The notes under the pieces are model-generated. The model saw only the letters and a program-made list of their open reading frames with translations, searched no databases and was not told where the DNA came from. Source: Asanoa iriomotensis (GTDB taxonomy: Bacteria; Actinomycetota; Actinomycetes; Mycobacteriales; Micromonosporaceae). Taken from it: a DNA stretch of 64,000 nucleotides. A program made the translations under genes and the position numbers. How positions within the stretch are numbered: the first letter of the stretch is position 1; every line of letters begins with the position of its first letter. The DNA lies in contig NZ_BONC01000023.1 of assembly GCF_016862515.1 (NCBI RefSeq), positions 1-64,000 of the forward strand, in the 5' to 3' direction. Below are positions 1 through 64,000 of the stretch, in pieces.

Positions 1-1694
1 AACGTGTCCAGCCATAGTGGACTGCCGGTTGGTGGCCTCCCGTCGCGGGACAGCACCAGCACGTGATGACCGTGCGGGTGCATGGGGTGGGTTTCGACGC
101 CGCGGTTGACCACGGTGATCCGGATCAGGTCGCCCGCTCGCACGGTCAGCGGCGGCACCTCTGGGAACACGCGGCCGTTGACCGTGTACGCGTAACGGAA
201 CCCGCCATTGACGAACCGCATCTGGCGATCCAGGACCAGCGTGTAGTCGCGGTCGAACGTAGTGGGCAGCTCGCCTGGCGACCCGTAGCCGAGCGGATCG
301 AAGACCGGCGCGTCGGCGTACGCGACCCCGGATGCCGAGACTCCCTGCGGCTGGAGGGCAAGGCCGCTCGAGGGTGCGCTCTCCACAGCGAGCCCGACCT
401 GTTGGTTGGGCATGGTGAAGGCGAGGTCGTAGCGGCCACCGGCGGGCACCCGTAGCACCTCGCCGGACACCTCGGTCGGCGCCGAGATGTCGCGGCCGTC
501 CATCGCCACGACGCGGAAGGCCACGCCGCCCAGGGAGAACCGGTGCGGAGTCTGGTCGGTGTTGACCAGGCGCAGCCGCACCGGGGTTCCGGCCGCGACC
601 GTCGTGTGCTCCAGCCGGTCGCTCGCGCCGACCAGCACGGCACCGTCGATTGTGTGCACGGGAACGGTCAGGTCAACGCCGGCACCCGCGGCCCGCGACA
701 CGACGAGTGTCCCGAACAGACCGCGGCGGACCGCATCGGCCGACTGTTGGTGGCTGTGATACCAGTACGTGCCCGCGTCCTCGGCGCGAAACCGGTACGT
801 GAACGACTGGCCGGGCATGATCGCGTCCTGGGTCACGCCGGCCACCCCGTCTTCCCCGTTGGGCACGTCGTAGCCGTGCCAGTGCAGGCTCACACCGGCA
901 TCGATGTCGGCGTTGCGCAGCATCACCTCGACGAGGTCGCCCTGGGTCGCGGTCAGCGCCGGGCCGGGCAGCGAGCCGAACGTCCACGCGCGCACGACGC
1001 GCCCGGACGGCAGCACGACCTTCTGCTGGCGGGCGGTGAGTTCGAAGCGGCGAACGGCACCGCTCGATCCGGCGGGGGTACGCAGTGACGTCACCGACAC
1101 GCTTCCGTGCCGCTGGGTCTCCTCGCCGCCGGAGGCCGCCGCGGCGACCGGCGCCGCGGCGACGAGCACGCACACCACCGCGAGCGCGCCCACCGCCGCG
1201 GGCCGCCCCCGCCGCCCGACGACAAGCCAGGTGATCACGGCCAGCACGGCGAGGATCGTGGCGATCGACGCCACCGCGGTCGCCCTCGCCGGGTAGCCGA
1301 CCACGAGTGTCGACGCGATCCCTGCCGCGCCCGCGTACCCGGTCGTCAACAGGGCAGACCGCGCGAACGGTGACGGCTGCGCACCACACCTCGCGGCCGC
1401 GACGAGCGCCGGCCCGGCAGTCGGCGCCGCGACCAGGACCGCCACGAGCAGCAGCGGCAGCGCCAACACCACCTTCTCCTGGACGAACCACCAGCCCCGG
1501 CCCGCGAGCACCGCGACGACGACGATCCGGGCCGCGGTAGCGGTCACAGCGGCGCCGGCCAGGGACACCGCGAGCATCCCGCGCCGCCGCTGACCTTCCA
1601 CGAGGCCGCCCGCGACGACGCCGGCGCCGACCCAGAGGGCCGCGATCAGGACCGTCAAGGCCAGGTCGACGGCCAGGAGCTGGTGCGTCTTCAC
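1..1694 (-). CDS. Membrane-anchored multicopper oxidase (C-terminus outside window)
   Basis: Copper oxidase with a membrane N-terminus; 564 residues are visible and the reading frame is open to the window edge. Roughly the first 200 residues form several hydrophobic segments, followed by cupredoxin domains. Copper ligands seen: HWHG at residues 271-274, WYHSH with His313 and His315, and the third-domain HPMHPHGH beginning at His536. The final HCH motif should lie just beyond base 1. The GTG start at 1694 overlaps the TGA of the upstream DUF6220-like gene (GTGA), so the two are probably translationally coupled. The substrate (Cu(I), phenols or other reductants) cannot be read from sequence. 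The gene pair is divergent from a two-component system. Family assignment is sure; function beyond copper-dependent oxidation is inference. Confidence 0.9.
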   Translation of the reverse strand, partial: MKTHQLLAVDLALTVLIAALWVGAGVVAGGLVEGQRRRGMLAVSLAGAAVTATAARIVVVAVLAGRGWWFVQEKVVLALPLLLVAVLVAAPTAGPALVAAARCGAQPSPFARSALLTTGYAGAAGIASTLVVGYPARATAVASIATILAVLAVITWLVVGRRGRPAAVGALAVVCVLVAAAPVAAAASGGEETQRHGSVSVTSLRTPAGSSGAVRRFELTARQQKVVLPSGRVVRAWTFGSLPGPALTATQGDLVEVMLRNADIDAGVSLHWHGYDVPNGEDGVAGVTQDAIMPGQSFTYRFRAEDAGTYWYHSHQQSADAVRRGLFGTLVVSRAAGAGVDLTVPVHTIDGAVLVGASDRLEHTTVAAGTPVRLRLVNTDQTPHRFSLGGVAFRVVAMDGRDISAPTEVSGEVLRVPAGGRYDLAFTMPNQQVGLAVESAPSSGLALQPQGVSASGVAYADAPVFDPLGYGSPGELPTTFDRDYTLVLDRQMRFVNGGFRYAYTVNGRVFPEVPPLTVRAGDLIRITVVNRGVETHPMHPHGHHVLVLSRDGRPPTGSPLWLDT

Positions 1695-2194
1695 CGCTGC
1701 CCGGCCAGATCGGATTCCCGGTCGGCGACGGCGGCGGCCCGGCCGGCGCGGGCGAAGGCTCGGGCGCGGCGGAGCAGGACGATGCTGGTCCACAGGATGG
1801 CCAAACCGTTGAGCGCGTGGAATCCGAGGACGATCTGGCCGCCCACGTTGGTGCGCTCCGGCGAGGAACCGGTGAGCGCGGCCAGGAGGAACAGGATCGT
1901 CTGGCCGGCGATGAGGGCTATCGGCAGTGCGGTGAACCCGATCAGGCGGCCGGGTGCCCGGGCCAGGGCGGCGCCGGCGACCGCCAGGATCATCAGCGCG
2001 GGCAGCACCATCCGCCCGTTGACCAGGTGCAGCACGAACTGCGACTCGTGCTCTCTCGCGGGCGCGGTGAAGACGCCGAACGCGGCGAGGTAGAACTGGA
2101 CCACCACGGCGGCGAGCAGCAACGCGCAGACGACGACGTACGCCTGCCGTATGACGCCGGGCCTGCCCCGACGGTCCACCTGGTCCTCGGTCAT
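1691..2194 (-). CDS. DUF6220-like four-helix membrane protein
   Basis: A 167-residue membrane protein with about four transmembrane helices. The ATG at 2194 is chosen because GGAGG lies 7 bases upstream; longer in-frame extensions run through the intergenic region. Two histidines lie in or near helices (FVLHLVNG and GFHALNG), in the same pattern as the second copy at 18663-19079 (LQRHQ and GLHVPLG). Small helical proteins of this type beside oxidases suggest an electron-transfer or heme-binding partner, but that is inference. Its stop overlaps the GTG of the downstream multicopper oxidase. The DUF6220 label is from memory of the family shape and was not searched. Confidence 0.75.
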   Translation of the reverse strand: MTEDQVDRRGRPGVIRQAYVVVCALLLAAVVVQFYLAAFGVFTAPAREHESQFVLHLVNGRMVLPALMILAVAGAALARAPGRLIGFTALPIALIAGQTILFLLAALTGSSPERTNVGGQIVLGFHALNGLAILWTSIVLLRRARAFARAGRAAAVADRESDLAGQR

Positions 2195-2215
2195 GTGAGC
2201 CTCCAGAATGCCGGA

Positions 2216-2239
2216 AGGGCGCCGGCGGGTCGGCGCCCT
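2216..2239. promoter_or_regulatory. 9-bp inverted repeat between divergent DUF6220/MCO and kinase/regulator operons
   Basis: Perfect arms AGGGCGCCG and CGGCGCCCT are separated by 6 bases. They lie in the 169-base gap between the membrane-protein gene and the histidine kinase gene, close to the former's start. This is a candidate operator for the adjacent response regulator, or a mRNA hairpin in the kinase leader. No equally good copy was found in the second divergent gap. Confidence 0.35.
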
Positions 2240-2363
2240 GTTCACCGACGCTACGAAGCACTCGAGCGGTGCGGAATCAGGCGGCCCACCGCCTCGGGGC
2301 GCGGTTTTCCTCCACCCGTACCGGTGGCAGACCTCCTGGCCACCCACGCCGCGTGCCCCGACA

Positions 2364-4475
2364 ATGAACCTCGTGCGGCCGATATCCTGGGTGTTCGCGC
2401 TGGCCGGTGCGGCCGCGCTCGGGTCGGCGGTCGTCCTCGACCTGGTGTGGGGCGATCCCGCACACGCGCTCTGGGCCCTTTCCGGGCCGGCGCCGTTCTA
2501 TCTGGTCGGGCTGCTCGCTTCCTGGCACCGACCCGATCATCTGGCGGTGCGGTGGCTGCTCGCGACCGGCACCCTGTTCGCCTTCGACATCTGCCTCGGC
2601 GAAAGCCTGCTCGGGCTGGTGATCTCGACGCCGGCCGCGCCGGTGATCGTGTTGCTCCGGCTCTGGGTCGGGCTGGGGGCCACCGCGGCCGGCATGGGAC
2701 TCATCGGCCTTTTCCCCAGCGGCCGGCCCGAGAACGCGACAGAGCGCGCCGTGCTCTGGACGGTCGGCGCGCAGGTGGCGCTGCTGCCGTTATTCGCCGC
2801 GGTGACCAACCCTGACCTGCTGCGCGGTGTCTATCCGGAGCCGGGACAGCTAAGGATCCCCAGCCCGGTCTACGTCGAGGAGCTCGCGCGGCTCGGCCCG
2901 GCCGCCGACTGGCTCCTGCTCAACTTCGCACTGTGGACGGCCGTGGGCTTCGCGATGCTGGCGTTGCGGTACCGGCGGTCCGCGCCCGCTCGCCGGCGCC
3001 AGATCCGGTGGCTGCTGGTCGGCGGCGCCGCCGGGTTCGTCGCGTGGTGGGCGCAGGTTTACCTCCTCTTGTGGCTGGGCCCGGACTCGGTCGCCGTCCA
3101 GGTCGGCGAGCTGGTGTTGTGGCCGTTGACCGTCGCGATGGTGCTTGGTTCGCTCCTCGTCGCGCTGTTCTACGACGGCGTGTTCGGCATCGACCGGCCG
3201 GCTCGACGGCGGCTCGCCTACCGCCTGTCGTGGACGTTGATCGGCGTGGCACATGTCTGTGCAGCCGCCGGGCTCGGCCTGCTGGCCGCCCGACTGTCGA
3301 CGGCGGAGACGGCCGTCCTGGTCGCCGTCGCCGCGTCCCTCGCCCTCCTGCCGGTGCGTGGGCGCCTGCAACAGGTGGCGGACCGCTGGGTCTTCGGAGC
3401 GCGGCTGGACGGGTACGAGCTGCTCACCCGGTTCGGCGCGTCGCTGGACCAGTCGCCAGGGCCGGCGCGGCTGCTGCAGACGCTGGCCGAGACGGTCCGC
3501 CGCGGGCTGGACCTGACGTGGACCCGGGTGCGTCTGACGGCCGACCCCGCCACCGGTGCGGCGCCCGCCGGTGCCGACGCCACCGGCTTCGCCGGGACGG
3601 TGATCGCCGCGGCGGAAGAGCCCGCGCTCACGGTCGTGATCCGCCACGGGGACACCGAGCTGGGACGCATCGAGTGCGGGCCGCGCCAGGACGGCAACGT
3701 CCTGGTCGAGGAGGATCGACGCCTGCTGGGTTACCTCGCCGGCCAGGCGGCGGCCGCCGTGCACAACCTCCACCTCGCCGCCGAACTGTCCGTGCGACTG
3801 GGCCAGATCCGGCGGCAGGCGGCCGAGCTGTCCGCATCGCGGCAACGGGTCGTCGCCGGCCAGGACGCTGAGCGCCGCCGGATCCAGCGGGACCTGCACG
3901 ACGGCGTCCAGCAACACGTGGTCGCGGCGACCGCCAAGCTGGGCCTGGCGCGCCAGCGGATCGGCCGCGGCGACCCGCGCGGCGAGCAGCTGCTCGCAGA
4001 GCTGTACCACGATCTCGGCCAGTTGCTGAACGAGCTGCGCGACGTCGCGTACGCGATCCACCCGCCGGTCCTGAGCGATCGCGGGTTGCTGGAGGCCGTC
4101 GAGGCACAGGCGGCGCGGCTGCCGGTGCCGATGGCCGTCCGCGCCGACCCGGCGCTGCGCGCCGTCCGCTATCCACCGGCGATCGAGGCCACGGCCTGGT
4201 ACGCGCTGGCCGAAGCACTGTCCAACGTGGTCAAGCACGCCAACGCCGTCCAGGTCGACGTGTCCCTGCTCCAGCGCGGGGACCGGTTGCAGCTGACCGT
4301 CCGCGACGACGGTTGCGGGTTCGACCCGGCCGGCGCCCGTGGGCTCGGGCTGGCCGGACTGACCGACCGGCTCGACGTGCTCGGCGGAACGTTGAGCGTC
4401 GACAGTGCGGCCGGCCGTGGTACCACACTGAGCATGGAAATTCCCTTGGACAACCCGGACCCGGCCGATGCGTGA
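2364..4475 (+). CDS. NarL-type sensor histidine kinase, multi-pass membrane
   Basis: 703 residues from the ATG at 2364; an upstream in-frame ATG at 2208 would prepend a non-hydrophobic tail overlapping the control region, so the later start is preferred. The N-terminal half holds about nine hydrophobic segments, then a GAF-like region (about residues 350-480), then a HisKA_3 dimerisation domain with the phospho-acceptor in DLHDGVQQH (His512), and an HATPase_c domain with DDGCGFD and the glycine-rich GLGLAGL box. It overlaps the response-regulator gene by 8 bases, so the two form an operon. It is divergent from the multicopper oxidase pair. The signal sensed is unknown; copper or redox stress is a guess from context. 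Confidence 0.9.
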   Translation: MNLVRPISWVFALAGAAALGSAVVLDLVWGDPAHALWALSGPAPFYLVGLLASWHRPDHLAVRWLLATGTLFAFDICLGESLLGLVISTPAAPVIVLLRLWVGLGATAAGMGLIGLFPSGRPENATERAVLWTVGAQVALLPLFAAVTNPDLLRGVYPEPGQLRIPSPVYVEELARLGPAADWLLLNFALWTAVGFAMLALRYRRSAPARRRQIRWLLVGGAAGFVAWWAQVYLLLWLGPDSVAVQVGELVLWPLTVAMVLGSLLVALFYDGVFGIDRPARRRLAYRLSWTLIGVAHVCAAAGLGLLAARLSTAETAVLVAVAASLALLPVRGRLQQVADRWVFGARLDGYELLTRFGASLDQSPGPARLLQTLAETVRRGLDLTWTRVRLTADPATGAAPAGADATGFAGTVIAAAEEPALTVVIRHGDTELGRIECGPRQDGNVLVEEDRRLLGYLAGQAAAAVHNLHLAAELSVRLGQIRRQAAELSASRQRVVAGQDAERRRIQRDLHDGVQQHVVAATAKLGLARQRIGRGDPRGEQLLAELYHDLGQLLNELRDVAYAIHPPVLSDRGLLEAVEAQAARLPVPMAVRADPALRAVRYPPAIEATAWYALAEALSNVVKHANAVQVDVSLLQRGDRLQLTVRDDGCGFDPAGARGLGLAGLTDRLDVLGGTLSVDSAAGRGTTLSMEIPLDNPDPADA

Positions 4476-5163
4476 GCCGTTGGGGATCGTCCTCGCGGAC
4501 GACAACTACCTCGTCCGCGAGGGCGTGCGCCGGCTACTCGAGGACTCCGGCGAGGCGGTCGTACGGGCCGCCGTCGGTTCGGCGCCGGAGTTGCTCGACG
4601 CGGTGCGCCGCATGCGCCCGGACGCCGTCCTCACCGACATCCGCATGCCGTCGCCCGGGCACGACGGCGAACGGTCCATGGAGGGCATCGACGCGGCACA
4701 CGCCATCAAGGCCGATCATCCGGAGACCGGCGTGGTGATCCTGTCGCAGTACGCGGACGAGTCCTACGCGTTCGCGCTGTTCCGCGACGGCACCGCCGGA
4801 CTGGCGTACCTGCTCAAGGACCGGATCGGGGACGTGCACCGGCTGCTGTCCGCGTTGCGCGAGGTCGCTGCCGGAGGTTCGGTCGTCGACCCGCTCATCG
4901 TCGAGGTGCTGGTCGCCCGCCGAGCCCGGCTGCGCGAGTCGCCGCTGTCCCGGCTCACCCCGCGCGAACTGGAAGTGCTGCGGACCATGGCGCAGGGGCG
5001 GGGCAACGCGGGCATTGCCGCCGAGCTGCGCCTGTCCGAGTCCTCTGTGGAGAAACATGTGAACGCCATCTTCGCCAAGCTCGGCCTCACGTCGGAGCAG
5101 CTCGTGCACCGCCGGGTGACGGCCGTGCTGACGTTCCTGCGGGAAACGGGCCTGAGTCAGTAG
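4468..5163 (+). CDS. NarL/LuxR-family response regulator
   Basis: 231 residues: an N-terminal receiver with acidic residues near Asp11-12 and the phosphorylation site in LTDIRMPS (Asp57), then a LuxR-type HTH that starts around LTPRELEVLRTMAQG and contains LSESSVEKHVNAIFAKLGL. It overlaps the kinase by 8 bases and is the obvious partner. Its 3' end overlaps the convergent MerR gene by 77 bases. Likely targets are the divergent multicopper oxidase operon and itself, by position only. Confidence 0.93.
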   Translation: MREPLGIVLADDNYLVREGVRRLLEDSGEAVVRAAVGSAPELLDAVRRMRPDAVLTDIRMPSPGHDGERSMEGIDAAHAIKADHPETGVVILSQYADESYAFALFRDGTAGLAYLLKDRIGDVHRLLSALREVAAGGSVVDPLIVEVLVARRARLRESPLSRLTPRELEVLRTMAQGRGNAGIAAELRLSESSVEKHVNAIFAKLGLTSEQLVHRRVTAVLTFLRETGLSQ

Positions 5164-5887
5164 CGCCGCGCAGTTGCTCCTGGGCGAGGGCACTGGCCCG
5201 GCCGAGCACGTCGATCTGTGCGGTGTTGTAGAGCGCGACCACGGCGTCGACGAACGTCTGCTGGGTGACACGCTCGCTTTTGGACAGACGTCCGGCCGGA
5301 TCGCTGAGCCACGGATAGTCGACGAGGTGCTGCGCCAGGATCGGGGCGAGCTTCTCGGCAAGGCTCTGCCGGGTCGCCTCGTCCGCGTCGGCGGGCAGCG
5401 CGTCGATGTCCGCGTTGATGGGGTCGGTGTCGGCCTCGACCAGGCGCCGCAGATCCTTCAACGCGTCGTCGTCGTACAGCTGGGTGAAGACGTGGATGAG
5501 GGCGGTGTCGGACTCGGACAGGCGTGGCGCGACAGACTCGAAGCCCGCCGGCGCGTCGGCCGGGGCGCCGTTGCGCAGAATGACGGCGATGTCGGAACGG
5601 GCCTTCCGCAATCGCTCGACCTCCGCCGACAGATCGGCGTCGATCTGACGCAGCACCTCCGTGGGGACGTCGCCGTCCGACCCGATCGCGCCGATCTGGG
5701 AAAGCGGCACCCGCAGCTCCACGAGCCGCCGGATACGCAGCAGGCAGACGAGGTGCTGGACGCCGTACTGCTTGTATCCGTTGTACCGGCGTTCCGGCTC
5801 CTCGAGCAGACCGAGCCGGTGGTAGTGCCGCACCGTGTTAACCGTGGTGCCGGCGAGCTCGGCGAGCTCCCGGGTGCTCCAGGCCAC
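5087..5887 (-). CDS. MerR-family transcriptional regulator
   Basis: 266 residues. The MerR winged HTH is at residues 4-70 (STRELAELAGTTVNTVRHYH, then YNGYKQYG), followed by a dimerisation helix and a mostly helical effector region. No cysteine cluster typical of metal sensors is visible, so a small-molecule or protein ligand is more likely. GTG start at 5887 with GGAGGGGG upstream. It is divergent from the TetR gene at 6003 across a 115-base gap carrying a long inverted repeat. The C-terminus overlaps the response-regulator gene on the other strand by 77 bases. Confidence 0.88.
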   Translation of the reverse strand: MAWSTRELAELAGTTVNTVRHYHRLGLLEEPERRYNGYKQYGVQHLVCLLRIRRLVELRVPLSQIGAIGSDGDVPTEVLRQIDADLSAEVERLRKARSDIAVILRNGAPADAPAGFESVAPRLSESDTALIHVFTQLYDDDALKDLRRLVEADTDPINADIDALPADADEATRQSLAEKLAPILAQHLVDYPWLSDPAGRLSKSERVTQQTFVDAVVALYNTAQIDVLGRASALAQEQLRGATDSGPFPAGTSARPSPGGARAAPT

Positions 5888-5924
5888 GTCGGCCCCCTCC
5901 AGCTGTCAGGCGAACCGCGACGAC

Positions 5925-5985
5925 TTCTGTACCGATCGGTCTTCTTCTCGGCCACGCTAGCACATCTGATCCGTTCGGTACAGAA
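5925..5985. promoter_or_regulatory. Candidate TetR operator pair between divergent MerR and TetR genes
   Basis: Two 15-base arms at 5925-5939 and 5971-5985 are inverted repeats with one mismatch. The left arm includes ACCGATCGGT (5931-5940), itself a perfect 10-bp palindrome of the classic TetR-operator type; the right arm includes CCGTTCGGTAC. The right arm abuts the AAGGAG ribosome site of the TetR gene. Autoregulation and co-control of the MerR gene are inferred. Confidence 0.55.
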
Positions 5986-6002
5986 GGAGTACGCTGTCGC
6001 CC

Positions 6003-6611
6003 ATGGAGAGCACCAGCCAGGCCAAGATCGGTCGACCGAGGGGTTTCGACGCGGACGAGGCCCTGGAACGCGCGCTGCTGGTCTTCTGGGAGCGAGGCTA
6101 CGACGGCACCAGCCTCACCGACCTGACCAATGCCATGGGCATCGCCCGCACCAGCATGTACGCCGCCTTCGGCGACAAGGAAGCCCTGTTCCGGGCAGCG
6201 CTCGCCCGGTACGCGGAGGGTCCCGCCGCCTACGCGGCCCGAGCCCTCGACGAACCGACGGCGCGGGAGGTGGCGTCCGCCCTGCTGCACGGCGCCGTCC
6301 GCACCACCACCCACCCCGGTCGGCCCGCCGGCTGCCTCCAGGTCCAGGGCGCCCTCGCTGCCAGCACATCCGCGAAATCCGCCCGCGACGCCGCCGCCCA
6401 ATGGCGCAACGACGGGACCACCCGCCTGCGCGAGCGGCTCCAGCGCGCCCAGGACGAAGGCGACCTGCCGCCGGACACGGACGTGGCCCTGCTGGCCCGC
6501 TACCTCATGACCGTCGGCAACGGGATCGCCGTCCAGGCCGCCGGCGGAGCCACCAGCGACGACCTGCACCGCGTCGCCGACGCCGCACTGGCCAACTGGC
6601 CGCCGGCGTAG
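6003..6611 (+). CDS. TetR/AcrR-family transcriptional repressor
   Basis: 202 residues. The N-terminal HTH spans residues 10-58 ([20 protein letters not shown], then [18 protein letters not shown]), the standard TetR signature. The C-terminal ligand domain resembles the AcrR-like group with [13 protein letters not shown] start; AAGGAG lies 13 bases upstream. The stop abuts that of the convergent RidA gene. It probably represses itself and perhaps the neighbouring redox operon (8598-6612), through the palindromes at 5925-5985. Confidence 0.93.
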
Positions 6612-7025
6612 TCAGCTGACGATTGCGGTGACACGGATCTCGACGCGCATCTTCGGTGCGCCGAGAGCCGCAACACCGATCTCGGTCCAGATGGGCGCGC
6701 GGTCGCCCATGTGCTTGCGGAACTGTTCCACCATGACGCGGTTGTGGACCGCACCGATGAAATCCGGGGAGCCGGGAATGTGGTACGAGTCCACGGCGAC
6801 CACGTCGCGCCAGGTCGCCCCGGCCGTGGCCAGGGTGCGTGCGACGTTGTCGAAGGCCCGGACGATTTCGTCCTCGAGATCCTCGGGAAAGTTCCAGTCG
6901 TCGTCCCACCCGCCCTGCCCCGAGATCTCGACCCGGTCGCCGATCCGGACGGCCTGCTGGTAGTGCATGTTCGCTAGCTGCGTCTCCCCGTACCCGGGAG
7001 TGGCGAAGAATTGTGGCGCATTCAT
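6612..7025 (-). CDS. RidA/YjgF-family protein
   Basis: 137 residues, the normal RidA length, with the family core (VEISGQGGWD, FDNVARTLATAGATWRDVVAVDSYHI, and the C-terminal MRVEIRVTAI). Most RidA members hydrolyse reactive enamine/imine intermediates. The catalytic-type arginine is present in the C-terminal strand (VEIRVTA). ATG with AAGGAG 6 bases upstream. Last gene of a three-gene operon (aldo/keto reductase, F420-type oxidoreductase, RidA), 15 bases after its neighbour. The exact subfamily is unclear. Confidence 0.9.
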   Translation of the reverse strand: MNAPQFFATPGYGETQLANMHYQQAVRIGDRVEISGQGGWDDDWNFPEDLEDEIVRAFDNVARTLATAGATWRDVVAVDSYHIPGSPDFIGAVHNRVMVEQFRKHMGDRAPIWTEIGVAALGAPKMRVEIRVTAIVS

Positions 7026-7040
7026 ACCTGTCTCCTTGAA

Positions 7041-8598
<1,558 letters not shown>

Positions 8599-8849
8599 AG
8601 TGCGAACTCCCCCACTGCTGGTCGCGGACAGGGCCAAGTAGAGACCGTGTTGTCGGAACACAGGCAAGGCCACAGAGACGACCGTCACGCGCAGCCGTCG
8701 CCGAGCGCGGGCACGGTCTGTCTCCGTGCTGCGCGCCGTGTCCGCGAGCTTGACCCTGTGGTGGGGACAGGGTGTCGACTCCGTTCGACACGCGACCTTC
8801 GACCACGGGGTCAGCGTGTGACCCTGGCCGGATCGAGAGGACAGCGACG

Positions 8850-9569
8850 ATGGCTCAGCGACCAGGCGATGCTCGCCTCGAATCCGCCACCCTGGCGGAA
8901 GATCTCCTGCTGCTCCTGTTCCAGCCGAACTCCGGCATGCGGGGCACCGGTGTCATCGCCGGTGAGAACACGCTGTACTACGTTCTGGCGGGAGCGGTTC
9001 TCGCCGATCTCGGTCTCGGCGGGCACGTGCGCACCCTCCCCGGCTGGGGCGGATCGACCCGGGTGGAGGCCGTCGCCGACAATCCCCCCGCGGACGAGGT
9101 CCTGCGGTACGCGTGGGAGTACGTCGCCGAGAAGCCTCGGGGTCTCCAGGCGACGCTCGCCACGATCGGGCCGAGCCTGCGGAGCCTGGTGCTCGACAGG
9201 CTCGTTCGACGCGGCGACATCCGTGAGTCGAGCCGCAAGGCACTCGGCCTGTTCGACATGAAGGTGCTCGAGGACGGCGGAACGGACAGGCGGGCCGGGC
9301 TGCTCTCCGCCGTACGCGAGGTGCTCGTCGACGGCGTCGAGCCGCAACCCCGGGTCGCCGCGCTTGCGGCATTGTTGTCAGGAAGCGGCACGCTGCCGCA
9401 GTTCCACCCCGGCATACCTTGGACCTCCCCCGTCATCGCCCGCGCCAAGGAGCTCGAGCGAGGCAACTGGGGAGCCGAAGCCGCCGCCGAGGCGGTCGCC
9501 CGCACCGTGACCGCGACCATCGTCAGCAACGTCGTCGTCGCGGCGGCTGTCCTCCCGCCGCCGCAGTAG
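8850..9569 (+). CDS. GPP34 (GOLPH3/Vps74-like) family protein
   Basis: 239 residues from the ATG at 8850, preceded by GAGAGG. The whole protein fits the GPP34 fold (start [15 protein letters not shown], middle [13 protein letters not shown], end [17 protein letters not shown]). In eukaryotes this fold binds PI4P and sorts Golgi enzymes; actinomycetes carry many copies with unproven roles, possibly lipid-membrane binding. It stands alone, followed by a bidirectional terminator-like hairpin. Confidence 0.88.
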
Positions 9570-9579
9570 AGCATTGGCC

Positions 9580-9621
9580 AGCGGCGGATGGGTGATCCCC
9601 GCGCTCCACCCACCCGCCGCT
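9580..9621. terminator. Bidirectional terminator-like hairpin
   Basis: 15-base arms at 9580-9594 and 9607-9621 pair with one mismatch around a 12-base loop. They sit in the 62-base gap between the convergent GPP34 and peptidase genes. No T-run, as is common in actinomycetes. Confidence 0.6.
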
Positions 9622-9631
9622 CCCGATCTGG

Positions 9632-11101
9632 TCAGCCGGCCGGCTCGGCCGGGCAGGCGAGGTCGTGGTGCGGGCGCCGGCCGGTGGTCAGAAAGGTGGT
9701 CACGGCGTCATTCGCGCACGTGTTCCCGGCGAGCACCAGGTAGGCGCCGTGTCCGCCCTGGTCGGCGGTCACCATCCTGGCCCGGTCACCGAATGCCTTT
9801 CGGAGTTCCTGTGCGCCGGACAGCGGCGTACCGGGATCGCGGAGGTTCTGCACCATGAGCACGTTCGACGGCCCTCGGTCGCCGATGCGTACCGGCCTCT
9901 CGACGGGGCTCGGCCAGTAGGCGCACGGCGTGATGTTCGCCGTGGCCGCGCCGATCAACGGGTAGGCGACCCGGTGCTCCGCGACGTCGCGCTGGTAGCC
10001 GCGGACGGACTTCGGCCAGGGCGAGTCGCCACAGATCACGTGATGCCTGCTGGACAGGATGTTGTCGGCCTTCGCCGGCGGCGGTGCGGGAGGCATCGGC
10101 TGGCCGGCGTCGAGCGCCTTCCAGATCGCGGCCAGCGTCGGCATGCCCAGGTCGCTGTAGAGGTATTCGAAGGTGATCCCGCGGAACAGTGAACCGTCGA
10201 CTCCCTGGATCGGCGTCCTGTCCAGCCTGGCGGCAAGGTCGAAGTACTTCGCGCGTACCTGGCCGGGTGTGGTGCCCAATCCGTACTGCGGGTTGGCCGC
10301 GGCGAACGTCGCGAAGTCGGGAAAGCGTTCCTCCATGCCGACGGCCAGGCGCTGAAACGCGGTTCGGTCGTAGCCGCCAGACCCCAGACTGCTGTCCAGC
10401 ACGATCCGATCGCTGCGCGCGGGGAACAGCGTCGTGTAGACCGCCCCGAGATAGGTGCCGTAGGAGGCGCCGAGGTATGAGATCTTCGGCTCGCCCAGCG
10501 CCTCCCGGATGCGGTCCATGTCGCGCGCCGTGTTCGCGGTGGTGATGTGGGGCAGCAGCGCGGCCGTCTCGGACGTCAGGCACTGCTGGGCGATCGTCTT
10601 GGAGATCGTGGCGTCGCGGACCACATCGGCCGCGTTGTTCGGGTACGGCAGGTTGAGCCGCGCGATCTGGTCCGGTGTCAGATCACACGTCACCGGCGCG
10701 CTGTGGTCCACGCCGCGAGGATCGAAGCCGATCACGTCGTACCGGTCGCGAACGCTCTGCGGCAGTGGATGCGGCAGAACAGGGTTGGTGAGCAGGGCCG
10801 GATAGGCCAGACCGGCGCCGCCAGGGCCGCCCGGATTGGTCAGCAGCACGCCCCGGCGCTGCGCCGGGTCCGAGCTCACCAGACGGGAGACGGCGATGTC
10901 GATCTGCCGCCCCTTCGGTTCGCGATAGTCCAGCGGCACCTGGACGATCGTGCATTCGAGCGTGGCTGCTGCGACGTCCGCCGGGCACGGCCCCCACTGC
11001 AACGCGCTCGGCCTGGTCGCTGCGGACGTCGCAGGGACTGAAGCGGTCGTCACCGCCGCGACGGCCAAGGCGAGCGCCACGTACAACGTCTTTCTTCGCA
11101 T
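9632..11101 (-). CDS. Secreted alpha/beta-hydrolase, TAP-like (tripeptidyl aminopeptidase family)
   Basis: 489 residues. Residues 1-27 are a Sec signal peptide. The alpha/beta-hydrolase core has the oxyanion segment LLTNPGGPGGAG, FDPRGVDHS, and the nucleophile elbow GASYG with Ser213; catalytic Asp in LRDPGTP and His in GGHGAY of the TAP-like C-terminal domain, with conserved cysteines. This matches the SlpD/SlpE/TAP group of exported peptidases. ATG start with GAGGAAG upstream. Substrate specificity cannot be read. Confidence 0.92.
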   Translation of the reverse strand: MRRKTLYVALALAVAAVTTASVPATSAATRPSALQWGPCPADVAAATLECTIVQVPLDYREPKGRQIDIAVSRLVSSDPAQRRGVLLTNPGGPGGAGLAYPALLTNPVLPHPLPQSVRDRYDVIGFDPRGVDHSAPVTCDLTPDQIARLNLPYPNNAADVVRDATISKTIAQQCLTSETAALLPHITTANTARDMDRIREALGEPKISYLGASYGTYLGAVYTTLFPARSDRIVLDSSLGSGGYDRTAFQRLAVGMEERFPDFATFAAANPQYGLGTTPGQVRAKYFDLAARLDRTPIQGVDGSLFRGITFEYLYSDLGMPTLAAIWKALDAGQPMPPAPPPAKADNILSSRHHVICGDSPWPKSVRGYQRDVAEHRVAYPLIGAATANITPCAYWPSPVERPVRIGDRGPSNVLMVQNLRDPGTPLSGAQELRKAFGDRARMVTADQGGHGAYLVLAGNTCANDAVTTFLTTGRRPHHDLACPAEPAG

Positions 11102-11131
11102 CTGACTTCCTCACTCCACAAGGACTGGTGG

Positions 11132-11404
11132 ATGAGGGCTAGTCGAAACCATGTCGCCACCACACGGTCAAGCACGGAGTTACGCTCGCCTCGCCGACAG
11201 GGGGAGCGGCACGCTCACGGCGACCGTGTGGCAGCCCGTCTGTTCAACAAGGGCACGCACACGAAGGAATGGCTCGCCGTGCCCCCCACCGGCACGACCT
11301 TGGAGTTTGCCGAGTACTCCTTCCACAGGGTCCGTGACGGGCGCTTCTACGAGATGAACTACCTGATCGACGCCCAAGCGGTGCAGCGCCAGCTCGGCAA
11401 CTGA
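11132..11404 (+). pseudogene. C-terminal remnant of a SnoaL-like ester cyclase
   Basis: From about 11205 the frame encodes GDRVAARLFNKGTHTKEW, then VPPTGTTLEF and FHRVRDGRFYEMNYLID, typical of the second half of SnoaL-like ester cyclases (normally about 130-150 residues). The roughly 30 codons before it do not resemble the family, and no ribosome site is convincing. A decayed N-truncated copy is most likely. Confidence 0.6.
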
Positions 11405-11422
11405 CGCACAATCATGACCACC

Positions 11423-14400
11423 TCACCGGTGCCGTCCGCCCTGAGCCAGGCGACCTTGCAGACGCTCGTGGCGGAACTGGTAGACGGCGCCGTTTCGGCG
11501 TAAGACGCCGCGGATGGTGTAGGCGTCGTCCAGGAACGCCTGCAGTCGCCACGGAAGTTTCTGGTCGGCCGCCAGCCACAGCCGGCTGGCGCTGTAGTGC
11601 CCATACCGACATTGCGCGGCGGCGACGACGAGCCCAGCTGACACACCGTAGGTGGCCGTCGTGCTGATCGTCGCGAGAACCGCCGCGGCCGGTCCGTAGA
11701 CCGCCATCGTCCATGTGCCCGCGGCCAGACCCACGGTGACCGCCAGCCCGACCGTGGTGCGCAGGAAGGCCCACCGATCGAGGTCCAGGAGTCGACGGGG
11801 CGACAGGACCAGGTTCTCGGGCGCCGGCTTTCCTTCGGTGCCAAAGGCAACGATGGCGGCCGCCGCGCTCGTGACCCCGATGAGAAGTGCCCACTGTGGA
11901 CCGATGCGGCTGAAGCTCGCACCGAAGGCGACCATGCTTCCCAGGACCGCTCCGCCGAGCACGCCGGCACGCGATGCCCGAAGGCCGGTCGACGGCCGTC
12001 GTCGTGCGTGGATCTCGAGAGACACTTTGACAGCCAGAGCCGACGTCACGCCGTACACGATCGCGTAGGCGAACCCGGCCACGACGCCGACGAGAACGGT
12101 GACGACGACGCCGACCTCTTCCGGACGGATCGCCCAATGGGCGGGACCACGGTGGCCGGTCGCGTCCGGCGTGCGGCGGCGCCACAGGTCCGAGCGGCGG
12201 TAGGAGCCGTAAAGGACGATGGCGCAGCCGGCGACGCCGTACGCCACACCCGCTGCGCCCGCGGAGAGCACGTCCAGCGCGCCGACCAGCACGCCGACCA
12301 CGATCGCCGGGCCGGCGAAGCGCGTCCCGTCGAGCAGTCCGACGGGCCGGTGGTCGCTGGCGGTGTCGGGCCGGAGCCGCGGCGGGGCGACCAGGAACCA
12401 GGTGAGAAGCCCGAAGAGGACCGCGTCCGCGAGCGCGTTCGCCCATGGGTTCGGCACGTCGGATCGACCGTTGAGCGCGAGAAAGCTGAACAGTCCGGCG
12501 CTCACGCCGATCAGGACGCTCCGGGTGAGGGGAAGGCTTGCTCCGGCACGGCGGACGCCCACGCGCGCTGACCACGTCGCCAGATACCAGATCAGGAAGC
12601 CGACCGCGAATCCGTCCGCGGGCGCCAGCATCCAGCCGTGCACGACGTCGTCCTGATGGCCGTCGGCGAGCAGTCCCAGGATCATGACGAGAACGCCGAC
12701 GACAACTGCGGTGGCTCCCGGTGAGGTCGTCCTCCATCGCGCGAACAGGTGGAACGGCCGGTCGACGGCGCACGGCGACCGAGGGAACAGCCGCGTGGCG
12801 ATCCAGGTCATGGACACGGCGATCGCGTAGATGCCGATGAAGCCGTTCCAGTCCGGATCCCAGCGGTTGACCCATCCGTCGGCGAAGCCCCCTCCAAAGC
12901 CTTGGACGAGGGACCGCTCCGGCCGCAGCGCGCTGAGGCCGTCGACGACTCGGATCAACACGGGCGGCGCCGCCACCACCGCGCCGACGGTCAGGGCGGG
13001 CCGCAGCCCGGTGCGCACGAGTCGCAGCGGTTGCCAGCACAGCCCGGCAGCGAGGCCGGCGACGACGGCGAGGTCGTAGCTGCCGCTCATGATGCCGGCG
13101 ATGTACGCGCCGAGCACAGCGACCAGCGCGGCCCGGTAGTTCCGCGAGAGATAGAGCAAGGCCGCGTAGACGGCCACCGCGGCGAGCCCGATCCGGGCCG
13201 CGTTCGTCAGGCCCCGGTTGAGGTCGTTCAAGAGCAAGCTGTACATCAGCGCTGCTGAGACCGCGGTCCAGGTCAGCGCCAACAAGGGCGTGACCACGTA
13301 CGTGAGTCGCTCCCGCGTGCGCTTGCTCGCGGGCGCGACGGGCAGGTCCCACCAGGCGAGGTTCACCGAGTCCGGCCGAACGAGGCTCTCGGCGGCGAGG
13401 TAGCCCAACCACCGCCTGACGTCGCTCACCGACCAGCGCTGATGGTCGTCGTCGGGATATCGGAGGTTGAGAAACCCGTCGAGCAGGCGATCTTCGATGG
13501 CCGCAGCGTCGGTCTCGGCGAGCAGCTCGGCTGGTCCTGGCCGGCCCTGGTCGTTGTAGATGGCGTCGACCAACATCACCATCAGCGGTGTCCGCAGCAC
13601 GTCGGCGATCGCCTCGCGTTGACGGACAGCGGCCGCTACCGGGTCCCATCGTTGGGTATTGCCGTCTGACCGGCGCGCGAGGTAGTCGAGCACCTGCTCG
13701 GGGTCCTGCGCGTCGAGAACGACGCCGACCGCGCCGTCGAGCGGTCCGTCGGCCACGGCGGCGAAGTACGGGTCGTGCCTGCTGCTGACCAGGAGGTATT
13801 GACCGGGTCGCAGCTCGCTGCTCAGGCGTTCGACCGCTTTGGCGGCGAGCGCCGCGGGCAGTTCGTCGAGGCCGTCGACGATGATCGCCACCCGTCCCTC
13901 GTCCAGCAGCGCCCGAGCGAGGGTCCGCCGACTGCTTCCTGGCGCCGGCACACTCAGGAAGGAATAGCTGGTGGCAAGCCATTCGGCCACCCAACTCGCG
14001 AAGTCGGTCGCGCTCGGATCCCACGAGCTCGCCGGCAACAGGACCGGAACCAGCTGACCGCTCTCGGGCTCTCGCTCGTCGAAGATCTGGTTGATCAGCG
14101 TGATCAGGAGCTCGGTCTTCCCGGACCCGACCTCGCCGAGAACCACCAGACGACGGGATGGAACCCGGCGCAGCCAGATCCGGGCAAGGTCCGGACCACT
14201 GCCGCGCAGTCCCGTGTACGAGAGAGCCCAGTGCGCGGGATCCGGTCGGTGTCGCGATGCCGCGTGGCCACCGACCTCCAGCACCCGCGCCCACGACGAG
14301 AACCCGTCGGACGGGGTCGAGGTCCAGGAGATCGGCAGGCGCCTGGCGGCCGGGTAGAGCTGCAACCGGATTCCCTCGGCCCGCCATTGATCCGCGACCG

Positions 14401-14656
14401 CGGCGGAGAGATCAATTGTCGCGAGATCCAGAACCTCCTGGAGTGTCCCGACTGGACGCTCGAGGGTTCGCTCTCGCGCGTCGACGACGACCGACGCCGC
14501 TCCGAAGACCACCAGGAGCGCGATCCAGACCCAGGCGGGAACCGCGACGGGAGCCTTGCTGCTGACGAGGTTGATCAGCAATGCGACGGCAGACGTCAGT
14601 GCGAAGCTGCGCAAGGCGATGACGAGCGGTGAGCCGAGGCCGCGATCCTCGCGCAC
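11423..14656 (-). CDS. NACHT-domain NTPase with polytopic membrane C-terminus
   Basis: 1077 residues. An N-terminal hydrophobic hairpin (about 12-58) precedes a NACHT/STAND NTPase: Walker A GEVGSGKT at residues 174-181, Walker B VAIIVDGLDEL at about 256-266, and the sensor-like LLVSSRHD. After about residue 430 the protein is almost wholly hydrophobic, with many predicted membrane helices, ending in a short soluble segment (CRYGHYSASRLWLA, YTIRGVLRRNGAVYQFRHER). The RxxGxxYQFRH end is common in actinomycete NACHT membrane proteins. GTG start at 14656 with GGAGGTGAG upstream. NACHT proteins include anti-phage sensors, but the membrane C-terminus is not a known effector; function unassigned. 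Monocistronic. Confidence 0.88.
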   Translation of the reverse strand: MREDRGLGSPLVIALRSFALTSAVALLINLVSSKAPVAVPAWVWIALLVVFGAASVVVDARERTLERPVGTLQEVLDLATIDLSAAVADQWRAEGIRLQLYPAARRLPISWTSTPSDGFSSWARVLEVGGHAASRHRPDPAHWALSYTGLRGSGPDLARIWLRRVPSRRLVVLGEVGSGKTELLITLINQIFDEREPESGQLVPVLLPASSWDPSATDFASWVAEWLATSYSFLSVPAPGSSRRTLARALLDEGRVAIIVDGLDELPAALAAKAVERLSSELRPGQYLLVSSRHDPYFAAVADGPLDGAVGVVLDAQDPEQVLDYLARRSDGNTQRWDPVAAAVRQREAIADVLRTPLMVMLVDAIYNDQGRPGPAELLAETDAAAIEDRLLDGFLNLRYPDDDHQRWSVSDVRRWLGYLAAESLVRPDSVNLAWWDLPVAPASKRTRERLTYVVTPLLALTWTAVSAALMYSLLLNDLNRGLTNAARIGLAAVAVYAALLYLSRNYRAALVAVLGAYIAGIMSGSYDLAVVAGLAAGLCWQPLRLVRTGLRPALTVGAVVAAPPVLIRVVDGLSALRPERSLVQGFGGGFADGWVNRWDPDWNGFIGIYAIAVSMTWIATRLFPRSPCAVDRPFHLFARWRTTSPGATAVVVGVLVMILGLLADGHQDDVVHGWMLAPADGFAVGFLIWYLATWSARVGVRRAGASLPLTRSVLIGVSAGLFSFLALNGRSDVPNPWANALADAVLFGLLTWFLVAPPRLRPDTASDHRPVGLLDGTRFAGPAIVVGVLVGALDVLSAGAAGVAYGVAGCAIVLYGSYRRSDLWRRRTPDATGHRGPAHWAIRPEEVGVVVTVLVGVVAGFAYAIVYGVTSALAVKVSLEIHARRRPSTGLRASRAGVLGGAVLGSMVAFGASFSRIGPQWALLIGVTSAAAAIVAFGTEGKPAPENLVLSPRRLLDLDRWAFLRTTVGLAVTVGLAAGTWTMAVYGPAAAVLATISTTATYGVSAGLVVAAAQCRYGHYSASRLWLAADQKLPWRLQAFLDDAYTIRGVLRRNGAVYQFRHERLQGRLAQGGRHR

Positions 14657-14796
14657 GGCTCACCTCCACCCGCACACGACGTGGTCCCGAGATCGCCGAG
14701 AGTACAGAGTTCGGCCATTCGACGAAACACACGAACGAGCTACGGCCGCGACGGGCCGATGCGAATTCTCGTCATTCGCGGCGGGCGGTGCTGAAG

Positions 14797-16608
14797 CTAG
14801 CCGGTCAGATGCTTGATCAGGAATTCGCCGGCGTCGGAGTACGCCTTCTCCTGGTTCTTCCTCCGGATGAAACTGTGACCCTCGTCCGGGAAGACTTCGT
14901 ATTGGACTTCTACTCCACGGTCGCGCAGTCGCGCCACGATCTGGTCGCTCTCGTCCTTCGGAACTCGCGGATCGTTCGCACCCTGGATGACCAGCAACGG
15001 CGCCCGGATCTGGTCCGCGTGCGTCACGGGCGACCGGTTGAGCAGGCGGGGCGCTTCTGCGTCGGGGTCGCCGATCACTGCGGTGACCAGCGACTTCCAC
15101 GTCGGGGGTGCCGCCTTGGCCAGGGTGACGAGGTTGCTGGGTCCGCAGATGTCGACGCCGGCGGCCCAGTCCAGTTCCGGTAGCCGGCTCAGGCAGGACA
15201 GCACGGCGAACCCGCCGTACGAGCCGCCCATGACGGAGATGCGCGCCGGATCGACCCAATGCAGGCCACGCAGGAAGGCCACCGCGTCGGCGAGGTCGAG
15301 CAGGTCGCCACCGCCCCAGTCGCGGTTCACCTGGTCCGAGTAGGCGCGGCCGTATCCGAGCGATCCCCGCACGTTGGGTGCGAGCACCGCGATGCCGTGG
15401 CCGGCCAGGTATTGGTAGAACCCGTCGTACTGGTAACCGGGGCGCTCTTGCCACGCCGGCCCACCGTGGACCATGAGGAGCGCACCGGCCTGCCCCTCAC
15501 GCATCGGCCGGTAGAGGTAGCCGGCAACGAGTTGGCCGTCCCGGGTCGGGTAGCGGATCAGCGTCGGCTCGACGAAGGTGCGCGGGTCGGCCGCAACCGG
15601 ACGCGCGTCACTCAGCCATCTGAACTCTCCGAGGTCGAGGTCGATCACGGCGAGGTTCCATGGCCGCGTCGGCGTGGACATGCGCATTACCACGGAGCGG
15701 CCATCCGGGGAGATTGTCAGATCGGTTGCCGTCCCACCCGGCAGATCGGGGACGGCGATGTCCTCGCCGGTGGCAAGGTCGCGTGCGCGCAGTTGCGAGT
15801 AGCCGTCGACGTTGACGTTCCACACGAGAATTCGGCCGTCGGCCGACAGCGACACCTCTTCGACGTCCCATTCCGGATCGTCTATCCAGGACAGCTGGCC
15901 GGTCCCCGCGTCCATCCGTGCCAGCCCGGTGAACTGTCGTCCAGCGTTGGTCAGCACCAGGAAGCTGCCGCCGTCGGGCAGCCACGGCCCCAACCAGTAC
16001 GTCGCCACCTCATCCCGCGGCGTGAGAAGCGTCGCCGGACCACCGTCGGTCGGGACGACGTAGACCAGGTGGTCGCTGTTGGTGGTGCGCCATTCGGAGA
16101 CGGTCAGCCGGGCGCCATCCGGTGACCAGTAACAAGGAAAGACGCGCCCACCAGCCACGTCGAGCCGCCGGGAGTCACCAGTCAGCGTATTCAGCACCAG
16201 CACGTCCTGGTCGGCCGGGTTGCGCTCGTTTCCGCAGTAGGCGACCGAATCTCCGTCGGGAGAAAACGGATCGCCGAGCGCGAGGGCGTACTGCACGCCA
16301 GGGCTGTTCGTGAGGCTGAGTGGCTCGCCGCCGTCGGTGCCCACCCGGTAGAGCTGGGTCAACTCGTTGCCATTGTCGTCCGCCGTGAAAAGCAGCCACT
16401 CCCCGGACGGGTGCCACGCCACGCGACGGACCGCGGAGTCACCGTACCGCGTGAGCCGACGCGTACGGTTCTCGGAAATCCGCCGGACAGCGAGGTTGAA
16501 CTGACCGTCGTCGCTGTCGTCGACGAAGGCGATCTGATCATTGTCCGACGCTATCGACAGAGCCGGCAGGAACCGGATCCCAGGCAGGTAGTCACGGTAG
16601 GAAGGCAC
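14797..16608 (-). CDS. S9-family prolyl oligopeptidase/acylaminoacyl peptidase
   Basis: 603 residues. The N-terminal two thirds is a WD40/beta-propeller-like domain (TRYGDSAVRRVAWHPSGEWL, FSPDGDSVAY). The C-terminal peptidase domain has nucleophile GGSYGG (Ser463), Asp in GANDPRVP and His in DEGHSF. No signal peptide, so cytoplasmic. GTG start at 16608. It lies between the NACHT gene and the second two-component system, with no operon partner. Confidence 0.93.
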   Translation of the reverse strand: MPSYRDYLPGIRFLPALSIASDNDQIAFVDDSDDGQFNLAVRRISENRTRRLTRYGDSAVRRVAWHPSGEWLLFTADDNGNELTQLYRVGTDGGEPLSLTNSPGVQYALALGDPFSPDGDSVAYCGNERNPADQDVLVLNTLTGDSRRLDVAGGRVFPCYWSPDGARLTVSEWRTTNSDHLVYVVPTDGGPATLLTPRDEVATYWLGPWLPDGGSFLVLTNAGRQFTGLARMDAGTGQLSWIDDPEWDVEEVSLSADGRILVWNVNVDGYSQLRARDLATGEDIAVPDLPGGTATDLTISPDGRSVVMRMSTPTRPWNLAVIDLDLGEFRWLSDARPVAADPRTFVEPTLIRYPTRDGQLVAGYLYRPMREGQAGALLMVHGGPAWQERPGYQYDGFYQYLAGHGIAVLAPNVRGSLGYGRAYSDQVNRDWGGGDLLDLADAVAFLRGLHWVDPARISVMGGSYGGFAVLSCLSRLPELDWAAGVDICGPSNLVTLAKAAPPTWKSLVTAVIGDPDAEAPRLLNRSPVTHADQIRAPLLVIQGANDPRVPKDESDQIVARLRDRGVEVQYEVFPDEGHSFIRRKNQEKAYSDAGEFLIKHLTG

Positions 16609-16654
16609 GAACGCATCCTAGAGACACTTAGGACTCCGACCCGGACCTGCGCCT

Positions 16655-17335
16655 TCAGCCGTCACGGCGACTTGACGCTGCGGTGCGGGCGGCCAGCAAT
16701 CCGGCCTGGGTCCGGTTGTCGCAGCCCAGCTTGGCGAGGACCTGCGACACGTAGCCCTTGACGGTCGCCTCGCTGAGCCGCAAACGCGCGGCGATCTGGG
16801 CGTTGGACAGTCCCTCGCCGAGACAGCCGAGCACGTCGGTTTCCCGCGCGGTGAGTGAGCGGATGAGGGCGAGGCGCCTGTCGTCCACGGCGAGTCGGTC
16901 GACGGCCGGCGCGAGCAGGGGGCGCGTCGCGGCCGGGGAGAGCACGGTGTGTCCTTTGGCCGCTACCCGTACCAATCCGGAGAGATCCTCTGGTGGTGTT
17001 GATTTGAGCAGGTAGCCGACGGCTCCGGCGCGCATCGCGCGGATGACGTACTCGTCGGCGTCGAACGTGGTGAGCGCGACGACGACGGGTGGGTTCGTGC
17101 GGGCGTTGATCTCCTCGGTGGCGGCGAGCCCGTCGACTCCCGGCATGCGTAGGTCCATGAGGACGAGGTCGGGTTGGTGTCGGACGACGGACTCGACCGC
17201 TGCCGCGCCGTCGTATGCCTCGTCGATCACGTCGATGTCGTGGGCGGCGCCGAGGATGGTCCGCAGGTGCGCGCACACCATCGGGTCGTCGTCGACGACG
17301 AGCACCCGGATGGGGCGGTCGCCGGGGCGGGTCAT
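16655..17335 (-). CDS. NarL/LuxR-family response regulator (second system)
   Basis: 226 residues: receiver domain with VLVVDDDPMV and phosphosite in LVLMDLRMPG, then a LuxR HTH (LTARETDVLGCLGEGLSNAQ, LRLSEATVKGYVSQVLAKLG). ATG overlaps the kinase stop as ATGA. Likely controls the divergent DUF6220/multicopper oxidase operon at 18663-20611, by analogy with the same layout at 1-5163. Confidence 0.93.
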   Translation of the reverse strand: MTRPGDRPIRVLVVDDDPMVCAHLRTILGAAHDIDVIDEAYDGAAAVESVVRHQPDLVLMDLRMPGVDGLAATEEINARTNPPVVVALTTFDADEYVIRAMRAGAVGYLLKSTPPEDLSGLVRVAAKGHTVLSPAATRPLLAPAVDRLAVDDRRLALIRSLTARETDVLGCLGEGLSNAQIAARLRLSEATVKGYVSQVLAKLGCDNRTQAGLLAARTAASSRRDG

Positions 17336-18495
17336 CGGGGCCGCTCGGGGCTGGCCGGCAGTGCGGCGTCGACGCGGAACCCGCCGTCGGGTCGTGGTCC
17401 GGTGTGGATGGTGCCGCCGACGAGGGTGATGCGCCGGCGCAGCCCTTCCAGCCCGTGGCCGCCGCCGGCGTCGGACAGCCCGGGGTCGCCCGGGTTTGGT
17501 GAGGCCGTGTTGTCGATGGTGAGCCGCAGGCCGTCGGGCCGGTAGCGGACGTGAACGCGGGCTTGCGCGCCGTGGGCATGCTTGCGCACGTTGGTCAGTG
17601 CCTCCTGGACGATCCGGTACGCGGTGCGGCCGATCACCGGCGACGTATGGATCGGTTGTCCGTCCTGCACCAGGTCGACGCGTACGCCGACGGACTCGGA
17701 CGCGGCTACCAGTTCCGCCAGGTCCGGTGCGGGCACCCGCGCGTCGGGGCGCTCGACCACACCGCCCTCCTCTCCATGACTGGGAGCGTGCAGGAGCCGT
17801 ACCACCTCACGCAGCTCGGCCAGCGCCTGCCAGCCGTTCGCTCGTACCTCTTCGGCCGCCTTCCTGGTGGCTTCGTCCGTCGCCGTGACCTCGAGCGCTC
17901 CAGCCTGCAGCACGATCAGGCTCACCCGGTGCGACACCACGTCGTGCATCTCCGTCGCCAACCGGGAGCGTTGCTCGGCCAGCGCGCGCTCGGCGATCAT
18001 GTGCCGCTCTCGTTCGGCGGTCGCGACGTACGTGCCGAGAAGGGCCGCGCTCGCGGTGAACGCCAGGTTGCGTGAACCGAGCGCGCCGGACTGCGCCCAC
18101 GGCACCGCCGAAAGTCCGATGAGGACCGCCACGGGTGGGACGGCGGCACGTGCGCGATTCGCGAACGCCAACGCTGCGTACGCGGCGAAAGGTGCCGTCG
18201 GCGGAAGCCACGGCACAGCGTTGAGGTCCGCACCGGTGCGCAGGATGGTGCCGGGCACCGCGACCTCCACCGCCGTCGCCAGCCCCGTCGCCGTCACCGT
18301 GAGCCAGACCGTGGCCAGCGGCGCCCGGCGGCGCCACCACAGCGACACCGCGAGGGCCAGCAATACCACCGCCGTCGCTCCGTGGTGCTGGCGCACGACC
18401 GGGGTCGGCGATCCCCACAGCGTCACGGCGCCGACGGCCACGGCGACCGACACTGCCGCCACGTCGTAAAGGATCTGCCGCTCGGTCCGCACCAC
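17332..18495 (-). CDS. NarL-type sensor histidine kinase (second system)
   Basis: 387 residues: about 5-6 N-terminal membrane helices, HisKA_3 domain with TEMHDVVSHRVSLIVLQAGA (phospho-His in EMHDVVSH), HATPase_c with IVQEALTNVRKHA and GHGLEGLRRR. Much shorter than the first kinase and lacking its GAF-like region, so the two are not simple duplicates. GTG start at 18495. Divergent by 167 bases from a DUF6220-like gene. Confidence 0.92.
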   Translation of the reverse strand: MVRTERQILYDVAAVSVAVAVGAVTLWGSPTPVVRQHHGATAVVLLALAVSLWWRRRAPLATVWLTVTATGLATAVEVAVPGTILRTGADLNAVPWLPPTAPFAAYAALAFANRARAAVPPVAVLIGLSAVPWAQSGALGSRNLAFTASAALLGTYVATAERERHMIAERALAEQRSRLATEMHDVVSHRVSLIVLQAGALEVTATDEATRKAAEEVRANGWQALAELREVVRLLHAPSHGEEGGVVERPDARVPAPDLAELVAASESVGVRVDLVQDGQPIHTSPVIGRTAYRIVQEALTNVRKHAHGAQARVHVRYRPDGLRLTIDNTASPNPGDPGLSDAGGGHGLEGLRRRITLVGGTIHTGPRPDGGFRVDAALPASPERPR

Positions 18496-18662
18496 ACCAC
18501 GGTAGGCCGCGGGCGCGGGGCGCAGTAGTCCTGGCGCACCGGACCACCAACCTTCGTCGGTGTCCGACCCCGACGTTCTCCGCTGCCGGCGGCCGGCGGT
18601 GACCGGTCGAATGAGGGAGAGCCGGCAGCGCGTGCCGGAAGGGGACAGCCGGAAGGGAGAGC

Positions 18663-19079
18663 ATGTCCGACGACGAGCCGGCGGGCGCCCGTCATCGCCG
18701 GGAGCGGCGCTGGGCCTACCTGCCGTACCGGATCCTCATCAGCGTCGCCGCGGTCCTGGTGTTTCTCCAGCCGGTGCTCGCCGGACAATTCCTGTCCGGC
18801 ACGTTCGGGTCGCTTCAGCGACACCAGAACGTCGCTGCGCTCGTCGACATGGTGCTGATCGTCGCCGCGCCCGCGGCGGTCCTGATCAAATGGCCCGGCG
18901 GCGGACCGATCTGGCCGAGCATCGCGACCGCCGCGATGCTCGGCGTGACGGCGTTGCAGAACTGGGCAGGGTTCAACCGGATACTCGGCCTGCACGTCCC
19001 GCTCGGCGTCACGATCGTCGTCCTCGTGCTGGCATTGGCGATCTGGGCGTGGCGCCCGCAGGCCGGGCGGCGACGATGA
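18663..19079 (+). CDS. DUF6220-like four-helix membrane protein (second copy)
   Basis: 138 residues with about four hydrophobic segments. Two histidines (LQRHQNVA, GLHVPLG) match the positions of those in the 1691-2194 protein, which also partners a multicopper oxidase. ATG with GGAAGGGAGA upstream. Its stop overlaps the oxidase ATG (ATGA at 19076-19079), so translation is coupled. A heme-binding or quinone-linked electron partner is possible but unproven. Confidence 0.75.
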   Translation: MSDDEPAGARHRRERRWAYLPYRILISVAAVLVFLQPVLAGQFLSGTFGSLQRHQNVAALVDMVLIVAAPAAVLIKWPGGGPIWPSIATAAMLGVTALQNWAGFNRILGLHVPLGVTIVVLVLALAIWAWRPQAGRRR

Positions 19080-20611
19080 CGAGGCTGAGCCGGCGCGCGT
19101 TGCTCGGCGGGGCCGTCGGGGCGGCGGTCGCGGGCACGGTGGGGGTGCCGCTGGTGTCGGGCCTGGCCGGGTCCAGCTCGACCGGGACGCTGCTGACCAG
19201 CCGGGTGCCGCTGCCTCGGCCGTTCACGGCGCCGCTTCCGGTCCCGCCCGTGCTCGCGCCCGTACGCGCCGACGCCGACACCGACTTCTACGAGATCGTC
19301 CAGCGCCCGGCGACGGTCGAGATCCTCCCGGGCGTCCCGACCACGATCTGGGGTTACAACGGCATCTTCCCCGGCCCGACCCTCGTCTCCCGCAGCGGCC
19401 GCACAACCATCGTGCGGCACCGCAACGAACTGCCTGTGCCGGTGGTGGTCCACCTGCATGGCGGGCACACCCCACCGCAACACGACGGCTACCCGACCGA
19501 CCTGATCCTGCCGACCGGCACGCTCACGGGCCACCCGGACCCGTCCGGTGTCGTCGCGCGCGGCCAGCGCGACTACGAATACCCGCTGCTCCAGCGAGCC
19601 GCCACGCTCTGGTACCACGACCACCGGATGGACTTCACCGGTCCCGCCGTGTGGCGCGGCCTCGCCGGCTTCCACCTCGTCCACGACTCCGAAGAGGACA
19701 CCCTGCCGTTGCCCCGCGGCGAACTCGACCTGCCGCTCATGATCGCCGACCGGTCGTTCGACGCCGACGGCTCGCTGCGCTATCCGAGCCTGGACCCCAC
19801 GTTGCTGCATCGCCCGGGTGTCCAGGAGCCGTACCACGCCGGGGTACTCGGCGACGTGATCCTGGTCAACGGCGCGCCCTGGCCCATCGCTGACGTGCCG
19901 GCGGTCCGGCACCGGCTCCGCCTACTCAACGCGTCGAACGCCCGCCGCTACCGGCTATCGCTCGATCCCCCACCGCCGGGCGGCGGGGCACTGGTGCAAA
20001 TCGGGGCCGATGGCGGCCTGCTCGACCGGCCCGTCGTGCATGACACCATCGAAATCGCGCCGGCCCAACGCTACGACGTGATCGTCGACTTCGGCCGGTA
20101 CCGGACAGGCCAGGAGGTCACCTTGGTCAACGGCTTCGGCAGCGGTACGGCGGCCCGCGTGATGCGTTTCCGGATAGGCGCGCGCGTCCCCGACGACACC
20201 GCGATTCCAGAACGACTCTCGGAGACCGTCCCGCTGCGCCGCCTTGATGCCGTCGTCACCCGCACCATGGTGTTCCAATCGACCGGGGCGGGCTGGACAA
20301 TCAACGGACAGCCGTTCGACCCGCAACATGCGGACGTGCGTCCACAGCTCGGCAGCGTCGAAATCTGGCGGCTGATCTCGGACTTCCACCACCCCGTCCA
20401 CCTGCACCTGTCCGCGTTCCAGGTGCTGTCCCGCGGCACCGGCGGCCCGGGCCCCTATGACCACGGGTGGAAGGACACCGTCGACCTGCGACCCGCCGAA
20501 GAGGTCTCGGTCATCGTTAGATTCGAGAGGTACGCGGGCAGGTATGTCTTCCACTGCCACAACCTCGAACACGAGGACATGATGATGATGGGCAACTTCC
20601 AGACCCGATGA
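19076..20611 (+). CDS. Tat-exported multicopper oxidase (CotA/bilirubin-oxidase-like)
   Basis: 511 residues. The twin-arginine signal is SRRALLGGAVGAAVAG at the N-terminus, so it is exported folded. All four copper motifs are complete: HLHGGH (His126, His128), WYHDH (His181, His183), HHPVHLH (His439, His442, His444), and HCHNLEHEDMMM (His493-Cys494-His495, His499, likely axial Met504). Length and motif spacing fit CotA/bilirubin-oxidase-type enzymes. Coupled to the DUF6220-like gene and divergent from a kinase/regulator pair. It differs from the first oxidase in being a soluble exported enzyme rather than membrane-fused. Confidence 0.95.
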   Translation: MTRLSRRALLGGAVGAAVAGTVGVPLVSGLAGSSSTGTLLTSRVPLPRPFTAPLPVPPVLAPVRADADTDFYEIVQRPATVEILPGVPTTIWGYNGIFPGPTLVSRSGRTTIVRHRNELPVPVVVHLHGGHTPPQHDGYPTDLILPTGTLTGHPDPSGVVARGQRDYEYPLLQRAATLWYHDHRMDFTGPAVWRGLAGFHLVHDSEEDTLPLPRGELDLPLMIADRSFDADGSLRYPSLDPTLLHRPGVQEPYHAGVLGDVILVNGAPWPIADVPAVRHRLRLLNASNARRYRLSLDPPPPGGGALVQIGADGGLLDRPVVHDTIEIAPAQRYDVIVDFGRYRTGQEVTLVNGFGSGTAARVMRFRIGARVPDDTAIPERLSETVPLRRLDAVVTRTMVFQSTGAGWTINGQPFDPQHADVRPQLGSVEIWRLISDFHHPVHLHLSAFQVLSRGTGGPGPYDHGWKDTVDLRPAEEVSVIVRFERYAGRYVFHCHNLEHEDMMMMGNFQTR

Positions 20612-21160
20612 GCCACTTGGTGGTCGGCGGTGCGACGCCCTTCGATCGCATCGTCGACGACGAGGCCGGCGAGCAGTCCGTCGCGCACCGAGGCCGGCAG
20701 GCATCGCGCCCGGTCGGTGTCACTCGCCTTCTCGGCCCGCACGACGAACTATGCGAGCGATGCGCGGAACTCCCCTCGCTCGGACCCACTGGCCAGGATC
20801 GGTGTCGCCGAGGGACCACCGCAGCGACTCAACGAGATCAAATCGCTGCGATCATGGAGGAGTTGGTGGACTGCTCGCGATCTTCAATCGCGCCGACCCG
20901 CTTTCGTGCTGGGCGGACCAGGTGATCTTGAGGCTCAGGAACACCGTCCTCGGCAGACTCTAGGTCGCCGTCCCTCCGCAGGCGAGACACGTTCGAGGAC
21001 GCGCAATGTGGTGTCGCGATGGGGCGTGAGGGTTCGGCACTGAGCACGCGAACACACCGTGCCAGGTCAACCAGATCCACTGTGTACGGACGCATGGTTC
21101 AGGCGAGGACTCGCTTGCCCCGCAGGCCCCGGAAACCCCGGCGCAACGTGCGAGAAACCC
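20612..21160 (+). other. Intergenic stretch without a supportable gene
   Basis: Several overlapping ORFs of 70-138 codons are open here on both strands, but none has a recognisable family, ribosome site or consistent codon pattern. I regard it as non-coding or decayed DNA up to the promoter of the GH106 gene. Confidence 0.5.
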
Positions 21161-21190
21161 TTGACCAATCGCAGATGCGGCACCTACTGT
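21161..21190 (+). promoter_or_regulatory. Sigma-70-type promoter of the GH106 gene
   Basis: TTGACC (21161-21166) and TACTGT (21185-21190) are spaced by 18 bases, close to the actinomycete housekeeping consensus. Transcription should start near 21197, just before a 22-bp operator-like palindrome. Confidence 0.6.
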
Positions 21191-21201
21191 CGCAGATAGA
21201 A

Positions 21202-21223
21202 GATCTTAAAACGTTTCAAGATC
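21202..21223. promoter_or_regulatory. LacI-type operator, upstream site of GH106 gene
   Basis: A 22-bp palindrome with one mismatched pair, centred on AAACGTTT and ending in GATCTT/AAGATC. It lies immediately after the predicted transcription start. The central CG with A/T flanks is typical of LacI-family operators. Confidence 0.65.
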
Positions 21224-21318
21224 CAAAGAGTCGCAGCCACGCAGCCGATCGGCGCGCGCTGCTCCGCTGCCGCGGGCCCAGAGCGCATGGAGAACTCCGG
21301 GTCAAAACTGCTTCGCTC

Positions 21319-21330
21319 TGAAACGTTTCA
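21319..21330. promoter_or_regulatory. LacI-type operator, downstream site of GH106 gene
   Basis: Perfect 12-bp palindrome TGAAACGTTTCA, 112 bp centre-to-centre from the upstream site and just ahead of the ribosome site of the GH106 gene. Paired operators suggest looping or roadblock repression. Confidence 0.65.
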
Positions 21331-21352
21331 CACCTAGCGGAAGGGTAGTGCG

Positions 21353-24300
21353 TTGAGCGATACAACTAAGGATGCGCCGAGATTCGACAGTTCCATCTCT
21401 CGCCGGGTGGTGCTGCGTGGAGTCGCCGCAGCCGGTGCGTTGGCGGTCGCCGGGAGGGTCATTGGATCCGACCCGGCCAGTGCGGCGGAGCCGTCCGCGG
21501 ATGTCGGGACCGCCTCGAGCACCAAGCATCCGGCTTTCGCACGCTTTCTGGAGGGCAAGTACGTCGACCCGGACCGTGTCTTCAGCGGCGAGGTGCGGTG
21601 GTGGCTGGGTGATGCGGCGCACACCGACGAGACCCTGCTGGAGCAGATCCAGGCTATGTACGACGGCGGGTTCCGGGGTGTGGAGCTCTGCATGCAGAAC
21701 GACACCGGCGCGCCCGACGCTGTCTACGCGTACGGCTCCGCGATGTGGGCTCACAAGTGGAACTTGATGATGAACAAGCTCCTCGACCTGGGCATGAGCG
21801 TCCACCTCACCTCCGGCACCCACTGGGCGACCTCCAACGTGCCCGGCTTGGACCCGGACAGCCAGGCAGCCATGCAGAACCTCACCTTGGGCACCAGCAC
21901 GGTGGACGCCGGCCAGAGCCTGACCGCTCTGCCTGCGCCCGGGGCCAACGTGCGGCGCACGGGAGCGCGATTCGTCACCGCTTACGCGTACAAGGTGGTC
22001 TCCGGCAACGCGGTCGATGCCGCGACCCGAGTCGACCTGCCGGTAACGCAGGGCGCGGACGTGTGGACACAGACCTTGAACTGGACGGTGCCCGCCGACG
22101 GGACCTACCGGGTCTTCGCGATCTGGACCCAGGGGACGTATCAGGCTTCCACCCCGGCAGCGGAGCCGAGCTACGCCACCAACTACTTCGACGTACGCGG
22201 CGTGGCGGCGCTCAGGGAGTTCTGGGAGGAGCACTACCTGGCCGATCCCGCGCTGCGGCGGAAGATCCTGCACGGCGACGTGCAGCTGTTCATGGACTCG
22301 CTCGAGATCACCCCCGGCTCGTCCGGAATCACGTGGTGGGCCGAGGACATGGCCGCGGAGTTCCGGAGGCGCAAGGGCTACGACATCATGCCCTACGTAT
22401 TCCTCATGTATGGCTTGCCTCAGGTCAACGCTGTCTACAACGCGTACATCGATCGCGCCAAGGGGACCTACGACCTCGCTGGTGAGGCGAGTCGGCGCGA
22501 GAAGATCATCAATGATTTCCTCGATGTTCTCACCGACCTGTTGGCGGAGAGGATGCTGACGCCGCTGAAGGAGTGGCTCAACTCCGTGGGCATCGAGACC
22601 CGTGCCCAGATCTCCTACGGCCGCTCCTTTGAGATCTCCGAACCGATCATGGCCGTGGACTACCCGGAGGCGGAGAACTTCAACCAGTACAACCAGGTGG
22701 ACATCTTCCGGCTCTGGACGGGCGGCGCCAAGCTCACGAACAAGGTGCTCTCCAGTGAGTCGGGAGCCCAGTTGCCGCAGTACGCGACGCGTCAACTGCA
22801 GGTGAAGGACTTCTACCGAACCTACGCCGCCGGCTTCCAGCGAATGATCTGGCATGTGTGGGCCGCGGAGTTCGCGTACGGCAACTACAACTGGCCCGGG
22901 TGGAGCCGCAACTTCTTCCACCCCGGCACTCGACACCCCAGTGCGCGCGACTACGACGAGTACAACGCGCACCTGGGTCGCGTCCAGCAGCTGATGCAGA
23001 CCGGCAAGGCACGTTCCGACGTCGGCTTCATCCACAACAACTGGAACCAGGGCATGGCCTTCCGGGCGGAGAACAACGGAAGCAATCCCGTGGTCTCGCA
23101 GATGAACTGGCAGCAAGCCCACATGGGCGTCTACTACCGCGCCACCGAGTTGCAGGACAACGGGTACACCTACGACTACTTCAGCCCCGCGTTCCTGTTC
23201 GACGACGGCGTCTCCTTCGACCACAAGACCAAGACCATCGAACCGGCCGGCTACAAGGCGATCGTCCTTTACCAGGATTGGCTGGACGTCGCCGGCGCCA
23301 AGAAGCTCCTGGACTGGGCCAGGAAGGGCCTCAAGGTCGTCATCCTGGGCGATGCCGCCTCGCGGACGCCGTTCAACGACGACAAGGACGCCGAGCTCAA
23401 GAAAACCATCGACGCGTTGAAGAAGCTGCACACCGTCCGGACCGCGACCGTGTTCGACCCGATCGACGACTACTTCAGCGCCACCCCCGGCGGCTACCAC
23501 GACGACGTCATGGCCAAGCTGCAGGAACTGGGCGTGTACCCCTACGTCGGGTACGCGCAGGAGAACCAGCAACTGCTCACCCAGACGCGCCAGGACGAGG
23601 ACGGCAACCGCTACGTCTACCTCTACAACTACGACAACGGTTCCTACCGCGACCAGAGCCTTCGGCCGGAGGTCCGTGACGCACCCAACCCCGGCACGAA
23701 CATCAAGACCGACATCAAGATGGACGGCGAGTTCGTCCCGTACGCCATCGATGCCTGGACGGGCGAAGTGACCCAGCTCGCGACCTACACGTGGGAGAAG
23801 GGCCGCACCGTGGTGCCCGTCGACCTCGACTACAACAACATCGCCCTGCTGGCGTTCGAGAAGGTGAATCCGGGGCAGTCGCACAAGCAGTTGCGCATCG
23901 CCTCCACCGACGCCGACTCGGCATACGCCGTCCCCGACGCGGTGATCGTCCGCGCCACTACCAGCGGGAACGTGACGACGAAGCTGAGCAACGGCAAGCA
24001 GTACCGGAGCACTGTCACCGTGCCGGCGGCCTATGACATCACCGGCTGGGACCTGACGGTCGAATCCTGGCGGCCCAACAGCACCGAGAGGGACCTGGTC
24101 CGCACAGAGACCATCGGCGATCTCACGACCGTGAATCGCCTGACGTCAACGGTCAAGACACCCATCAACGTCCACCTGGACACGCTGACCACCTGGAACA
24201 ACATCCCAAGCGTCGGCAAGGCAGTCTCGGGCACCGCTCACTACGAGGCCAGCTTCCATTGGGACGCCAGGAAGGCCAGCGGCGCCTACCTCGACTTTGG

Positions 24301-24709
24301 CGACTCGCTGAACGAAAGCATGAAGGTCTGGATCAACGGCCGGAAGGTCGGCGGCCACGTCTCCACCAACCCGACCAAGGTCAAGAAGGACGTCGGCGGC
24401 GTCGGGAAGGCGACCATCGACGACGGCACCGGCCACCAGGTCCCCCTGGTGGGCAAGGACGAGTACACCGGCGGCATCAGCCTGACCAAGCCGGTCGTCG
24501 ATGTCAGCCCCTACCTCAAGGACGGCGTCAACCAGATCGTCATCGACTACAGCTCGACTCTCCAAAATCTCCAACTCGACAGGGGCGTCATCCCCGAGCA
24601 GGTCACGCTCAGAAACTGGTGGGAAAACGATCAGGTCTACCTTGACTACGGGCCGAAGCAGGCGAAGATCGTGCCCTTCGTCGAAGTGAAGTACTCCAGC
24701 AAGCCATGA
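21353..24709 (+). CDS. Tat-exported GH106-type alpha-L-rhamnosidase
   Basis: 1118 residues. Twin-arginine signal SRRVVLRGVAAAGALAVAG at about residues 16-34. The catalytic region resembles GH106 (start VRWWLGDAAHTDETLLEQIQ, FRGVELCMQND, then MDSLEI and RRKGYDIMPYVF) and the C-terminus has beta-sandwich modules. GH106 enzymes release terminal alpha-L-rhamnose from plant pectin and flavonoid glycosides. TTG start at 21353 after GGAAGGG; a GTG just upstream is followed at once by a stop in its frame. Preceded by a good promoter and two LacI-type operators. Two GH78 rhamnosidases 13-21 kb downstream support a rhamnoside role. Family call is from motif memory, not a search. Confidence 0.8.
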   Translation: MSDTTKDAPRFDSSISRRVVLRGVAAAGALAVAGRVIGSDPASAAEPSADVGTASSTKHPAFARFLEGKYVDPDRVFSGEVRWWLGDAAHTDETLLEQIQAMYDGGFRGVELCMQNDTGAPDAVYAYGSAMWAHKWNLMMNKLLDLGMSVHLTSGTHWATSNVPGLDPDSQAAMQNLTLGTSTVDAGQSLTALPAPGANVRRTGARFVTAYAYKVVSGNAVDAATRVDLPVTQGADVWTQTLNWTVPADGTYRVFAIWTQGTYQASTPAAEPSYATNYFDVRGVAALREFWEEHYLADPALRRKILHGDVQLFMDSLEITPGSSGITWWAEDMAAEFRRRKGYDIMPYVFLMYGLPQVNAVYNAYIDRAKGTYDLAGEASRREKIINDFLDVLTDLLAERMLTPLKEWLNSVGIETRAQISYGRSFEISEPIMAVDYPEAENFNQYNQVDIFRLWTGGAKLTNKVLSSESGAQLPQYATRQLQVKDFYRTYAAGFQRMIWHVWAAEFAYGNYNWPGWSRNFFHPGTRHPSARDYDEYNAHLGRVQQLMQTGKARSDVGFIHNNWNQGMAFRAENNGSNPVVSQMNWQQAHMGVYYRATELQDNGYTYDYFSPAFLFDDGVSFDHKTKTIEPAGYKAIVLYQDWLDVAGAKKLLDWARKGLKVVILGDAASRTPFNDDKDAELKKTIDALKKLHTVRTATVFDPIDDYFSATPGGYHDDVMAKLQELGVYPYVGYAQENQQLLTQTRQDEDGNRYVYLYNYDNGSYRDQSLRPEVRDAPNPGTNIKTDIKMDGEFVPYAIDAWTGEVTQLATYTWEKGRTVVPVDLDYNNIALLAFEKVNPGQSHKQLRIASTDADSAYAVPDAVIVRATTSGNVTTKLSNGKQYRSTVTVPAAYDITGWDLTVESWRPNSTERDLVRTETIGDLTTVNRLTSTVKTPINVHLDTLTTWNNIPSVGKAVSGTAHYEASFHWDARKASGAYLDFGDSLNESMKVWINGRKVGGHVSTNPTKVKKDVGGVGKATIDDGTGHQVPLVGKDEYTGGISLTKPVVDVSPYLKDGVNQIVIDYSSTLQNLQLDRGVIPEQVTLRNWWENDQVYLDYGPKQAKIVPFVEVKYSSKP

Positions 24710-25044
24710 GGCGCGCTGAGCGGCGGCGGCGATGACACGACGCCAAGGTCCTCGGGCCCAGGTCTGGAAGACCCTCAGGTGGTCGATCGGCTCGTAGCCG
24801 AGGCCACGACGTTGTGCGGCTGCCGAGCTCGACCTACGCACCACCAGTTCGGGCTAAAACGAGCCGGCGCCTCGATGACCGCCGTCACCGAGGCGACGGC
24901 TCGACCTCCCGCGCCTGGCTGGTTTCGCGGTGTCGAGCCCGCCCAGTACTCGATGAGTCGATGCTCAGGCCGGTCTCATGCTGGACTCACGCACGATCGG
25001 CAGGGTCGGGGGCGTCAAGTTGCCCACGTACGGACAGGATCTCG
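24710..25044. other. Gap between GH106 and glycosyltransferase genes
   Basis: No gene is supportable. On the minus strand, 24965-25015 reads TPPTLPIVRESSMRPA then stop, which resembles the extreme C-terminus of LacI-family proteins (VVRES tail). It is too short to call, but could be the last trace of a lost local regulator. Confidence 0.35.
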
Positions 25045-26970
25045 ATGGAGACCGCTCCCTCCCCTGCTCTTCTCTACGAACCTGCCGACCTGGTCGATAC
25101 GGCGCCCCCGGTCCGGCAGCCGACGGATGCCCCCGTACCCGCGTCTCGCTCGTGGTCCTCTCTGTTGCCGGTCCGGCTCGAACAGACGACACAGCCGCCG
25201 CGGCGACCTTCCTGGCGGGCTCGCCTGGCAACCTGGTTCCGCTGGTGGATGCCGGGTTTGATGGTGCTGGCGTTGGCCGTAGGGCTCCTGCTGTATTCGG
25301 TTAGGTCTGCCCGCGACGTCGGTGGGGGCGAGGCCGGCGGTACGGGCTGGTGGGCGGTGGTAATCGTCGCGCATCTGCCGCTGGTTGCGATTCTGGCTTT
25401 GCTGGTCGGCGGGTTGGTCGAGCGCCTTGGTTACTTCCGGTATGGGCGGCGGCCGGTGCGCCCTGGTCGGCTGCCGGCGCTGCTTCCGACGGTGTGCGTA
25501 CAACTGCCGATGTTCAACGAGCACGCGGTGGCCCGGCGGGTCATCACCGCCGCCTGCGCCCTGACCTGGCCGACGGACCGACTCACCGTGCAGGTCCTCG
25601 ACGACTCCACCGACGCCGATACTCGCGCACTGGTCGAGGGGATCTGCGCCGAGTTGCGGACGGCCACCGGCGTCAAATGCACCGTGCTGCACCGCGCCGA
25701 TCGGCAGGGGTACAAGGCCGGCGCGCTCGAGGCGGGACGCGGGCGTACCGACGCGGAGTTCCTGGCGATCCTCGACGCTGACTTCGTGCCGCCGCCGGAC
25801 TACCTGCTGCGCGCGATGCCCCACTTCTACTTGGCCGACGGTCGGCCGGACGACGGGCTCGCGCTGGTCCAGGCGCAGTGGGGGCACCTGAACCACGACG
25901 AGTCGGCGCTGACCCAGGCCCAGTCGCTCTGGGTTGACGACCACCACACGCTGCAAATGTCGTGGCGGTCGGCGAGATGGCGGTTTGTGAACTTCACCGG
26001 CACCGCCGGGGTCTGGCGGGCGTCCGCCATCGAGGCCACCGGCGGTTGGCGGGCGGCGAGCTTGGTCGAGGACTGCGAGCTGAGCTTCCGCAGCCTGTTC
26101 GCCGGGTACCGCACCACATTCGTCAAGGAGATCGTGGTTCCGGCCGAACTGCCGGCGACGTACACGGCGTACAAAGCACAGCAGCGGCGCTGGACCCAGG
26201 GCTGGGTGCAGTTGCAGCGGCTGCACCTCGGAACGCTCGTATTCCGATTTCAATGCTCATGGGTCCGGCGAATCCATTTGCTCTACCACATGTGCACCGC
26301 TTGGCGGTGGCCCGCCTGGCTTCTCTGGATCACGCTGCTGCCCTTCCTGATCGTCCACGATCTCTGGTTCGGGGTGTTCGGTACCGCAGTGGGCGTTGGC
26401 GTCTACCTGCTGCCCACCGCGCTCTGTGGCGTGGTGGCGGCGACCGTCGCGAGCCTCGAAACGAGGCACACCTACCCTGGGCGGCGCACGCCGTCGATCC
26501 TGGCCCGGCGGGTCGGTCGGATCGTGCCGCACCTGGTGATCAACGCCGGAATGCTGCCGCATCAGTTCAGTGCGTTCTGCGAAGGGTTGTTCGGCTCCCT
26601 GTACGGCGAGTTCGAGCGGACTCCGAAGGCCGCAACCGTCATGGCGTCCACGGGCATGCCGGCCGGGGTCGAGACGAGGAGGTCCACCACTGCGAGGCGT
26701 TACGACGTCAAGGTTCACTGGCCGTACGTGCTGGCGGAGGCGTGCTTCGTCGCCCTCCATCTGGCCTGGGCGGCGTTCTTCGCCGTCCAGGGGTTGATCC
26801 TGTGCGCGCTGGGCGCGGTGGTCATGGCCGCCTGCGTTCTCGCCGTGGCCTACTTTTACGGCGATCACGCGGGCAAGGTCTGCTTTTTTGTTGACGAGAG
26901 CGCGGCAGCCGCCCGCCTCCGCGCCGCGATCCGGAAACTGCCGATTGAGCGGAGTTGCACGCGGAGCTGA
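25045..26970 (+). CDS. Membrane glycosyltransferase family 2 (cellulose-synthase-like)
   Basis: 641 residues from the ATG at 25045, chosen for the ACAGGA ribosome site; the longer frame lacks hydrophobic or conserved sequence. Two N-terminal membrane helices precede a processive GT2 domain: QVLDDSTDAD, the metal-binding DAD at 244-246, VEDCELSFR and QQRRW at 379-383. Four or more helices follow. The D, DxD, ED, QxxRW set is that of beta-glycan synthases and glucomannan/cellulose-synthase-like proteins. No PilZ domain. The product polysaccharide is unknown; it stands alone. Confidence 0.9.
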   Translation: METAPSPALLYEPADLVDTAPPVRQPTDAPVPASRSWSSLLPVRLEQTTQPPRRPSWRARLATWFRWWMPGLMVLALAVGLLLYSVRSARDVGGGEAGGTGWWAVVIVAHLPLVAILALLVGGLVERLGYFRYGRRPVRPGRLPALLPTVCVQLPMFNEHAVARRVITAACALTWPTDRLTVQVLDDSTDADTRALVEGICAELRTATGVKCTVLHRADRQGYKAGALEAGRGRTDAEFLAILDADFVPPPDYLLRAMPHFYLADGRPDDGLALVQAQWGHLNHDESALTQAQSLWVDDHHTLQMSWRSARWRFVNFTGTAGVWRASAIEATGGWRAASLVEDCELSFRSLFAGYRTTFVKEIVVPAELPATYTAYKAQQRRWTQGWVQLQRLHLGTLVFRFQCSWVRRIHLLYHMCTAWRWPAWLLWITLLPFLIVHDLWFGVFGTAVGVGVYLLPTALCGVVAATVASLETRHTYPGRRTPSILARRVGRIVPHLVINAGMLPHQFSAFCEGLFGSLYGEFERTPKAATVMASTGMPAGVETRRSTTARRYDVKVHWPYVLAEACFVALHLAWAAFFAVQGLILCALGAVVMAACVLAVAYFYGDHAGKVCFFVDESAAAARLRAAIRKLPIERSCTRS

Positions 26971-27052
26971 GGAGTCCTGCGGCCGGAGCACCGGGCCTGG
27001 TGTGGCGGCCCGATTGCTCTTCGATGCGCACCAGCGCGGGAGAATCTGTGTC

Positions 27053-27133
27053 CGAGGGGCGACACGAACCGATACCCAACCCGGGTATCTGCTGGCAGGC
27101 ACGATTTTGCTTCCCGACTAATGGCGCCGTCAA
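27053..27133 (+). repeat. 81-bp dispersed repeat with conserved hairpin, copy 1
   Basis: Shares 72 of 81 bases with 29742-29822 in the same orientation; the first 26 bases are identical. The stem GATACCC/GGGTATC is fully conserved while its 5-base loop differs (AACCC here). Lies between the glycosyltransferase gene and a serine-recombinase relic. Confidence 0.8.
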
Positions 27134-27301
27134 CGTCTTGGTCCTCCGCGGACCGCACCCAAGGCCTTAAGGTCCGGTCGCTATGGTTCAGAGCGCCGGG
27201 CAGACCCACACCCGAGGTGAGTGTCCGTTGCCCCGTTGTGCTGACCATTCCTCCGCTGAGGATCGTGGCCCGTTGACGATCGCTGTGCGGCAGCAACGAC
27301 G

Positions 27302-27500
27302 TTTGCGTTCTACGGCCGGGTCTCGACAGGAGACCACCAGGACCTGCATCTCCAGGTAGTGGCAACTGGCTCGAGAGCTAGACCTCATCGGTCCCTGCGG
27401 TGGACGCGTCGTGCCCCAGTTCCTCTACGTCGCGGTCTCGCGACCTTTGCCTTGGAAACGGCGCCCACAAGCGGCGCGACTCTTGAACGAGGCCCGGTCG
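27302..27500 (+). pseudogene. Serine recombinase (resolvase) N-terminal relic, frameshifted
   Basis: One frame from 27302 reads FAFYGRVSTGDHQDLHLQ, the serine-recombinase start with the YGRVST active-site motif. After about 27358 the match continues in another frame: WQLARELDLIGPCGGRVV, then SRPLPWKRRPQAARLLNEAR. These match the order in actinomycete phage-type recombinases. The remaining several hundred residues are absent. A frameshifted remnant of a mobile element or prophage integrase. Confidence 0.7.
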
Positions 27501-27529
27501 GCTGTCAGGTCGAACCTGACAGCCGACCG
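27495..27529. terminator. 16-bp perfect hairpin, terminator-like
   Basis: Arms 27495-27510 and 27514-27529 pair perfectly around a 3-base loop. It lies 50 bases downstream of the minus-strand lipoprotein gene and at the end of the recombinase relic. No T-run. It could terminate the lipoprotein transcript. Confidence 0.6.
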
Positions 27530-27578
27530 CCTCCACGCGCCTCCCGCGCGGCCAACAGCAAGCTCGGCCAGACCGTAG

Positions 27579-28151
27579 TCACCCGCCGCGGAAGGCGTAG
27601 ACGTAGACGCGGAGCTCAGCCGAGTTGGGAACGTGCTGCACCAGCGCGGTCACCGCGTACTGCGTTGGCAAACCCACACCGAATTCCTGGAACTTCTCCG
27701 CTGGCCCCAGCTGCCAACCCATCTTCGCTACTACCTCGTCATCCATCCAGCTGCGGCGGAAGGCGAGCGGCTTATCCTCCGAGGCGTCGCCGACGCGGGT
27801 TTTCTCAGGAACCCGGGTCATGCCGTTGCCGACCACGAGTTCGTCCATGCAGTCCACCGAACCGGTGGCGGCCAGGAACACCTTGTAGTAATAACCGAAG
27901 CCGTCATCGACAAGCGCGTACTTGAGCGAAGGGCCGAGGCACGACGGGACCGAGAGTGCCGCTCGCTCGAGACCGGTCTCAAGCAACACCCTTCCATCGT
28001 CGATCTCGTACGCCCGCGGATCACGTACCCCATCGCCGCCCCTGGCGGAGCTGCACCCAGCCGAGGCCACCACAACGGCGACACACACGGCAGCGACAAC
28101 CGCCCAGCCGAGACGCGCCTTCGCCGCACGAAGCGACACCTTGTTCACCAC
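27579..28151 (-). CDS. Putative lipoprotein of unknown function
   Basis: 190 residues. Positively charged start, hydrophobic stretch and lipobox VASAGC (Cys about 33) mark it as a lipid-anchored surface protein. The mature part (LLETGLERAALSVPSCLGPS, YALVDDGFGYYYKVFLAATG, and a conserved-looking C-terminal RVYVYAFRGG) has a pair of cysteines but no family I recognise. ATG start, monocistronic, followed by a perfect hairpin. Confidence 0.75.
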   Translation of the reverse strand: MVNKVSLRAAKARLGWAVVAAVCVAVVVASAGCSSARGGDGVRDPRAYEIDDGRVLLETGLERAALSVPSCLGPSLKYALVDDGFGYYYKVFLAATGSVDCMDELVVGNGMTRVPEKTRVGDASEDKPLAFRRSWMDDEVVAKMGWQLGPAEKFQEFGVGLPTQYAVTALVQHVPNSAELRVYVYAFRGG

Positions 28152-28238
28152 TCCCCTGGAGGCAATCGGAGGTACAAACTACTCGGGCCCGGTCACCGAC
28201 CGTTCGCCCGAGCGGATCTTGCGCTCTAGGGTGTCCTC

Positions 28239-28649
28239 ATGCCTTCCACACCGCTACCGGCACGGGTCGTCGATCTGTTGCGGCTACCGAACCCCGCGGT
28301 CATGGCCACGGTCGCCGCAGACGGCCGCCCCGTGACCGTGGCCACCTGGTACCTGCTCGAAGAAGACGGCCACGTGACGCTGGGCCTGGACGCCAAGCGG
28401 GCGCGGCTCAAGCACCTGCACGCCGATCCGCGGGTCTCGTTGACCGTGCTCGCACGCGACGACTGGTACAGCCACGTCAGCCTGCAAGGCCGGGTCCTGT
28501 CCATCACCGACGACGTCGGCCTGCGTGACATCGACCGTCTAGCGCGGCACTACACCGGCGACGCGTACACGAATCGTGAGCGCGCCCGCGTGACCGCACA
28601 GGTCGAGATCGAACGGTGGCACGTGTGGGGCAAGCTCCGAGACCTGTGA
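28239..28649 (+). CDS. PPOX-class F420-dependent flavin/deazaflavin reductase
   Basis: 136 residues, the usual length for the split beta-barrel PPOX/F420 family (MATVAADGRPVTVATWYLLE, RARLKHLHADPRVSLTVL, and the C-terminal VEIERWHVWGK). Family members bind F420, FMN or heme and reduce small molecules. ATG start. Stands alone. Confidence 0.88.
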   Translation: MPSTPLPARVVDLLRLPNPAVMATVAADGRPVTVATWYLLEEDGHVTLGLDAKRARLKHLHADPRVSLTVLARDDWYSHVSLQGRVLSITDDVGLRDIDRLARHYTGDAYTNRERARVTAQVEIERWHVWGKLRDL

Positions 28650-28729
28650 CCGGCATTCGCCACCCCACCCGTAAGACGATGTCGTTGCGGCGCTAGCTGA
28701 GCGGTTTTCGGCCGCCGGTTCACGCCTCC

Positions 28730-29464
28730 GTGCTTGTCGAAGCGACACCCTGGCTGGATGACCCGCTGTTCTGGCCGTTCTTCCTGCACTCGGTTGGTGG
28801 TTCTGAGACCGCAGCAGTTGCCTTCGACGCGGATCCCGCTGATGTCGAACAGTACGCGGCGGACCTCCACCACCCCGACAGCTGGCCCTTCATCGCCGTG
28901 CGACTCAGCCGTGGCCACCGCCTGTACATCCTGTTCCGCAACCACGAAGACGACGCGGGATGGGACTACCTGCTCCGCCCAGCCGGCTCCGATGACGTCA
29001 CCACGTTCGCCGCGCTGGACGGAGGCTTCCAAGGACCAGGCCTCTCATGGCCGGAACTCCTCACGGCAGATGCTCAGCCGGACCCCGCACGGACCCGCTC
29101 GGAACGCCTCCTACTGCTGCTACCCACCCTGGGCGACGCCAGCGTGCCGCACGACGCCGACGAACTGATCGCCTCGGCGTTCACCGCCGTCGGCGGCCTG
29201 CCGCAGCACCGGTACAAGGTTGCCAGCGAACTACTGACCGCGAGCCGCCGTTTCTGGGGCGCTCCCGAATGGATCGAGCACGCAGACCGTCGGGTCTGCC
29301 TCGCCCGCCACAGCCCACGAGGGCCCGAGGCACCCCTGGATCGTCTTGCCCCTGACGGCCGAAGCCCTCAGCCCCGGGAACTGATTCGAGGCCTAGCCGG
29401 GCCCGCGGCTCGGCGGTCGAGTGGTGCTGGAATCATCCACCCTGACGCTGAAGGATCACGATGA
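28730..29464 (+). CDS. Hypothetical protein
   Basis: 244 residues from a GTG at 28730, without a clear ribosome site. The first 190 residues look like a real soluble acidic protein (LDDPLFWPFFLHSVGGSE, YILFRNHEDDAGWDYLL, LLLLLPTLGDASVP); the last 50 are low-complexity and basic. No family recognised. Its place between the two hairpin repeats suggests accessory DNA. Confidence 0.55.
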   Translation: MLVEATPWLDDPLFWPFFLHSVGGSETAAVAFDADPADVEQYAADLHHPDSWPFIAVRLSRGHRLYILFRNHEDDAGWDYLLRPAGSDDVTTFAALDGGFQGPGLSWPELLTADAQPDPARTRSERLLLLLPTLGDASVPHDADELIASAFTAVGGLPQHRYKVASELLTASRRFWGAPEWIEHADRRVCLARHSPRGPEAPLDRLAPDGRSPQPRELIRGLAGPAARRSSGAGIIHPDAEGSR

Positions 29465-29741
29465 CTAGGTCGGGCCAAATCAGAGCGATCGATCTTATTT
29501 GCTGACAGGGCGTTCCGAGCTCGGGTCACCGCGCGGTGGTTCGCCTTGCTCGCGATGTCGGGCGCTACCTGGGTGCACCTCGTGAGCAAGCGCGGGGTGC
29601 GATGGTCGGCTTACCGTCGCGGACCGGGCGGGGACGGCCGGTGCAGCCCGGCGGAAGTCCATGCCGTAAGCCGAAGCGTGGGGGGTTCAACTCGATAACG
29701 GGCAGACGCGCTCTGAGCTGCCGTTGGGTATGGGTTCATAT
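29465..29741. other. Non-coding stretch before the second hairpin repeat
   Basis: No supportable ORF; with the repeat and its flank the gene-free interval runs to 29972. Only the 81-bp repeat at 29742-29822 stands out. Confidence 0.4.
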
Positions 29742-29822
29742 CGAGGGGCGACACGAACCGATACCCAGCCGGGGTATCGGCTGGCAGGCACGATTTTGCT
29801 GCCTGAATGACCGCGCCGTCAA
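29742..29822 (+). repeat. 81-bp dispersed repeat with conserved hairpin, copy 2
   Basis: Same element as 27053-27133. Here the stem is longer (CCGATACCC with GGGTATCGG) around loop AGCCG, and a second short stem GGCAG/CTGCC follows. Located 150 bases upstream of the nuclease gene. Confidence 0.8.
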
Positions 29823-29972
29823 ACGCCGTTGCCACCGGGGTTCGGTATGCAGCTCAGCAACGGGTCAGGTCAGAGTCCGCCGCATACCGGCGAGTCGCGC
29901 GATCCCATCGCAGCCATGGCAAAGCGTACGGCGGAGTGACGTCTGGCGTGGACGGTCCTACAGTGACTCGCC

Positions 29973-30992
29973 ATGGGAAGCGAGACGGTGTTCACTGTCG
30001 ACGGTGTGACCTCAGCCCTGGCCACGTCGGTGACGATGGCCAGCGAAGAGCTCCAGGAACGCAAGCACCTACAGCAGTGGATCATCGATCATCCCGAGGT
30101 TCTCGGCTTGGACATCAAGGTCGTGACCATGGAATACGACAAGTGGGTGACCGCCGGTGGGGCTAAGGCCCTAGATCGTCTAGACGTCCTAGCCGTCGAC
30201 CGCGGCGGCCGCCTGGTCGTGGTCGAGCTGAAAAGGGATCGCGCGGAGGCTGCCGTGACCATGCAGGCCATCAACTATGCAGCGATGGCGAGCCGGTTCA
30301 GCTTGGACAATCTCGCCGATGCCCACGCCGCCTTCCTGGGTTCTGAGATCTCTCGGCAAGAAGCGCTGCAGCAGCTTGTCGATTGGGCGGACACGATTAA
30401 CGACGACACCCTTGCCCCTCCCCGCATCGTCCTGGTTGCCGGCGACTTTGGCCCATCGATCACAAACACCGCACTGTTCCTCCACAGCCAGGGCCTCGAT
30501 ATTCGGTTGATCAAGTACCAGCTGTACCGGCTGGCGTCGGGCCATCTGGTCTGCACCACCTCACAGCTGATCCCGGTCCCTAACGCCGAGGATTACATGG
30601 TCCGCCCACGCTCCAGCGACATCAGCAAGGCCGTCGCCACGGCAGCGCAGACCCGCAAGGAGGAGATCTGCAAACGCCTGGTCGACGCGAACGCCTTCGC
30701 CCTGGGCGCAACGTTGTCCATCGTCGTCCCAGACAAGGTCGGCGAGGACCGCCAGACAGTCAAGGAATGGCTAGCGGAGAAGCCCACTCGATCGGTCGTC
30801 CACTGGACGCAGGACCCGAAGCTGCCGGTGAAATGGGCCGAGGACGGCGAGCCCTATAACTGCACCACGCTGATCCGGAAGATCATCGAGGCAGCTACCG
30901 ACAGCCCTCCCCAGACCTACCCGTGGGGCGTTCGCTGGATCTGCGACTCCACGGGCAAGAGCCTCAACCAGCTAGCCGATGTCTTGCCCTGA
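29973..30992 (+). CDS. PD-(D/E)XK nuclease-like protein (NucS/DUF91-type core)
   Basis: 339 residues. The core reads ERKHLQQWIIDHPEVLG, then RLDVLAVD with Asp71 and VVVELKRD with Glu85 and Lys87, the D...ExK catalytic pattern of restriction-like nucleases and close to that of NucS/DUF91. The C-terminal 180 residues (PRIVLVAGDFGPSITNTALF, then a variable region) are not recognised. All catalytic residues are present, so it could be an active DNA endonuclease. It precedes a beta-helix membrane protein by about 128 bases on the same strand. Defence or repair roles are possible. Confidence 0.8.
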   Translation: MGSETVFTVDGVTSALATSVTMASEELQERKHLQQWIIDHPEVLGLDIKVVTMEYDKWVTAGGAKALDRLDVLAVDRGGRLVVVELKRDRAEAAVTMQAINYAAMASRFSLDNLADAHAAFLGSEISRQEALQQLVDWADTINDDTLAPPRIVLVAGDFGPSITNTALFLHSQGLDIRLIKYQLYRLASGHLVCTTSQLIPVPNAEDYMVRPRSSDISKAVATAAQTRKEEICKRLVDANAFALGATLSIVVPDKVGEDRQTVKEWLAEKPTRSVVHWTQDPKLPVKWAEDGEPYNCTTLIRKIIEAATDSPPQTYPWGVRWICDSTGKSLNQLADVLP

Positions 30993-31120
30993 GCACCATT
31001 ACTGCGCTGGACGGCGACGCTTGGGTGCGCGACCAGCCGGCAGGGCCGGATCACGCCAGAGCTCCGCCACCCAGCCGACAACCTGCGCCACCGCCTGAAC
31101 CCACGGAGGCTGGGATCGTG

Positions 31121-33454
31121 ATGAACCAGGTCGCCCCGGTTACGCAGTTTGACCCGCGACGGGACGCGAAAGAGCAGCTCCTCGAGGCGTCACTCAACCG
31201 CCGAGTCCTCGACTGCCGCTCGGCCGGCCAACGGCATCGACTCGCTGCGGACGACATTCGGAGCGCCTGCCTCCAGGCCGACAACCTTGACCCTTTCGGC
31301 CTGCGAGTAGCCCACGCCAGCATCGACGGGGCACTGGATCTCCGAGGTACTCAGATCAAGGTGGGGCTCTGGTTCACCTCATGCGTCTTCGCCCAGCCCG
31401 TGCGGCTCGACGGAGCCGAGCTGCACGAGTTGGTCATCGCCGACGACCTTGGCGACCGACCCTTCGTCGGATCACCGTACCGATCAGAACTCCCCGGACT
31501 CCTGGCCAACGGCGTGCGCATCCGCCGAGACCTAATCCTGTCCGGCACCGTGATCACCGGCGCGCACCGCACCTCGGCCTCGCTTACCCGCAGCTCCGCG
31601 ATCTGGCTGACCGAAGCTGACATCGGCGGCCGGCTTCTGGCCATCGGTACTACCATCAACGCCACTGGTGACCGGGCGATCCAGGCAGACCGGACCCGAG
31701 TCGGTGGTGACGTCCGGCTCGTCCGAGGTTTCACCGCTACCGGCGAGGTCCGCCTGCTTGCCGTGCAACTCAACGGTTCGCTCGATCTAACGGCCTCTTC
31801 GTTCCTACCCCGAGACGGCCGGGCACTCGACATCGCCGAAGCCAGCATCGGCGGCAGTCTCTTCCTCCTCGACGACCCAGACTTGAACCTCCGGCCACGG
31901 ATCCACGGCCGCCTGGAACTGGGCCGAACCACCATCGGCGGACGCCTGCACATCCGCAACGCGGACCTACGCGCACCAGCTCGCGGCGTCGGCCTGCACG
32001 ACTACAACAACGTGGAGACCTACGGACAGGTCGCCATCCTCGGCCAAGGACTCGCCGTGGCCGGAACCACGAGGATCGAGGGAGACACGATCATCCGCGG
32101 GGCTGTCGCGCTACACGGCGCCGACCTCAAAGGCGGACTGCACGTCGGCCACGCCGAGATATGGAACCCCGGTGACATCGCGCTCGACCTTGCCCAAGCA
32201 ACCATTGGTGCCGGCGTAGCCGCACCTGGACTGTCGCTTCAGGGAACCGCGCAACTCGCCAACGCCACGATCCGCGGACCGCTCAATCTGGACGATGCTG
32301 AGCTGAGCCACCCGTACGACCGTCGCTGCGTCGTCGCCGTCGGTGCACGCATCGACGGCGACGTGACATTACGCCGTGCCAAAGCCAGCACCGGATACCT
32401 CAACCTGCGCGGATCCTCCATCGCAGGGGTCCTCGACGCCCAAGGTGCAATTCTCGACAACCCCGGCGACAAGACCATCAACCTCCATCAAGCCCGCGTA
32501 GCCGGCAGCGTCCGCCTCTGCGCGGGCTTCTCGTCCTCCGGCCTGGTAGTTCTCAACCGCGCCACCATCGACGGGCGCCTGCGCTGCGGCGACGGAACAT
32601 TCGCCTGGTCGCGAACCGCTCCGACGGTTCCCGGCTCAGAACCAAACCCTCGCAACTCTGCCTTCGAAGCGATCTCCGCCGTCGTCAGGGGCGGCATCGA
32701 TCTGCGATGGCGCGTCACCGCCGGCGCCGTCGACTTCACCAACGCGCAAACCAGCTTCCTCGCCGACGACCCAGCCACCGACTGGCCCCCAGAGACATAC
32801 CTCGGCGGCTTCGTGTACGAGAGCTTCGCGCCAACTGATTGGCGCCGCGGCCACGGCGAGTGGGATCCCGACGTCCGAGCCCGATGGCTCGCAACACTCA
32901 CCCCCGACGACCCCCAACCGTGGAAGCAAGTAGCGCGAGTCCTGCGAGCTAACGGCAACCCCAGCGGCGCCGAACGAGTCCTCATAGCGCAACGCCGTCA
33001 CGCACGGCGCCGTCTCGTCGCCAAACACGGCTGGCGGGGACGGACCCTGCTCGACCTACTCGCTGACGCCACCGTCCGATACGGGCACCGGCCACACCGC
33101 GCCATCCTCGCCGTCATCGGCCTCATCGCCGCCGTGGCAATAACCCTCACCCCAGCCACAGCACGAAGCTGGATGGTCACGACCCGCCCCGCCCAAACAG
33201 CAACCATCATCGACGCCAACTACGCCCGGACCGCCGCAGCCCGATCGCCGTGCTCCGCCGCCGGGGCCTGCTTTCAGCCGATCCTCTACGCCATCGACAC
33301 CGTCATACCCATCCTCGACCTCAAACAACGCTCGGCCTGGCAGCCGAGCCGCCACGTCGCGTGGCTCCAACTCGGGCTGGACGCTGCGGCCATTCTCGGC
33401 TGGATCGCCTTCACAGTCTTCGCCCTGTCATTCACACGCCTAGGACGCCAATGA
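31121..33454 (+). CDS. Large beta-helix (pentapeptide/bactofilin-like repeat) membrane protein
   Basis: 777 residues. Residues about 60-560 are repeating short strands of the type GGxLxLxxAxI (IDGALDLRGTQI, IGGRLLAIGTTI, ITGAH..., IRGPLNLDDAEL, IDGDVTLRRAKA), predicting a right-handed beta-helix. A linker with WKQVARVLRANGNPSGAERV resembles a helical repeat. Two C-terminal membrane helices (AILAVIGLIAAVAITLTPA, then AAILGWIAFTVFALSF). GGAGG at 31105 supports the GTG at 31118 or ATG at 31121. The sequence type is often annotated as membrane-associated oxidoreductase in actinomycetes, without catalytic evidence. Its stop overlaps a small ORF (ATGA). Confidence 0.75.
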   Translation: MNQVAPVTQFDPRRDAKEQLLEASLNRRVLDCRSAGQRHRLAADDIRSACLQADNLDPFGLRVAHASIDGALDLRGTQIKVGLWFTSCVFAQPVRLDGAELHELVIADDLGDRPFVGSPYRSELPGLLANGVRIRRDLILSGTVITGAHRTSASLTRSSAIWLTEADIGGRLLAIGTTINATGDRAIQADRTRVGGDVRLVRGFTATGEVRLLAVQLNGSLDLTASSFLPRDGRALDIAEASIGGSLFLLDDPDLNLRPRIHGRLELGRTTIGGRLHIRNADLRAPARGVGLHDYNNVETYGQVAILGQGLAVAGTTRIEGDTIIRGAVALHGADLKGGLHVGHAEIWNPGDIALDLAQATIGAGVAAPGLSLQGTAQLANATIRGPLNLDDAELSHPYDRRCVVAVGARIDGDVTLRRAKASTGYLNLRGSSIAGVLDAQGAILDNPGDKTINLHQARVAGSVRLCAGFSSSGLVVLNRATIDGRLRCGDGTFAWSRTAPTVPGSEPNPRNSAFEAISAVVRGGIDLRWRVTAGAVDFTNAQTSFLADDPATDWPPETYLGGFVYESFAPTDWRRGHGEWDPDVRARWLATLTPDDPQPWKQVARVLRANGNPSGAERVLIAQRRHARRRLVAKHGWRGRTLLDLLADATVRYGHRPHRAILAVIGLIAAVAITLTPATARSWMVTTRPAQTATIIDANYARTAAARSPCSAAGACFQPILYAIDTVIPILDLKQRSAWQPSRHVAWLQLGLDAAAILGWIAFTVFALSFTRLGRQ

Positions 33455-33609
33455 GCATGGCATCCTGCCAGCACGTATGTGGAGCGCCCAACAGTGCCTG
33501 GAGCGAGTTGAAGTATTCGACCACTGAAATGGGTGGAGTCACCTGGAGTGAGATCCGGTTCCTCCTTGGCGCGCCTGAGTTTATCGTTCCGTTCTTTGGT
33601 GCTTCATGA
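33451..33609 (+). CDS. Small overlapping ORF, 52 residues, unknown
   Basis: The ATG overlaps the stop of the beta-helix gene (ATGA at 33451-33454), and its own TGA overlaps the next ATG (ATGA at 33606-33609). The product is mixed, ending EMGGVTWSEIRFLLGAPEF and IVPFFGAS. Its composition is visibly lower in GC than its neighbours. The double overlap suggests translational coupling; no family is recognised and it may be a truncated gene end. Confidence 0.4.
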   Translation: MSMASCQHVCGAPNSAWSELKYSTTEMGGVTWSEIRFLLGAPEFIVPFFGAS

Positions 33610-33881
33610 TGAAGTGGTGTTGTTACATATTCGAAGATCTTGCCACATGTGCTGGCAAGGCTGGTCTGTCCGTGATCGTCGTCGCGCTAGGTGATCAAGA
33701 TTCGTTCATGCTGCAAGCGAGGGCTGTGGACGCGGGTACGCAGATGCCAAATGTGCCTATCAAAATCTACACAATGACGCAGCAGGCGATCTTCCATTGC
33801 CCGGGCTGTGGGGTGCGCCTCGACAAGTACTACAAGAAATCGACAGAACAGCTAAGAAGGGAAGATCTCAACAAGCGTTAA
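33606..33881 (+). CDS. Small zinc-ribbon-like protein
   Basis: 91 residues starting MMKWCCYIFEDLATCAGKAG, with a C-terminal CPGCGVRLDKYY that together with the N-terminal cysteines could bind zinc. The gene is lower in GC than its surroundings, suggesting later acquisition. Either ATG at 33606 or 33609 may be used. Its ATG overlaps the preceding small ORF. Function unknown. Confidence 0.65.
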   Translation: MMKWCCYIFEDLATCAGKAGLSVIVVALGDQDSFMLQARAVDAGTQMPNVPIKIYTMTQQAIFHCPGCGVRLDKYYKKSTEQLRREDLNKR

Positions 33882-34168
33882 CATGGTCGCTCAGGTAGTT
33901 GATGAAAACGACGGCGTCGGCGTTGGTATCCACGCAGGTTTTGGCGATCTCTTCCAGCTTGCCCGAACCGACGAGATAGCGATGAGACAGAGGTGCCGTC
34001 ATCAAATGCACTCCGCCGTCGGAGACGCCTCTCGCGCTGGACATGCCGCTGGACCACGTGTCCGCCTAGTTGCGCGACCCGTTGCTCCAGGGTGTCGAGA
34101 CGAGCCTGATGATCACGTTCTCTGGCCGAGAACAGGCCGACCAGGACGACGTGGCGGATGGCGGTCAC
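33868..34168 (-). pseudogene. HflX-like N-terminal domain relic, frameshifted
   Basis: From 34168 one frame reads RHVVLVGLFSARERDHQARL and TLEQRVAQLGGHVVQRHVQR. Past about 34045 the match continues in another frame: GVSDGGVHLMTAPLSHRYLV, GSGKLEEIAKTCVDTNADAV and VFINYLSDHVN, then stop. This is the order of the HflX N-terminal domain. The GTPase domain is absent, so it is a broken fragment overlapping the end of the zinc-ribbon gene. Confidence 0.6.
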
Positions 34169-34262
34169 CTCGCCAGCTTCGCAGGGCAGCGTCTTGAGCC
34201 GAAACAGGGGATCAAAGGCCTAAACGCCCATGGGTCCGCGGCACGACCGGGACACCACCTGG

Positions 34263-35156
34263 CTAGTTCGCGGTCCGGTGCTGTTCGTCGGTCGCGGTTT
34301 CCGACCGGGGGCTCCAGCTCGCGAGGAAACCGATCGCCTCTGCGGTCGGGCTGGCGGGTTCGTAGGTGTAGGTGATGATGGTGAGCCCGGGATCGCCGGG
34401 CAGGTGGAGCGCTTCGCCGGTGAGCTCGAGCTCACCGGCGACCGGGTGGTGCAGTCTCTTCGTGGCGGTGTGGTGCAGCTTCACGTTGTGGGTGGCCCAC
34501 CACGTGCGAAACTCCTCGCTACGGGTGCTGAGCTCGCCGACCAGGTCGATCAGGCCGCGGTCGTAGGGGTTGCGGCCGGCCTCGGTGCGCAAGGCGGCGA
34601 CGCAGTCGGCGGCGACGGTCTGCCATTCGGCGTAGAAGTCCCGTGAGCGTGGGTCGAGGAAAAGATACCGGGCCAGGTTGACCGCCCGGCCTTCCGGAAA
34701 GGCGCCGGTGAACAGGGCACGGCCCAGCCGGTTGGTGGCCAGGATGTCCATGCGCCCGTTGCGGACGTAAGCGGGGGTGTGGATGGTGTCGAGGATGCGC
34801 CGCACCCCGAGACGCACGCCGGTGCGGTTCGCAGTGTGTCGCGACGCCGCTGCCGGGGCCCGGCCCGCGGCGGTGTTAGCTGTATCGGCCAGGTCGAACA
34901 GGTGCGTGCGCTCGGCCTCGTCGAGTCGCAGCGCCCCCGCGAGGCTTTCCAGTACGGAGTTGGAGACGCCGGTCAGGTTCCCGCGTTCGAGGCGGGTGTA
35001 GTAGTCGGTGCTCATCCCGGCGAGCATCGCGACCTCTTCCCGGCGCAGGCCCTTGACCCGCCGCCTGCCCCCGAAGAGCGGCAATCCGGCCTGCTCAGGG
35101 GTGAGGCGTGCGCGGCGGGTGGTGAGGAAGTCGCGTACCTCGTCCCGGTTGTCCAC
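34263..35156 (-). CDS. XRE-family regulator with MmyB-like ligand domain (copy A)
   Basis: 297 residues from the GTG at 35156 ([20 protein letters not shown]), matching the start of the paralogue at 49222. HTH_31-type XRE domain at about residues 10-75 ([24 protein letters not shown]), followed by the MmyB-like ligand-binding domain ([38 protein letters not shown], and [11 protein letters not shown]). These regulators usually control an adjacent reductase. Divergent from an aldo/keto reductase by 101 bases. Confidence 0.92.
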
Positions 35157-35257
35157 GAGATCGACCGTACGGCGCGGACGCCGCCACAGGGAGGGTCTGG
35201 CATTACCGGGGAAGCCCGCCACTGCCTCCGGCACAGAAAGTGGGGTTTCGTGATCCC

Positions 35258-36115
35258 ATGACCTCACCCGACCACTTGATCACGCTTAATAATGGCGTAC
35301 GGATGCCGATCCTCGGATTCGGAGTGTTCCAAGTTCCCGAGGAGCTGACAGAGCAGGTCGTGTCCGACGCCCTCGCCGCCGGCTACCGCTCCGTCGACAC
35401 CGCCGCCAGCTACGGCAACGAGGCGGCGGTCGGGCGAGCGATCGCCGAGAGCGGGATCCCGCGCGGCGAGCTGTTCGTCACGACCAAGATGTGGATCCAG
35501 CACACCGGCGAGGTCACCGCCCGGCGGGAATTCGACAAGTCGCTCGAGCGCCTCGGCCTGGATTACGTCGACCTGTACCTGATCCACCAGCCCCTCGGGG
35601 ACTATTACAGCTCCTGGCACGCGATGGAGAAGCTGCACGGCGAGGGACTGGCCAGGGCGATCGGCGTGTCGAACTTCCATTCCGACCGGCTCGTCGACCT
35701 CATCACGCACAACGAGATCGTCCCTGCGGTCAACCAGATCGAGACGCACCCGTTCTTTCAGCGGCGGGCCGACCAGGACGTCATGCGCGAGCACGGGGTG
35801 CAGATCGAATCGTGGGGCCCGTTCGCCGAAGGGAAGAACGACCTTTTCGACAACCCCACGCTGGCGGCGATCGCCGACGCGCATGGCAGTTCGGTCGCCC
35901 AGGTGGTCCTGCGCTGGCTCATCCAGCGTGGCGTCGTCGTCATTCCGAAGTCCGTCCGCCGTGACCGCATGGCCGAGAACCTCGACGTCTTCGGCTTCAC
36001 CCTCACCGACGACGAGATGACCCGCATCGCCGCCCTGGACACGGGCCGGACCGCATTCTTCGACCATCGCGACCCCGCCATGGTGACCTGGCTCGGCGGC
36101 CGCCGTGTCGACTGA
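35258..36115 (+). CDS. Aldo/keto reductase, diketogulonate-reductase type
   Basis: 285 residues from the ATG at 35258. Catalytic Asp47 and Tyr52 in [11 protein letters not shown], Lys77 in TTKMW, His in LIHQP, NADP-binding [12 protein letters not shown] near the C-terminus; matches AKR5-type 2,5-diketo-D-gluconate reductases. Probable target of the divergent XRE/MmyB regulator. It overlaps the flavodoxin gene by 11 bases. Confidence 0.94.
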
Positions 36116-36743
36116 CCTGCCGCGCAGGGCGGTGCTCGCCGGTGCCGTGCTGACCGCGTTGAGCGGCTGCCGCTCGTCCCGCCAGCCAGGCAGTGAACCC
36201 GGCCCGGAACGGCGCGGCCCGCGGTCCGTTCTGGTCGCGTACTTCTCACGGGCCGGCGAGAACTACTGGAATGGCGGCCGCCGGCGCTTGACGATCGGCA
36301 ACACGCAGGTCGTCGCCGAGACCATCGGCGAACTGATCGGTACCGACGTGCACCGCATCGACGCCGCTGATCCGTACCCCGACGCCTACGACCCCACGGT
36401 CGAGCGAAACGTGCGGGAACAGCGAGACGACGCCAAGCCGGCGATCGCGAACCTGCTGGCCTCCATAGACCGCTACGACACCGTGCTGTTGGGCAGCCCG
36501 ATCTGGAACGTCCGCGCGCCAATGATCATGTCGACGTTCACCGAAGGCCTCGACTTCACCGGCAAAATCGTGCACCCGTTCACCACGTACGCGATGAGCG
36601 GCCTCGGCACGACCGAACGCGACTACGCCGCGACATGCCCGGGCGCTACCCTCGGCGAAGGCCTGGCTGTCCGCGGCGAGGAGGCTACCGCCGCTGGCCC
36701 TGCCGCCGAGGCGTGGCTGCGCCGCATCGGCCTCAAACCCTAA
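36105..36743 (+). CDS. Exported or lipid-anchored flavodoxin
   Basis: 212 residues. The N-terminus [18 protein letters not shown] combines a twin-arginine-like pair with a lipobox, so the protein is probably lipid-anchored outside the membrane. Flavodoxin core: [14 protein letters not shown] (phosphate loop), [15 protein letters not shown], and [17 protein letters not shown] start at 36105 within the aldo/keto reductase gene, so the two are one operon. Exported flavodoxins of this type accompany AKRs in many actinomycetes. Confidence 0.88.
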
Positions 36744-36815
36744 GCAGAACAGAGATCGCCAAGCGGCCGGACTTGGTCGTACGGCAGTCGAGCCGCTGCG
36801 CTGACTAGCAGCCGG

Positions 36816-36865
36816 GGCGGTTGCCGGCGAGATCCCGTCCATCAGCGACCTCACCGGCAACCGCC
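36816..36865. terminator. Bidirectional terminator-like hairpin
   Basis: 12-bp perfect arms at 36816-36827 and 36854-36865 around a 26-base loop, in the 143-base gap between the convergent flavodoxin and rhamnosidase genes. Confidence 0.5.
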
Positions 36866-36886
36866 GGTCTGTTACGTCACCGGCAC

Positions 36887-39800
36887 CTATGCGGCGGTGA
36901 AGGTGAACTGTCCGGAGGGAACGGTGAAGACGGTGTAGCCACCGTCGACCCGTTCGAACCGGGCCCGGGCCGGTGTGCGGACGGACTGCCCGTCTCCGGT
37001 CGGCACCCATACCTCCGCTGTGGTGTTCGTCGGAACGGTGATCTTCAGTTCGAACAGCCGGTCGGATTTCGTCCAGGCGCTACGGGCGAAGCCCTTGGCG
37101 GTCTTGTAGGTGCCCTTGGCGTAAGTCAGGTCACCGACCGCCTTCGGTTGGAATACCAGCTTGTCGTAGGCCACTGAGCCGGTCGCGGACCGGATCCCGG
37201 CGATACCTGACTGGAACCACTCCTCGATCTGCGCAAGGATCATGTGGTTCTTAGAGCTTCCCCGCGTCCATCGCTCGCCGATCGTGGTGAAACCGCCGGG
37301 GTTCTCCGGTGTGGACGCCATGAAGTAGCCGTAGCTCGGGTAGTCGTCCTCCTGAAGGAGGTCCCAGAGCACGTCGTCTCGGCCTGCCGCCGCGAGGCTG
37401 CGGACGATCGGTGACATGCCGATGGTGCCGCCGCTGAAATGCGGGCCATTTCCTTCGGGGTGGAACGCGTAGACGTTGTCGACCAAGTAGTCGACGACGC
37501 TCTGGCGCCTGTCCGCCGGCACGAGTCCGGCATCGAGCGCGAGTGCCTGCGCAGCCTGCGTCGCGCCGGCGGTGCCGGCATTGCCGGTCGCGGTGTAATG
37601 CCCGACCGTGTCGTTGAAGAACGCCACGTTGAACGCGTCCTTGATCTGCCCGGCCAGTGCGGTGTACTCCGCGGCGTCGGCGGTGTGACCGGTCAGCTCG
37701 GCCATCGTCGCCATCTTGGTGATCATGACGTAGTAGCCCCACGTACCGGTGATCCGGCCCGAGGTGTCCTCCGCCGAAACCCAGTCGGTGAGGGCGGCGT
37801 CGACGATGTGGGCGTTCTCGCCGGTGCCGACTTTCTGCCGCTGGATGTAGTCGACGAACTTGGTCATCTGGTCGTAGTACGTCGCCATCGTCTGTGTGTC
37901 GCCGTACAGCTCGTACAACATGGCCGGCACCAGGATGATCGCGTTACCCCAGTTGATCTCGTCCCCGAACCGGCCTGTGTAGCCCCAGTCGTAAACCGGG
38001 GTCTTCAACGCCACGTTGCCGGCCATCGTGGTGTCGGCGATCGACTGTCCTTCGACGAGGTGGTGCATCGAGGTGCGCAGGTAGGCGCCGACCTCGTAGT
38101 TGCGGTGGATTGAGCCCATCGGCATGGTGTAGTCGGCCGGGTAGGACAGCTTCTCGCGGCCGGGGCAGTCGGTGAAGACCGACATCATGTTGCCGGCGAA
38201 CGAGTAGCGGGCCATCGTGTGGATACGGTTGATCCGCGCGTTTGAGGTGGTGAACTCGCTAGCCGCCGGCGTGGACGCCTGGAGCCGGACGCCGGTGACC
38301 AGGTCGCGCGTCGGAACGTATCCCTCAGGTAGGCCGGTGACCTGGACCCATTGCATGCCGAAGTAGTTGAACAGGGGATGCCATTTCTCGCCCTTGGGGG
38401 CGCCATAGGCGGTATAGGTGTTGAACAGGTCGCTGCCACGTCCGCCCGGCCCGAGCGAACCCTGGTTGACAGTGCCGTCGGCGTTGAGTGACTCCGCCGG
38501 TGCCACCTTGATGGTGGTACCCGCTGGCATTTCGGCGAGCTTGATCTCGGGCCAGCCGACGATGTTCTGGCCGAAGTCGAACACCCACGTGCCGGGTACG
38601 GGGTTGGTGACGGAGACCGGCTTGAACCGCTCGTGTTCGACGACCGGTTCGGCGGCCCGGGCGACCAGTCGCGTGGCCAGGTTGGGCGGCGGGGCGATGC
38701 CGGCGCTGACCCATTCCGTGGGGGTGCCGTCGCGCCGCTTGGCGGTCGGGCCGAGGTTCGATCCCGCCTCGTTCCAGCCGGGCTGTTCGCGCCGGGCGTC
38801 GTAGTCGGCGCCCGAGTACCAGGCGTCGGTGACAAGCGCACCGAACGAGGTCCGCCACGACCGGTCGGTGACGATCTCCGAGCGGGTGCCGTCGGTGTAC
38901 GTGATCTCCAGCCGGCCGATGAACCGTGGCGTCACGGCCGCGCCGGCCGACGCGTCGCTTGCGGCTATGTTGTTGCCCGAACCCGTGACCTTTGACCCGG
39001 TGGCGTGGACGGTCGAGAGGCCAGGGGTGAACGAAATTCCTGTGCCGTCGGCGCCGGCGGTCCCGATCCCGGTGATGATGCGGGACTCGAGGCGGTCACC
39101 GCCGCCACCGGTGTCGACGTTGACGGTCCCGCCGACGTGGTAGCCGGTAACGCTGGAGACCTTGACCGTGGTAGCGCCGGCGGGCGCGTCGGCGACGAGA
39201 AGGCCGTTGCCCTTGAGCTGGCTCTGCCACCACGAGTACGGCGAGGTCCGCCCGACCGTCGGGTTGGTAACGCTGCGCCGCACATACGCCGTCCCGTTGC
39301 CGAGCTCGACGCCGATCGTGTTGGCGCCGTCCCGAAGGGCCTTCGTGACGTCGTAGGTGCGGAATTCGCTGGATAGCTGGTAGTTCGAGTTGCCTGGGGC
39401 GAGCACCTCGTCAGTGATCTCGCGGCCGTTGACGGTCGCGTGGTGCAGGCCCACACCGGAGAGGTACAGCTGGGCGTCGGCGACTCTCTTGCCGCGCGGC
39501 ACAGAGAACTGCCGGGCGAACACGGGCAGCGGCTGGTTCTCCGCCCGGTCGGGGTAGTCGATCCACCGAGCGCCGCCCCAGTCGCTCTGGCTCAGCAGCC
39601 CCATCGACCACGTGGCCGGCTGCGACCAGTCCGACAGGCGCCGGCCGGCATCCCAGACCCGCACCCGCCAAGCGACGGTGGCCCGGGAACGCAGCTCCTC
39701 GCCGAACACCGCGCGCTGCTCCGCGCTGTTGACCTTGCCAGACGCCCAGATCAGCTTCCCGGCCTCGAGCTTGCCCGCGTCGGAGGCGGCCTGGATCTCG

Positions 39801-40081
39801 TAGCTGGTCTGCCGGTCGCCTGGGCAGGCCACTGTCGCGCGCGGGCGGTAGCAGGGGTGCGCCGCGGCGCGCCGGGTCTCGGCGATCTGCCAGGTCAGTG
39901 TCGGCCTGGGGTTGTCCAGCCCCAGGGGTGAGTCGTATCGGCCGTCAACGGCGAGGTTCACGACCTCGACGTCGCCGGAACTCGCGTGCGCGGACGCCCC
40001 CATGGTGAATGGGGGCGCTACGAGGGTCAAGGCTAGACAAGCACCTACCACCGCGGTCGCCGTACGTCTGTTGATTGGCAC
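36887..40081 (-). CDS. Secreted GH78 alpha-L-rhamnosidase
   Basis: 1064 residues with a Sec signal (1-34). Bacterial rhamnosidase N-domain (about 160-260, VFARQFSVPRGKRVADAQLY), a second beta-domain (FKPVSVTNPVPGTWVFDFGQ), then the (alpha/alpha)6 barrel with DCPGREKLSY (Asp638, Glu643) matching the DxxxRxE motif of GH78. About residues 290-375 carry an inserted glycine/valine-rich module (TTVKVSSVTGYHVGGTVNVD) not seen in plain GH78. Last gene of the rhamnoside operon. Removes terminal rhamnose from extracellular glycosides. Confidence 0.92.
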   Translation of the reverse strand: MPINRRTATAVVGACLALTLVAPPFTMGASAHASSGDVEVVNLAVDGRYDSPLGLDNPRPTLTWQIAETRRAAAHPCYRPRATVACPGDRQTSYEIQAASDAGKLEAGKLIWASGKVNSAEQRAVFGEELRSRATVAWRVRVWDAGRRLSDWSQPATWSMGLLSQSDWGGARWIDYPDRAENQPLPVFARQFSVPRGKRVADAQLYLSGVGLHHATVNGREITDEVLAPGNSNYQLSSEFRTYDVTKALRDGANTIGVELGNGTAYVRRSVTNPTVGRTSPYSWWQSQLKGNGLLVADAPAGATTVKVSSVTGYHVGGTVNVDTGGGGDRLESRIITGIGTAGADGTGISFTPGLSTVHATGSKVTGSGNNIAASDASAGAAVTPRFIGRLEITYTDGTRSEIVTDRSWRTSFGALVTDAWYSGADYDARREQPGWNEAGSNLGPTAKRRDGTPTEWVSAGIAPPPNLATRLVARAAEPVVEHERFKPVSVTNPVPGTWVFDFGQNIVGWPEIKLAEMPAGTTIKVAPAESLNADGTVNQGSLGPGGRGSDLFNTYTAYGAPKGEKWHPLFNYFGMQWVQVTGLPEGYVPTRDLVTGVRLQASTPAASEFTTSNARINRIHTMARYSFAGNMMSVFTDCPGREKLSYPADYTMPMGSIHRNYEVGAYLRTSMHHLVEGQSIADTTMAGNVALKTPVYDWGYTGRFGDEINWGNAIILVPAMLYELYGDTQTMATYYDQMTKFVDYIQRQKVGTGENAHIVDAALTDWVSAEDTSGRITGTWGYYVMITKMATMAELTGHTADAAEYTALAGQIKDAFNVAFFNDTVGHYTATGNAGTAGATQAAQALALDAGLVPADRRQSVVDYLVDNVYAFHPEGNGPHFSGGTIGMSPIVRSLAAAGRDDVLWDLLQEDDYPSYGYFMASTPENPGGFTTIGERWTRGSSKNHMILAQIEEWFQSGIAGIRSATGSVAYDKLVFQPKAVGDLTYAKGTYKTAKGFARSAWTKSDRLFELKITVPTNTTAEVWVPTGDGQSVRTPARARFERVDGGYTVFTVPSGQFTFTAA

Positions 40082-40116
40082 CCGTTCTCCCTTCCTTGCC
40101 GGTCGGTTCTGAACAG

Positions 40117-41331
40117 TCAGGCGGTACTCGGCTCGCGCAGCGCGGCGAGCCGTCCGGTGGCCGCGACCCGAGCCAGCGCATAGGCGCTGGGCTTGGGCAC
40201 GCGCGCGAAGTCGTCGGCCCTGTCAACGGCGACAAGGCCGAACGTGGGTCGGTAGCCCTCGCTCCACTCGAAGTTGTCGAAGGCGGACCAGTGCAGGTAG
40301 CCGCGGACGTCGACGCCTTCAGCAAGGGCTTGGGCGACGGCACGCAGATGACCCTCGATGTAGTCGATGCGTTCGCGGTCGTCGCCCGTGGCGATGCCGT
40401 TCTCCGTGACGAACAACGGCAGCCCGGTCCGCTTGGCGGCATGGTGGAGCACCTGCCGCAGCCCGTCGGGGTGGACCGCCCAGCCCATCTGGGTCAGCGC
40501 GAACTCCGGTGGTGGCGCGGCGAACCACGTCGGTGAGCCCGGGTCGACCCACTGCTTGCGGTAGTACTGGACTCCCAGCCAGTCACCAGTGAGCCCGTCG
40601 AGGTAGCGGTCGACGATCTCGTACTGCATGAGCTCGTGCAACGCGTGGCAGGCGGGGTCGTCGCGGATGGGCGCCAGCAGCGGCAGCTGCACGCACAGGC
40701 CGGGGCTTGCGGTAGGGGCCACCGCACGGATCGCGTTGACCGCTTCGTGGTGCGCGTCCACCAGTACGCCACCGACCCGCTTCCACAGCGCTGGGTTTGC
40801 GACGGCCGGCGGGTGGTAGCCCTCGAGATAGCCGTGCAGGGCCACCATCTGCGGCTCGTTGATGGTGCAGACGAAGGGCATGAGATCGCCGAGCGCCGCG
40901 GCGACCTCCCGGCAGTAGCGGCCGAACACCTCGACCGCGTCCGGTGCCAGCCACCCGCCCCGCGCGGCGAACCAGCGGGGCAGGGTGAAGTGATGCAGGG
41001 TCGCGAAGGGTGTCAGGCCGACGTCGAGCAGCGCCGTGAGGACGCGCCGGTAATGGGCCAGCGCAGCGACGCTGAACTCCCCCGCCGCCGGCTCGATCCG
41101 CGACCACTCCACCGAGAGCCGGTGGGTGTTGTGGCCCAGCGAGTGCAGCAGCACGAAATCCTCGGCGTACCGGTGGTAGTGGTCGATCGCGTCACCGGAC
41201 GACTCGACCGCCGCCGATCCAGGATCGTGTTCGAAGTCCCACCAGTCGCAGTTGACGTTGCCACCCTCCACCTGGTGCGCCGCGGTCGCGGCGCCCCAGT
41301 GGAAGTCGGCGGGGAAGTCAGCGTCGCTCAC
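40117..41331 (-). CDS. GH1 beta-glucosidase
   Basis: 404 residues, slightly short for GH1 (about 440-470). Acid/base Glu159 in TINEPQ, nucleophile Glu310 in VTENG, substrate residues in AHQVEGG and WSAFDNFEWSEGY. No signal peptide, so it acts on imported glucosides. GTG start one base after the sugar-binding protein gene. Together with the rhamnosidases it would take apart rutinose-, neohesperidose- or diglycoside-type substrates. Confidence 0.95.
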   Translation of the reverse strand: MSDADFPADFHWGAATAAHQVEGGNVNCDWWDFEHDPGSAAVESSGDAIDHYHRYAEDFVLLHSLGHNTHRLSVEWSRIEPAAGEFSVAALAHYRRVLTALLDVGLTPFATLHHFTLPRWFAARGGWLAPDAVEVFGRYCREVAAALGDLMPFVCTINEPQMVALHGYLEGYHPPAVANPALWKRVGGVLVDAHHEAVNAIRAVAPTASPGLCVQLPLLAPIRDDPACHALHELMQYEIVDRYLDGLTGDWLGVQYYRKQWVDPGSPTWFAAPPPEFALTQMGWAVHPDGLRQVLHHAAKRTGLPLFVTENGIATGDDRERIDYIEGHLRAVAQALAEGVDVRGYLHWSAFDNFEWSEGYRPTFGLVAVDRADDFARVPKPSAYALARVAATGRLAALREPSTA

Positions 41332-41332
41332 G

Positions 41333-42601
41333 TCAGGAGCCGGCCTTGTAGTCGCTATCCATCGCGGCCAACACCTTGTCCGGTGTGGACTGTTTGCTGA
41401 AGATCTCCTGCAGGCCGCTGAGCATGGTCTGCTGGACCTTGGCGTTAGGCCAGAGCTGGTCCATGAACGGCACTGTGCGGTTCTTGTTGATGAAGTCCGC
41501 CAGCTCCGTCAGCGACGGGTCGAGGGCGAACCCGGTGTCGGCGAGGGCCGGCACGCCGCCCTGCTGCTTGACGTAGAGGTTCATGCCCTCGGGAGACATG
41601 ACGAAGTTGACGAACTTGAGTGCCAGGTCTTTGTTCTTCGCCTTGGCGTTGACGCCGTACCCGGCGCCGGCGGCGGCGGGCATCACGAAGCTGGCCGGGT
41701 TGTCGGTGGCGGGCAGCGGCTTGATGGTGAACTTGCCGTTCGGGTTTTTCTTCTTGAGCAACGCGATTACCCAGTTGCCCTGCACGAGGCCCAAGGTCCT
41801 GCCGGTCGCGGCAAGCTCCTGGCTGGCCTCGTAGCTGGTGCCCAGCGGGTTCTTCTGGAAGCAGCCCGCCTTGTCCATGTCCTGGTACTTGGCCATCGCC
41901 GTGGTCCACGGCGAGTTGGCGAAGGTCGCCTGGCCGGCCTGCATCTTCTTGTCGAAGTCGCGGTCGTCGGCGTAGACGGTCGTGGCGACCAGAGCGTAGA
42001 GGACGAGTTGGGTGACCCAGTTGTCCTGGATGCCAAGTGCGAACGCCGGCGTGCCCTTGCCTGCCGCCGCCCGGCAGAAGTCGAGCAGCTGGGTCCACGT
42101 CTGCGGCGCGGTGAGGCCAGCCTTGCTCAGCGCCTCTTCGTTGTAGACCGCGCCGATCCCGTTGAGGCCGAAGATCGCGTTGTACGTCTTCCCGTCGTAC
42201 TGCGCGACGCTCTTGACAGCGTCGGGGTACTTCGCGGCCCATGCCTGGTCGGATAGGTCCAGCAGATAGCCGGGCTTGGCCAGGACGTAGGTGGCGCCGG
42301 GGTTCCCGTTGCCGGGCCACACCGACAGCACATCCGGTGCGGTGCCCGACGCGAGCTGGGTGCGGATCTGCTGCTGGTACTGGTCAGCGCCGCTGGTCGT
42401 GAAGTTGACCTTGACTCCAGGGTTCTTCGCTTCGAAGGCCTTGATGACCTCTTCGACCGATCCCTGGTCGACGGAGGCGAGGGTCAGGGTGTTGTCCTGA
42501 GCCTTGTCGCCCGAGGCGGCGTTGGTGCCGCCACTACACGCGGCCGCCAGCGTGAGGGAGACTGTCGCCGCGGTCAGGGCCGCCAATTTCGATCTTTTCA
42601 T
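41333..42601 (-). CDS. ABC transporter sugar-binding lipoprotein
   Basis: 422 residues. Lipobox LAAAC (Cys about 22); family 1 solute-binding fold (VDQGSVEEVIKAFEAKNPGV, APDVLSVWPGNG, GLNGIGAVYNEEALSKAGL, VMPAAAGAGYGVN). Binds an oligosaccharide outside the membrane for the permeases at 45311-47085. Surprisingly it lies after the permease and rhamnosidase genes in the operon. Confidence 0.95.
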   Translation of the reverse strand: MKRSKLAALTAATVSLTLAAACSGGTNAASGDKAQDNTLTLASVDQGSVEEVIKAFEAKNPGVKVNFTTSGADQYQQQIRTQLASGTAPDVLSVWPGNGNPGATYVLAKPGYLLDLSDQAWAAKYPDAVKSVAQYDGKTYNAIFGLNGIGAVYNEEALSKAGLTAPQTWTQLLDFCRAAAGKGTPAFALGIQDNWVTQLVLYALVATTVYADDRDFDKKMQAGQATFANSPWTTAMAKYQDMDKAGCFQKNPLGTSYEASQELAATGRTLGLVQGNWVIALLKKKNPNGKFTIKPLPATDNPASFVMPAAAGAGYGVNAKAKNKDLALKFVNFVMSPEGMNLYVKQQGGVPALADTGFALDPSLTELADFINKNRTVPFMDQLWPNAKVQQTMLSGLQEIFSKQSTPDKVLAAMDSDYKAGS

Positions 42602-42626
42602 CTGCTCTCCCGTTATGCCCGTTCAC

Positions 42627-45314
42627 TCAGTGGTTGAGGGACTCGGCGCCCTGGTACGCGGCGCTGAAGGTGTAGCGCCCCGACGCCAACTGCACGGCTA
42701 CTCCCGCGGCTGACGGCTGGACTGTGCGTACGCCCGGCTGGTCGGCGGCCGGGCGGCCGCCTTCCTTGACGGTGGCCGGGTCAGAGGTGGGAATTTCGAG
42801 GATTGCGGTGCTGCCAGGCGGGACCGCGACGGTCACCGTGATCCGGCCGTTCCTGGTCGACCAACCACAGGCGACCGTGCCGCGGACCGTCTCCTGCTGG
42901 GCGCGCGCCCAGCTGAGCCGGCCGCCGGGAAGGGGTCGCAACAACAGCTCCCGGTAGCCGACGGACGTGGATGTCTGGTCGATCCCGGCGACCCTGCCGT
43001 AGAGCCAGTCGCCGACGCTGCCGAGGCTGTAGTGGTTGAACGAGTTCATTGCCGGCGACTGGAAGCCCCCGTGCTGGGTCCAGCCGTCCCAGCGCTCCCA
43101 GATCGTCGTGGCGCCGTTCCGGATGGAGTAGCCCCAGCTGGGGAACTCCTCCTGGTGCAAAAGCGCGTACGCCAGGTCCGCCCGACCGTGGTCGGCCAGC
43201 ACCGGGCACAACAAAGCCACTCCCAGAAAACCGGTGGTCAGCCGCATTTCGCGTTTCTCGATGTCGGCCGCGAGGTGGTCGACTGCGGCCCGGACGAGGT
43301 TCGCTGGGAGCAGGTCGAACGCGAGGGCGAGCAGATACCCGGTCTGGGTGCTGCCATCGACGGTCCCGTCGTCGCCGACGTAGGAGTCGATGAAAGCGGC
43401 GCGGATCGCGCCGCGCAGCCCGCGGTACTCGGTGGCGACGTCGTGATGTCCGAGCACCTCGGCCGCGTCCGCGACGATCTCAGCGCTGCGGGCGAAGTAG
43501 GCCGTCGACAGGACGTCGCGTGGTGTGGTCGCGTCGACCTGGAGCCAGTCGCCATACGAGTTGCCGGTGCGATGCCGCCAGCGCAGGTCCGGGTTGTGCC
43601 GCCGGATGTGGTCGACCCAGGCCACCATCGACGGAAACGAGCGTTCCAGCGCCACACGGTCGCCGTAGCAGCGCCACAGATGCCAGGGAATGATCACTCC
43701 GGCGTCGCCCCAGGCGGGTGCGGCCTCGCGGTCCAGGGCCATCACCGGTGCCACGTCGCGGAAGGCGCCGTCAGCGTCCTGCCCGTCGACGACGTCGCGC
43801 AGCCAGCGGGCGAAGAATCCGGAGACGTCGGCGTTGCGGCTGGCGGTGGGCGCGAAGATCTGGGCGTCGGCGAGCCAGCCGAGCCGCTCGTCGCGCTGCG
43901 GGCAGTCGCTCGGGACGGCCAGGAAGTTGCCGCGCTGCCCCCACGTGATGTTCGACTGGAGCTGGTTGACCAGGGAGTCCGAGCATTCGAAGGTGCCATC
44001 GAACGGGGTGTCGTTGTGCAGCACCCGGGCCACGACCTCGGGATCGCCCGCGAGGTTGTTGATCTCGACGTAGCGGAACCCGTGCACCGTGAACCGTGGT
44101 TCGAACACCTCCGTTCCACCGCCCGCGGCGACGTAGACGTCGGTCGCGTCGGCGCGCCGCAGGTTGTCGAGATACAGCTCCCCGTTGTCGAGCACCTCGG
44201 CGTGCCGGACGACGATCGCTTGTCCGGCGGCGGCGGCGCGGACGGTCAGCCTGATCCGGCCGACCAGGTTCTGTCCGAAGTCGACGATCGTGCGGCCCGA
44301 GGTCCGGTGATGGTTTGCGACCGGCCGGATCTCACGGGTGACACGGATCGGCTGATCCGGCTCCGCCACCAGCGGGCCAGGCTCGGTGTCGTCGACGATG
44401 ACCGGGGCGAACCCGGTGTTCGACCCCGTCGGCGCGTCCCAGCCCGGGACGGCGTGGCGGGCGTCGACGTACTCTCCCATCAGCAGGTCCGCGGCACGGA
44501 TCTCGCCGGGGCGCTCGACCCAGCCGGCGTCCGTGGCGATCACCTGTCGCGATCCGTCGGCGAAGTCGACGACGAGCTGGGCCAGGAAGCTCGGGTGATC
44601 GCCGTAGTGCTGGGCGGGGCGCCGCGCGTCGAACCCGACGTAGCCAGACCACCATCCGTCGGCCACGACCGCACCCAGGACGTTACGCCCGCCACGGAGC
44701 AGGTCGGTCACGTCGTAGGTCTGGTACTGGATCCGGTGGTGGTACTCGGTCCAGCCAGGTGACAGTTCCAGGTCGCCGACCCGCCCGCCGTTGAGCCGGG
44801 GCTCGTAGACGCCACGGGCGGTGGCGTAGAGGCGGCCGCGGACCGGGACACTGTCGAGGTCGAACTCGCGGCGCAGCTGCAACGGCGGACGGCTTGGCTC
44901 GTCGTCGTCGGTGGGCGGGTCGACCTGCGGCAGCCGGGCCGGATCGCGGCCGATCCACACAGCGCTCCAGTCGCCCCGGTGCAGCAGACCCGTCTCGAAC
45001 CAGCTCTGCGCCGACGCCGGGCCTTCCCCACGCTCGTCCCAGATCTCGACGCGCCAGTGGTAGCGGGTCGCTGACTGCAGGGCCGGCCCGTCCCAGGTCG
45101 CCTCGAGGTCCTCCCCCGTGCGCCGGCCGGTGTCCCAGAGCAACCGGCGCGGGTCGTCGAGGTCGCTCGGGTGAGCGGCAACGGTGAGCCGGTAGGCGCC
45201 TTGGGCCGCGGCGCGCCGGTCGGCGCGCAGCTTCCAGGACAGCCGCGGATAGGCGGCGTCCAGTCCGAGCGGTTCAGCGCGGTGTTCGGTCCGCAGACCG
45301 TAGGGGTGCGTCAT
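42627..45314 (-). CDS. Cytoplasmic GH78 alpha-L-rhamnosidase
   Basis: 895 residues from the ATG at 45314, which overlaps the permease stop (ATGA); the longer open frame is the permease in another frame. No signal peptide. Standard GH78 order: N-terminal fibronectin-like domain, Bac_rhamnosid_N, beta-domain with RTIVDFGQNLVGRIRL, barrel with DCPQRDERLGW (Asp470, Glu476). Acts on rhamnosides brought in by the ABC system. Confidence 0.95.
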   Translation of the reverse strand: MTHPYGLRTEHRAEPLGLDAAYPRLSWKLRADRRAAAQGAYRLTVAAHPSDLDDPRRLLWDTGRRTGEDLEATWDGPALQSATRYHWRVEIWDERGEGPASAQSWFETGLLHRGDWSAVWIGRDPARLPQVDPPTDDDEPSRPPLQLRREFDLDSVPVRGRLYATARGVYEPRLNGGRVGDLELSPGWTEYHHRIQYQTYDVTDLLRGGRNVLGAVVADGWWSGYVGFDARRPAQHYGDHPSFLAQLVVDFADGSRQVIATDAGWVERPGEIRAADLLMGEYVDARHAVPGWDAPTGSNTGFAPVIVDDTEPGPLVAEPDQPIRVTREIRPVANHHRTSGRTIVDFGQNLVGRIRLTVRAAAAGQAIVVRHAEVLDNGELYLDNLRRADATDVYVAAGGGTEVFEPRFTVHGFRYVEINNLAGDPEVVARVLHNDTPFDGTFECSDSLVNQLQSNITWGQRGNFLAVPSDCPQRDERLGWLADAQIFAPTASRNADVSGFFARWLRDVVDGQDADGAFRDVAPVMALDREAAPAWGDAGVIIPWHLWRCYGDRVALERSFPSMVAWVDHIRRHNPDLRWRHRTGNSYGDWLQVDATTPRDVLSTAYFARSAEIVADAAEVLGHHDVATEYRGLRGAIRAAFIDSYVGDDGTVDGSTQTGYLLALAFDLLPANLVRAAVDHLAADIEKREMRLTTGFLGVALLCPVLADHGRADLAYALLHQEEFPSWGYSIRNGATTIWERWDGWTQHGGFQSPAMNSFNHYSLGSVGDWLYGRVAGIDQTSTSVGYRELLLRPLPGGRLSWARAQQETVRGTVACGWSTRNGRITVTVAVPPGSTAILEIPTSDPATVKEGGRPAADQPGVRTVQPSAAGVAVQLASGRYTFSAAYQGAESLNH

Positions 45315-46132
45315 CCCTTGAGCCCTCCGGCGAAGCCGTTGATGATGCTGCGTTGCAGCGCGAAGTAGACGATCAAGATCGGGATCATGCTGATCAGCAG
45401 CGCGGCGAAGATCAGGTTCCAGTCGGAGACGTACTGGCCGACGAAGCCGGAGATGGCCACCGGGACGGTCTGCTGCGTGCTGCCCGACAGGTACAGCAGT
45501 GGCGTGAAGAAGTCGTTCCAGATGCTGACCGCGTTGAGCACGATGGCGGTGACGGTGATCGGCTTGAGCATCGGGAAAACGACGTGGCGGAAGCACTCCC
45601 AGGACGTGCAGCCGTCGATCGACGCGGCGTCCTCGAAGTCGCGTGGCAGGGCGCGTAGAAAGCCGATGTACAGGAACGTCGTGAACGGCACCTGCAGGCC
45701 CGAATAGAACAGAACCAGCGCCCACGCACTGCCGAGCAGACCGAGATCACGCATCGTCTGGTAGAGCGGGAGCGCGGCGAGCTGGAAGGGCAGCATCAGC
45801 CCCAGCATGATCAGGAGGAAGACACCGCGGGACCAGCGCGCGGTGACCCGCGCGAGGGGGTACGCGGCCAGCGACGAGATCGCGACGACGATCAGGACGC
45901 TGACGACGGTGACCAGGGCGCTGTTGGACAGCGCGCCGCCGAGCGCGCCCTGCTGCCAGGCCTGGGTGAAGTTGTCGAGGGTCGGTGCCAGCGTCGGCCG
46001 CAGCGGTGACGACGTGTCCGAGGGTGGGCGGACGGCGAGGTTGACCAACACGTACACCGGGAAGGCCACGACGAGGGCGATGCCGATCATGACCAGTTCG
46101 AGGCCGAACGTTCGCCGGGTGTAGCGGTTCAT
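45311..46132 (-). CDS. ABC sugar transporter permease (MalG/UgpE type)
   Basis: 273 residues from ATG at 46132, with about six membrane helices and the EAA-type loop FEDAASIDGCTSWECFRHVV. ATG overlaps the stop of the first permease (ATGA); its own stop overlaps the rhamnosidase ATG. Part of the rhamnoside importer. Confidence 0.95.
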   Translation of the reverse strand: MNRYTRRTFGLELVMIGIALVVAFPVYVLVNLAVRPPSDTSSPLRPTLAPTLDNFTQAWQQGALGGALSNSALVTVVSVLIVVAISSLAAYPLARVTARWSRGVFLLIMLGLMLPFQLAALPLYQTMRDLGLLGSAWALVLFYSGLQVPFTTFLYIGFLRALPRDFEDAASIDGCTSWECFRHVVFPMLKPITVTAIVLNAVSIWNDFFTPLLYLSGSTQQTVPVAISGFVGQYVSDWNLIFAALLISMIPILIVYFALQRSIINGFAGGLKG

Positions 46133-47085
46133 GAGGCCGCCCTTTCGTTGCGCGCCAGGACGAAGTACTGGCTTGTGGAGGCGACCGCGACGACGACGGT
46201 GAGGACGACTGCGAGGGCGATGCTGTAGCCGAACTCGCCGAGGGTGAAGGCGTCCTTGTAGATGAGGGTGGACAGGGTGTCGGTGGCGTGGCCGGGTCCG
46301 CCGCCGGTCAGCGCGTAGACCTGGTCGAAGAGCTTGATGCCGCCGATGATCGAGAGCATCAGGTTGATCGTGAACGCGGGTGCGAGCAGCGGGCGGGTGA
46401 CCGACCAGAAGCGACGGACGGGTCCGGTGCCGTCGATGGCCGCAGCGTCGTAGATGTCCTTCGGGATCGACTGCATGCCGGCCAGGAAGATGACCATGGA
46501 GTAGCCGCCGAACTGCCAGACGATCACGCCGACGATCGACCACAGGGCAAGGTCCGGGTCGCCGAGCCAGTTCTGCTGCCAGGAGTCCAGGCCGACCGCA
46601 CCGAGCAGGCTGTTGACCGCGCCGTCCGGGGCCAGCAGGTTGCGCCACAGGTACGCGGTGACGATCGGAGTGATCACCGCGGGTGCGAACAGGAAGACCC
46701 GGAGCAGGTTCCGGGACTTGATCATCGTGTTGACGCCGAGCGCGAGCGCGAGCCCGAAGCCGTTCTGGATGATCGTGATCGAGACGGCGATCAGCAGGGT
46801 GTGCCAGATCGCCTGCCGGGCGTCGGGGTCCCGGGTCATCTCGACGAAGTTGTCGAGCCCGACGAAGGAGAAGCTCGGGTCCAGGCCGTCCCAGTCGGTG
46901 AAGGCGTAGTAGACGCCGCGGGCACTGGGCACCAGGACAACGAACGCGAACAGGACCATGGCCGGCGCGACGAACCACCAGGGTGGGCCGCTGCGCGGAC
47001 GGCGTGACGGAGTCGCGGCCGGCCCCGGTTGCGCGGTCCGGACAAGCGCATCGGCTCCTCGGACAAGTTCATTGGAACGTTTCAT
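46129..47085 (-). CDS. ABC sugar transporter permease (MalF/UgpA type)
   Basis: 318 residues from ATG at 47085 (MKRSNELVRG); an in-frame longer start would include the operator region. Six helices, EAA loop YDAAAIDGTGPVRRFWSVT. No ATPase gene lies in the operon; such importers commonly borrow the shared MsiK ATPase. First gene after the LacI-controlled promoter at 47188-47244. The start codon overlaps an operator-like site. Confidence 0.93.
   Translation of the reverse strand: MKRSNELVRGADALVRTAQPGPAATPSRRPRSGPPWWFVAPAMVLFAFVVLVPSARGVYYAFTDWDGLDPSFSFVGLDNFVEMTRDPDARQAIWHTLLIAVSITIIQNGFGLALALGVNTMIKSRNLLRVFLFAPAVITPIVTAYLWRNLLAPDGAVNSLLGAVGLDSWQQNWLGDPDLALWSIVGVIVWQFGGYSMVIFLAGMQSIPKDIYDAAAIDGTGPVRRFWSVTRPLLAPAFTINLMLSIIGGIKLFDQVYALTGGGPGHATDTLSTLIYKDAFTLGEFGYSIALAVVLTVVVAVASTSQYFVLARNERAAS
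47073..47084. promoter_or_regulatory. Operator-like site over the permease start codon
   Basis: TGGAACGTTTCA differs at one position from the perfect palindrome upstream of the GH106 gene. It overlaps the first codons of the permease gene. Confidence 0.4.
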
Positions 47086-47187
47086 ATGGAACGCCAGCCA
47101 ATCCCTCGGTTCGCAACCCGGAGTCCCCCCTGCTTCGGCTACCTGGTAGCGGCTCCAGCAGCGGGCGTAAGGATCAACCACTGTCGT

Positions 47188-47244
47188 GGGTAACGTTGCC
47201 CAAATGTTTCGCCCGACCCTAGAAGTTCACCGGAACGACGTCAA
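47188..47244 (-). promoter_or_regulatory. Promoter and operator of the rhamnoside operon
   Basis: On the minus strand TTGACG (47239-47244) and TAGGGT (47216-47221) are spaced by 17 bases. Transcription should begin near 47209. The imperfect palindrome GGGTAACGTTGCCC (47188-47201) lies just downstream, as in the GH106 promoter. Confidence 0.65.
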
Positions 47245-47310
47245 GGGTCTTGTCCAGCACTGCCTTGCTCCGTAACCTCACGCGGACAGCCGCCGACGCG
47301 TCTTGCACTC

Positions 47311-47323
47311 GGCAACGTTTTCC
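47311..47323. promoter_or_regulatory. Operator-like site upstream of lacI-type gene
   Basis: GGCAACGTTTTCC shares GGCAACGTT with the operon operator (read on the minus strand) and lies 19 bases before the LacI start: probable autoregulation. Confidence 0.45.
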
Positions 47324-47342
47324 ACATCGTGCGGAGGTGGCC

Positions 47343-48383
47343 ATGACGCGGCCGGTCCAGCAACGACGGGTCACGATCGTCGATGTCGCCCGGCACGCTC
47401 AGGTCTCGACCACCGCGGTGTCGAAGGTCCTCCGCAACGCATACGGCACCAGCCCCGCGATGCGCGACAAGGTCCACCAGGCGATCGCCGACCTCGGCTA
47501 CCGGCCCTCCGCCGCCGCCCGCGGGCTCCGCGGCCAGACCTACACACTCGGCGTGATGGTCCCGGACATCGCCAACCCGTTCTTTCCCGAGGTGCTCAAC
47601 GGCGTGACCAACCGGCTGAACGACAGCGATTACCAGGTCCTCCTCGCGCCGGGCTGCGCCGGCGAGAAGGCTGAGGCGAAGACGATCGACTCGATGATCG
47701 ACCGCAGCATGGACGGCATCATCCTGATCGCACCGGTATCACCACGCGCCCATCTCGAGCATGTCGCCGGCATCGTTCCAACCGTCATCGTCGGCCGGCA
47801 CGCTCGCAGCACCATCTTCGACACCGTCGCCGACGACGACATTGCCGGCGCCGCCCTCGTGGTCGACCACCTCGTCAGCCTCGGGCATCGGCGGATCGCG
47901 CACATCGAGCACCTGGAGACCGAGCCGTCCTGCATCGAGGAGATGCCCAACATGGTCCGCGCCGAGGGCTACCGGCTCGCGATGCGCCGCCACGGTCTCG
48001 AGGACCAGATCGACATCGTCTCGACGACCTACACCCAGGCCGGCGGCTACACCGGCGCGCGCGAGCTGCTCGACCGGCCACGGCGACCGACGGCCATCTT
48101 CGCCGGCGCCGACATCGCCGCCATGGGCGCCTTGGAGGCCATCTCCCAGGCAGGCCTGTCCGTGCCAGACGACATCTCCGTCGCCGGATATGACAACACC
48201 ACGTTCGCGGCCTTCAGTCAGGTCTCCCTGACCAGCGTCGACCAGGCCGGCTGGCAGATCGGCGCCGACGCCGCCCGGCTGCTGGTCGAGCGGATAGCCC
48301 ACCGCGAACGCCGTTCATCCCAGATCAAGCTCTCCCCCACCCTCGTGGTCCGCGGCACGACCGGGCCACCACCGGCACGCTAA
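47343..48383 (+). CDS. LacI-family regulator of rhamnoside use
   Basis: 346 residues from the ATG at 47343 with GGAGG 5 bases upstream. HTH at residues 10-60 (VTIVDVARHAQVSTTAVSKV), hinge, then periplasmic-binding-like sensor domain (LGVMVPDIANPFFPEVLNGV, ISVAGYDNTTFAAFSQVSLT). Divergent from the transport operon. AACGTT-centred sites occur in its own upstream region, at the operon promoter, and at the GH106 gene 26 kb away, so one regulon is plausible. Confidence 0.94.
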   Translation: MTRPVQQRRVTIVDVARHAQVSTTAVSKVLRNAYGTSPAMRDKVHQAIADLGYRPSAAARGLRGQTYTLGVMVPDIANPFFPEVLNGVTNRLNDSDYQVLLAPGCAGEKAEAKTIDSMIDRSMDGIILIAPVSPRAHLEHVAGIVPTVIVGRHARSTIFDTVADDDIAGAALVVDHLVSLGHRRIAHIEHLETEPSCIEEMPNMVRAEGYRLAMRRHGLEDQIDIVSTTYTQAGGYTGARELLDRPRRPTAIFAGADIAAMGALEAISQAGLSVPDDISVAGYDNTTFAAFSQVSLTSVDQAGWQIGADAARLLVERIAHRERRSSQIKLSPTLVVRGTTGPPPAR

Positions 48384-48400
48384 CTGGCTAGCCGATACCG

Positions 48401-49120
48401 TTACCGCAGAGCTCTGCCCGTCGAATCGCATCGCTCGGCGACCGCCTGCTCGATTCTTTGGTCCCGAATGCCAAGGCCACGGCCTGTCCGCCTTCGTTCT
48501 TCCCGTTCCGCTGCTACCGCAGTGGTGCAGCGGCCCGTACCAGCGTCGCTCGCGATGGTGCCCTGGTGTCCTGGTGAAGGGGACTGCCGCAGTCCGGCGT
48601 GCTGATCGAGCTCGGGTTCGGCGGCCCCGGCGACCTGGACCGTGACCTGCCCACCGGCGTCGGCAAGCTGATCGATACCGGCGTCGAGGACGCCGAGGAG
48701 GGCAAGGCCCGGGTCAGGCACCGTCTGGCCGAGGTCGTCGTAATAGAAGGCGATCACGTCCGTCGTAGGCCAGAAGTAGATCTCTCCCGGCTTGGGATCG
48801 TGGATCGTCCTGACGTCCTCGACCGACAACGGCCTTGGCAGTCTCCCGGACTTTGCCTGCCCCCACACGTCCTTCAGCTGAACGGTCAGCGGCAGCATCG
48901 CAGCGAACTCCCGTGCAGCCGGGGTGTCGGTCAACGTCGCAGTGAGTACGTGGTCACCAAAACGCAGCACCACCGCGACCCGGCCGGCGGCGCCCGGCTC
49001 CGCCGACGGTCGTCCGACCCCGACAACGTCAGGGCCGACCGGGACTGAGCAACCAGCCAGGACGGCAACCGCCATCAGGGCAGCTGTGCGGCGGATCCAC
49101 CAGGAGACGGTCGAGATCAT
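48401..49120 (-). CDS. Cyclophilin-like fold lipoprotein with run-on C-terminus
   Basis: 239 residues; lipobox VLAGC near residue 23. Residues 50-165 match the cyclophilin-like fold family (HVLTATLTDTPAAREFAAML, GEIYFWPTTDVIAFYYDDLG, VTVQVAG). Relatives end around there. The last 70 residues are arginine-rich with no hydrophobic core, suggesting that a frameshift or lost stop has extended the frame. Function of the family is unknown. Confidence 0.7.
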   Translation of the reverse strand: MISTVSWWIRRTAALMAVAVLAGCSVPVGPDVVGVGRPSAEPGAAGRVAVVLRFGDHVLTATLTDTPAAREFAAMLPLTVQLKDVWGQAKSGRLPRPLSVEDVRTIHDPKPGEIYFWPTTDVIAFYYDDLGQTVPDPGLALLGVLDAGIDQLADAGGQVTVQVAGAAEPELDQHAGLRQSPSPGHQGTIASDAGTGRCTTAVAAEREERRRTGRGLGIRDQRIEQAVAERCDSTGRALR

Positions 49121-49221
49121 GGATGCAGCACACCGAGCCGCGACATCGCGAGGAAGTCACTGACAATGGGTGTACTCGCAGTACATCCCATCTACCCGCG
49201 GCCCGACGTACCGTCGGAGTC

Positions 49222-50103
49222 GTGGACAACCGAGTCGAGGTGCGGGAGTTCCTCACCTCACGCCGCGCAAAGATCACTCCGGAGCAGGCCGGCCTCCCCG
49301 CCGCTGGGCAACGTCGCGTCCCCGGGCTACGACGCAGCGAGGTCGCGGCGCTGGCGGGAATGAGTGTGGAGTACTACGCCAAGCTCGAACGCGGCTTCCT
49401 CGCCGGCGTCTCCGCCGGCGTCCTCGACGCGGTCGCCCGCACCCTGCGGCTCGACGACGCCGAACGGGCCCACCTGTTGCGCCTGGCCCACGAGGCCGAC
49501 GGCAGCAGCGCCGTCGCGCGCCCTGGCCGCCATCCGAAGCAGTGGACGATTCGCCCAGGATTGCAATGGTCACTCGACGCCATCACCGCACCGGCCGGCG
49601 TCGGAAACGACCGGCTGGACCTGCTCGCCGTCAACCACCTGGGCCGCGCGTTGTTCAGCGACCTCTACACCGACCCGCACCGTCCACCCAACTTCGCCCG
49701 ATACACCTTCCTCGACAGCGCAGCTCGCCAGTTCTACCCCGATTGGGAGCTGGCCGCCGACACTACGGTCGCGAACCTGCGCACCGCCTCCGGCAAAGAC
49801 CCTTACGACAAGGGTCTCCACGACCTCGTCGGTGAGCTGTCGACGCGCAGCGACGACTTCCGCCGTCGCTGGGGCGCCCACAACGTGCGCACCCACGGCT
49901 CCGGCGTCAAGCACTTCCACCACCGCATCGTCGGTGACCTCACCCTGGCCTACGAAAGCCTGGACCTGCGAGCCGAGCCGGGCCTGACCATGACCATATT
50001 CTCGCCTGAGCCCGACTCACCGACCGCCCAGGCCCTTACGCTCCTCGCCTCCTGGGCCGCCACCTCCAACACCTCCGACATCTCCAACGAGGTCTCCGCA
50101 TGA
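49222..50103 (+). CDS. XRE-family regulator with MmyB-like ligand domain (copy B)
   Basis: 293 residues from a GTG at 49222 (VDNRVEVREFLTSRRAKITP). Same domain order and motifs as the 34263-35156 protein ([48 protein letters not shown]). Its stop overlaps the ATG of an SDR pseudogene (ATGA), the usual target arrangement for this regulator type, though here downstream and co-transcribed. Confidence 0.92.
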   Translation: MDNRVEVREFLTSRRAKITPEQAGLPAAGQRRVPGLRRSEVAALAGMSVEYYAKLERGFLAGVSAGVLDAVARTLRLDDAERAHLLRLAHEADGSSAVARPGRHPKQWTIRPGLQWSLDAITAPAGVGNDRLDLLAVNHLGRALFSDLYTDPHRPPNFARYTFLDSAARQFYPDWELAADTTVANLRTASGKDPYDKGLHDLVGELSTRSDDFRRRWGAHNVRTHGSGVKHFHHRIVGDLTLAYESLDLRAEPGLTMTIFSPEPDSPTAQALTLLASWAATSNTSDISNEVSA

Positions 50104-50580
50104 CTACGATTGCCCTCGTCGGAGCAGGTCCCGGGCTCGGCGCCGCCGCCGCGCGGGCGTTCGGTGCCCGCGGTTTCAGCATCGCTCTGATCGCCCGCAA
50201 CTCGGAGCGCCTCGACAAGCTCACCCTCGGCCTTGCTGACCGAGGACTGACCGCACGCGGCTGTCCATCAGGTGTTGCCCGAGATGCGGCAACTCGGACG
50301 AGGGACGGTGTTGTTCGTGAACGGCGGTAGCGGCGCCCGACCCAACCCTAAGGTCGCCGGAACGTCGGTCGCTTTCGCAGGCGAAGGTGCGCTCGCCAGG
50401 ATGCTGCACGAGGTTCTCCGCGACGAGAACATCCATGTCGCACAACTGATCGTCCCTGGCGCGATCACCCGCGGCCACCCCACGCACGACCCGGACGCGC
50501 TGGCCGCCACTCTCTGGCAGATGCACACCGACCGCGAAGACTTCCGCGTATTTGCCGAGCCGATGGACATCCCCACCTGA
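50100..50580 (+). pseudogene. Short-chain dehydrogenase with internal deletion and frameshift
   Basis: The frame starts normally (TTIALVGAGPGLGAAAARAF, ALIARNSERLDKL) and stops matching at about 50262. The C-terminal part continues in another frame from there (VLPEMRQLGRGTVLFVNGGS, FAGEGALARMLHEVL, HVAQLIVPGAI) to the stop at 50580. About 80 central residues, including the usual YxxxK region, are missing. Inactive remnant of an SDR coupled to the XRE regulator. Confidence 0.8.
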
Positions 50581-51362
50581 CCACGACCCCGAACGTGGCA
50601 CGTACCCGCAGGCCGGACGCGGCTATCGGTTCACCCACGCTCGGTGAAGTCAAGGCATCGTCGTGGCGACAGTTGCCGTCGGGCTCTCGTTCGCACTACG
50701 CGCTCGGGAACCCAACACGCCGCCTTAAAAGCCTGACCGCGACGATGAGGTGCCTCAGCACCTCGCAAACGCGGAGCCCGGATCGGTGCCGTATCTAGGA
50801 AGTCGAGCTGACACCAGTCGTTCGGCGCCTGCGCCCGACGCGTCGGCGAAATCCCCCGGCTGGAGCAAGCGACCCTTCTGCGGTGGTTCGAGTTCGTGAG
50901 CCGCGCGAAGTTGACCGTCGACGCCGCTTGAAGGCGCTGTCGCCGCAAAGCGTCTGAGTTACGTCGCCAGGCGACTGCCCGGCGGCCCTCACGAGCCATA
51001 CGGTTAGGCGTGCGCCTGGTGGGTGCTCAAGGGCCGGAAGCGATAGTAATCCCGGATCGGCTGGAGCCGGTGCGGCGCGCGACAGCCGGTAAGGGCCCAG
51101 GCAACGCGGGCCTGCGATTTTGCAGAGGGTGCCACCTTTGCCGCGCCGGACCCGACCACCGCCCTACCAGCTCGGCTCTCTATCCAGCACGCCGCGCAGA
51201 TTGACCATCCTGCAGCGCTTGCTTTCGGGGCCTTGGCGCTGGTTCGGCGCTGCGTTCACTATGGACCCTCGTCGGTCCGGCCAGCCCGGGCGGACGGCCG
51301 GTCGGCGGAGCCACCTGCTCGTTCGACCGACGGCGGCTGCCACGGTTATGCACAGAAAGGCA
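50581..51362. other. Gene-free interval
   Basis: Only unrelated overlapping ORFs without families or ribosome sites. A small 7-bp hairpin (GAGGTGC/GCACCTC, around 50744-50761) is the only structure noticed. Confidence 0.45.
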
Positions 51363-52250
51363 TCATCGGTTACCTATGGACGAGACGCTAAGGTGCTTCT
51401 CGAAGCAGAGCTGGTTGTACGGTGAGCTGAGGTAGGCCGGGATCTCCTGGTATCCGGACCCGCGGTACAACGCGATAGCTTCGCCGAGGCTGCGGTGGGT
51501 GCCTAACCGGAGGGTGCCTATGCCGTGCGTGGCCGCGTCGGCCTCGATGCCTTTCAGCAGGCGCCGGCCGAGACCGAGGCCGCGGCTAGCTGGGTGGGTC
51601 CACAAGTGACGGACTTCGGCGATGCCGGGTGCCAGTCTGACCCACATGCCGCAGCCGACTGGTCGGTCCTGCTCGCAGGCGAGAATGAGGGTCTCGTCGA
51701 GATCGTCGGGCCGCGTCAATGTGGACTCGTCGTAGCCCTCAGGAAATCGCTCGACCAGCTCTGCAGCGTACTGGCGCAGGCACTGACGCGCTCGCGCATC
51801 GTCAGCGGGAGCGGGGGCGATTGTGATGGTGGCCAACCGCAGGAGCCGCTGGACCTGACGTTGCGCAGCCACCAGCTCGTCCTGCTGATTGGGACTGAGA
51901 CCGGCGAGTAGAGCGGCGACTGCGGCCCGGCAACGCTTGTCGAGGGCGGCTCGTTCCTGGAGGCCCGCGTCGGTGAGTTGCACAATTCCGGCCCGCCCGT
52001 CGGCAGGGTCCGGTGCGATGCGCACCATGTCCTGCTTCTCGAGAGTCCGCAGCAGGCGGCTCAGGTATCCGGAGTCGAGGCCGAGGCGGTCACGCAGATC
52101 CCGCACGCCGACACGGCCACGGATCTCCCAGAGCAGCCGGGCCTGCCCTAACGGCCGGTCGAGGCCGAGGTACTGGTCGGTTAGTAGCCCCAGCAGCTCG
52201 CTGTAGTACTGGTTGAACTCCTGCACCCGTTCGATCACGTCGGTTCCCAC
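51363..52250 (-). CDS. MarR-GNAT fusion protein
   Basis: 295 residues from the GTG at 52250, chosen because the protein then begins at the MarR helix VIERVQEFNQYYSELLGLLT; the longer frame runs into the YCII gene. Residues 1-140: MarR winged helix (VRDLRDRLGLDSGYLSRLLR, LEKQDMVRIAPDPADGRAG). Residues 150-295: GNAT acetyltransferase (VRHLWTHPASRGLGLGRRLL with the acetyl-CoA loop RGLGLG). Such fusions are common in actinomycetes. The upstream gene ends inside a 20-bp palindrome that is a likely operator. Confidence 0.92.
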   Translation of the reverse strand: MGTDVIERVQEFNQYYSELLGLLTDQYLGLDRPLGQARLLWEIRGRVGVRDLRDRLGLDSGYLSRLLRTLEKQDMVRIAPDPADGRAGIVQLTDAGLQERAALDKRCRAAVAALLAGLSPNQQDELVAAQRQVQRLLRLATITIAPAPADDARARQCLRQYAAELVERFPEGYDESTLTRPDDLDETLILACEQDRPVGCGMWVRLAPGIAEVRHLWTHPASRGLGLGRRLLKGIEADAATHGIGTLRLGTHRSLGEAIALYRGSGYQEIPAYLSSPYNQLCFEKHLSVSSIGNR

Positions 52251-52257
52251 GCCGCTG

Positions 52258-52653
52258 CTATTTCTGACCCGGGTCAGAAAATTTGGGCCCGAAGTGTAGT
52301 TCGCCGGTCGTCGAAACCCGACGAATCTCGCACTTCGCCCCGGGTATCGACGGCAGCCTCCTGGCCCACTCGACGGCCTCGTCGCGTGAAGACACATCGA
52401 GCATCCAAAAGCCCTCAAACAGTTCCGGCGTCTTCCCGTACGGCCCGTCGGTCACGACTCGCGTGCCGCCGCCGAGGTCGACCACCGCGCCATCTGCTGG
52501 GTCGCCCAAGACTTCGGCCGCGACCATGACACCTGCGCGGATCATCTCTCGGTTGACCCTTCCCACGGAGGCGAGCATCTCGTCGAGTGGGGTTTGGACC
52601 ATCGTCTGGCGGGTCTGGTCGGTGCCACGCAGGATGAGCAAGTATCTCGCCAA
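52258..52653 (-). CDS. YCII-related protein
   Basis: 131 residues from a TTG at 52653, with AGGGAG about 8 bases upstream, starting LARYLLILRGTD; the longer frame has low-complexity arginine/serine sequence. Ferredoxin-like YCII fold (VVTDGPYGKTPELFEGFWML, DEAVEWARRLPSIPG). Such proteins are common partners of ECF sigma factors, but none is nearby. Its last codons form the 20-bp palindrome before the MarR-GNAT gene. Confidence 0.85.
   Translation of the reverse strand: MARYLLILRGTDQTRQTMVQTPLDEMLASVGRVNREMIRAGVMVAAEVLGDPADGAVVDLGGGTRVVTDGPYGKTPELFEGFWMLDVSSRDEAVEWARRLPSIPGAKCEIRRVSTTGELHFGPKFSDPGQK
52261..52280. promoter_or_regulatory. 20-bp perfect palindrome, candidate MarR operator
   Basis: TTTCTGACCCGGGTCAGAAA reads the same on both strands. 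It encodes the last residues of the YCII protein and ends 10 bases before the GTG of the MarR-GNAT gene, so it could bind MarR or fold in the mRNA at the ribosome site. Confidence 0.6.
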
Positions 52654-53098
52654 TGTCTTCTCCCTCTCGACGTCACGGCTGTTCGAACTCGATGACGTGC
52701 CCTGCCCTGACTCTTCGCGATGCACATCGCCCGGTCGGCGTTGTGCAGGACGTCTGACGACGTCAGGCGGCCGCCGAATCCGTGATCGCCAGACCCGAAC
52801 TCGCGCTGACCCACAGGTCCGCACCGCACCGGATGACGGCGCGTGGCAACGCGAGCGGCGTCAGAGCCACCATCAGCCGCAACGGCATCCCCAGCCGATA
52901 ACGAAGCCGCGCTTTCGGATCGGTCCTCGAGTTCATGAATAGACGGTAGGAAGCCGCCCGCTCCGGCACATCCGCCCGCAAGCGTCACCCTCCTGAGCGG
53001 CCGTCGCTTGAAAGCGACATCACCGACGCTCGTCGACGTACGCGGGAAGGCGTTTCTGCTCATACGGTTCGAACAAGCGACGACAGAAGGGACACGAC
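52654..53098. other. Gap with a GGDEF-domain relic
   Basis: On the minus strand at 52684-52762 the frame reads DVLHNADRAMCIAKSQGRAR, which matches the C-terminal end of GGDEF domains; the GGEEF active site is absent. A 57-codon minus ORF (52936-52763) follows it without recognisable family. A short stem (GTCGCT/AGCGAC) lies near 53006-53021. Confidence 0.45.
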
Positions 53099-53290
53099 AT
53101 GACGGCAGTAGGCAAGCGAAGCACCGCGCTGGTCGTCGATGTCGGCCTGAGCGCTCTGATCGTCGAGGCCCGAGTCCAGTGTGGACGTCAACTGGTGGTG
53201 GTTGACATTCAGGACGGTTCCCTCAACGTCTACGCCGGCCCGCGCGGATGGCCGATTCGTGCGACCCTTTCGGCGAGGTCCGCGACGTGA
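53099..53290 (+). pseudogene. Collapsed histidine kinase remnant
   Basis: 63 codons. The N-terminal part (STALVVDVGLSALIVEARV) resembles a kinase membrane start, and the end (GSLNVYAGPRGWPIRATLS) resembles the last strand of a HATPase_c domain (GG..xAGPRxGGWxVRAxLP). The whole middle is gone. Its TGA overlaps the GTG of the response-regulator remnant (GTGA), the normal kinase-regulator junction. Confidence 0.55.
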
Positions 53291-53935
53291 TCCGACTGCT
53301 TGTCGTCGACGACCAGGAGCTCGTCCGGGCTGGCCTTCGGGCACTCGTCGAGAACACCGACGACATCACCGTGGCTGGTGAAGCCAGGCACGGCCGCGAA
53401 GCACTGACACAGGGACGCAGGCTGCGACCTGACTTGTTCCTGATGGACCTGAAGATGCCGGTCATGGACGGAATCGCCGCCACGGCCGCGATCCGGACCG
53501 ATCCAACGCTGCGAGACACCCCGGTCCTCATCCTCACGACCTTCGACGATCAGGACGATGTCCTCGGCGCCGTACGCGCGGGAGCGACCGGCTACCTCCT
53601 TAAAGACATGGAGGCGGACGCGCTCCGCGCGGCCGTCCGGACCGCCGCCGCGGGTGAGTCGCCTGTCACGCCGTCCGTGGCAAAGCAGATGATGACCCAG
53701 CTCGCCCGCCTCTCGTCGCGCCCAAACCGCAGCCAGGAACTGGCTAGCCTCACCGATCGGGAGCGAGATATCCTCGCGCACGTCGGCCGCGGTCTGTCCA
53801 ACGAGGAAATTGGACGCGCATTTTCTTGAGCCCCGACACCGCGCGTACCTATGTGGGTCGCCTGTTGACCAAGCTCGCGGCACGTAATCGGGCCCAGCTG
53901 GTCGTGCTGGCACATCGCGCGGGGCTGGTGGACTA
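53287..53935 (+). pseudogene. NarL-type response regulator broken by a frameshift
   Basis: From GTG 53287 the receiver domain is intact (RLLVVDDQELV, LFLMDLKMPVMDG). The HTH begins (LTDRERDILAHVGRGLSNEE, IGRAF) and stops at a TGA at 53829. The rest of the HTH continues in another frame (LSPDTARTYVGRLLTKLAAR, then stop at 53935). The break falls in the TTTTC run near 53821, so a one-base deletion or a sequencing error explains it. Confidence 0.85.
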
Positions 53936-54124
53936 ACTGCGCGGATTGGCGAACAGCCGCGTCGCGTCGTCAGGGTACGGGCGGAGCTCACCTCGTCCCG
54001 CCTGTCAGAAGCGGCGGGAGCTGCGTGTGTCCCGCTCTGCACAGGTGGATGGCCCGAAATGCAGACCCGCCTCGATCGCCTTTGGACGTACACGCCCGTC
54101 GCGGCCCGATGTTTGACTTGCCTG

Positions 54125-54868
54125 ATGGATCGTCAACTGCTCAGCAGCATCGCGCACACCCACCATCCGATCGCGGCTCCGATTTCCGAGGTGAACGTCA
54201 ATAGGCTCCTGCACCGCACTAACCGGGACCCGGCGGCGCGTGTTCTCGATCTCGGCTGTGGTGAGTGTGCGTGGGCGTTGCAGGCGCTGGCCCACTTCCC
54301 CAGCGCGCATGCTGACGGGGTCGACGTCAGCCGGTACGCCCTTGGCCGAGCCCGCGCCGCCGCAGCCGAACGCGGCCTCGCCGACCGGCTGACGCTGCAC
54401 GAACGCGACGCGCGCGAATTTGTGTCAGACCGCGCCTACGACTTGGTGCTCTGCGTCGGGTCGACGCATGCCTTCGGGGGATTCGCCGGAACACTAGAGA
54501 TGGCTGACCGATACGTTCGTTCCGATGGCGTCCTGTTGATCGGCGAGAGCTTCTGGCAGGTTCCGCCGACGCGAGCCGCCTTGACGGCGCTGAACGCCAA
54601 CGAACAGGACTACACCGACCTCGCCGGCCTGATCGACCTGGCCGAAAAGGTCGGCTGGAGTCCGGAGTACGCGCATGTCTCCGACGCCGCCGAGTGGGAT
54701 GACTACGAATGGTCCTGGACCGGCTCGCTCACGAGCTGGGCTCTCGACAACCCCGGCCATCGCCACTCGGCAAAGGCCCTGGCTGTCGCCCGGGAACACC
54801 GCGATGGCTGGCTGCGGGGGTACCGCGGCGTCCTGGGCTTCGTGACCTTGGTGCTGCGCCGCGGATGA
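54125..54868 (+). CDS. SAM-dependent methyltransferase (class I)
   Basis: 247 residues from ATG at 54125. SAM-binding motif VLDLGCGECAWAL, with later YDLVLCVGSTHAFGG and GVLLIGESFW. Class I Rossmann fold; substrate unknown. It lies upstream of the peptide-operon regulator but a 415-base gap separates them, so membership is unclear. Confidence 0.88.
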   Translation: MDRQLLSSIAHTHHPIAAPISEVNVNRLLHRTNRDPAARVLDLGCGECAWALQALAHFPSAHADGVDVSRYALGRARAAAAERGLADRLTLHERDAREFVSDRAYDLVLCVGSTHAFGGFAGTLEMADRYVRSDGVLLIGESFWQVPPTRAALTALNANEQDYTDLAGLIDLAEKVGWSPEYAHVSDAAEWDDYEWSWTGSLTSWALDNPGHRHSAKALAVAREHRDGWLRGYRGVLGFVTLVLRRG

Positions 54869-55283
54869 CATCGCCGCGAGTGCTCAGGTTGTCACAGCGA
54901 AGGGGATCCGACGAGCTATGCGCTCGCCGCTCTCGGCGACTTCTTCACGGGCTGATCGATCCAGCGCCGCCCGGCGTCGCTCGTCGACGTAGGCAACTCT
55001 GAAACCTGTCGCTCACAAGCGACAGCGACGTATGTCTCCTCGCCGATAAATTCGGCGAACGCAACGAGTCACCGATTCACGCGTACTCGAATCATGCTGG
55101 CTAGCTTCACGACCGCAGGCGATGCGTTTGGCGAGCCAGCTCAGGTGCGCACGATGCCCGGCGTCCTGGCCGTGCGGGTCCTGACGTCATTCCGGACGCC
55201 ACACCGGTTCCCCGTTCCCGGTGTGGCGTCCCCTGCGCACCGGGGTTTGCGCGAGCAGTCGAGAGCACCCGCGAGGAAACTTC
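54869..55283. other. Control region upstream of the SARP gene
   Basis: No gene. Two short hairpins: CTGTCGCT/AGCGACAG at 55006-55025 and CGCCGA/TCGGCG at 55041-55057. They may be operators or attenuators of the regulator; the first resembles a weaker stem near 53006. Confidence 0.4.
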
Positions 55284-57080
55284 ATGCGATTCAGGATCTT
55301 GGGTTCGGTTCAGGCAGCGATCGGCGATCAGCCGCTCCACCTAGCCAGACGCCAGGTGCGGTTGATGCTGGGGTTGCTCCTGCTGGAGCCTGGACAACCC
55401 GTCGCGGTCAGGCGGCTGGCGGACCTGTTGAGTGGCGATCGGCCTCCGCAGAATCCTCGAGCGGTCGTCCAGACCACGGCCGCGCGGCTGCGCCGCGCGC
55501 TGGCGCCCGGCGGGTCCGCGGTCCGGCTGATCAGGCTTGGCGAGGGTTACGCGCTGCGAACCGACCCGAACAACGTTGACGCGTACCGGTTCCGCGAACT
55601 GCTTAACCGCGCTCGCGCCGAGCCCGATCCGGAAGGTCGTGCCCGGCTGAGTCGTCAAGCGCTCGGACTGTGGCGCGGTGAGCCGCTCGGAGACGTCGCG
55701 TCCGACGAGCTACGAAATCGGACGGCAGGGTTCCTGGTGGAGAGCCATCGGCAGTTGATCGAGCTGCGAATCGCGGCGGAGTTGGAGCTCGGCCGTCATG
55801 AGGAGCTGGCGGTCGAACTGAGCCGGCTGATCGAGCTCCATCCGTGCGACGAGCAATTGACACGCCACCTCATGGTGGCGCACTACCTCGGTGGTCGTCG
55901 CCAGGACGCGCTGAACGCCTACCGTCGCCACCGGAACACGATGACCCAGGAGCTGGGCCTGGATCCTGGTGCGGAACTACGGGAACTGGAGAGCGCGATT
56001 CTCCGCGGGGACCAGTTGGCCTCTCTGCCAACCGTCGTGTCCCCCGCGGACCTGTCCGAACCGTCTCGCCCGGCCGAGGATGTGCGACAGTCACGCCGCA
56101 CCATCCGGGCATTGCCCGCCGTGACCGCGGACTTCGTTGGGCGGGAGGCCGAGACGAGGAGCCTCTGCGAACGGGTCGCCGGCGCCCCCGGCGTCCAGGT
56201 GTTGGCGATCAGCGGCGTGCCCGGCGTCGGCAAGAGCGCCTTCGCCCTGCGGGTGGCTCATCTGCTCGCGCCGCGGTTCCCACGAACCCAGCTCTACCTG
56301 GATCTCCTCGGGGACGCCAGGCCGCTATCCAGCATGGCAGCGCTTGGTCGACTCCTGCGCATGCTGGGTGTGCCTAGTGCGGACATCCCCGCCGAGCAGG
56401 GCGAACGGGCCGCGATGTATCGGGCTGAGGTCGCTGACGGCGGCTGCCTGCTGGTGCTCGACAATGCGTCGGCGGCGGCCCAGGTGCGCCCGCTTCTGCC
56501 GGGCTCCGGTGCCGTCGTCGTGGTGAGCAGCCGCCGAATGCTGACGAACTTGGACGGCGCCCACCAGCAACGCTTATCACCGTTGACCGCGCCGGAGGGG
56601 GTCCGGCTGCTGGCCGGCATCGTCGGCCAACACCGTGTCGAGTGTTCCCAGGACTCCGCGCGCGCGGTGGTCGAACGATGCGGCCTGCTCCCGCTCGCGA
56701 TTCGGCTCTTTGGCGCCCGGCTCGCCGAGCGGGTGCATCTCACGCTGGCCGAGGCGAGTGAGCAGCTTGCCGAGGCGGACGATCGGCTCGACCTGCTTCG
56801 ACACGCGGACCGCGATGTCCGGACCGGCCTTCTGTCCACACTGCGGACGGTCGATCCCACGGCTCAGCTACTACTGCGCACCATGGCCGCGCTGGACGTG
56901 GAACGTTTCCCGGCCGCGCTCCTGCGCACGCTTTCCGCGGCGGAGGGAGCGGCCGTCGACGCGGCCATCGCCGAGCTCGTCGAGGCGAACTTGGTCGAGC
57001 CTGACGGAAGGGACCCGTTCGGCGAGTTCTCGTACCGCCTCCACGAGCTCGTTCGGCTGGTCGCGCTGGAGCCCCGCTAG
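55284..57080 (+). CDS. SARP-type regulator with NB-ARC domain (AfsR-like, no TPR tail)
   Basis: 598 residues from ATG 55284 (GAGG upstream). Residues 1-85: OmpR-type winged HTH (MRFRILGSVQAAIGDQPLHL). About 90-240: BTAD domain (NNVDAYRFRELLNRARAEPD, DALNAYRRHRNTMTQELGLD). About 275-590: NB-ARC with P-loop GVPGVGKS at 311-318 and LLVLDNASAAAQVRPLLPGS. Full AfsR proteins add a TPR domain (about 950-1000 residues); this one stops after the ATPase and winged-helix part. SARPs activate secondary-metabolite operons; the genes 62 bases downstream are the likely target. Confidence 0.93.
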   Translation: MRFRILGSVQAAIGDQPLHLARRQVRLMLGLLLLEPGQPVAVRRLADLLSGDRPPQNPRAVVQTTAARLRRALAPGGSAVRLIRLGEGYALRTDPNNVDAYRFRELLNRARAEPDPEGRARLSRQALGLWRGEPLGDVASDELRNRTAGFLVESHRQLIELRIAAELELGRHEELAVELSRLIELHPCDEQLTRHLMVAHYLGGRRQDALNAYRRHRNTMTQELGLDPGAELRELESAILRGDQLASLPTVVSPADLSEPSRPAEDVRQSRRTIRALPAVTADFVGREAETRSLCERVAGAPGVQVLAISGVPGVGKSAFALRVAHLLAPRFPRTQLYLDLLGDARPLSSMAALGRLLRMLGVPSADIPAEQGERAAMYRAEVADGGCLLVLDNASAAAQVRPLLPGSGAVVVVSSRRMLTNLDGAHQQRLSPLTAPEGVRLLAGIVGQHRVECSQDSARAVVERCGLLPLAIRLFGARLAERVHLTLAEASEQLAEADDRLDLLRHADRDVRTGLLSTLRTVDPTAQLLLRTMAALDVERFPAALLRTLSAAEGAAVDAAIAELVEANLVEPDGRDPFGEFSYRLHELVRLVALEPR

Positions 57081-57142
57081 TCGGTGGAAGTCAGACGGAA
57101 CGCGAGTGGAAAGTCGTTGGCACGATCACCGCCCCATCCTCT

Positions 57143-58324
57143 GTGGCAGTAACGCCTTTCTTCCCGGAGGTTGTCGACGTGCTGCCCCAGCTCAAGGACG
57201 TGGCCTGGAAAAGGTCCGGTGCCGACGTCCAGGTCGTGTACGACCTGCGTGAGTCCTTCGTCGTCACCGATGCCAACGGCACGTTCGAGACGCTTCTCGA
57301 ACTGCTCCGGGAGGGTGGCCGCGGGATCGAGGAGCTGGCCGCGGCCCTGTCCCAGCGCAGCGGCCGCGAGGTGCCGGTCGACGACGTCGAGGCCGCGATC
57401 CAGGCGCTGGACGGTCACCGCCTCCTTCAGAACGGCGAGCGACTGGGGCGGCCGGGCGATACAGCCAACGATCGGCACTACTCGAACGTCGCCTTCTTCG
57501 AGTCGTTCGCCACGCTGGCGCGCAGCAACACAGACCTGCACTCGCGGATACGCCGTAGCCATGTACTCGTCCTCGGCACCGGCGGGCTCAACTCGACCAC
57601 CATCCCGCATCTTTGCGGCCTCGGCGTCGGTCGACTGACGCTGACCGACCGGGACGTGGTCCAGCCACGCAACTTCGCCCGCCAGTACCTCTACCGGTGG
57701 CGCGACCTGGGCCGAAGCAAAGTGGACGCGGCAGCCGGCTGGGTGCGGGAATTCGACCCGGACGTCCGGGCGCGGGCGATAACGGCAAGCATCGATGGAC
57801 CGACCGACGTTCTCAGGCTGCTCGACGAAGTCGCGCCAGACATCGTCATGTCCGGCGTGGACAGTCCCGACGGCGTCGACGACTGGGTCGACGGGGCCTG
57901 CGTGACAAGGGGCGTGCCCTACGTCCGCGCCGGGCTGTGGGTCACCCAGGGCATCGTGTGGTCGGTCGACCCTGGCCGGAGCGCATGCCGTGGATGTGTG
58001 CGGATCACCGCCGAGGAGGCCCGGGCAACAGCCGTCGACGACTCCGCGCTCGCGTTGGCGGGTATGGACCTGTTTCGGGCCAAGCCCCGGACCAACCGGG
58101 CCATCGGTCCGGTTGCCGGTCTCCTCGGGTCGTTGGCGGCGTTCGAGGTGGTCCGCTACCTCACGCGGTTCGAGTCGCCGGTGTACGCAGGCAACCCGCT
58201 CGAGGTCGACTTCGCCGCCGGTTGCGCCATGCGAACGGTGGCCTGGCGCAGGAACGCCGGGTGCGCATGTGCAGCCACCACTGTCGGCAGCCAGCCACGC
58301 CCCACAGCGGATGCGGCCGGCTGA
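57143..58324 (+). CDS. E1-like ThiF-family adenylyltransferase with RRE-like N-terminus
   Basis: 393 residues, GTG start. Residues 30-110 (YDLRESFVVTDANGTFETLL, VPVDDVEAAIQALDGHRLLQ) look like a PqqD/RiPP recognition winged helix. Residues 135-390 are a ThiF/E1 domain: GTGGLN at 145-150, LTLTDRDVVQPRNFARQYLY, and a Cys pair (CRGC) plus CAC near the C-terminus as in E1 zinc sites. Such enzymes adenylate a peptide carboxylate, as in MccB, TOMM cyclodehydratase partners and the pantocin enzyme PaaA. With two tiny peptide genes nearby it is the probable key modifying enzyme. Exact reaction unknown. Confidence 0.88.
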   Translation: MAVTPFFPEVVDVLPQLKDVAWKRSGADVQVVYDLRESFVVTDANGTFETLLELLREGGRGIEELAAALSQRSGREVPVDDVEAAIQALDGHRLLQNGERLGRPGDTANDRHYSNVAFFESFATLARSNTDLHSRIRRSHVLVLGTGGLNSTTIPHLCGLGVGRLTLTDRDVVQPRNFARQYLYRWRDLGRSKVDAAAGWVREFDPDVRARAITASIDGPTDVLRLLDEVAPDIVMSGVDSPDGVDDWVDGACVTRGVPYVRAGLWVTQGIVWSVDPGRSACRGCVRITAEEARATAVDDSALALAGMDLFRAKPRTNRAIGPVAGLLGSLAAFEVVRYLTRFESPVYAGNPLEVDFAAGCAMRTVAWRRNAGCACAATTVGSQPRPTADAAG

Positions 58325-58356
58325 CCTAGCCACGGCAAGCGAAAGGAGGCGAGAGA

Positions 58357-58428
58357 GTGAAGATCGAGATTCGGCGTGTCGAAAGCGCGCGGCTGACCGC
58401 GAACTTCCCAGGCCCCACCGACACCTGA
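58357..58428 (+). CDS. 23-residue peptide, candidate precursor or leader peptide
   Basis: GTG at 58357 has AAAGGAGG 7 bases upstream, the best ribosome site in the operon. The 23-residue product begins MKIEIRRVESARLT and ends FPGPTDT. A very strong hairpin follows 24 bases after the stop. Placed right after the ThiF-like enzyme and before the M50 protease, a RiPP precursor is the leading idea; a regulatory leader ORF is the alternative. Peptides this small are usually missed by gene finders. Confidence 0.55.
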   Translation: MKIEIRRVESARLTANFPGPTDT

Positions 58429-58451
58429 CGAAGGCGCCGGCGGGCAACAAC

Positions 58452-58489
58452 GGTGGACGGCCCTGGCTGCGATGGCCAGGCCGTCCACC
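58452..58489 (+). terminator. Strong hairpin, probable attenuator between peptide and protease genes
   Basis: 11-bp perfect outer stem (58452-58462 with 58479-58489), then a single-base bulge and a further 4-bp stem around a 7-base loop. It would reduce read-through from the 23-codon ORF to the downstream enzymes, a common way to make more precursor than enzyme. Confidence 0.65.
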
Positions 58490-59758
58490 CCGAAATCCTG
58501 GGAGGTTCTCATAGGCGAGCAATCAGAGACGAGCGCGGAGGTGCCGGCGACGGTGCGGTTGCTCGTGATCGCCCCGGACGGCGACGAGTTCATCCTCGGC
58601 CGGAACGACCTCGGCGTGTACGTCGCGGTGCCTGAGCCTGGCGCCGTGTTCGTGCGTGCGCTGCAGGACGGTTGCTCGCTGGCGGATGCGACCGCTCGGG
58701 CTGGCGCGACGGCGGGGGCCGAGGTCAACGGAGGTGAGTTTCTCGACGGTCTCCGGGCGGCGGGCCTCCTTGACCGCCAGCGTGCCGGCGGCACGTCGCA
58801 GACTGCCGAATCGGCGGACGGCGACGGACGTTCGATCCGCTGGTTCGAAGGAATCAGTCCGCGGACCGCGCGCGTCTTCTTCGGCCGGCCGGCCTGGGCA
58901 TTGTATGTCGGCGCCGCTGTGGCCGCCGCGATGGTGCTCGCGACGCGGCCCGCGTTGCGGCCCTCCTACAGCCACGTGTGGTGGCTGCCTGACCCTTTGC
59001 TCTCCCTGGTGACGTACGTGCTGCTGGGTTTCGTCCTCGCCGCCCTCCACGAGGTGTGGCATTGGCTGGCCGGGCGGTCCGCGGGTGTGCCCGCGGCTTT
59101 CCGCATCAGCCGGCGCGGTGCCTATCTCGTGTTCGAGACGGACCTCAGCCAGATTGTCACCGTCAACCGGACGGCGCGCTATGGCCCGTTCCTGGCCGGC
59201 ATGGCGTTCGATGTCACGGTTCTGGCCGGCGCGCTCGCGGCCCGGGCCGCCTACGGCTCCGGCGTCGTGGAGATCCCACCTTCGCTCGACCGCCTGCTTG
59301 CAGCGGTCGTGCTGGCGCTGGTCATCGGGATCGTGTGGCAGTGGTCGGCGCTGTTCCTACGCAGCGACGGGTACGCCGTGCTGGCGAACGCGCTGAGATG
59401 CCACAACCTCTTCAGAGCCACCGTGCTGACGACGAAGTGGCGGATCTGGGGTCTGTCGGGCGAGGAAGCGGCCGAGTTCGGTGCGATCGGTCCGCGCGAC
59501 CGCGCCGTCGCCCGCTGGTTCGGGCTCGTGTATCTGCTTGGGATGATCGGCACGTTGTGGGCCATCCTCATTTTCGCGCTCCCCTTCCTGCTGTCGACGG
59601 GCGCCTGGGTCAGTGCCAACCTGGCCGCCTACTCGCTCTCCTCCGTCGCGTTCTGGGAGTCGCTCGCTGTACTCGTCTACCTCGTGGCCGGCGTTGTCGG
59701 GCCGGCCGTCATCGCATGGCGCGAACGCCGGCTGCGGCGGGCAGGAGCATTGCTGTGA
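58472..59758 (+). CDS. PqqD-like domain plus M50-family membrane metalloprotease
   Basis: 428 residues from ATG 58472. That ATG sits inside the loop of the preceding hairpin with no ribosome site; GGGAGG then leads with 5-base spacing to ATA at 58511, where the protein would start IGEQSETS, so the true start may be there or at a later GTG. N-terminal about 90 residues: PqqD-like winged helix (FILGRNDLGVYVAVPEPGAV). Then about seven membrane helices with the M50 zinc motif HEVWH (His193) and the third-ligand loop FLRSDGYAVLANAL. Site-2-protease-like enzymes of this shape mature or export RiPPs (YydH-type). Probably removes the leader peptide. Confidence 0.85.
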   Translation: MARPSTPKSWEVLIGEQSETSAEVPATVRLLVIAPDGDEFILGRNDLGVYVAVPEPGAVFVRALQDGCSLADATARAGATAGAEVNGGEFLDGLRAAGLLDRQRAGGTSQTAESADGDGRSIRWFEGISPRTARVFFGRPAWALYVGAAVAAAMVLATRPALRPSYSHVWWLPDPLLSLVTYVLLGFVLAALHEVWHWLAGRSAGVPAAFRISRRGAYLVFETDLSQIVTVNRTARYGPFLAGMAFDVTVLAGALAARAAYGSGVVEIPPSLDRLLAAVVLALVIGIVWQWSALFLRSDGYAVLANALRCHNLFRATVLTTKWRIWGLSGEEAAEFGAIGPRDRAVARWFGLVYLLGMIGTLWAILIFALPFLLSTGAWVSANLAAYSLSSVAFWESLAVLVYLVAGVVGPAVIAWRERRLRRAGALL

Positions 59759-60312
59759 TGACTCATCCGCACCGCTGGTGGTGGCGGATCGCGACCGTTC
59801 TAGCGGTCGGGGCCGCGGTGGCCACAGTGTCCGTCGGGCCCTGGCGCGTCTACGGCAGGGCGACCAGCGCTACGGCCGACACCGACCCGCCGTCCTGTCC
59901 GGTCGGCGAGACGCTGCCCATCATGGACAGCCCGCACATCAGCCAGGCGGAGGCGTCCGACGTCCGGTACTCGTCTGAGCCTCCGACATCGGGACCGCAT
60001 TTCCCCTTTACCGTCACGCCTGGTGTCTACGAGGACTCGGTGCCTGACGCGTTGATCGTGCAGGCGCTGGAACTCGGTGATGTAGCGGTGCTCTACGCGC
60101 CGGCGACTCCGCCTGATCTGATCGGCAGCATGCGGCGGTTCGCCCGCACCCACCCGGCCGATGTGGTGATGGCGCCACATCCTGGCGTCCACAAGGGCGT
60201 CGCGCTGACGGGGTGGGGCTGCCTTCTGCGAATGTCAATGTTTGACGAGGCAACGGCCACGCTGTTCGTTACGCAGGTGGCCGGGCGATATGTGCATGGC
60301 TGGGCGCGGTAG
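59758..60312 (+). CDS. DUF3105 membrane-anchored protein
   Basis: 184 residues. The ATG overlaps the protease TGA (TGATG), with an alternative GTG three bases earlier, so the genes are coupled. One N-terminal signal-anchor helix, then the DUF3105 core (EPPTSGPHFPFTVTPGVYED, VQALELGDVAVLYAPATPPD). Relatives usually keep a second His in HALEHG, replaced here by QALELG. Function unknown. Its place in the operon suggests a role in peptide export, immunity or assembly. Confidence 0.85.
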   Translation: MTHPHRWWWRIATVLAVGAAVATVSVGPWRVYGRATSATADTDPPSCPVGETLPIMDSPHISQAEASDVRYSSEPPTSGPHFPFTVTPGVYEDSVPDALIVQALELGDVAVLYAPATPPDLIGSMRRFARTHPADVVMAPHPGVHKGVALTGWGCLLRMSMFDEATATLFVTQVAGRYVHGWAR

Positions 60313-60471
60313 ACGTTGTTCGCCTCTCGACGTATCCGGCGACCCGAAGAAACGCTCCCCGGCGACAGCGGCGACAGGACGTTCCTGTCTAGCGTCGTGG
60401 CTGAGCACATCGGGGCCGGAGCCGCAACGCGGCGGACGACGAGAAGTGGAGTGGTAGCCGTGGGAGGATCC

Positions 60472-61002
60472 ATGACGGCGACGAGGCGCGAACCAGCCGA
60501 GTCGCTGACCGAATCACTGATCAGCGCCCGCATGTGGGACCTGCTCCGTGAGGAGTTCCCCGACCGGTCGCCGGCGGCGCTCGGTGTGCAGGTCGAGGAG
60601 TGCTTGAGGTTCCTGAGCATCGCGTCCGAGGTCGGCGGGTGCTTCATCCCGCTGAGCAAGGAGATCGACGAGATCTGGCACGCCCTGGTGGTGCAGACAC
60701 GCTCGTACGCGCAGCTATGCGAGCGGCTGCCAGGCAAAGCCTTCGTGCACCACGAGTCGTTGAAGCTGTCCGCGTACGCAGAAACGGTCGGGCGGTCGGC
60801 GGCGGTGCGCGAGTTTGTCGCCTGGATCCCGCGGTACGTCGGCCGCTTCGGGGACTTCACCGAGGAGCGCGCGCAGTACTGGCGCGTGTGCACATTTCTC
60901 CGCGTCGAACTCGGCCTGAGCTTGCGGGAGATCAACGAGATGGGTCGGCGCATGGCCGCCGGCAACGACAACCAAGAGGAGGAACACCGTGTCAGCGTCT
61001 GA
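60472..61002 (+). CDS. DUF1399/GRDP-like conserved protein
   Basis: 176 residues from ATG 60472, with GGGAGGA upstream. The core KEIDEIWHALVVQTRSYAQL, then FVHHESL, resembles the DUF1399 / glycine-rich-domain-protein pattern (DxxWHxhxxdTxxYxxxC...fxHH). The conserved His residues could bind a metal. No catalytic role is known. Its stop lies inside the 41-residue peptide ORF (14-base overlap), so it is part of the operon. Confidence 0.7.
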   Translation: MTATRREPAESLTESLISARMWDLLREEFPDRSPAALGVQVEECLRFLSIASEVGGCFIPLSKEIDEIWHALVVQTRSYAQLCERLPGKAFVHHESLKLSAYAETVGRSAAVREFVAWIPRYVGRFGDFTEERAQYWRVCTFLRVELGLSLREINEMGRRMAAGNDNQEEEHRVSV

Positions 61003-61114
61003 GGAAACTATGACGACGGAGAAGCTCGAGAAGCTCATCGAGGCCCGCTACTTCGAGCGGTTCATCAAGTTCGGTGACGAGTTCGACTTCTGCTGGGGCT
61101 TTGTGGAGCGGTGA
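60989..61114 (+). CDS. 41-residue peptide, candidate RiPP precursor
   Basis: GTG at 60989 with AGAGGAGGAA upstream. Leader-like N-terminus rich in Glu/Thr/Lys (MSASEETMTTEKLEKLIEAR), then an aromatic end (FIKFGDEFDFCWGFVER) that holds the only cysteine and tryptophan. Start overlaps the previous gene; stop overlaps the flavoprotein GTG (GTGA). Translational coupling to both neighbours implies a function tied to them. The acidic leader plus aromatic tail is typical of RiPP precursors; a small enzyme subunit is the alternative. Confidence 0.6.
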   Translation: MSASEETMTTEKLEKLIEARYFERFIKFGDEFDFCWGFVER

Positions 61115-62481
61115 CCATCGTCGGGCCACGCTCCCACTCCCGGTGGGGTGCCAGGCTGGCCGATGCTCGGGCCCAGGAGGCGTTGCGTCTCCTGGGCCCG
61201 GACCCCGCCAACTGGGTGACATCCTCGACCGGCGTCGACCGTGACGTTGCCGTCGTCGGCGGCGGCCAGTGCGGCGTCACCATCGCGTTCGCTCTGCGTC
61301 GAGCGGGCATCCCGAACGTCACCGTGGTGGACGCGGCTGATCCAGCGGACGTGGGTGGCTGGCGGACCACGGCGCGCATGCGGGTGCTGCGAACGCCCAA
61401 GGACCGCTCAGGCCCCGAGATCGGCATCCCCGCGCTCAGCTTCCGGGCATGGTACGAGGCCGTGCACGACGTCGACGCCTTCAGCGCGATCGACAGTATC
61501 GCGCGGACCGATTGGGCCGACTACCTGACCTGGTTCACGAGTCAGGTCGGGGTCGGTGTTCGACACCGAACCCGCCTCACAGACATCGAACCCGCTGACG
61601 GAAACCTGCGTCTGCACCTGGTCCACGACGGGACAGCGCGGCTGGAGACCGTTCGTAAGGTGATCCTCGCCAATGGGGTCGAGGGCACGGGCGGCCCGTT
61701 TCTGCCGCCCGCGATCAGCGCGCTTCCACGCCACCTTCACGCACACACCGCGGACCGGATCGACTTCGACCAGCTCGAAGGGGCCTCGGTCGGAATCCTC
61801 GGATCGGCGTCGTCGGCGTTCGACGCCGCTGCCACGGCACTTGAGGCGGGCGCGGCGGAGGTCCATCTCTTCTGCCGGCGACCGGAGCTGGTCATCGCGC
61901 GGCCGAACGGGACCTCGCCGCATCCCGGCGCCGACGAGGCCTATCACCTGCAGTCCGACGAGTACCGATGGGCAACATGGATGCGCGCGCACCGTGGCGG
62001 CGCCAGCGTGCCGGCGGAGGCGGTGCGACGGGCCACCATCCATGATGGATTCCGGCTTCATGTCAACGCCGGATGGCGAAGTGTCCACAGTGATGGCGGC
62101 CGAGTGCGTGTCGAGGCCGACGACGGGACATACCGGTTCGACTTCGTCATCGCCGGCACCGGTTACCAGTACGACCCGCACACGCGTCCAGAGCTGCGCC
62201 GTATCGCCGGCGACATCGCACTGTGGCGGGACCGCTACCTGCCCGCCGCCGGAGCCTCGTCTCGGCTGAACGCCTATCCGTACCTGGGGGCGGGATACGA
62301 GCTGTGTGAGAGGCGGCCCGGCACGGCGCCATGGATTGCGGACGTGCACTCGTTCAGCGCCGCGGCCAGTCCGAGCTTCGGGCGAGTTGTCGGTGACATC
62401 CCGAGCCTGAGCGCCGGCGTCCCGCGGCTCGTGCGAGCGATCGTCCGCGACTTCTATCGTCCGGGCCTGCCGGAGCGGTGA
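61111..62481 (+). CDS. FAD-dependent monooxygenase-like protein
   Basis: 456 residues from GTG 61111. FAD-binding GGGQCG at 50-55 (VAVVGGGQCGVTIAFALRRA), second dinucleotide motif VGILGSASSAFDAAATALEA, and a FMO/BVMO-like FVIAGTGYQYD. Immediately follows the 41-residue peptide. Probably oxidises the peptide (hydroxylation, epoxidation or decarboxylative steps); this is inference from position. Confidence 0.88.
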   Translation: MTIVGPRSHSRWGARLADARAQEALRLLGPDPANWVTSSTGVDRDVAVVGGGQCGVTIAFALRRAGIPNVTVVDAADPADVGGWRTTARMRVLRTPKDRSGPEIGIPALSFRAWYEAVHDVDAFSAIDSIARTDWADYLTWFTSQVGVGVRHRTRLTDIEPADGNLRLHLVHDGTARLETVRKVILANGVEGTGGPFLPPAISALPRHLHAHTADRIDFDQLEGASVGILGSASSAFDAAATALEAGAAEVHLFCRRPELVIARPNGTSPHPGADEAYHLQSDEYRWATWMRAHRGGASVPAEAVRRATIHDGFRLHVNAGWRSVHSDGGRVRVEADDGTYRFDFVIAGTGYQYDPHTRPELRRIAGDIALWRDRYLPAAGASSRLNAYPYLGAGYELCERRPGTAPWIADVHSFSAAASPSFGRVVGDIPSLSAGVPRLVRAIVRDFYRPGLPER

Positions 62482-62484
62482 GGC

Positions 62485-63468
62485 CTACCTGTCTCGCAGG
62501 AGGTCCGACAGGAGCGACCACGAGACATTGCTGCCTGACAGCAGTACACCAACGAGGCCATCGACCAACCCGTCGGCCACGTCGGCCTTCACTCCGGCGA
62601 CGGCGATCGCGCCGGCCGGTTCGACGATCACGCGCAGGTCGCGTGTAACGGCCGCGAGTGCGGCCAGGGTCGCGTCGTCACTGACTGTCCTGACCCGTGC
62701 GCCGGCCGAGCTGATGATCCGAAGGTTGAGCTCGCCTGGCATCGGCGCGGTCAGTGCGTCCACGATCGTGCCGGTGCCCCGATGACTGACTGGGCGGCCG
62801 GCGTCGAGCGAAGCTGCCAGCGTCGCTGTGCCGGCGGGCTGCACGCCCATCAGTTCGATGTGCGGGGCCAGTGCCTGCGTGACAACGGCGGCGCCGGCCA
62901 ACAATCCGCCTCCGGAGCACGGGACGTAGAGCCGGGTGAGGTCGGGGCATTCCGCTAGGAGCTCGAGAGTCGCGGTGGCCGCGCCGGCGACCACCATCGC
63001 ATCGTCGTAGGGATGGACAAACGTCAGGCCCCGGGCCCCGACGAGACGCCGGGCGAGATCGAAGGCCGCGGCCGCGTCGTGGACACCGTTGGTAACGACA
63101 CTCGCGCCGAGGGCAGCGGCGGCCGCCTGCTTCTCGCGTACGGACGACTCGGCCATGACCACCGTCAGGGCGCAACCGTGGACCTGGGCCGCGTAGGCGG
63201 CGCCCAGCGCGGCGTTGCCGGCGCTCACGGTGATCAGCCCGCGGTCCTGCTGGGCCTGGTCGAGTGTGCGGATCCGATTGAGCGCCCCGCGCACCTTGAA
63301 ACTTCCGGTTACTTGCAGCGACTCGGCCTTGGCCAGGATCGGCACACCCACCCAGCTGTCGAGGATGCGGGACCTGAGCACGGGCGTACGCACGACGTGG
63401 GGCGCCAACGCCGTCGCCGCTTCGTAGACGTCGGCGAGGCTTGGGTCAGATGGTGGCAGCGTCGACAC
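62485..63468 (-). CDS. PLP-dependent threonine/serine dehydratase-family enzyme
   Basis: 327 residues. PLP Lys58 in GSFKVRG; SAGNAALGAAYAA and glycine loop CSGGGLLAG, typical fold-type II. It lacks the C-terminal ACT domain of biosynthetic threonine deaminase, so it is a catabolic dehydratase or racemase type. Convergent with the flavoprotein gene (3-base gap) and transcribed with the phosphoesterase (23-base overlap), so probably outside the peptide operon. Confidence 0.9.
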   Translation of the reverse strand: MSTLPPSDPSLADVYEAATALAPHVVRTPVLRSRILDSWVGVPILAKAESLQVTGSFKVRGALNRIRTLDQAQQDRGLITVSAGNAALGAAYAAQVHGCALTVVMAESSVREKQAAAAALGASVVTNGVHDAAAAFDLARRLVGARGLTFVHPYDDAMVVAGAATATLELLAECPDLTRLYVPCSGGGLLAGAAVVTQALAPHIELMGVQPAGTATLAASLDAGRPVSHRGTGTIVDALTAPMPGELNLRIISSAGARVRTVSDDATLAALAAVTRDLRVIVEPAGAIAVAGVKADVADGLVDGLVGVLLSGSNVSWSLLSDLLRDR

Positions 63469-64000
63469 TGTAAACCAGCTTCCCGGCCCACGGGTCGCGG
63501 GCTGTCAGTGTGTAGGTCATTGGTGCGCTTTCGGTTCCGAGTTCGACGATCGAGGCTCGCGGGCCCAGCACCGCAGTGAGTTGCGTCGCCCTGCCCGCCA
63601 GGTCGATGCGCGTAACGATGCCAGGTGCGACGTGCACGGGCACCCCACGCAGACTCCCGGACATGTCGTGATGGACATGTCCGCAGAGCACGGCGCGCAC
63701 GTCCCTGGCCGCGACAGCGTCGGCGAGGGCCGCGGGATTGCGCAGCAGCAGGCGCGACAACGGGTGCCGTTCGAGCGCGATCGGGGGGTGGTGCAGGGCG
63801 ACGATCGTGCCGCGAGGCGCGTGCGTCTTGAGTAGATCGCGGAGCCACTCGACCTGGTCGGGTTCGATGAGGCCGTGGCCGGAACCGGGCACCAAGGTGT
63901 CCAGGGTAACGACCCGCAGACCCGCGATCTCGCTGACGGCCGCGCACGCGCCGGCGGGACCGCGGCCGGTGGCGACGTCATTGCCGTCTGCGCCCAGGTG
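63446..64000 (-). CDS. Calcineurin-like metallophosphoesterase (N-terminus outside window)
   Basis: The last 184 residues are visible. Metal ligands in LHHPP and CGHVHHD (GHxH motif) mark the cyclic-nucleotide-phosphodiesterase-like class, with LRVVTLDTLVPGSGHG. The segment where GNHD is expected reads DGNDVATGR, so the His may be changed. It overlaps the dehydratase by 23 bases. Confidence 0.85.
   Translation of the reverse strand, partial: HLGADGNDVATGRGPAGACAAVSEIAGLRVVTLDTLVPGSGHGLIEPDQVEWLRDLLKTHAPRGTIVALHHPPIALERHPLSRLLLRNPAALADAVAARDVRAVLCGHVHHDMSGSLRGVPVHVAPGIVTRIDLAGRATQLTAVLGPRASIVELGTESAPMTYTLTARDPWAGKLVYSVDAATI

Follow-up and report, generated by a model that had tools for sequence, protein, structure and literature searches.

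A putative ThiF-type RiPP module with a short precursor and an M50 protease, beside a second peptide module, in Asanoa iriomotensis

The stretch from 55284 to 62481 of the window, which is the whole 64,000-nucleotide piece of Asanoa iriomotensis DNA analysed here, looks like two neighboring peptide modules rather than one operon. Module A (55284–59758) is composed of a SARP regulator, a ThiF/E1 enzyme, a 23-aa peptide and an M50 protease, and is best read as an undescribed branch of the ThiF-type RiPPs, in which the ThiF enzyme would adenylate the C-terminus of peptide A and the M50 protease would remove its leader. The product is most likely a very short peptide modified by the E1-like enzyme and the membrane protease. 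Module B (60472–62481) appears to comprise a GRDP-like protein, a 34-aa peptide and a flavin enzyme. It is judged quite probable that module A is a small RiPP cluster working as proposed below, with module B a separate neighbor. The first-pass annotation had read the stretch as a single RiPP-like operon; the genes that it named are all present, on the + strand and in the order given, and its E1/ThiF enzyme, short peptide and M50 protease hold together as a RiPP-like set, whereas the single system is not supported. The features are as follows.

55284–57080, + strand: SARP-type regulator, module A (Pfam BTAD, 2.6e-33; NB-ARC, 6.4e-7)
57179–58324, + strand: E1/ThiF-like adenylyltransferase, module A (Pfam ThiF, 1.8e-39), with a predicted extra N-terminal domain of leader-docking type
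58357–58428, + strand: precursor peptide A, VKIEIRRVESARLTANFPGPTDT, a 23-codon ORF with a GTG start and a strong SD, AAAGGAGG
58452–58489, + strand: hairpin after peptide A (folding z -1.8)
58472–59758, + strand: M50-type membrane metalloprotease, module A (HEVWH, D299), with a predicted N-terminal domain of leader-docking type
59758–60312, + strand: DUF3105 protein, assigned to neither module (Pfam DUF3105, 3.1e-22), overlapping the M50 stop
60472–61002, + strand: GRDP-like protein, module B (no Pfam match)
61010–61114, + strand: candidate precursor peptide B, MTTEKLEKLIEARYFERFIKFGDEFDFCWGFVER, module B (34 aa, GC3 0.94)
61111–62481, + strand: flavin monooxygenase-like enzyme, module B (Pfam Pyr_redox_3 and Lys_Orn_oxgnase; also NAD_binding_9)

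The precursor peptide and its relatives

Peptide A would consist of a leader, VKIEIRRVESARLT, and a core of about ANFPGPTDT that ends in Thr, the border between the two being presumptive. A candidate peptide adjoins the ThiF gene in 27 of 28 ThiF loci, which are not independent samples (there are six near-identical Streptomyces plasmid cassettes and several near-duplicate pairs); the other locus, L186, has no recognizable peptide. Fourteen of these peptides carry the leader type of the window followed by a variable tail of 4–11 residues, 11 carry a related leader, and the two from Microbacterium carry another. Cores of the relatives include GNICMAS, QHPDS, QFMT and GLQV. Sets of ThiF gene, peptide and M50 gene with a similar leader and a variable core occur in Nonomuraea (five records), Actinophytocola, G046, G681 and six Streptomyces plasmids, with more divergent sets in other actinobacteria and in Priestia koreensis. 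Gene order varies among them, the peptide lying before, between or after the enzymes; the peptide and its SD are retained, and in most cases the hairpin too. The first-pass annotation had staked its RiPP reading on ThiF homologues lying beside these peptides and genes, and it is borne out for the first peptide and the M50 gene, since related copies of both adjoin ThiF homologues; the second peptide and the flavin gene gave no match in the same 28 loci. Genes in the compared loci were called by an ORF script rather than a gene finder, and from one ThiF search the best 7 of 80 loci were examined, with eight others entering the tree only. A first scan of genome contigs with a single-protein query found no relative.

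In leave-one-out comparisons, the peptide was the best-scoring small ORF in all eight loci (scores of 26.8–40.0, against 11.7–17.0 for the runners-up); outside these eight, peptides were chosen by eye among the small ORFs, and almost all of them have an SD. A conserved short precursor thus stands beside the enzyme, as in RiPPs of the ThiF-like adenylyltransferase (TLAT) kind. Over the 13 leader codons, the window differs from each of four Nonomuraea relatives by 3–5 synonymous and 2–4 other changes, and over the core by no synonymous and 6–8 other changes. The leader is clearly under selection only at this closer range, because the leader codons differ from those of Actinophytocola by 1–4 synonymous and 6–9 other changes. 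The peptide ORF is missing from the gene tables, described as incomplete, of four annotated Streptomyces plasmid records.

The 60 bases after the stop codon of peptide A fold more stably than those after all 16 other ORF stops between 50001 and 64000. In seven relatives the hairpin has a folding z of -1.6 to -4.2; it is missing in two loci (L188, L189) and middling in four (L018, L024, L181, L174). The ATG of the M50 gene, at 58472, lies inside the hairpin, and an SD at 58500–58505 points to ATA 58511, which may be the true start.

The ThiF-like enzyme and the membrane protease

The ThiF gene more likely begins at GTG 57179 than at the annotated 57143, as it has the SD GGAGG and agrees with the homologues. 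Its product bears the catalytic domain and ATP-site residues characteristic of TLAT RiPPs: G133, G135, G136, N165, R168, Q169, K181 and D228 are invariant among eight sequences, and the GxGG, NxxRQ, Lys and Asp positions line up with those of MccB and PaaA. Three of the four zinc-type cysteines (C270, C273 and C362) are likewise invariant among the eight. The best matches of solved structure are MccB and then MoeB; PaaA is also matched, aligning from profile position 28. In the tree, the peptide-linked ThiF sequences do not form one clade, and the grouping of the window enzyme with Microbacterium has a support of 0.46.

The protease assignment made in the first-pass annotation draws support from H193-E194-x-x-H197, D299, hydrophobic stretches recognized by eye, and homology, although the protein has no Pfam or NCBIfam match; a homologue (L016) has a Peptidase_M50 match under threshold (E 0.07). 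H193, E194, H197 and D299 are invariant in seven aligned sequences, that of the window among them. A profile search placed M50 relatives at no fewer than 25 places in at least 17 of 394 genomes. Family and PDB searches with the M50 protein, the GRDP-like protein and the peptides gave nothing informative.

When the N-terminal domains of the ThiF enzyme and the M50 protease were compared, hhalign returned 84% (E 7e-6), against 0.1–0.4% for three control pairings, as if both domains were to dock the leader. The PqqD-like label given earlier to the protease finds no match in the window's own proteins, and it gains some support from this profile comparison and from weak PqqD matches in two ThiF homologues (E 0.15–0.17).

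Relation to described RiPP classes

The claim that the cluster fits no known class was too strong in one respect, as E1/ThiF-type RiPPs have already been described, including microcin C, pantocin A, GRC, enterofaecin and Ind (PMC12250964 and PMC12150305). Module A is unusual in its M50 partner, its actinobacterial precursor family and its very short cores. Enterofaecin has a precursor, EnfA, of 21 residues with the leader motif (V/I)RKA and a ThiF enzyme with an RRE (PMC12250964), while the core of IndA ends in NWYFI (PMC12150305). Both thus resemble module A in having a short, leader-bearing precursor, and (V/I)RKA is reminiscent of IEVRKVE. The two Microbacterium relatives end in SWGII or SWGVI, a C-terminal Trp..Ile core with the W-x-x-I spacing of IndA. 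The window core ANFPGPTDT differs in having neither Trp nor a terminal Ile, and IndP is an M16 rather than an M50 protease.

The pantocin core is Glu-Glu-Asn. Pantocin A (PaaA) and GRC (GrcB) share with module A a ThiF-type enzyme with an N-terminal domain, but peptide A contains neither a Glu-Glu-Asn core nor a Cys for a Glu/Cys thiolactone, and no radical SAM protein was found among the eight window proteins scanned (54.1 to 63.5 kb). A membrane M50 protease acts on a ribosomal peptide in the pearlin (TglG, TmoG) and epipeptide (EpeP) systems (PMC10885120), and a like pairing is predicted here from the genes. These systems differ from module A in that the same eight proteins gave no match to a PEARL (peptide-aminoacyl-tRNA ligase) or radical SAM protein, and in that the M50 protease of the window appears to bear a docking-type domain itself.

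Alternative readings

The strongest competitor, unlikely on balance, is a microcin-C-like pathway in which ThiF would join AMP or CMP to the C-terminus of peptide A to give a Trojan-horse peptide-nucleotide, with the M50 protease trimming the peptide. MccB is the best solved match of the ThiF enzyme, and the two systems share an E1-like enzyme with an N-terminal domain and a very small peptide gene that has an SD of its own and a hairpin directly after it. In microcin C the hairpin lies between mccA and mccB (PMC6495379) and thus precedes mccB, whereas that of the window, a folding prediction, precedes the M50 gene and not ThiF. An MFS gene (Pfam MFS_1) adjoins ThiF in two Microbacterium loci and another is annotated in the Priestia cluster; furthermore, the C-terminal end of the ten more distant peptides is ...GN in seven cases, Gly in two and Ser in one. 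Against this, within the main MccB clade the MccA peptides have Asn as their last residue (PMC6495379), and they are usually of 7 aa, whereas peptide A has 23 aa, a Thr end and a leader common to its relatives, and the peptides of close relatives end in Ser, Thr, Ala or Val. Plain membership of the microcin C class is rejected on this C-terminal residue. Module A has an M50 protease and a SARP where microcin C has an MFS exporter; no MccC-type MFS exporter was found among the eight proteins, nor any MccC-, MccD-, MccE- or MccF-like gene in module A by Pfam and NCBIfam.

A second alternative is that ThiF joins the end of peptide A to peptide B or a piece of it, with the GRDP-like and flavin proteins as tailoring enzymes. 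The single strand throughout, the overlap of the DUF3105 and M50 genes, and the tight fit of peptide B, nearly touching the GRDP-like gene and overlapping the flavin gene by 4 bases, would suit such a hybrid. A different flavin-type oxidoreductase (Pyr_redox_2) also lies near ThiF in Microbacterium, where it matches the flavin enzyme of the window briefly and weakly (E 5e-5 and 4e-4 in two comparisons); its position leans against splitting the flavin gene from the ThiF system. By contrast, the DUF3105, GRDP-like, peptide B and flavin genes, all placed in the ThiF system by the first-pass annotation, had no tblastn match at E<1e-3 in the 28 ThiF loci (6.4–20 kb), and ThiF and M50 had none at that threshold in eight GRDP-like loci (9–20 kb), spans at which more distant partner genes would be missed. 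A gap of 159 bp also parts the DUF3105 and GRDP-like genes. The hybrid pathway is accordingly held to be improbable, and one operon for one product is rejected on this co-occurrence across ThiF and GRDP-like loci. DUF3105 found no match in the 28 ThiF, 10 M50-only and eight GRDP loci, and a palindrome that two upstream regions of the window have in common turned up in none of 216 loci.

Module B has relatives of its own. GRDP-like homologues occur in at least nine of 394 genomes, the window included (profile search), and lie near a RiPP-like small peptide in all eight other loci examined. The GRDP label itself has no Pfam support, and the term is absent among the literature matches listed. The 41-codon ORF noted at first (GTG 60989 to 61114) is present, although ATG 61010 is its likelier start and yields 34 aa. 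Scored against the GRDP-linked peptides of L147 and L202, peptide B came first among the window's 645 small ORFs, though not by much (23.5 vs 17 and 22.5 vs 20.5). No likeness was found to the K-x-G-C-I-S peptides, against which it ranks 502 and 155 of 645. The flavin enzyme has at least three homologues (38–41%) in 246 genomes, on contigs of 4.5–11.7 kb without GRDP-like or ThiF matches.

A signaling role, in which ThiF caps peptide A, the M50 protease releases it and the SARP/NB-ARC regulator senses it, seems about as improbable as the hybrid pathway. Ordinary biosynthetic clusters are commonly switched on by SARPs, and nothing links the peptide directly to the regulator. A SARP relative lies 0.1–1.7 kb from the ThiF match in 13 of the 28 ThiF loci by tblastn (four Nonomuraea contigs, Actinophytocola, G681, N. 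gerenzanensis and the six Streptomyces plasmids) and is present in 4 of 10 M50 loci without ThiF, but the other 15 ThiF loci, mostly divergent ones, had no match. The very short, variable cores, and a module A in the window with neither an exporter nor an evident immunity gene, would fit a signal.

That ThiF is an ordinary sulfur-carrier E1 of MoeB/ThiF metabolism, with the peptide there by chance, is scarcely credible: although its catalytic domain matches MoeB/ThiF models and MoeB is the next solved match after MccB, all 22 listed NCBIfam scores fall below cut-off (adenyl_thiF, 98.9 vs 275.25 bits; moeB, 64.9 vs 376.55, under the housekeeping equivalog cut-off), the enzyme carries an additional N-terminal domain, the second ThiF-like gene of the genome groups in a clade that excludes it, and the peptide is conserved. 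The housekeeping reading is rejected on the family scores and the tree.

A proposed pathway for module A

In the preferred reading of module A as a ThiF-type RiPP cluster, the SARP would switch the module on, as its recurrent position suggests. Peptide A would be made in excess over the enzymes owing to its own strong SD and the hairpin predicted after it, as with mccA. The leader (KIEIRRVE...) would dock as a β-strand on the N-terminal domain of ThiF, which profile comparison supports. By analogy with MccB, PaaA, GrcB, EnfB and IndF, ThiF would then use ATP to adenylate the carboxylate at the C-terminal Thr of the core, and a core nucleophile, a small amine or a nucleotide would take over to yield a C-terminally closed or capped peptide. 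The products of known ThiF enzymes are not simply transferable, since peptide A ends in Thr and has neither a C-terminal Asn, as in MccA, nor a Cys, as in GrcA, nor a Trp..Ile end, as in IndA and EnfA. Finally, the membrane M50 protease, with its like docking domain, would cut near the conserved Thr at the leader end and free the short product, a step suggested by the paired domains and by TglG, TmoG and EpeP. Module B would be a second peptide module, adjacent by chance, that might yield a product of its own or tailor that of module A.

Significance

A wider reading, to which somewhat less than even credence is given, is that of an unrecognized RiPP superfamily with one chassis: a K-[IL]-x-[IV]-R-x..-T leader, an M50 protease with a docking domain and often a SARP, into which different modifying proteins plug, either ThiF/E1 or a TPR protein of about 700 residues (with peptides such as MKKIKIRKAGPVRLTAAACSIYKKPS). 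The closest branch would have cores of 4–11 residues, and the GRDP-like protein would mark another undescribed peptide group, with K-x-G-C-I-S repeats or a ..NCW.. end. Two features are relevant to how RiPP systems exchange their modifying enzymes: the docking-type domains paired on the modifier and the membrane protease, and the use of a similar leader again with the TPR protein. Because module A is such a tiny set of enzyme, peptide and protease, a single in vitro experiment could test it. E1/ThiF enzymes turn one activated carboxylate into phosphoramidate, thiolactone, indolylamide or imide, and thus new chemistry is likely to be found in a separate ThiF branch whose precursors form a family of their own.

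Gene content of the window

All the genes named in the first-pass annotation are found in the window as it described them, and are read here as two modules and one gene preceding the second.

Module A
55284-57080, +, SARP/BTAD-NB-ARC regulator
57179-58324, +, ThiF
58357-58428, +, peptide A, a 23-codon ORF with a strong SD, AAAGGAGG
58452-58489, hairpin following peptide A
58472-59758, +, M50 protein
Preceding module B
59758-60312, +, DUF3105 protein
Module B
60472-61002, +, 'GRDP-like' protein
61010-61114, +, peptide B
61111-62481, +, flavin enzyme

Among the window proteins, Pfam confirms the regulator, ThiF, DUF3105 and the flavin enzyme. Neither the M50 nor the 'GRDP-like' protein has a match in Pfam or NCBIfam, and both names therefore rest on motifs; the label 'GRDP-like', taken over from the first-pass annotation, is unconfirmed. 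The M50 motif H-E-V-W-H and a downstream Asp are invariant in seven aligned sequences, the window's included. Comparison with homologues favours GTG 57179 as the ThiF start and ATG 61010 as that of peptide B. The M50 ATG at 58472 lies inside the hairpin and is without an SD; a strong SD, GGGAGG, is placed so that translation would begin at ATA 58511 (58499-58513 taken together), a codon that is ATG in close relatives.

Upstream of module A, an ORF for a LuxR-type response regulator (53248-53938) stops early, near its DNA-binding part, and by eye the remainder seems to run on in another frame. A small Cys-containing ORF with no good SD by eye (55122-55184) precedes a 14-bp stem without mismatches (55194-55231) that lies directly before the SARP start; together they are possibly an attenuator, or chance. 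The palindrome GTCGCT-N4-AGCGAC has two exact copies, upstream of the response-regulator ORF (53003-53018) and of the SARP gene (55008-55023). With one mismatch allowed, the 64 kb contain no further match, against an expectation of 0.57, and 12 of 100 shuffled sequences had two or more. The palindrome is possibly an operator common to both genes, and was not found in 216 other loci.

ThiF, a small peptide and M50 as a recurring set

When ThiF is used as query, at least 11 of 296 genomes of the class match at E<=1e-20; of these, the genome of the window and three more do so at better than 1e-40. ThiF and M50 occur together in Nonomuraea deserti (57% ThiF identity) and in genome G046 (38%); in Microbacterium K24, ThiF stands beside an MFS gene. 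A profile scan of named genomes returned 80 loci, of which the best seven were read, the other 73 being weaker. These seven, from four Nonomuraea, Actinophytocola xinjiangensis and two Microbacterium, all have a small ORF with an SD adjoining ThiF. Across the peptide A family as a whole, the peptide gene precedes ThiF, sits between the two enzyme genes or follows M50, varying from genome to genome.

A profile of seven M50 proteins finds at least 25 places in at least 17 of 394 class genomes, lower bounds obtained with four candidates scored per genome. Twenty of these places were examined, the other five being four already known and one partial match. ThiF adjoins M50 in 11 of the 20, and ten of those 11 carry a peptide that has an SD and a leader of like or related type (e.g. 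KITIRLLDKIETTNASNSVGN); no peptide is recognisable in L186, a ThiF and M50 locus on a short contig.

The set extends to plasmids, where tblastn gave 33 records with ThiF relatives and 22 with M50 relatives, 20 being Streptomyces in each case, and where eight of nine regions examined have both genes. In the four annotated Streptomyces records with both, a BTAD regulator comes first, then a 'ThiF family adenylyltransferase', then M50 under the name 'hypothetical protein'; the annotation lists no peptide. On a plasmid of Priestia koreensis, ThiF is preceded by the 21-residue peptide MKKIVVRKLATVTVPQLRPGT in three identical copies arranged in tandem (L210:3000-3276); behind ThiF come genes for an OppA-like protein, whose NCBIfam scores fall below cut-off, and for M50, then a gene annotated as MFS.

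Leader and core of the peptide A family

A candidate peptide is present in 27 of 28 ThiF loci.

Peptide A, its relatives and the leader types of the ThiF loci
Window (peptide A): VKIEIRRVESARLTANFPGPTDT
Nonomuraea sp.: VKIEIVRVESTRLTGNICMAS
N. harbinensis and N. glycinis: MKIEIVRIENTRLTVDADPGSDS
N. deserti: VKIEIKRVENTRLTQLIHPDS
Actinophytocola: VTIEVRKVESVKSTQHPDS
Genome G681: MKIEVRKVEAVKATQFMT
N. gerenzanensis: MEIKVKKVESVKATQNPAT
Six Streptomyces plasmids: MEIKVRKVEDVKATGLQV
Genome G046: MKITVVKVERIEATRIHLDPDAGGA
Microbacterium: MSFTVNRVPTDKKISWGII and MAFTVNRVPTDIKVSWGVI
Window's leader type, 14 loci: L016, L018-L022, L173, L208, L209, L211-L215
Related leader, 11 loci: L128, L181, L182, L184, L187-L192, L210
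Different leader, 2 loci: L023, L024

Within the closest branch, residues 1-14 are alike and end in Thr, and the remaining 4-9 (11 in G046) differ. For the window and seven of the 28 loci, the peptide was sought by a leave-one-out procedure, in which a matrix from the other members' leaders was scored against all small ORFs of a locus (14-60 residues, both strands); the peptides of the other loci were picked by eye. The ORF beside ThiF ranked top in all eight of these closest-branch loci (26.8-40.0, runner-up 11.7-17.0). Over 13 leader codons, the window differs from four Nonomuraea peptides by 3-5 synonymous and 2-4 amino-acid changes. In the core, an ungapped comparison of each position gives 6-8 amino-acid changes and no synonymous one. 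At the level of sequence, this pattern fits a leader conserved as protein and a core that would be free to change, as in RiPP precursors. The Actinophytocola leader shows 4 synonymous and 6 amino-acid changes against the window and 1-2 and 7-9, respectively, against the Nonomuraea peptides, and the conservation signal therefore fades with distance.

The Microbacterium leaders differ from that of the closest branch. These peptides (L023:4279-4338, L024:7775-7834) end in SWGII or SWGVI, the W-x-x-I spacing of which is also that of IndA; an indolylamide ring might be guessed at from this likeness. The ThiF genes of both loci have a low GC3 (0.71-0.73), which suggests recent transfer.

A long stem follows the peptide in all eight of the first loci (folding z -1.6 to -4.2), with differing stem sequences. 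For 32 loci, 23 of them ThiF loci (window included) and nine M50-only, the stretch after the peptide was set against the 60 bases that follow the stops of the other ORFs in its locus. By hand count it is among the most stable 10% in 25 of the 31 loci with controls; ThiF loci L018, L024 and L181 and M50-only locus L174 lie at 14-20%, and the Priestia locus, without controls, folds only weakly. In ThiF loci L188 and L189 this stretch, when folded, gave no hairpin. For microcin C, peptide in excess over the enzymes is described as the effect of a terminator lying between mccA and mccB (PMC6495379).

ThiF and M50 proteins

The best solved matches to the ThiF profile are MccB (E 4e-34), MoeB (1e-33) and PaaA (9e-33). 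The alignment to MoeB covers the catalytic part only (from 118); those to PaaA and MccB start at profile positions 28 and 64, respectively, and reach the extra N-terminal domain. Conservation extends to the ATP-site residues and to three of the four Cys of a zinc-type site. An hhalign comparison of the ThiF N-domain, from 21 sequences, with that of M50, from 28, gives a match over 72 columns with 84% probability and 13% identity, against 0.14-0.42% probability in three control pairings, and PqqD is weakly matched by two ThiF homologues. This supports, without proving, the presence of a putative leader-docking (RRE-type) domain in both proteins.

In a midpoint-rooted tree of 54 catalytic domains, the window's ThiF groups with those of Nonomuraea, Actinophytocola, G046, G681, N. 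gerenzanensis and the Streptomyces plasmids; Microbacterium lies next to this group (joint support 0.46), and a separate clade of 15 sequences (support 0.999) holds the other ThiF-like gene of the genome. Peptide-linked ThiFs are not one clade, because the DUF6879-linked group sits apart. The R and H labels on the tree are coarse, in that the H label was given to L013, which falls with the peptide-linked L182.

M50 homologues also occur without ThiF, in nine of the 20 examined loci, each with a like-leader peptide picked by eye. Ten such loci (L174-L180, L183, L185, L216) have peptides such as MKKIKIRKAGPVRLTAAACSIYKKPS and MKKIVVRKPGTVRLTAMACYCYGCCCCGGRAAI, and four of the ten have a SARP match. 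In several, a protein of about 700 residues stands behind M50, a TPR protein by Pfam in the three scanned (L174, L177, L179) and by annotation in L216. These loci are read as a sister peptide family with another modifier.

One operon or two modules

The first-pass annotation had taken all these genes as one operon. That claim is supported for ThiF, peptide A and M50, which recur together, but not for DUF3105, the 'GRDP-like' protein, peptide B and the flavin enzyme, for which tblastn gave nothing at E<1e-3 in the 28 ThiF loci (6.4-20 kb); conversely, ThiF and M50 have none in eight 'GRDP-like' loci (9-20 kb), lengths at which far-away partners would be missed. DUF3105 overlaps M50 in the window and was not found beside M50 elsewhere. 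As counter-evidence, the Microbacterium K24 peptide has a flavin oxidoreductase of Pyr_redox_2 type about 0.4 kb away; the match of this oxidoreductase to the window's flavin enzyme is weak, spanning 29-37 residues (E 5e-5 and 4e-4 in two comparisons), and is absent from the E<1e-3 list of the 28-locus comparison. An FAD_binding_3 gene also lies about 5.5 kb from M50 in L187. The scores argue against either being an orthologue of the window's enzyme, and the simplest reading is that of two neighbouring modules.

Relatives of the 'GRDP-like' gene occur in at least nine of 394 genomes, window included, and all eight other loci read have a RiPP-like small peptide within 2.5 kb. The first kind, MTIEEIKDLVTDSIENDENETLSEYAKNCWADIK or a near copy, lies just upstream of the gene in two loci. 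One of these is a low-GC3 island (L147:9394-16161) encoding a 34-residue peptide ending in NCWADIK, the 'GRDP-like' protein, a RiPP-type B12 radical SAM C-methyltransferase (TIGR03975, 614 bits), a MatE transporter and, by eye, aminotransferase-like and flavin-like proteins; it looks like an undescribed RiPP cluster. The second kind, in six loci (L148, L203-L207), comprises 39-54 residues with two to three K-x-G-C-I-S repeats and has an AMP-ligase-like gene near. That of L204, the sole one scanned with NCBIfam, matches such models below cut-off; Pfam scans of L204 and L205 gave no match for this gene, nor did NCBIfam for the one repeat peptide scanned or Pfam for the 'GRDP-like' protein of L148. 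Among 645 small ORFs of the window, peptide B is the best match to the first kind, by modest margins, and is unlike the second. Three homologues of the flavin enzyme (38-41%) lie on contigs of 4.5-11.7 kb that, bar one weak SARP match, match none of the other window proteins tested.

Proposed working and place among known systems

Alongside the gene set, leader and core pattern, hairpin, N-domain profile match and ATP-site residues observed for module A, a working can be proposed in which ThiF would adenylate the C-terminus of peptide A, a nucleophile would take over the activated C-terminus, M50 would cleave the leader, and the module would be subject to regulation. Known ThiF RiPP enzymes are described as forming an adenylated carboxylate that is then attacked by differing nucleophiles (PMC12150305, PMC12250964), and M50 proteases are known from pearlins and epipeptides (PMC10885120). 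No paper naming the ThiF-peptide-M50 combination was found in the open-licence PMC literature, and the word M50 is absent from the main text of PMC12250964, PMC12710340, PMC7470986 and PMC13381572. ThiF-type RiPPs are already known, and the 27,400 RRE-ThiF candidates reported from one search (PMC12150305) may well include proteins of the module A type. Module A is thus read as a probable variant of the known ThiF-type RiPPs.
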